Both the position numbers and the translations under genes were made by a program. Shown one piece after another: positions 1 through 21,503 of a stretch of DNA of 21,503 bases. The stretch covers positions 1 through 21,503 of the IMG/VR virus record IMGVR_UViG_3300017748_000175; one strand, given 5' to 3'. The first letter of the stretch is position 1. Every line of letters starts with the position of its first letter. The notes under the pieces are model-generated. The model worked only from the letters and a program-made list of their open reading frames with translations, did not search any database and was not told where the DNA came from. The stretch is from a virus.

Positions 1-594
1 ACCTCTCAGGATGCCCTGCGTGGCATCATGGAGAAGTACGCAGGTAAGGTGCTCTTTGTGCTGACTGCGAACAACCTCGACAAAATCATCCCTGCCATTC
101 GTAGCAGGTGTCAGACCTACGTGTTCGACCCCATTGATGCCGTGTCAGGAGCCGAGCGACTGCGTGCCCTTGAGTCATGCGGAGCGCCTTCTGAATGGGA
201 AGAGCACTACGAAGACGTGATGCGTATGCACAACGGTGACATGCGCTCCGCCATTCAGTTCCTTGAAACTCTCCCACGCAACCCACTCTCCTTGCGTCAC
301 TACGTGTCCGCACCAAGCATGGATGATGAATGGTGGAACGACCTTGTGACGAATCAATGGGATAGCCTACGCCAACACCTGATTACGAAGGTGGACAATG
401 CTGCGAGCCTATACTACTTCATGCAGCAGTTCCATCAGCATGTGCGTGGGCACTTTGATGACGACCCTGAAACCGCATTCGCCGTGACCTACGTGTGGGG
501 CGGCATGTTTGAACGAGTCAACGAATGGCTCGGCAGTTCACATTCCTTCGTGGACGTGCTTGTTGCGCGTCTAAAGAAGGAGGTGGAACAATGA
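1..594 (+). CDS. rfcS: Clamp-loader small subunit (RFC-S), 3' part
   Basis: AAA+ ATPase subunit of the clamp loader that opens the PCNA ring and places it on primed DNA. The gene is cut by the left edge: the reading frame is open from base 1 and the P-loop and Walker B parts lie outside the window. The 197 visible residues begin with SQDALRGIMEKYAG, the conserved stretch after Walker B. They continue with sensor 1 (LTANN, about residues 21-25) and the RFC signature SRC at residues 35-37, the arginine-finger box, followed by a helical lid and collar region. It overlaps the next gene by ATGA (591-594). With the clamp and PolB a few genes downstream it forms a replisome operon. An internal ATG at 28 lies inside the conserved domain and is not the start. 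Family assignment is firm; subunit stoichiometry cannot be judged. Confidence 0.93.
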   Translation, partial: TSQDALRGIMEKYAGKVLFVLTANNLDKIIPAIRSRCQTYVFDPIDAVSGAERLRALESCGAPSEWEEHYEDVMRMHNGDMRSAIQFLETLPRNPLSLRHYVSAPSMDDEWWNDLVTNQWDSLRQHLITKVDNAASLYYFMQQFHQHVRGHFDDDPETAFAVTYVWGGMFERVNEWLGSSHSFVDVLVARLKKEVEQ

Positions 595-1889
595 CCACAT
601 GGAAACAAGAGGATGAGTACATGGAATACACAGACGTACCTGATGAAGAACAACCGAACGCCTTCGCTCAAGTAGCGGAGCAGACCGACCTACCTGCGCC
701 AGTGCTTGAGCGCATCAGCGCATATGCTGACCGTTCAGGCAAAGGTGCGGGTGAAGTTCGCAAGGAATACCTTGCGTACATCGAAAACGAATACTCCTGT
801 TCGGATTGGCAGGGCGAGGATGAAGACCTCCTCGTTGACTGGGCCGAGCAGATGTTCGTGCAGACCCGCCGTGCCGGAAGTGGCAGCAACGCCAACTCCG
901 CCACATGGGTTGGTGTCTTTGTCGGCAAGGACAAGAACCTCGCTGACCGAATGAAGGGCCTCATCAAGTGGAACCTTGGGAAGTATGACAACGACCCCGA
1001 GGACGCAGTGAGCAGCGGTCGCATGGGCATTTACGAGAAGAAGGATGGCGAGTGGCATTTGACCTCCGCTTCCACTACCAAGTCTCTTGGTGCAGCCGAG
1101 ACACCACCGTACGGCATCAAGCACGGTGACCAATGGCTCGCACTTACCAACCGTTCCGGCGACCCTACTCCCAACGTGAAGATGGGTCGCTATGCTTGGT
1201 TCCTTGGTGGTGAGCAGGAAGACTTCGTGAAGAATGCAAGCGTTGGTCTTTGGCGTGTGGACGTGACTGAAGAGAATGCAGACATGCTCCTCGACATCGG
1301 ACGCCCATGCACTATCACAGTCAAGCCCCCGAAGGAAGGTGGCAACGAGGCGTTCAAGGACGTGCTTGCTACCTACGGTGACTTCATGCCCAACTACGAC
1401 TACGACAAGTTCCCCATGAGTACGATGCAGTACCTCACTAACCCTCAACTCCACGGATTCTTCACATCAATTGAAGACTTGGAACAGGCGTACGAAAGCG
1501 GCAAGCAAACCCGCAACGGCATGACGTTCGGTCCTTTGCTCATGACGAAGGGTACTGTGTCTCGCATGAGCAGCAGCCCACGCGACAGTGACTACGACCC
1601 GGCAGGGTACAACTACAACCTCACTGTGTCGTCCACCATCCACGGTGACATTGACTGTTGGATTCCCGGCCACGTCGGGGACCAAACTTCTCCGTTCACG
1701 GCGGGTTGGGGTGATGACCGCTTCGACTACGCTGAACGTTCCACTGTCGTCGTCTTCGGGCGCGTCGGGCTGAAGGAGCGCGATGGACTCGTTACCCCCA
1801 AGATGAACGTCATGGGTGTGTACGCAGACCCACGCCGTGCCCGCCGCCGAGCGACGGGTGGCGACACTGGAATGGGGCAGTTCAACTGA
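591..1889 (+). CDS. Unknown replication-module protein, possibly RPA-like ssDNA-binding
   Basis: A 432-residue acidic protein I cannot place firmly. The start at 591 is chosen because it makes an ATGA overlap with the clamp-loader gene and has a GGAGGTGG ribosome-binding site just upstream; the frame stays open further upstream but only inside the clamp-loader gene. The N-terminal ~75 residues look helical (LPAPVLERISAYADR). The middle and C-terminal parts are beta-rich. One segment, from about GPLLMTKGTVSRM through STVVVFGRVGLKERDG to MNVMGVYADP, has the strand rhythm of an OB fold. The extreme C-terminus is Arg/Gly-rich (RRARRRATGG). A single-stranded DNA-binding role is an inference from this pattern and from its position between a clamp loader and a RecA-fold ATPase. 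It could equally be a virus-specific accessory factor. Coding status is certain; function is not. Confidence 0.6.
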   Translation: MTTWKQEDEYMEYTDVPDEEQPNAFAQVAEQTDLPAPVLERISAYADRSGKGAGEVRKEYLAYIENEYSCSDWQGEDEDLLVDWAEQMFVQTRRAGSGSNANSATWVGVFVGKDKNLADRMKGLIKWNLGKYDNDPEDAVSSGRMGIYEKKDGEWHLTSASTTKSLGAAETPPYGIKHGDQWLALTNRSGDPTPNVKMGRYAWFLGGEQEDFVKNASVGLWRVDVTEENADMLLDIGRPCTITVKPPKEGGNEAFKDVLATYGDFMPNYDYDKFPMSTMQYLTNPQLHGFFTSIEDLEQAYESGKQTRNGMTFGPLLMTKGTVSRMSSSPRDSDYDPAGYNYNLTVSSTIHGDIDCWIPGHVGDQTSPFTAGWGDDRFDYAERSTVVVFGRVGLKERDGLVTPKMNVMGVYADPRRARRRATGGDTGMGQFN

Positions 1890-1898
1890 GGTGAAACA

Positions 1899-2894
1899 AT
1901 GAGTGCATGGGAGAAGATGGCAGCAGACAACAAGGAAGAGAAGCCCGGAGCGCAGCCTGCGAAGGCAGCGCCCGCGAAGGCAGCGAAGAGCAAGGTGGAC
2001 AAGCCGCTACCCCCACAGGGTGGAGGGTTGAATCCCTTCGCCGCGCTGATGAAGGAGCAACAACTGCTTCAGGGTGCGAAGAACAAGACGCACCGCTTCG
2101 TCGGCATTTGGGGTGAGGATGGTACGGCCAAGTCCGGCATCGTCATGGATGCATTCCGCAACGACCCCAACAAGGAAGAGGGCGCAGTGCTCTATGCCCT
2201 TGACTTCGACATGGGGTCTTCTATGCTCGCGTCCGCTATCCACCCTGATGAGAACATCATTTCGTGGAACCCGTGGGCGATGGGTACGACCGACCGTACG
2301 GCCTATGACTACAACGCTACACACTCGCGCGTCATGACCATCATGAAGTTCATCATTGCGCAGGTCAAGGAGGGCAACCCCGTGTGGGGCGTGCTCATCA
2401 GCGGTGTGGATTCGTGGCTTGAAATCTGTACGAACAACATGCGCATCGTGGACCTCGGCCTCGCGGCTGACGGCATCGAAGCAGCAGACGGACAGGGTGC
2501 AGCCAAGGTTGACTCGCAGTCGAGTTGGGCTATTCGCAACACTCGCTTCCACCAACTCACGCAGTTGTCGCGCGACCTTGTGCGGCTCGGCGTGTCGGTG
2601 TACTGGGAGACTCACGTGAAGATGACCGGGAACTTCTATGGTCCTGAGTCCGGTCGCAAGGCCGCTCCTGACTGGGAGAAGAAGACGACGAACTACATTC
2701 CTAACATCATTCGCATGGAGGCGGTGGAGGTCATGGACGAAAGCGGAAACGTGGCGTGTACAAACTACGTCGCTCGCTTCGTGAAGTGCAAGACCAATCC
2801 TTCGCTCCAAGACCAAGAGCGTATCGTGTTCACGACGAAGGCAGGTGAAGAGCCAACGTGGGTCGGCTTGCCTGAACTGTACACGGAACTGTGA
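1899..2894 (+). CDS. RecA-fold ATPase, Sak4/AAA_24-like recombinase
   Basis: 331-residue P-loop ATPase, probably a RadA/Sak4-type protein that helps pair or anneal single-stranded DNA during viral recombination and repair. A variant Walker A, GEDGTAKS, is at residues 72-79, with Ala where the second Gly of GxxxxGK[ST] normally sits. A Walker B-like strand VWGVLISGVDS is at 162-172, and a later strand ends in WETHVK, as in RecA-like motifs that end in TH. The first ~45 residues are a low-complexity Lys/Ala/Pro tail (AKAAPAKAAKSKVDK), likely a disordered DNA- or protein-binding extension. GAGGTGA at 1888-1894 is a good ribosome-binding site for the ATG at 1899. The gene follows the possible ssDNA-binding protein by 9 bases. 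Known: AAA_24/Sak4 proteins occur in many phages beside SSB genes. Inferred: the same partnership here. A DnaB-like role is less likely. Confidence 0.72.
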   Translation: MSAWEKMAADNKEEKPGAQPAKAAPAKAAKSKVDKPLPPQGGGLNPFAALMKEQQLLQGAKNKTHRFVGIWGEDGTAKSGIVMDAFRNDPNKEEGAVLYALDFDMGSSMLASAIHPDENIISWNPWAMGTTDRTAYDYNATHSRVMTIMKFIIAQVKEGNPVWGVLISGVDSWLEICTNNMRIVDLGLAADGIEAADGQGAAKVDSQSSWAIRNTRFHQLTQLSRDLVRLGVSVYWETHVKMTGNFYGPESGRKAAPDWEKKTTNYIPNIIRMEAVEVMDESGNVACTNYVARFVKCKTNPSLQDQERIVFTTKAGEEPTWVGLPELYTEL

Positions 2895-2900
2895 GGCTCC

Positions 2901-2916
2901 TCATCGGAAACGATGA
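2901..2916 (+). other. Hairpin with GAAA tetraloop
   Basis: TCATCG-GAAA-CGATGA forms a perfect 6-base-pair stem closed by a GNRA tetraloop, a very stable RNA fold. It begins 6 bases after the stop codon of the ATPase gene and is followed by TTGT. It may protect the 3' end of an mRNA or act in termination. Confidence 0.5.
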
Positions 2917-2975
2917 TTGTAGGGTGGTTTGCCAGTAATGAGGGAGAAGGTTTCTCGGCCCATGTGGTTGTTGGC

Positions 2976-2995
2976 GGGGGGTGTGGTTACCCCCC
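2976..2995 (+). terminator. G/C-rich hairpin, possible terminator or attenuator
   Basis: GGGGGGT-GTGGTT-ACCCCCC is a perfect 7-base-pair stem with a 6-base loop, followed by the pyrimidine run TCTCTCC. It sits about 20 bases upstream of the clamp gene's ribosome-binding site. The downstream run is not pure T, so intrinsic termination is uncertain. An attenuator or RNA-processing site would fit as well. Confidence 0.4.
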
Positions 2996-3026
2996 TCTCT
3001 CCCCACCCTACTACGAGGTGATTGAT

Positions 3027-3776
3027 ATGTGCAAGATTGAATTAGATACGAAAGCGTTGAGCAACTTCATTGCGTCCTTCCCGAAGGCGCTGAAGGATAT
3101 GCGCATCATGGCTGCGGGTGCCCGCATTGCCGTGGAGGTGGCGTATGCCCACTACTACGTTCGCAAGAGCGAGCCTGCTACCGTACACCAAGAGGGCGCA
3201 CTGCACATCACCGCACTGGACAAGGTGACCAAGTTCCTGAAGGCAGCGAAGGGCGACACCGTGGTGCTGAGGCAGACCTCACCCACCAAGCCCCTTCACA
3301 TTGAATCAGGCTCAAACAAGTTGCAGTTGCCAAGCAGCGACGACATTGAGTCAGCCAACAAAGCGCCCATCGTTCGCAACATCGTTGAAGCGTGTGCGAA
3401 CTCGGGGTACTCATCGTTCGGTGAGTACGAACTCTCAGCACATGCTACAATGATAACCACCGACCTCATTGCCCTTGGTGGTATGAAGAGTCTGATTGCG
3501 AAGGACTCGCAGTACAAGGCTCGCATTCACTGCGGTGAAGGTGAGTTCGGTATCGTTGCAGGCAAGGCATCGAGTGGTCGTATCTTCTCAACCATCGAAG
3601 TGATTGACTCAGACGGTCCTCCGGCCACGGTACAGTCACACTTCGGTGAGTGGTTGCCTGAATGCTTGGCATACCTTGACGACGAAGGCACTCGCCTACA
3701 CATGGGTGACAATACCCCTCTCGTCTTTGAACAGAACCACACTACACTCATCATTATTCAGGAGGCAGATGTGTGA
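3027..3776 (+). CDS. pcn: PCNA-like DNA sliding clamp
   Basis: 249 residues, the usual size of archaeal PCNA (about 245-260). The sliding clamp tethers the polymerase and nucleases to DNA. The start at 3027 has GAGGTG 6 bases upstream. An ATG at 2913 in the same frame would add 38 residues encoded by the hairpin region and was rejected. The C-terminus, with GDNTPLVFEQNHTTLIIIQ followed by a short acidic tail, resembles the last strands and C-terminal tail of PCNA. The central strand-rich repeats (for example LHITALDKVTKFLK) fit a clamp domain. Overall similarity is weak by eye, so the call leans on size, the C-terminal pattern, and its place between the clamp loader and PolB. AGGAGG for the next gene lies inside its last codons, and its stop overlaps the PolB start. 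Confidence 0.72.
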   Translation: MCKIELDTKALSNFIASFPKALKDMRIMAAGARIAVEVAYAHYYVRKSEPATVHQEGALHITALDKVTKFLKAAKGDTVVLRQTSPTKPLHIESGSNKLQLPSSDDIESANKAPIVRNIVEACANSGYSSFGEYELSAHATMITTDLIALGGMKSLIAKDSQYKARIHCGEGEFGIVAGKASSGRIFSTIEVIDSDGPPATVQSHFGEWLPECLAYLDDEGTRLHMGDNTPLVFEQNHTTLIIIQEADV

Positions 3777-6196
3777 TAATTGACTGGTTTGACGACCCGG
3801 CAGATAGCACGCCAGTCCTGTACCTACGTACACGTGGGTCTGATGGCGTACTGAAGGAAGAGTACCTGTACTCCGGTGACGAAGGCTACGTGACGCCTTT
3901 CTGTTGGGTTCGACAGTCCGCACCTACATGGGTGCTGAATCGTTTGAGAAACCTCAATGCCGTTGTTCATCGTGGTATCATTGCTACAGGTGTGGACGAC
4001 GAGCCACTGTTCAAGGTGACCACTGCCCATCCGAAGACCCTGTGGGAGATTCGTGAGAAGTGCCCACGGTGGACGTATGAGGCTGATTTGCCTTACCATG
4101 AACAGGTGCTCCTGACCATGTACCCCGGTGTTGATGACTTCCCTGAGTTCCACCCGCGCAAGTGGTACTTCGACATGGAGTGGCAAACGAGTGGCGACGG
4201 TGAAATCACAATCATTGCAGTGGTGGACACCGACCATGAGCACCCCGTCGTGTTCGCATGGAGTCAGGAGTCTAACGCTGAAAGCATCACGAAGACCGAA
4301 TGGATTGACCGCTACGATGGTTACGAACTACGTACGTTCATCAGCGAGCAGATGATGCTTGACGGCTTCATGGGCTTCATGCGTGAGCGTGACCCTGACA
4401 TGCTCATCGCGCACGCAGGCCACTGGGCTGACCTGCCCAAGTTGTACAACAGGTTGCACACTCCACAGGACATGTCGCCACTCGGTATCATGTACCCACC
4501 CAAGCCCGGTACGGGCTATCAGAACATCATGGGTAACCCTACGACTCAACCCATCAAGGGGCGACTGTGCTTCGACACCGCTGCTCCGTGGACAAGCGGC
4601 AGCGGGTTTGAGGGTGTGTGGCAGAAGTCGGGACGCGGACAGGCTGAGTCCCGCAAGTTGGATTGGTTCGCCAAGGCACTCGGGTTTGAAGGTAAGTTGA
4701 CCAACGACATTGAGGGCATGACTGTACACAACGGTTGGGCTGAGTACTACGATGACTTCGTGGACTACTGTTTGGTGGACACCACGTTGTTGCGTGACTG
4801 TGATGAGAAGTTGCACTGCACCGACTTCCACCTTGCGTTGCAGCGGGTAGCGGGTATTGACTTCGCAAGCACTCACAACGTCAGCCGTTACTTCCGTGGC
4901 CTCGTCGGTCGTCGTACGGACCTGAAAGCCATGAGCACGTGGAAAGAGAACCGTCCCGAGATTGAAGCAGGGTGGGTCATGCAACCTATCCCCGGACGCC
5001 GTGAAGGTGTGGCCTTGGTTGACTTCGCATCTCTGTACCCCAACATCATTCTCTCAGCGAATCTTTGTTACACGACGTTGTGTAAAGCACCCAACGAAAA
5101 TACAATCACACTCAACGTTCCACCCAAGGTGGACAACAAGGGCATGATTATCGAAGGCTCAGGCGGTGTGTACTACTGGGACCAATCCAAAGAGGGGATT
5201 CTCCCTATGGTCGTGCGTGAACTGCTCGACCTTCGCAAGCACTACAAGGGTCTGATGAAGGATGCAGATGACCCTGATGTGGCACTGGGGTACGACATGC
5301 TTCAGATGGCCGTGAAGATTTCAGTCAACGCCATCTATGGCATGGCGGCGCTTTCGATGCTTCAGGGAGGATGGGTGTCTAAGCCCATTGCTGAGTCTAT
5401 CACTTACCTCGGACGCCGCTCATGTTCCATGCTCGTTGAGAAGAGCGAAGAACTGGGTTACCCCGGTCTTGCAGGTCACACCGACTCATGTTACATTCAA
5501 GTCCCATTCGACAAGGCTGAGTGGTTGGCTGAACACCTGACCGCAGTGGCTCAAGAAGAAATGGGGATGAAGTATCTTGACGTTGAATTAGAAGCATACT
5601 TCCCGTACTGGTTCACTGCCGACACCAAGAACAGAAACTTCGGTGTGAAGTCATGGCCTGAAGACGAGGCCGGGAAGTTGCAGGTCACCGGTTACGCACT
5701 CAAGGCGTCGAACACTCCGGCGTTCGCCAAGGGTATTCTTCAGGAAGCCCTGTACGCAGTAGGCTCAGGCGAGAGCGAAGAGGAACTACACGCATTACTT
5801 CGACCAAGGGTCATGGAAGTGTACCGTGGTGAGGTGGACGTGCTCGATGCATCCTCATCAGGTCGCATCAGTAAGGCCCCGAGTGCCTACGAGAAGAGTG
5901 TACCCAACCCTGCGCGAGCAGCCATTTATGCTAACGAATACATGGGTACCCGTTTCAGCAAGGGAGACAGTGTGCGTTGGGTGTATGTCGAAGGCGTACC
6001 TGATGGCAATGCCGCTACACCCGTAGTAGCAATTCAGAATCATGAAGCAGAACCGCTTGACATCGAGGGCTACGACATTGCGTGGTCCATACTCGTTGAG
6101 AAGTGGATTGGTGCGAAGTTGAAAAGCGTGTACAAGAACATGGAATGGGACTTGGATGCAGTCACGGCACGTCGTGTGCCTGTCAAAATGTGGTGA
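3773..6196 (+). CDS. polB: Family B DNA polymerase with 3'-5' exonuclease domain
   Basis: 807-residue replicative polymerase. The start is GTG at 3773, supported by AGGAGG at 3760-3765 and a GTGA overlap with the clamp gene. Exonuclease motifs: Exo I FDMEW (D134/E136), Exo II region AHAGHWAD (D220), Exo III YCLVD (Y332/D336). Polymerase motifs: A is DFASLYPNII (D417), B is KISVNAIYG (K515, N519, Y522), and C is GHTDS (568-572). The basic motif near TKNRNFG (618-624) precedes the thumb. Motif C is unusual: the family consensus is DTDS, and here the first Asp is His569 (codon CAC) while the catalytic Asp571 is kept. All other catalytic residues I can locate are present, so it should be an active proofreading polymerase. 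It is the core of the replication operon, next to its clamp and clamp loader. Confidence 0.96.
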   Translation: MIIDWFDDPADSTPVLYLRTRGSDGVLKEEYLYSGDEGYVTPFCWVRQSAPTWVLNRLRNLNAVVHRGIIATGVDDEPLFKVTTAHPKTLWEIREKCPRWTYEADLPYHEQVLLTMYPGVDDFPEFHPRKWYFDMEWQTSGDGEITIIAVVDTDHEHPVVFAWSQESNAESITKTEWIDRYDGYELRTFISEQMMLDGFMGFMRERDPDMLIAHAGHWADLPKLYNRLHTPQDMSPLGIMYPPKPGTGYQNIMGNPTTQPIKGRLCFDTAAPWTSGSGFEGVWQKSGRGQAESRKLDWFAKALGFEGKLTNDIEGMTVHNGWAEYYDDFVDYCLVDTTLLRDCDEKLHCTDFHLALQRVAGIDFASTHNVSRYFRGLVGRRTDLKAMSTWKENRPEIEAGWVMQPIPGRREGVALVDFASLYPNIILSANLCYTTLCKAPNENTITLNVPPKVDNKGMIIEGSGGVYYWDQSKEGILPMVVRELLDLRKHYKGLMKDADDPDVALGYDMLQMAVKISVNAIYGMAALSMLQGGWVSKPIAESITYLGRRSCSMLVEKSEELGYPGLAGHTDSCYIQVPFDKAEWLAEHLTAVAQEEMGMKYLDVELEAYFPYWFTADTKNRNFGVKSWPEDEAGKLQVTGYALKASNTPAFAKGILQEALYAVGSGESEEELHALLRPRVMEVYRGEVDVLDASSSGRISKAPSAYEKSVPNPARAAIYANEYMGTRFSKGDSVRWVYVEGVPDGNAATPVVAIQNHEAEPLDIEGYDIAWSILVEKWIGAKLKSVYKNMEWDLDAVTARRVPVKMW

Positions 6197-6200
6197 TATG

Positions 6201-7655
6201 ATGAAGCAACAAATTGAGATGAAGAGCAACAATGAACAGATGGCAAACACGATGTCGAAGAGCGGTTTTACATTTTACACTGCTTTACATGAATTGCTTG
6301 ACAATGCAATTGTTACTGCGAAGAACATTCGTGTCGAATTGCTTGTCGAGAATGATGGCATGCGAGCAATCCACTGCATCAGTGTGTTTGATGACGGCGA
6401 TGGAATCAGGATGGGTGAACTCGCTGAGGCGTTTGCAGTTGGTGCCCGAACCAACCAAGGCATCAATGAACACGGTGTGGGGATGAAGAGTGCAATTGCG
6501 TATTTCGGTAACATGAACATCGCAGATGGTTTGGATTTCATCTTGACTTACGACGGTGTGGATTGTTTCAAGGTCGAAGGGTATGAGGGGAACACCCTGC
6601 ACATAGACGCCGGTTTGACTCCGCCTTGGAGTCACACTGGTACACACATTTCTATGAATGTGATGTTGAATGTCTTCGCAGCCTCACGATTTAATGCCCT
6701 CAAGGAATCGTTTGGAGTCAGGTATGGCAACTTTTTGTTGAACGGTGGTACGATTACGATTCAGGAGTTTGACATCGCCACTCGTGAGCCTATTCTCAAT
6801 GCGAAGAAAGAGGCCGAGGTGGTCAGGGTCACACCCATTCACCCTCCTTACTTCCATCCAACCACTGGCACGAAGGTACATCTGCTGAAGAAGGAAATTG
6901 TTACGCAGAACATTGTTGCTGACTTCATCATCGGCATGAGTGCTGAGGACGAGGAAGGTGTATGGAAACCACTGTCCTATGGAGGGGGCATTGACATCGT
7001 ACAGAATGACCGTGTGGTGGTGCATCGCTCGTATGAACCGCTGACCGAATGGAGGGCGAAGAATCACACATCGTTGAACCGCCTCATTGGGCAGTTGATT
7101 GTCAAGGACGGACACGTTCCGACCACACCAAAGAAGGACAACGTGCAACAAACCGAAGAATGGCAGGCTATCAAGGAGGCCATCGCTACCGCCATTCTTG
7201 AGCACAAGATTACGGCCTTCTTCAATCCGCCCGAGAACGACAACGAATACGACAACCTGAGCGAGTCACTGATTCGAGATGGATTGGCAGCGTGCCTTAC
7301 TGAGTCAACGCTACCAACCGGTGAGCCGGTGTGGAGTGATGTGAAAACAGAAGAGTCAACTGACACGAATCTCAGCATGGACGTGACGGCCATGAACGGT
7401 GAGGATATGTACGTGTTTGAGGTGAAGAAGGGTAACTTCAACGCTCAAGACATGAATCAACTCATTGGTTACATGGTCACGGTTGGTGCCAAGCGTGGTG
7501 TTGTGTTCGCCAAGACTGTGCTTGCAAATGCAAAGAAGCAGTTCGATGAACACTGGCAACCACTGTTGGGTGAGGATTTCACGATTGCCTATGCAGACAA
7601 AGACTCGCAGTTGTACAAGACTGTAATGGGTGCATACGTGAAGGTGGGTGAGTGA
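6201..7655 (+). CDS. GHKL ATPase fused to a PD-(D/E)XK nuclease domain
   Basis: 484 residues. The N-terminus is a GHKL (gyrase/Hsp90/MutL/MORC) ATPase: N-box ELLDN at 31-35, G1 DDGDG at 64-68, G2 GVGMKS at 92-97. The middle resembles a transducer-like region with a conserved-looking VPTTPKKD segment. The C-terminus has the core of a PD-(D/E)XK endonuclease: D394 in MDVTA, then E407-V-K409 after a strand, then a helix NQLIGYM. The layout suggests an ATP-gated DNA clamp with a nuclease, like MORC/MutL-type proteins seen in prokaryotic restriction and repair contexts. The substrate is unknown. ATGs at 6198 and 6201 are adjacent; 6201 leaves 3 bases after GGTGAT (6192-6197) and was preferred. The gene sits directly after PolB, so repair, recombination or attack on host DNA are all possible. 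ATPase family is firm, nuclease domain likely. Confidence 0.85.
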   Translation: MKQQIEMKSNNEQMANTMSKSGFTFYTALHELLDNAIVTAKNIRVELLVENDGMRAIHCISVFDDGDGIRMGELAEAFAVGARTNQGINEHGVGMKSAIAYFGNMNIADGLDFILTYDGVDCFKVEGYEGNTLHIDAGLTPPWSHTGTHISMNVMLNVFAASRFNALKESFGVRYGNFLLNGGTITIQEFDIATREPILNAKKEAEVVRVTPIHPPYFHPTTGTKVHLLKKEIVTQNIVADFIIGMSAEDEEGVWKPLSYGGGIDIVQNDRVVVHRSYEPLTEWRAKNHTSLNRLIGQLIVKDGHVPTTPKKDNVQQTEEWQAIKEAIATAILEHKITAFFNPPENDNEYDNLSESLIRDGLAACLTESTLPTGEPVWSDVKTEESTDTNLSMDVTAMNGEDMYVFEVKKGNFNAQDMNQLIGYMVTVGAKRGVVFAKTVLANAKKQFDEHWQPLLGEDFTIAYADKDSQLYKTVMGAYVKVGE

Positions 7656-7656
7656 A

Positions 7657-7827
7657 GTGAAGTGGAAACTGTGGAAGAGAGTCATGCAAACTGAAGTGGA
7701 GGCACCGAAGATGCGCTACTGCCAGTGTTGCGGTGGCGTTGAAACGCGACAGACCAAACTCAGTGAGTTCGGTGACACGCTACCCAATGAGCAGACACGC
7801 CTGTTCCCCCTACCCGTGAGGCGATGA
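7657..7827 (+). CDS. Small unknown protein with Cys cluster, GTG start
   Basis: 56 residues, predicted from GTG at 7657; GGTGAG lies 4 bases upstream, and the gene ends 1 base before the next ATG. An in-frame ATG at 7684 would give 47 residues. The N-terminus is basic and aromatic (MKWKLWKRVM); the middle has MRYCQCCGG, three cysteines that could bind a metal or form a dimeric zinc site. It fills an otherwise empty gap in a block without other gaps of this size, which supports its being real. No function recognised. Confidence 0.5.
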   Translation: MKWKLWKRVMQTEVEAPKMRYCQCCGGVETRQTKLSEFGDTLPNEQTRLFPLPVRR

Positions 7828-7828
7828 G

Positions 7829-8017
7829 ATGAGTGCCATTGAAGAGCGCGTCATCGCCAAGATTCGCAGCCGCGCAGATGTCGGCAAAGCCAAGTACGGA
7901 GTCACGATGGAGCGTGATGACCTTGACCTACTCGCGTGGCTTCAGCACTTGCAAGAGGAACTGATGGATGCTGCCGTGTACGTTGAGCGTCTGATGGACG
8001 AGGTGAAAGACCGATGA
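7829..8017 (+). CDS. Small helical phage-type protein, MazG-like fold possible
   Basis: 62 residues, predicted all-helical. It carries KYGVTMER followed by LLAWLQHLQEELMDAAVYVERL. This WLQHLxEExxDAxxY pattern is common in small proteins of tailed phages and recalls the metal-binding helices of all-alpha NTP pyrophosphohydrolases (MazG/dUTPase-like), in which EExxD residues bind magnesium. If so it might clean up the nucleotide pool, but at this length it would be a minimal version and activity is doubtful. The start follows the previous stop by 1 base and its end overlaps the next gene by ATGA. Coding is likely; function is a guess. Confidence 0.55.
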   Translation: MSAIEERVIAKIRSRADVGKAKYGVTMERDDLDLLAWLQHLQEELMDAAVYVERLMDEVKDR

Positions 8018-9042
8018 GGTGGAACCCTACGGGTGATGATAGTCGCCAGTCCATTGACGAGTACGAGGCCGAAACAGGTCACACTGATGAGGCCGAGTGG
8101 TACCGCCGTAGCAGGTACGACTGGAACCCCAACGACCAAGATGGGTCCATCCTCCGCATCTCCAAGTCAAGTCTTGGTACATACGGGTGGTGCCCTCAGC
8201 AATACTACATCGCTCGCTTCCTACGTATCAAAGAAGAGCAGAACGATGCCATGACCCGTGGTTCTAACGTCCACGACTTCGTTGAGTTCTTTTGGGCTGA
8301 TTTTAATGCCGAGGAAGAAGTCGTGAACCTTTACGAAAGCGGGAAGACCGAAGAGGCCCGCGAATTGTTTTACACTCATGCTACTCCCGAACCACCTGAA
8401 CCATACGAGTTCGGTGAGCCGGAGCAGATTCTCCAATGGTTGGAATGGCAATACCAACGTCTTGTCCAAGGTGGTATCAAGAACTGGAGTCCTGCTTCAG
8501 TTGAAGCACACGTACACGCAAACCGTTACGTCGAAGTGGAGGATGAAGCGATTCCCATTCACCTGTCGGGTTTCATTGATTCCATCTTTCCCACCGGTCA
8601 CGGTACATTCGCACTCATGGAACTGAAGACAGGCAAGTGGAAGGACCGCAGTGGTCTGAGTAAGATGCGCAAGGAAATGGGCTTCTATCAGATGTTCCTG
8701 AACAACAGTCCACACGCTGAATTTCTGCCCATTTCTCATTGGGGATGGGAGTTTCCCGGTGGTGCTGAGAAAGATGGTGAACGCAACGCTCTTGTGTACG
8801 AGGAAGTCAAAACACGTACACTCACCAGTGTTGAGAACGCACTGAAGAAACTCGTTACTGCTCACGTGAACATGGACTTCCCGCCCGACCCGTGGCTCGG
8901 TAGGCCCAAGCGCGACAAGGAGGGGAACATGCTTCCGTGGGAGCAGCAGTTGATGAAATGTAACTGGTGTTCATTTCATGAGCATTGCGATTTTTGGTCA
9001 GTGACAGACAAATACCTTGATGAATTGGAGAGAGCAGAATGA
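8014..9042 (+). CDS. Cas4/RecB-like PD-(D/E)XK nuclease with Fe-S cysteines
   Basis: 342 residues. It resembles the RecB-family exonuclease domain shared by Cas4, AddB and Dna2. The N-terminal part has ISKSSLGTYGWCPQQYYI with C60, and a histidine (H87) in GSNVHDF. The catalytic core is D189 (SGFIDS) and E203-x-K205 (MELKTGKW), then YQ at 225-226. The C-terminus has KCNWCSFHEHC, giving C316, C319 and C325. One early and three late cysteines are the layout of the iron-sulfur cluster that locks this nuclease fold. Likely role: 5'- or 3'-end resection of DNA during viral recombination or processing of replication intermediates. There is no cas1/cas2 or CRISPR array nearby, so a CRISPR role is not supported. 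Its start makes an ATGA overlap with the preceding gene. Confidence 0.87.
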   Translation: MRWNPTGDDSRQSIDEYEAETGHTDEAEWYRRSRYDWNPNDQDGSILRISKSSLGTYGWCPQQYYIARFLRIKEEQNDAMTRGSNVHDFVEFFWADFNAEEEVVNLYESGKTEEARELFYTHATPEPPEPYEFGEPEQILQWLEWQYQRLVQGGIKNWSPASVEAHVHANRYVEVEDEAIPIHLSGFIDSIFPTGHGTFALMELKTGKWKDRSGLSKMRKEMGFYQMFLNNSPHAEFLPISHWGWEFPGGAEKDGERNALVYEEVKTRTLTSVENALKKLVTAHVNMDFPPDPWLGRPKRDKEGNMLPWEQQLMKCNWCSFHEHCDFWSVTDKYLDELERAE

Positions 9043-9332
9043 ATGATATTGCATATGAAATCGAAGAGCGCCTACGAGAGCGCATCACCCCACCCGATAG
9101 GGTGCGGGTCATGACCTCAAGCGCACGGGGGTTGCTGCCCAACCGTGCGCCATTTGTGCGTGTTGTGTACAAGCAGCACACCCTTGACCAATGGCTCGAT
9201 GAAGGTGAGGCTCCTGCTTATTTCAACGACGTTCACTACACGGTACACCCGTCATGGCTCAAGCCATCGAAGCGCAGTGAACTGGTGGAGATGTTGGAGT
9301 CTAACCTTGACGACCTGATGAACAAGTGGTGA
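9039..9332 (+). CDS. Unknown protein, 97 aa
   Basis: 97 residues, no family recognised. It starts in an ATGA overlap with the nuclease gene and ends 4 bases before the primase gene. The N-terminus is a charged helix (YEIEERLRERI), the middle is strand-like (RAPFVRVVYKQHTLDQW), and the C-terminus is another charged helix (ELVEMLESNLDDLMNKW). No cysteine pairs, signal peptide or membrane segment. Its position between a nuclease and the primase suggests a small replication accessory factor, but nothing in the sequence shows this. Confidence 0.75.
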   Translation: MNDIAYEIEERLRERITPPDRVRVMTSSARGLLPNRAPFVRVVYKQHTLDQWLDEGEAPAYFNDVHYTVHPSWLKPSKRSELVEMLESNLDDLMNKW

Positions 9333-9336
9333 TACC

Positions 9337-10425
9337 ATGACGTTCGTGCCACTCGACTTTCCCCGTGAAGTGCTTGAACTACCAAGCAACGGGGAACGCG
9401 GGTGGCGTCGTATCGTGCGTACGCCTGAAGAGTTGGAGTCGTACTGGAACGGCAAGAGTGGTTCAGGTAACGTGTACATGACGGCGTATGGGTACAACAA
9501 GACGACTGCACCGAAGCATCACCGCGTGGACTACAACACTCCACGCATCCATCACTTCGTCATGGACTTCGACTGCAAGGACTTCAAGGCCAAAGGCGCA
9601 GACGTATCGTTTGACAAACCGCAGGATGAAGTGCGCAGGTTGCACAGGTATCTGATGAGTCACGACACCAAGCACTTCGTGTGGTTCAGCGGTGGTGGGT
9701 ACCACGTTTGGATTCCGCTTGACCGTACGCTTGAACCCGCATCAGGTGGCGAGTTGTCTCAAATCAAGTACACTGGACGCTTGCTCATCAACCAGTGGGA
9801 GCAGGACATTGGTGTACTGCGTTGCAACGACCCGACTGTGGCATTCGACACAAGCGGTATGATTCGCATTCCGAACTCGTACAACGCCCGTCGTGATTGT
9901 TGGGGCGTACCGTTGACGAGCAAGCAAGTTCTTTCAGCCTCATACGACGACCTAATGGAAATGGCCATGGGGCCACACTCGGGGTACATACCGCTCGGTA
10001 CAACACCAGTGGCGTTTGAGGTCAAGGAGTCGGTTCTCAAGCAGATGATGAACCTTGAGCCAGTGAGCCTACCGACCACCAGTCTGTCTGATATTCACGT
10101 GTTGCCCTGTCTTGCACAGGGAGCGATGGGTGGGGGCAACCCTACCCACAGGGAGCGATACCACTTCGCCTCCTACCTTGCAGACCGCCTTCGCATGTTC
10201 TTCCCGCATTGGCGCATCACGGACGAAGAGAAGGAAGAGCATGTGCTGACCATCAACTCGTTCATCGCGCAGCAGGGTTGGGTTGACTACAAACCCGAGA
10301 AGACTGATGAGCAGGTGCGCAGCATCGTGATGACGGGCTACTCAAGTGCAACATGTGCTACCCTGTACCAAGAAGGGTATTGCATGGGTAAATGCAAGTA
10401 CTACGACGGAACGGGGGAGATTTGA
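9337..10425 (+). CDS. priS: Archaeo-eukaryotic primase (AEP) catalytic protein
   Basis: 362 residues. It makes the primers extended by PolB. AEP motif I is MDFDCKD with D77 and D79. Motif II is SGGGYH with S118 and H123. Motif III is around FDTSGMIRIPNSYN (D171, R177, P179). These are the metal- and nucleotide-binding residues of the PriS/AEP fold. The C-terminal ~90 residues contain a helical part and then C340, C349 and C353 (CATLYQEGYCMGKC), a possible metal-binding end that may take over functions of the absent large subunit. No PriL is visible in this window. GGTGAT just upstream of the ATG at 9337 acts as ribosome-binding site. The stop overlaps the next start as TGATG. Family assignment is strong; whether it works as primase alone or as primase-polymerase is unknown. 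Confidence 0.88.
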   Translation: MTFVPLDFPREVLELPSNGERGWRRIVRTPEELESYWNGKSGSGNVYMTAYGYNKTTAPKHHRVDYNTPRIHHFVMDFDCKDFKAKGADVSFDKPQDEVRRLHRYLMSHDTKHFVWFSGGGYHVWIPLDRTLEPASGGELSQIKYTGRLLINQWEQDIGVLRCNDPTVAFDTSGMIRIPNSYNARRDCWGVPLTSKQVLSASYDDLMEMAMGPHSGYIPLGTTPVAFEVKESVLKQMMNLEPVSLPTTSLSDIHVLPCLAQGAMGGGNPTHRERYHFASYLADRLRMFFPHWRITDEEKEEHVLTINSFIAQQGWVDYKPEKTDEQVRSIVMTGYSSATCATLYQEGYCMGKCKYYDGTGEI

Positions 10426-10739
10426 TGCCGCGATTGAAATGTGTTCTGTGTGGTACATGGGGTATGCGTAAAGCGGTCAAACATGATGAAACAACATTTG
10501 TTTGTTCCGCCTGTCGCTCGGAACCGCCTTCTGAAGAATGGAGATGTAAAGGTCAACGCCCTCACAACAGGGGTCGTTGCAATTACTGGGCCAACGAAAA
10601 GAATGGTTATTGCAGTCGTCACGCAGGAGCAACACAGTGCTCGGCCATGAATCACAAAACAAGGGAACGGTGTACCACAACCGCAGTTAAACCAAACTCT
10701 ACTTGTCATCTTCACAAAGGCTACTGGGGGGTTGACTGA
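10425..10739 (+). CDS. Small triple zinc-finger protein with two C-x10-C-x10-C-x2-H repeats
   Basis: 104 residues with a regular cysteine pattern. An N-terminal zinc ribbon uses C6/C9 and C27/C30. Two repeats follow with identical spacing: C41/C52/C63/H66 and C72/C83/C94/H97, each C-x10-C-x10-C-x2-H. The repeats resemble the DUF5763-type finger (C-x-G...R-C...YC-x-x-H). It probably binds nucleic acid or protein; no enzyme motif is present. The start overlaps the primase stop (TGATG at 10423-10427), and the stop overlaps the HNH gene in the same way. Codon use here is richer in A-ending codons (aaa, aca, gaa) than in the flanking replication genes, which hints that this gene and the next came in together, though this was judged by eye. 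Confidence 0.8.
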   Translation: MPRLKCVLCGTWGMRKAVKHDETTFVCSACRSEPPSEEWRCKGQRPHNRGRCNYWANEKNGYCSRHAGATQCSAMNHKTRERCTTTAVKPNSTCHLHKGYWGVD

Positions 10740-10743
10740 TGCC
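10732..10743 (+). repeat. Left copy of 12-base direct repeat bounding the HNH gene
   Basis: TTGACTGATGCC occurs here and again at 11681-11692. With four more bases on the left the match is 15 of 16 (GGGG/GGGA then the 12-mer). The copy spans the stop of the zinc-finger gene and the start of the HNH gene. Confidence 0.8.
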
Positions 10744-11701
10744 CACTACACGCGAGTGCATCGAATGCGGCACGACGTTTAAGCCGCTCACGTGCGATGT
10801 TGCCTGTTCCCCTGAATGCAAGCGAGAGCGAAGACTTGCTCGACAGATTGCTTATCGAAAAAGAAAGAAAGCGGCTCAACCTCCCCCTCCCCCTCTCCCC
10901 ATGAAAGAGTGCATCGAATGTGGCTCTTCTTTCCAACCATCGGACGTGAGAACCAAAATATGCTCCGATGAATGCAGGCGCTCTTTGGCAAGGCAAAGGC
11001 GGGAAAAGAAGCACGGGGGCGCAAAACCTCGCCAATGTTCTGAGTGCGGCGAGGTTTTCCAACCCCCATACGGGCGCGGCCATGAACTCATTACTCTTTG
11101 TTCTGAAGAGTGCAAATTGGTTAGTAGGCGAAAAAGTGGGCGAAAATACGCTCAAAAGAATGCTGAGAAATTACGAGCGAAACACGCTGAAAAAATGAAG
11201 TGTTCCGTTTACAGAAAAAATTGGGCATTACGCTCCGCTCGACGGAGAGCCAAGAACCCTGTTTTGGCAGATTGCGCGGTTTGTGGAACTCAGTTCAAAA
11301 AAATCAGGAGGGCGAAAACGTGTTCCGATGAATGTTCAAAGCAACTGAGAAGTGACCGTTACGCGAAGCCGGTGAACAGGATTTCTGCAAGGTTCGCAAT
11401 GGGAATCAGAAGGAGAATCAAGGGTGAAAGAAAAGCCGTTGATGTTTGGCAGACCTTAGACTTCAGCCCCGAGATGTTCATTCAAAGATTTGAGCGACTG
11501 TTCGTTGAAGGCATGTCGTGGGACAACATAGACGATTGGCACATTGACCACATTCGCCCTGTTTCATCCTTCACGTTCACCTCCGTGGACGACCCTGAGT
11601 TCAAGGCGTGTTGGGCGTTGGAGAACCTGCAACCGCTATGGGCTTTCGACAACATGAGCAAAGGTGCAAAATGGGAGGGATTGACTGATGCCGAAGCCTG
11701 A
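10739..11701 (+). CDS. HNH endonuclease with four zinc fingers
   Basis: 320 residues. Four C-x2-C...C-x3-C fingers are visible: C7/C10/C23/C27, C58/C61/C75/C79, C100/C103/C121/C125 and C179/C182/C195/C199. Each has the CxxCGxxF...CSxEC form seen in phage homing-type nucleases. A PPPPPLP linker separates fingers 1 and 2. The C-terminal HNH core is WHIDHIRPVSSF (D270, H271), then ENLQPL (N296) and DNMSKGAKW (N305). It likely cuts a specific DNA site and may be a free-standing homing endonuclease. The gene is A-rich and Lys/Arg-rich compared with its neighbours, and its boundaries carry a 12-base direct repeat (10732-10743 and 11681-11692). The last 14 bases overlap the ERCC4 gene in another frame. 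Enzyme class is confident; homing is inferred. Confidence 0.9.
   Translation: MPTTRECIECGTTFKPLTCDVACSPECKRERRLARQIAYRKRKKAAQPPPPPLPMKECIECGSSFQPSDVRTKICSDECRRSLARQRREKKHGGAKPRQCSECGEVFQPPYGRGHELITLCSEECKLVSRRKSGRKYAQKNAEKLRAKHAEKMKCSVYRKNWALRSARRRAKNPVLADCAVCGTQFKKIRRAKTCSDECSKQLRSDRYAKPVNRISARFAMGIRRRIKGERKAVDVWQTLDFSPEMFIQRFERLFVEGMSWDNIDDWHIDHIRPVSSFTFTSVDDPEFKACWALENLQPLWAFDNMSKGAKWEGLTDAEA
11681..11692 (+). repeat. Right copy of 12-base direct repeat bounding the HNH gene
   Basis: Second copy of TTGACTGATGCC, 949 bases from the first. It spans the start codon of the ERCC4 gene and lies inside the last codons of the HNH gene in a different frame. Loss of the intervening segment by recombination between the copies would leave an intact TGATG junction between the zinc-finger and ERCC4 genes. 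Confidence 0.8.
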
Positions 11702-12392
11702 CCTCATCATTGACTCAAATGAGCGTGGTATGTTGTGCGAATCAGTGCAACGTAAAGCCGCGAAGAGTGGCCTCGTTGTCGTACGTCAGTCCCTTGTGGT
11801 GGGCGACTACCAACTGGGCGGTGCGTTGATTGAGGCCAAGAGCATCAACGACCTGTTCATGTCGTCGCATAGCGGTCACCTGTGGCGTCAGTTGGACAAC
11901 ATGGATGCCAACTTTGAGCGGTTCTTCCTCGTCGTCCACGGCTCGGTCCAGAAGTACCTCGCCCAAGCCAAGGCAGCAGGCAAGAAGGTGTCCTACTCGC
12001 GTGTACAAAACGAACTGATGGGCACGCTTGCTCGCATCATGGCTGACTTTGAGTGTCAGGTTTTGTACACCACTGATACAAGTGAGGCTGCATCGTTCAT
12101 CGTACGCTTGCACGACAAGTTGCACAAGCCCGCCAGTGCGCACGGTGCCCACGCGCTACGCCGTGTATCATCCAATGACATTCGCATGGACATGCTGATG
12201 GCCGTACCGGGCATCGGGCGTGAGATTGCAGAAAGGCTACTCGACAAGTGTGGTAGTATCGAAGAGATGGCGCACCCGGAGTCACTGAAGCAGGTGAAGG
12301 GTTTCGGTGAATCACGCCGACGCCTTCTCACCAACGTACTGACGAGTGAAGAAGCCGTCAAACAGGAGCGAAAAGTCCGCCGAGGTATTTAA
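11688..12392 (+). CDS. XPF/ERCC4-type nuclease with C-terminal HhH domain
   Basis: 234 residues: an ERCC4 nuclease domain followed by a tandem helix-hairpin-helix domain, the layout of the nuclease half of Hef/XPF and of Mus81. Nuclease residues: D9 and E12-R13 in DSNERG, GDY at 39-41, then E49-A-K51 and D55. The family signature is ERKxxxD; here it reads EAKxxxD. HhH motifs lie at about 170-218 (VPGIGREIAERLL and VKGFGESRRRLL). It should cut branched DNA such as forks, flaps or recombination joints, probably as a dimer and perhaps with the clamp. There is no helicase domain, unlike euryarchaeal Hef. The ATG at 11688 lies inside the HNH gene, 10 bases after a GGGAGG element. The gene ends with a 33-base gap, one of the few breaks in the block. 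Confidence 0.92.
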   Translation: MPKPDLIIDSNERGMLCESVQRKAAKSGLVVVRQSLVVGDYQLGGALIEAKSINDLFMSSHSGHLWRQLDNMDANFERFFLVVHGSVQKYLAQAKAAGKKVSYSRVQNELMGTLARIMADFECQVLYTTDTSEAASFIVRLHDKLHKPASAHGAHALRRVSSNDIRMDMLMAVPGIGREIAERLLDKCGSIEEMAHPESLKQVKGFGESRRRLLTNVLTSEEAVKQERKVRRGI

Positions 12393-12425
12393 CCAACCAA
12401 AGGGAAGAGGGATGGAGGAGATTCA
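12385..12425 (+). promoter_or_regulatory. Weak candidate promoter and ribosome-binding site
   Basis: TATTTAA at 12385-12391 is the most TATA-like stretch near a gene break, about 35 bases before the ATG at 12426. A start of transcription some 25 bases downstream would leave a short leader containing GGAGGAG (about 12414-12420). The TATA-like bases overlap the stop of the ERCC4 gene, so chance is possible. Confidence 0.25.
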
Positions 12426-13820
12426 ATGGAACCGAAAAACTACACGGCAGTACAGAAGCATGACATCTTGAATGCATACCTGCATCATTTCTCACTCACT
12501 TCAATGAAGAACGAGGTGCCCGGCCTCCTGTCCTTCTTTTTCGTACAGGGTCAGGCTATCCTACCCTACATTCGTATTCCCACCGGTGATACTCACCTCG
12601 ACCCCCGAGTACACGTGTTTTGGATTCAACCTTCACGTACGGGGAAGTCCATTGCTTGGAACTTCATCAGTGACATCTGCGAGCATGCCGAAGTGCCCAT
12701 CGAGTTGTTCGCATCGGGTACAGACGCAGGGCTGATTGGCTCGACGGAAGCCGTGATGGACGGTGATGGTAAGCCCACCGGTGAGTACGAAACCATTGAC
12801 GGGTTGCTCGCAGGTCGCAAGGCCATCAACTTCGATGAAGGTTCCATCATTCTCAACCCCGGTAAGCACAGTCAGGAAACGGTCCTGTACCTTCAAACCG
12901 CCTGCAACCCAGTCGGCAGTGGTAACAATACGCTTGTCAAGCACATGAAGGGCAACAAGGTCGAGGCTGAGTCAAGTGTGTCCATGTGGATTACGACGTA
13001 CCCTCCCAAGGGTGTGAAGGAGTATGTGCTGACCAAAGGTATCTTCCAACGTGTTCTCCTGTACTGGAAGCACTGGGACATGGATGAGCGGCAAGGCGTG
13101 AGCATGAAGCGCCTCAGTACCTTCTATCGTAAGCCAGTGACGACTGAGTACTCAAGGGAAGACCTGTACGAGTACTTCCGTGAAACACAGAAGTGGGTGC
13201 GGGACAAGTTGCTGAACCTTGCTGAAATTAGGTTCAGCGTGTGGGACGAAATGCACAAGGACGAGAAAGAAGAATTGGTGCAGTCTCACATGTGGGACAT
13301 GTTCACTGCTGATGAGAACTACGAGATTGCACTGCATCAGGCATCTGAGGAAGTGTACGACCTGCTACGTGACATGGACCCATCCATGTCTGAAATCGTG
13401 GCCTCATTCACACCCGCCATTGAAAACTACCTCGGTATCTTTTCACTTCACATGGCGGTGCTTGAGCGTAGTGAGGTGATTCAAGCACACCACGTGGACA
13501 TGGCGCATGAAATTCTGCTCGACTTGTTCATCAATCTCATCTCATGGCTTGAGGACTCCGTGGAGATTGGCGGCAACAAGAACAAGGAGCAGAAGTTGCT
13601 CAACGACATGGTGAGCGCATACAACGTCTGTCAGCAGTACGAGATTGAAGGCATGGGTGACGGATGGCGTAGGAAGCAGAACGTGGTGGCAGCATACATG
13701 ACCGCTACCGGGCTTTCCAAGAGTTCGGCTGAGCGTCACTTCAAGGACTTCGGCTCTAAGTTGTTCTCCGGCAAGAAGAGCGGCGGTCGCATTTACCTAC
13801 GACGGAAGGGTGATGCCTGA
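12426..13820 (+). CDS. P-loop ATPase with C-terminal winged helix, candidate replicative helicase
   Basis: 464 residues. The Walker A-like loop QPSRTGKS (68-75) lacks the first Gly of GxxxxGKS. Walker B is INFDEGS with D137-E138. A sensor-1-like strand is at MWITTYPP (187-194) and a possible arginine finger is R209 in GIFQRVLLYW. The C-terminal ~60 residues (VAAYMTATGLSKSSAERHFKDFG to GGRIYLRR) fit a winged helix. This order recalls MCM- and DUF3987-type helicases, in which an Arg follows a GxxxR segment after sensor 1. The replication block otherwise lacks a helicase, so unwinding at the fork is the natural role; this is inference. Alternatives are a primase-associated ATPase or a regulator. 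GGAGGAG precedes the ATG at 12426, and the stop overlaps the next gene as TGATG. Confidence 0.62.
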   Translation: MEPKNYTAVQKHDILNAYLHHFSLTSMKNEVPGLLSFFFVQGQAILPYIRIPTGDTHLDPRVHVFWIQPSRTGKSIAWNFISDICEHAEVPIELFASGTDAGLIGSTEAVMDGDGKPTGEYETIDGLLAGRKAINFDEGSIILNPGKHSQETVLYLQTACNPVGSGNNTLVKHMKGNKVEAESSVSMWITTYPPKGVKEYVLTKGIFQRVLLYWKHWDMDERQGVSMKRLSTFYRKPVTTEYSREDLYEYFRETQKWVRDKLLNLAEIRFSVWDEMHKDEKEELVQSHMWDMFTADENYEIALHQASEEVYDLLRDMDPSMSEIVASFTPAIENYLGIFSLHMAVLERSEVIQAHHVDMAHEILLDLFINLISWLEDSVEIGGNKNKEQKLLNDMVSAYNVCQQYEIEGMGDGWRRKQNVVAAYMTATGLSKSSAERHFKDFGSKLFSGKKSGGRIYLRRKGDA

Positions 13821-14017
13821 TGCGTTGTGAGTTTCGTGTCAAGTACTGGAGTTCAGCGGGTGACCCGTGTGAAGACGAGTACTTGCTAAACGAAGAGTTG
13901 ATAGAGGTCACTCAAGTGACCACACATGATGAGCCTGTGGCTCAGTATTTTGCTTGCGAACCATGTATCAACGCAGCCAACAAAGTGATGAAGAATTACA
14001 AGGTGGTGTTGTCATGA
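13820..14017 (+). CDS. Unknown protein, 65 aa
   Basis: 65 residues, not recognised. It is bounded by a TGATG overlap with the helicase-like gene and an ATGA overlap with the exonuclease gene, which is good evidence that it is translated. It has C3, C17 and a CEPC pair near the C-terminus (FACEPCINAANKVMKNY), which could bind a metal or be coincidental. It is acidic in the middle (CEDEYLLNEELIEV). No membrane segment or signal peptide. Confidence 0.7.
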   Translation: MRCEFRVKYWSSAGDPCEDEYLLNEELIEVTQVTTHDEPVAQYFACEPCINAANKVMKNYKVVLS

Positions 14018-14622
14018 GTAACGTACTTGCATTGGACATTGAAACGGGCAACTACTCGTACGAGATTGGCGGTTGGGATAAGACTGCATCGTTTGAGCCA
14101 ACCGTGGTTGCAACGTGGGACGGAGCCGTAGGCAACGTGTACTGCAACAAGGCCGTTGATGTTGATGCTACGGTCAAAGACCTACACCCACGTACGTTGG
14201 GTGAAGACCTCACCAAGTACGTCGAAGATGGCGGCGTCATTCTTGGGCACAACATTCGCAAGTTTGACCTACCTGTTCTGCGTGACGCTTTGGACTGTTG
14301 GACTGCGGGTGACCTGCTTGGCAAGTCTGATGCCATCGTGGACACCAAGTTGCTTGTGCAAAAGGCAGGCATGACCGTTAAGGGTGGTGTACAATCCGCC
14401 CTTGGTGATTTGGTAAAGCACACGCTTTCGGATGCGAAACTGATGAGCAGCCACGATGCACCTGAAGCATGGCGTGCAGGCAAGTACGACGAGGTGGCAC
14501 AGTACTGCCTTAGTGACGCTCGCTTAACGCACGACCTGTACACGTTCGGTAAATCGAACGGCTATATTCGCTCCCGTGTCATGAAGACAGGGGAAGTGAT
14601 TGAATTGGAGGTGGAATGGTGA
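14014..14622 (+). CDS. Stand-alone DEDD (DnaQ/PolB-like) 3'-5' exonuclease
   Basis: 202 residues. Exo I is LALDIETG (D8, E10), Exo II is [12 protein letters not shown] (N80, D85), and Exo III is [12 protein letters not shown] (Y164, D168). All four DEDD acids and the Exo III Tyr are present, so it belongs to the DEDDy group, which includes the exonuclease domains of family B polymerases. It probably trims 3' ends or proofreads in trans; PolB in this window already has its own intact exonuclease, so a repair or recombination role is more likely. The start at 14014 is chosen for its ATGA overlap with the preceding gene; the frame is open upstream to 13954 only because of the neighbour. Its stop lies inside the first codons of the thermosome gene. 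Confidence 0.93.
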
Positions 14623-16118
14623 GTGAAGAACCAAACAAAAGCAAGGCGCAAGTACACAACATTAGGGCGGCAAAGACGGTTGCTGAAACCGTCAAGTCCA
14701 CACTGGGACCGTTGGGTATGGATAAGATGATGGTTGATGGTGGCGGCAACGTCATCGTCACAAACGACGGTGCGACGATTCTCCGTGAACTGGACGTGTC
14801 GCATCCCGGTGGCAAGATGATTGCCGAGATTGCCAAGACGCAGGAAAGCCTGTGCTACGACGGTACTACGAGTACGGTTGTGCTTGCGGGTGCCCTGCTC
14901 GGTAATTCAGAAGCCCTGTTTGAGAAGGGGCTGCATCCTAACGTCATCTGCCGTGGGTATCACGAAGCCGCTCATATGGCAGTGGAATACCTTGAGCAAC
15001 ATGTGTCGCTCTATCGCAAAGACGTGCTTTCGTGGGTTGCTCGTACTGCCATTACTGGCAAGACGTTGGAATCGTCCATTGACACTGTGTCTCAACTGTG
15101 CGTGGAAGCCGTGACCAAGGCAGGCGGGGACGCTGAGAGTGTCAAGGTCGTGTCCTTCCCCGGTGGCTCCATCGAAGACTCGTACCTGTACGGTGGTATC
15201 ATCGTCAACAAGGACTACGTGCATGAAAGTGAGTCTGATGGCTACGGTCACATCGTGCTCATCAACACCGGTCTTGACCATGAGAAAGGCGAGGACAACG
15301 TGCAGGTGCAAATGGATGCGAATGCATACCAGTCCTACAAGAAGGGTGGAAATGCAGCACTCATCACGGACGCAAAGCATCTTGTGGATGCGTTGCCGAA
15401 GGGTGGCGTTGTCTTCGTACGTGACGGCGTGAACGACCACGTTGCTGCATACCTGAAGAAGCACGACATCATGGTGGTGCGTCGTACCCCTGAGTCCACC
15501 GTGCGTGCGTTGAGTCGTGCCACGGGTGCCATTATCCATCAAACCCCCAGTGAGGTTGAGAGCAGCGTTGACGCACAGGTGCGCCGTGAGCGTCACAACG
15601 ACGTGTGGTACCTGTTCGTGGAAAACGACCATGAGAGCAACGAGGCTACACTCGTCTTGCGCGGTGCCACGACGCACACGCTTGATGAAGTGGAGCGCGG
15701 ATTCGATGACGCCCTTGGTGTCGTGTCTCTTGTCATGGATGACGGTATGGTTGTGACGGGTGGTGGCAACGCCTACGCACGTATGGCCATGCATCTGCGC
15801 TCTCATGCAAGTACCATCGGTGGACGCGCTCAGATGGCCATTGAAGCGTTTGCAGACGGGTTGGAGTCCATTCCTGCCACCATCGCTGAGAATGCAGGCC
15901 ACGACCCTCTCAACACCATCCTTGACATGCGCCACGAACTGATGAGTGGTAACTCACACGCCGGACCCGATGTGGTCAACGGTGGTGTGATGGACTTGCT
16001 TGAGGCTCAGGTGGTGGAACCTGCTGCGCTTGTTCGTCAGGCCGTTCTCAGCGCCGCTGAAGTCAGCAACGCAATCCTACGTATTGACGACATCATTGCT
16101 CGGAGGCAGATGGAGTGA
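14616..16118 (+). CDS. ths: Group II chaperonin (thermosome/CCT-type) subunit
   Basis: 500 residues. It should form the double-ring, built-in-lid chaperonin of archaea. Equatorial signatures are clear: [13 protein letters not shown] (28-39), NDGATIL (50-56) and DGTTS (82-86), where cellular subunits read GDGTT; here the first Gly is Tyr81, while the catalytic Asp82 stays. The apical region has [17 protein letters not shown]. The C-terminal equatorial part has [26 protein letters not shown], split here only by length. It ends soon after ILRIDDIIA without the Gly-rich tail, and is about 40 residues shorter than typical thermosome subunits. GGAGGTGG precedes ATG 14616; GTG 14619 is an alternative. 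The gene is last but two in the replication operon. It may fold viral replication or virion proteins, perhaps mixing with host subunits; that is inference. Confidence 0.95.
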
Positions 16119-16219
16119 CCACATGCTTAGTCTGCCGCCGTCCTTGCATGAAGTGCCATCTGATTGAAGGCATTTGCGAGGACTGTATGGAGGCTGACTT
16201 GCATGGGGAGACTCCTTGA
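16115..16219 (+). CDS. Tiny Cys-rich protein (34 aa), GTG start
   Basis: 34 residues, with GTG at 16115 making a GTGA overlap with the thermosome stop and GGAGG 8 bases upstream (16102-16106). Six cysteines sit in the first 24 residues as CLVC...CMKC...CEDC (C4, C7, C11, C14, C21, C24), with a His at 15, a dense zinc-binding pattern in such a short chain. The junction signals are the same as those of larger genes in this block, which supports translation. Function unknown. Confidence 0.55.
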   Translation: MTTCLVCRRPCMKCHLIEGICEDCMEADLHGETP

Positions 16220-16358
16220 CCGGCTGAAGTCAAAGTGCCGTCGCTGCGGCCACTGGCACATTCCGCATAGGTTGCAGGCCACGTATTTAGATGGCACCAA
16301 TACAAAATTGAAGTTGCTTGAATGCCGCGAATGCGGTCACTTTTGGCGTGAAAAATGA
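16203..16358 (+). CDS. Small zinc-ribbon protein, 51 aa
   Basis: 51 residues. CRRCGHWH near the N-terminus and CRECGHFW near the C-terminus form a classical two-knuckle zinc ribbon with a basic linker. The ATG at 16203 overlaps the preceding tiny gene by 17 bases and follows a GGAGG about 10 bases upstream. The frame stays open to 16164, but that start has no comparable signal. Zinc ribbons of this size often contact the transcription machinery or nucleic acid; no specific role is shown. It is the last plus-strand gene, and its stop abuts the stop of the convergent tail gene. Confidence 0.68.
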   Translation: MGRLLDRLKSKCRRCGHWHIPHRLQATYLDGTNTKLKLLECRECGHFWREK

Positions 16359-16361
16359 CTA
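16351..16361 (-). terminator. Possible T-run terminator for the minus-strand operon
   Basis: Read on the minus strand, the stop TAG of the last tail gene is followed by TCATTTTTC. A T5 run (16355-16351) just past a stop codon is compatible with archaeal termination at short T-tracts. It lies inside the end of the convergent plus-strand gene, so it may be coincidental. Confidence 0.3.
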
Positions 16362-16535
16362 TGAAGCCATCCACGTTTGCACTTGAGTGAGCGTAGGCGC
16401 GTTACCAAAGCCCGATGCGGGCCACTGGTCAGCATGGTATGTTTGCCCTGATGAGGACGAGGTGACTACCGCGTACTCGGCAAAGTCAAGCGTGGGGTAT
16501 TGGCCTTGAATGGCCTCTTGCATTGTTTTACTCAT
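16359..16535 (-). CDS. Small protein after the tail fibre, tail-assembly-chaperone-like
   Basis: 58 residues, start at 16535 chosen because it makes TGATG with the fibre stop; an in-frame ATG at 16565 lies inside the fibre gene. The sequence has AIQGQYPTLDFAEYAVV and ends with WPASGFGNAPTLTQVQTWM. Small proteins with an early YP, a strand, a W and a late APT-x-x-x-V/L segment commonly follow fibre genes in tailed phages (XkdW-like) and are thought to help fibre folding or attachment. The assignment is by this pattern and position only. Its stop directly abuts the stop of the plus-strand zinc-ribbon gene. Confidence 0.6.
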   Translation of the reverse strand: MSKTMQEAIQGQYPTLDFAEYAVVTSSSSGQTYHADQWPASGFGNAPTLTQVQTWMAS

Positions 16536-18997
16536 CAGGATGCACCAATCCTTCGCACGGACCAACGACAGTATTCTCCACCGCGTAGTTGTTGAGTGCC
16601 ACTATTACCAGTGTCATCTTCTTTGCGAACGAAGAAGTAAATTTCAACGTAGTCTGAGTCAGCCAACACAATTTCTGTTGAAACCGGCGCGGTCTTCGCA
16701 GAAGGGCTACCGACAGTCGCAGTTCCTTGCCTCACCACTACAGAACCATTGACGTAAATGGCAACGTGAAGTTGATATGGGCTTGTGGCGACTGATGGAA
16801 GCGTCGAGTTTGAAGCCACCCAACCCACCTGCGCATGAATGGAATACAGACCGCCTTGCCCGGAGCCAACGGTGAACTTTTCACCATCTGTGGCACTGTC
16901 AAGAGCGAGAGTGTTGTTGCTAATCGTGTCCCAGTACTCAACCTTGTGCCACGTGCCTGCCGTGAGTCCCGAATCGTTGGTGTTGGAACCAACCTTAGCG
17001 GTGAGGTACAGTGGGTCAACAAAGCCCTGCTTAGCAGTGTTTGCTGCAACTGTTGGGTCAGAAGCAATTGCGGTGGCAAAGTCACTGATGGTGGCAGCAA
17101 GTTGCGTACCCGTGTGATTAGCACGATTCTTCAGGTTTGCATCAGTGTCATTTGCCGTAGCACTTGATGCGATAGCATCGAGTTTCGTTTTGTCCGCACC
17201 AGACATTGACCCTGCTGCGCTCGTCGTGGCGGCGCTGATGCCGATTGTTCCCGTAGCGGTAATTGTACCACCCGTGATGGGTGCCGTCGTAGCGACACTT
17301 GTGACTGTCCCTGAGCCACTACCAAAATCGCTGAAGTCAGCATACTTGATGTTGTTTGAATCATCTGCATCCTGAATCAACACGCGGTCTGCGGCAGCAG
17401 GTGAGCCGATGTCAGACAGACTCATTCCGTTAAGTGCCGCCTTAACATTGGTCGCATCGGTGACATCTGCCGCCGTTTCGATGTTGGTCAGTTTCGTGCG
17501 TTCGGCACCGGAGATGATGATGCCCGACCCGGCGTTACTCACATCACTGAGTTCAGTAACGCTATCCGTAGCATGAATCACCTTCTTGTCGGTCCCTGCA
17601 TCGTCTGTGAAATAGAGGCGATTTGGTGCATCGTTCTTGACCCAAAGCAAGCCTTTGCCTGCTGCGGTGGTGTGGCCTGTGGCCGCAACGTCGGCTTTTT
17701 CGTCAATGACCAAACCAGTTGGGTCAATGAGTCCGGTTACAGTGAGTTTGCCGTTGACCGTAAGAGTGGACGAAGCAGTAGTCCAAAACAACTTGGCATC
17801 ACTTGTGAACCCACCACCACCGTCAGACAACTGCACCATGCCTGTTGCACCATGACCGTTAGGTGAAGTCGCACCGCTTGCGAAAATGACGCTCTTCCAG
17901 TTGCTACCGTCGTACACAAAGAGTGCAGACTCCTTGCCCAAGATGATGCTACCAAGGCCGCCGTTGTCGAATGTAATGCCGTTTGTACCGTGCGCTGCGT
18001 GATTGCTGACGAACACCATGTGCCCCTTGGGGAACGTGCCGCTTGGGTTGAACTGGTGTGCTGAGCCGGGTGTGATGACGAAAATACTGCTTTCGTCGTA
18101 CGTGAACGTCGTTGTGGAACTGGGCGTCAACGCCTTGACGCTCGATGGACCGAGCACGTGAGTATGACGGGTGCTACTGTCCGTCTTGGCTGAGTAGTAC
18201 AGAAGCGAGTCACCATCAGCGTTGTATGACTGCCATAGTGCCCCAACGCGGCTACCTGCAAGGCTACCCGCTTCGTCACCGGAATGGAATGCATCGGGAT
18301 TCGTTGCAGCCGTAGTTGCAGCAACCGCTCCACTTGTTACAGGACTGAAGTAAATAGGGCTTGGACGCAAGATTGTACGCTTGTCGTTGATTTCGGTGAT
18401 ACTCACGTCGTAGTCACCGCCACTTGCACTGTACACGACACGTAGCGTAGCAAGCACCGTGGTGTTGCGGTTGGTCAACGAGCCGGGTGTGTTGAGGAAA
18501 GCAGAAGGTGTGGTGGGGTAGGTGTTGGATGCCGTCGTGACCGCCGTGCCCATCTCCCAGTACACGTGCTTGGCGTTGTCGTCAGCAGACAGGTACACGA
18601 CCACCAGTGCTTCTTGTCCACTCGTCAGGGCCGTAGGGCTACCCGTCTTGCTCGTACTGGAGGCGCTGATTACGATGTCCGTACTGTTGCCCGGTCCATC
18701 TGCAAAGGCATACAGGACACCATCAAGAACGGCCAGTCCACCCTGCACGCGGAACGTGTAGGAGTTCGTCTGCTGATTGCACGCACCGGGTAGGTTCTCA
18801 GGGTCATCGCGGTCCCCGTCCCCGTACGCGGTGTCTTCTTCAAGCAGAATCCCGTTGCCGTGGATTCCCTCAAGGAAGTTGGTCAGCGTTGGACTGAGAA
18901 TGTGGTCCCCGTCCTTCAACCCATCAGCAGGCTGCGCTGAGCCGCTGAGCGTCATGTTGGCCTTGGTATGTCCTGAAAGTGGGTTGCCTGCCATCAT
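16535..18997 (-). CDS. Tail fibre protein with C1q-like C-terminal domain
   Basis: 820 residues, by far the longest structural gene here. It is rich in Gly, Ser, Thr, Ala and Asn and poor in Cys, as usual for fibres. The N-terminal ~100 residues (DGDHILSPTLTNFLEGIHGNGI) probably attach to the tail. Repeat-like segments occur at 497-521 (SGAERTKLTNIETAADVTDATN) and 599-625 (SGADKTKLDAIASSATANDTDA), the GADKTKLD motif of many phage fibre shafts. The last ~145 residues (from about SGLTAGTWHKVEYWDT to the end) look like a C1q/TNF jelly roll, with GLYSIHAQVGW and HVAIYVNGS strands and a terminal YCRWSVRRI. It likely binds the host surface. The start is the first of two adjacent ATGs (18997), which gives an ATGA overlap with the preceding gene. 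Confidence 0.85.
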   Translation of the reverse strand: MMAGNPLSGHTKANMTLSGSAQPADGLKDGDHILSPTLTNFLEGIHGNGILLEEDTAYGDGDRDDPENLPGACNQQTNSYTFRVQGGLAVLDGVLYAFADGPGNSTDIVISASSTSKTGSPTALTSGQEALVVVYLSADDNAKHVYWEMGTAVTTASNTYPTTPSAFLNTPGSLTNRNTTVLATLRVVYSASGGDYDVSITEINDKRTILRPSPIYFSPVTSGAVAATTAATNPDAFHSGDEAGSLAGSRVGALWQSYNADGDSLLYYSAKTDSSTRHTHVLGPSSVKALTPSSTTTFTYDESSIFVITPGSAHQFNPSGTFPKGHMVFVSNHAAHGTNGITFDNGGLGSIILGKESALFVYDGSNWKSVIFASGATSPNGHGATGMVQLSDGGGGFTSDAKLFWTTASSTLTVNGKLTVTGLIDPTGLVIDEKADVAATGHTTAAGKGLLWVKNDAPNRLYFTDDAGTDKKVIHATDSVTELSDVSNAGSGIIISGAERTKLTNIETAADVTDATNVKAALNGMSLSDIGSPAAADRVLIQDADDSNNIKYADFSDFGSGSGTVTSVATTAPITGGTITATGTIGISAATTSAAGSMSGADKTKLDAIASSATANDTDANLKNRANHTGTQLAATISDFATAIASDPTVAANTAKQGFVDPLYLTAKVGSNTNDSGLTAGTWHKVEYWDTISNNTLALDSATDGEKFTVGSGQGGLYSIHAQVGWVASNSTLPSVATSPYQLHVAIYVNGSVVVRQGTATVGSPSAKTAPVSTEIVLADSDYVEIYFFVRKEDDTGNSGTQQLRGGEYCRWSVRRIGAS

Positions 18998-19338
18998 TCC
19001 ACCTCGATTATGATTTGGATTTTCGTTTCCTTAGACCCGTTCTTCGTGTACGGTACGATGTTGAATCGCCCCACGGGCAGGAAGTCATTGGTGTTGCGCA
19101 TCTGTACATACACTTCTCGCAGTGACTCAGTGAAAGACTCATCGAAAGGCACGGTCGCTTCAACCAACACTGATGTTTCGTCAATGATGGTCACCTCGGG
19201 CGTGAGTGTGATGGCAGGTCGTCCCGCTGCACCGTCGTCACTGGTCGCAGGTGTACCATCGAAACCAAGCGTCACCTCGTTGATGTTGTCCCTGATTGTT
19301 TCAATCAGCAAACGGCGCAGATGATTCGACACAGGCAT
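18994..19338 (-). CDS. Unknown structural-module protein, 114 aa
   Basis: 114 residues. The start at 19338 is chosen because it makes TGATG with the previous gene; the frame is open to 19368. The N-terminus is helical (NHLRRLLIETIRDNI). The rest is strand-rich and acidic, ending in KETKIQIIIEVE. The segment TVPFDESFTESLREVYVQM, followed by VGRFNIVPYTKNG, looks like a compact beta domain. No family is recognised. Its place between a hub-like gene and the fibre suggests a baseplate or fibre-connector part of the virion, which is inferred from position only. Confidence 0.6.
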   Translation of the reverse strand: MPVSNHLRRLLIETIRDNINEVTLGFDGTPATSDDGAAGRPAITLTPEVTIIDETSVLVEATVPFDESFTESLREVYVQMRNTNDFLPVGRFNIVPYTKNGSKETKIQIIIEVE

Positions 19339-19844
19339 CAGTACCACCCCGGTTGCGTTTTCATCCACGCCTCTTCTTCATCCTCAGTCATGTTTTCGGT
19401 CACACTTTGAGATGGTTTTGAGAATACGATGTTGTCCCAATCAATCGGTTTATCGTGAGAAATTAACGCTTCCGAAAGAAGCCGTTCGTTTGTTGGGTTC
19501 CAATCCTGCCTTCGTTGCACCCTCCCTTGAGCCTCCATTGGGCCACGAAGCCCAAGTACAACAGGTGTACCTTCTGTGTTGTCGAAGTTGGCATTTGCAA
19601 AGAACGACGCAGTAGCATGAGGCTCGACTGTATTCATGTCAGCCCACCACGTACCCGGTTGACCCAAATCAATGTCATTATCTTTTTGATACCAACGACC
19701 GGTATCTTGTGGTACCGTTGACATCGAAGGCACTCCCCTGTACGCAGTCACAGGCTCTTTACCGGGGTAGTTCTCAATGTAGTTGTACAACTTCATCTGC
19801 CGACCTGCCTTCAGCAAGGACCAAGCAGCATCAATTGGACTCAT
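19338..19844 (-). CDS. Unknown protein with weak ADP-ribosyltransferase resemblance
   Basis: 168 residues. The start at 19844 makes TGATG with the hub-like gene. YRGVPS at 35-40, then GRWYQKD (49-55), GTWWADM (64-70), a region ATASFFAN (78-84) and VVLGLRG (95-101) follow the order seen in some mono-ADP-ribosyltransferases (an Arg in YRG, an aromatic-rich turn, a strand). The catalytic Glu is not obvious; candidates are E116-E125 or later acids. The C-terminus is acidic (TEDEEEAW). If correct, it could be a virion-carried effector or a decayed one. It could just as well be an ordinary baseplate component. The evidence is by eye and weak. Confidence 0.5.
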   Translation of the reverse strand: MSPIDAAWSLLKAGRQMKLYNYIENYPGKEPVTAYRGVPSMSTVPQDTGRWYQKDNDIDLGQPGTWWADMNTVEPHATASFFANANFDNTEGTPVVLGLRGPMEAQGRVQRRQDWNPTNERLLSEALISHDKPIDWDNIVFSKPSQSVTENMTEDEEEAWMKTQPGWY

Positions 19845-21244
19845 CAGTTCACCTCCTCCGGCCCTTTGGTCACTCCGATGGGCAACCCGTTGCCACCAAT
19901 TTTGCCACGTGTGCGCGTCCCTTTAACGCCGCCGATGAGGATTGCAGTGCCCTCAACGCGCCTGCTCGTCACCTTGGCGCTGATGATGAGGTCCACTTCA
20001 CCGAAGAACGACAGGTTGCTTTCGATACGCTGCACGTAGGTCGAGGGGTTCTCGTTGTTGCTGAGCACCGTGGATGACTCACCAATGCCCTGCAAGACCC
20101 CCTCAAGCCCCGTTTCGATGTTTAGCATGGTGAAGTCACTGATGGACTCAAGCGGCTTGTGTACGACCTCCGTGACGACCTTGTTCTTGCCGTTAAATCG
20201 AATGACCGTACCGGGGCGCACATGCGTCATGTTCTCGTTGCCACTTGATGTGAGAGAACCCTTGGTCAATGACTGACCCTTCAGGATTTGTCGTGCAGTA
20301 CGACGTGCAGTGTTTGTGGAGCGTACGGTGTGGTCAACGATTGGTGAGGGGTCTTCGCGGATTTCCTCAACCTGTCCCTCAGCATCGCTGACGGTGACGA
20401 TGACCATATCGTTGAGTGCCAACGGGAGGCCTTGAATGGTCACGGCGTTGGTGGTGTTGTCCACTGGGTTTTCCTTGATGGTACCAAGTCCACCGTCGTT
20501 GTTGATTTCGATGTTGCTTTCACTGAACGTGACAGGCACGTACAGGAGATTTCCAAAGCGGTCAAGCAAAACAATGCGACTGTCATGACGACCAAGGAAG
20601 CGCAACGCGGTCATTAAATTGGAGTTGTTGAAATCTTGACCGACGAATCGAGTACTATGATTCCGATAAGACGTGGACGTGTTGCGCGGGCGTGATAGGC
20701 CAACACTGGTCGTACCGTTGGTTGCTGCCTCACCCAATCGCACCGCAAGGTCACTGGTACGCAGTCCAACGCCCACGGGTTGACCAAGCCGCACACCGTC
20801 ACCGTCGAAACCGATGGATTGCAGCGTGCGCCCCTTCATGTTCTTCATACCAATGAGGATACCCACGGCACGGTCAGTGATGCTATCACCGACAAGCCGT
20901 TGCGCATAATTCGATACGTTGTACAACAACTTAGGCTGATTTGAATTGGAAATTACATCGGTACCAAAATACGGCGTACCTGAGTAGGAATGACCGTCAG
21001 CACTCTTGTGCGTCAGTTGCACGTCGGACTCACCCTCAACAAGCGTGTACTCCCGCTCGGGCATGACCTGCAAAGTGCGCGTCATGTTGCGCTCCACGGT
21101 CACCTTGGGCTTACCGCTGCGCTGCACGCTGAGCCTGCCGTAGTGTACCGCGTTGTCCACGAACACTGGCTTACGCACATGGGTCATCACTTCAGTTGCA
21201 TCGGTGTTGTACCGACCAACAACGGTGTCCCGAATGAGTGTCAT
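19844..21244 (-). CDS. Baseplate-hub-like tail protein
   Basis: 466 residues, beta-rich. The C-terminal half has a pattern seen in hub proteins of the gp27/gpD type: ALRFLGRHDSRIVLLDRFGNLLYV, then a segment RRTARQILKGQSLTKGSLTSSG, then VRPGTVIRFNGKNKVVTEVVH. Hub proteins form the central tube of the baseplate through which DNA leaves. The N-terminal part is less familiar. It opens in an ATGA overlap with the partial gene upstream and closes with TGATG. Known: hub genes sit near fibre genes in tailed viruses. Inferred: this role here. It might instead be another tail wedge protein. Virion location is likely; exact part uncertain. Confidence 0.62.
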   Translation of the reverse strand: MTLIRDTVVGRYNTDATEVMTHVRKPVFVDNAVHYGRLSVQRSGKPKVTVERNMTRTLQVMPEREYTLVEGESDVQLTHKSADGHSYSGTPYFGTDVISNSNQPKLLYNVSNYAQRLVGDSITDRAVGILIGMKNMKGRTLQSIGFDGDGVRLGQPVGVGLRTSDLAVRLGEAATNGTTSVGLSRPRNTSTSYRNHSTRFVGQDFNNSNLMTALRFLGRHDSRIVLLDRFGNLLYVPVTFSESNIEINNDGGLGTIKENPVDNTTNAVTIQGLPLALNDMVIVTVSDAEGQVEEIREDPSPIVDHTVRSTNTARRTARQILKGQSLTKGSLTSSGNENMTHVRPGTVIRFNGKNKVVTEVVHKPLESISDFTMLNIETGLEGVLQGIGESSTVLSNNENPSTYVQRIESNLSFFGEVDLIISAKVTSRRVEGTAILIGGVKGTRTRGKIGGNGLPIGVTKGPEEVN

Positions 21245-21503
21245 GCGTTAGCCGCCTCAGCATATGGTACCGTGTCAGCCCACCTACCCTCATCCAGTAG
21301 GTCTTTTCGTTGTCCTTCTAACATACCATAGTAGCGAGCGATTGATTGAGGTGTTTGGTGATACGATGAGTTAGGAGGAGAAATTCGCACAAGTTTTTCA
21401 ACAGGGATTTGACTGAGTACCATAGCCTCATTCAACCCTTCAGGTGATTGAGAGCGACCACGGAACATGAAATCAAGTTCCCTTGGGTTTCCTCGGAATC
21501 CAA
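21241..21503 (-). CDS. Unknown tail-module protein, 3' part
   Basis: The frame is open from the right edge of the window to the stop at 21241, so this is the 3' end of a longer gene; an internal ATG at 21468 is probably not the start. The 86 visible residues begin GFRGNPRELDFMFRGRSQ and continue with LSQIPVEKLVRISPP, then a helix with RYYGMLEGQRKDLLDEGRW. The stop overlaps the hub-like gene by ATGA. Not recognised. Its position just before a hub-like gene suggests a baseplate or tail-tube component. Confidence 0.6.
   Translation of the reverse strand, partial: GFRGNPRELDFMFRGRSQSPEGLNEAMVLSQIPVEKLVRISPPNSSYHQTPQSIARYYGMLEGQRKDLLDEGRWADTVPYAEAANA

Follow-up and report, generated by a model that had tools for sequence, protein, structure and literature searches.

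The window, by which we mean the whole stretch of DNA analysed (21,503 nucleotides; the 21.5-kb virus record IMGVR_UViG_3300017748_000175), encodes a family-B DNA polymerase, an ERCC4 nuclease and a thermosome, a gene content in keeping with magroviruses, which infect marine Poseidoniales archaea (PMC12999244; PMC10160649). The thermosome subunit is complete (14616-16118, plus strand; Cpn60_TCP1, 1.7e-124), and its best full-length cellular match, at about 44% identity, comes from a Candidatus Poseidoniaceae genome. The gene studied here, a GHKL ATPase fused to a PD-(D/E)XK nuclease, occupies 6201..7655 on the plus strand; its open frame, Pfam match, homologs on other viral contigs and selection pattern mark it as a real gene with a product of 484 aa, and an alternative ATG at 6198 would add one methionine. 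It starts 1-4 nt 3' of polB and is co-directional with it. This polB gene (3773..6196, plus strand), already recognized in the first-pass annotation, encodes a genuine family-B polymerase (PF00136, 2e-39), and its stop codon bounds the insertion site on the 5' side. The 3' flank consists of zinc-ribbon-like and small helical ORFs (7656..8017, plus strand), which in the alignment with the empty site of the near-identical, gene-free virus L018 directly follow polB, and next to them lies a conserved PD-(D/E)XK exonuclease (PDDEXK_1; 8014..9042, plus strand; PF12705, 3.2e-15), which anchors the variable interval on the right. A 320-aa ORF of the window (10739-11701, plus strand), located between the primase-like gene and that for ERCC4, is possibly another mobile nuclease: its ECxxC zinc ribbons are repeated, it matches NinG (PF05766, 2.2e-9) and its C-terminus is HNH-like. 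A similar-looking ORF occurs in the corresponding interval of the virus L003.

The N-terminal half of the protein is a GHKL ATP-binding domain. Residues 24-102 (6270..6506) match Pfam HATPase_c_3 (PF13589) with 28.6 bits against a gathering score of 25 (E 1.7e-6), in agreement with Foldseek on a low-confidence model, and the boxes that had been read from the sequence earlier (ELLDN at 31-35, DDGDG at 64-68 and GVGMKS at 92-97) are intact as placed, with their residues conserved to 18-24% identity. In motif I (E31-L-L-D34-N35; 6291..6305), E31, D34 and N35 are invariant down to 18% identity; in motif II (D64-D-G-D-G68; 6390..6404), D64 and G68 are invariant and residue 67 varies; the motif III lid (E90-H-G-V-G-M-K-S-A-I-A100; 6468..6500) retains E90, H91, G92, G94, M95 and K96 throughout, and motif IV (G147-T148; 6639..6644) is invariant, too. 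The middle region (residues 105-334; 6513..7202), where model confidence is low over residues 214-350, is presumed to be an S5/transducer domain. It contains K312 (7134-7136; like all preceding motifs on the plus strand), which sits within TPKKDN, is invariant in all seven alignment rows and, judging from the sequence, is a candidate for the S5 lysine finger.

With 14 sequences as input, AlphaFold2 modelled the whole protein poorly (pLDDT 51, and below 50 over residues 214-350); the Foldseek matches ranking top with this weak model were TopoVI-B (4.3e-8), SMCHD1 (1.2e-6), Hsp90 and GyrB. Searches of the PDB with phmmer and hmmsearch returned no significant match, the profile search being topped by TopoVI-B at E 0.67, and the NCBIfam MutL score was weak (E 0.005). 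A match to MzaB of MZA (8.6e-4) was discounted, since it reflects only the generic ATPase box.

The C-terminal half (residues 335-484; 7203..7652, plus strand) is modelled as a PD-(D/E)XK nuclease domain, with a fold that is restriction-endonuclease-like but is not assigned to a specific nuclease family. Modelled alone with AlphaFold2, it reached a pLDDT of 84.1 and a pTM of 0.79; the structure prediction proposed in the first-pass annotation for both domains succeeded for the nuclease, whereas the whole-protein model remained weak. The modelled domain runs from a first helix through three strands to a second helix, a strand, a third helix and a final strand. E355 (7263..7265), the first acidic residue of an E-D-ExK set, lies in the first helix, D394 (7380..7382) at the start of the second strand and E407-V-K409 (7419..7427) in the third strand, and a RecB-like QxxxY motif follows at Q420-x-x-x-Y424 (7458..7472), all on the plus strand. 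The nuclease core of D394 and E407-x-K409 had been positioned correctly from the outset, and neither of the outcomes named there as refuting the reading came about: the modelled C-terminal fold is of the restriction-endonuclease kind, and D394, E407 and K409 stay conserved even at 18-24% identity. By Foldseek, the top PDB match of the domain is the restriction endonuclease EcoT38I (5.9e-4), and of the significant viral matches, six in number, three bear the name of phage restriction endonucleases (6e-5). At the sequence level, Pfam matches of the C-terminus to Cas4-type families were weak, with an E of 0.058 when the whole protein was searched, of 0.016 with the domain alone and of 0.0032 at best among the relatives; the weak matches include Cas4, NERD, Mrr and Hjc, which we take to be PD-(D/E)XK-type families. 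By hhalign, the nuclease domain matched neither Shedu nor the neighbouring exonuclease.

The protein is also encoded on thirteen further IMG/VR viral contigs, where it is 63-85% identical and all boxes are intact, and E355, D394, E407, K409 and Q420xxxY424 are invariant in these 13 magrovirus relatives. Nor do the ATPase and nuclease residues vary in two full-length relatives that are 18-24% identical, from a Priestia plasmid and a phage contig, and it is these two that make the residue-conservation test meaningful. The seven-row alignment holds 44 invariant columns in total, among them E31, D34, N35, D64, G68, E90-H-G, G94-M-K96, G147-T148 and K312 as well as E355, D394, E407, K409, Q420 and Y424. 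In the nuclease region, the six-row alignment has 89 aligned columns, 18 of them invariant, and all six of the latter residues fall in such columns (6/6); the hypergeometric chance of this is about 3e-5, a rough value, as E355, Q420 and Y424 were picked after looking. Furthermore, the gene is under strong purifying selection, with a dN/dS of 0.03-0.06 for the whole gene and of no more than 0.08 in either half.

The Priestia relative, WP_241097392.1 of the Priestia megaterium plasmid pBP01R2b, was found by tblastn (24% identical, covering 88% of the query; E 1e-13). It has all catalytic residues in common with the viral protein and differs in its setting, a bacterial plasmid restriction island whose genes include a dcm C5-methyltransferase, an HNH/restriction endonuclease, an SNF2 helicase that scores as PADLOC PbeA, and MutH/Sau3AI; the C-terminal nuclease profile alone misses this protein, and homology there rests on the full-length alignment. 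The second distant relative is a viral GHKL-PD-(D/E)XK protein of IMGVR_UViG_3300028394_000260 (L217:154-1797), which at 18% identity matches in full length with the same residues and hits the family profile in two stretches, 25-205 and 239-453 (3.1e-11 and 9.9e-15); in contrast to the window gene, it lies on a phage-type contig, adjoining a uvsX recombinase gene and near thyX. A Rathayibacter relative is GHKL-only and stands in a row of dcm, ATPase, Z1 and PD-(D/E)XK genes, the nuclease being a separate gene. The restriction neighbourhoods of the Priestia and Rathayibacter relatives match those described for MORC/paraMORC (PMC2292703).

Beyond these, neither PADLOC nor PHROGs gave a convincing family for the 484-aa protein, tblastn of the window, Priestia and L217 proteins against 50,697 phage records yielded no match, and a scan of genome contigs found no relative. 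Profile searches of 390 Poseidoniales-phylum and 393 Methanothrix-phylum genomes retrieved only weak GHKL-only matches, namely MutL and MORC-like proteins, one of the latter beside an SFII helicase; a further viral candidate, L219, was discarded because its match, to a structural gene, was due to chance. The fusion, which had been suggested for a search in archaeal viruses and defence islands, is found on the 13 further viral contigs, on the phage-type contig of L217 and in the Priestia restriction island. In the open-access literature searched, which covered the main magrovirus papers in part, we came across no description of a protein of this kind in archaeal viruses, and within that literature the mobile archaeal-virus version of this architecture appears to be undescribed.

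The gene is accessory and is exchanged among related magroviruses. Among the loci listed, about 70 distinct magrovirus PolB rows (71 in the tree count) could be compared, a set biased to near relatives, and the gene is present in 9 of these 71, each time directly downstream of polB. On the PolB tree its distribution needs seven gain/loss changes, at least six of them forced by well-supported branches. Four pairs of viruses with and without the gene are close in PolB amino acid identity (window/L018, 95.8%; L005/L048, 98.3%; L004/L039, 99.4%; L013/L029, 99.4%), and the junctions in all four are scarless: the polB stop and the start of the gene lie no more than a few bases apart, and the ORF that adjoins polB in the gene-free virus comes immediately after the gene's own stop. 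L004 and L005 share 93.6% amino acid identity in the GHKL-nuclease protein and 66.8% in PolB, and the gene tree pairs L006 with L013 (support 100/99) against the PolB tree, a conflict which argues that the gene moves between viruses. In all seven lineages, the gene is poorer in GC than polB, by about 5-8 points. A comparison of the window with L018 shows a local drop in polB identity, to 84-88%, at about 150-450 nt before the stop (window positions 5750-6050), against 91-99% elsewhere, perhaps owing to recombination or to selection in the polymerase C-terminus.

The interval from polB to the exonuclease is a general cargo slot whose content varies among magroviruses. In the gene carriers L006, L007 and L008, genes for an HNH endonuclease and a C5-cytosine methyltransferase lie some 2.4-4.0 kb downstream of polB, a pair that looks like a restriction-modification set; L012 and L029 hold CoiA-like competence proteins in the slot (PF25164, 8.8e-11 for L012), L084 an N4/N6 DNA methyltransferase at 385-1149 nt after polB (PF01555, 1.6e-35), and L063, a tailed archaeal virus, a CRESS-DNA-type Rep endonuclease at 342-782 nt (PF02407 Viral_Rep, 7.1e-17). 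The window encodes no C5-methyltransferase, and among seven gene-bearing, incomplete records searched for the C5 family, a single one shows such an enzyme; an obligate C5-methylase partner was therefore rejected.

Set against published descriptions, the viral protein matches, in its GHKL and nuclease domains, the architecture of paraMORC3, which consists of a GHKL domain, an S5 domain with a basic residue (for which K312 is the candidate here) and a C-terminal E-D-ExK restriction-endonuclease-fold nuclease related to RecB, and which is encoded in bacteria and archaea, mainly in proteobacteria and Bacteroidetes (Iyer, Abhiman and Aravind 2008, PMC2292703). Both have N-terminal GHKL ATP-binding motifs and a restriction-endonuclease-fold E-D-ExK C-terminus, with a middle region that in the viral protein is presumed to be S5-type, and the cellular Priestia relative shares the restriction-modification context; what differs is that here a 484-aa version resides in tailed archaeal viruses, within a replication operon, without a methylase or helicase of its own. 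A second comparison is VcSduA (Shedu type I-D), a single-protein phage-restricting nuclease that loses activity upon E27A or K557A replacement and depends on ATPase and nuclease alike to restrict phage (PMC12137116). It likewise joins a GHKL ATPase to a following PD-(D/E)XK nuclease in one protein, but it is cellular, whereas our protein is carried by viruses and its nuclease is, by sequence, devoid of DUF4263/PF14082: this Shedu signature gave no match at E<=10 in seven gene-bearing records, and hhalign against five archaeal PF14082 proteins returned a probability of 0.4% with shallow profiles. Shedu membership by signature domain was accordingly rejected, and we file the protein as a viral variant of the paraMORC3 / GHKL-Shedu kind. 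MutL/PMS2 resembles it in a GHKL and S5 clamp (the S5 part being presumed for our protein) followed by an endonuclease domain; however, the DQHA(X)2E(X)4E endonuclease motif of MutL is absent from the 484-aa sequence and the C-terminus models as PD-(D/E)XK rather than as the MutL endonuclease fold, so that MutL identity was rejected. Of the initial description as a MORC/MutL-like clamp carrying its own nuclease, the architecture holds, while the affinity appears to lie nearer to MORC/paraMORC and TopoVI-B than to MutL.

The reading we lean towards, and consider somewhat better than an even bet, is that the protein acts as a single-protein, ATP-gated DNA endonuclease of the paraMORC3/GHKL-Shedu type, carried by magroviruses as exchangeable cargo and cutting foreign DNA. 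It draws on the invariant residue sets, the restriction-endonuclease-like fold of the model, the low dN/dS, the mobility of the gene, the restriction islands of its relatives and the precedent of VcSduA. By analogy to TopoVI-B, MutL and MORC, two protomers would bind ATP and their GHKL domains dimerise; the dimer would then close a clamp around double-stranded DNA via the middle (S5) domain, and clamp closure may license a metal-dependent PD-(D/E)XK cut by E355, D394, E407 and K409. The putative target would be foreign DNA, whether that of a co-infecting rival virus, of another mobile element or of the host, and that a virus uses such a cellular defence-type protein against other DNA is likewise something we infer. 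As the window lacks a C5-methyltransferase, the sparing of self DNA that such cutting would presuppose is left unexplained by this reading. Of the two roles initially considered for the protein, a repair factor or a weapon against host or rival DNA, its behaviour as mobile cargo and the restriction-modification neighbours of its cellular relatives suggest the latter.

The main rival to an endonuclease directed at foreign DNA, unlikely in our estimate but still live, is a free-standing (intronless) homing endonuclease that would cut gene-free magroviruses at or near the 3' end of polB, with repair copying the gene in. An identical insertion site in all lineages, gene-precise junctions, a patchy distribution and transfer across lineages would all be expected from homing, and T4 offers a precedent with its 12 free-standing homing endonucleases, whose genes lie between conserved ones and which have been linked to marker exclusion (PMC2988022). 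The T4 Seg/Mob enzymes are similarly encoded by patchy nuclease genes that lie between conserved genes and are exchanged among related viruses, but they are small GIY-YIG or HNH proteins devoid of an ATPase, which in a homing enzyme would be an unusual regulator. We know of no GHKL homing endonuclease. Moreover, the co-conversion expected around a homing site is not seen for the viral gene, as identity in the polB 3' flank is not raised in gene-bearing pairs from different lineages (for L004/L005, 52-64% in the last three polB bins versus 79-91% inside the gene), and the cellular relatives reside in restriction islands, not at homing sites.

A role in viral DNA repair or recombination, as a MutL-like nicking clamp or in break processing together with PolB, the sliding clamp and the ERCC4 nuclease, seems to us more doubtful still. 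It would account for a gene that is co-directional with and next to polB in every carrier with polB in the record and for a distant relative beside uvsX on a phage contig, and some standalone paraMORC3 genes have been proposed to act outside restriction systems (PMC2292703). Against it stand the near-identical viruses lacking the gene, the missing DQHA-type endonuclease motif and the failure to find MutS in 22 magrovirus records by a search that was positive in 11 of 14 control genomes; mismatch repair, one of the options raised at the outset, was downgraded accordingly, since the viral records show no MutS and the gene is dispensable. A gene that is dispensable and swapped between lineages, yet under strong purifying selection, fits a role in conflict better than routine repair. 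A role as an anti-host or counter-defence factor, either through breakdown of the host chromosome for nucleotides or through a GHKL blocker of host defence like T4 rIIA, is in our view highly improbable. Orthologues of rIIA are indeed GHKL proteins whose C-termini vary, and they are counted among the counter-defence factors (PMC7824862); the window gene also sits in a replication-gene cluster. The ATPase half, however, matches no PHROG family of phage GHKL proteins at E<=0.1, and the intact nuclease set points to DNA cleavage instead of a blocker that only binds.

Fused GHKL-nuclease proteins were already known as cellular restriction or anti-phage enzymes, and what appears to be new here, within the literature searched, is the mobile archaeal-virus version. 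The architecture is found on the virus's side, traded cleanly among viruses of the Poseidoniales, which are among the ocean's most abundant archaeal groups. The natural pairs with and without the gene, 96-99% identical in PolB, are ready-made for comparison, and the protein, at 484 aa, is a compact model in which to study how DNA cutting is licensed by a GHKL clamp, which is equally a question for MORC, paraMORC and VcSduA. As a bolder and rather unlikely proposal, a self-contained, clamp-type restriction nuclease might be traded among tailed archaeal viruses at the slot behind polB for the exclusion of one virus by another, perhaps also spreading itself by cutting gene-free rivals. To our knowledge, no such GHKL-driven exclusion or homing element has been described.
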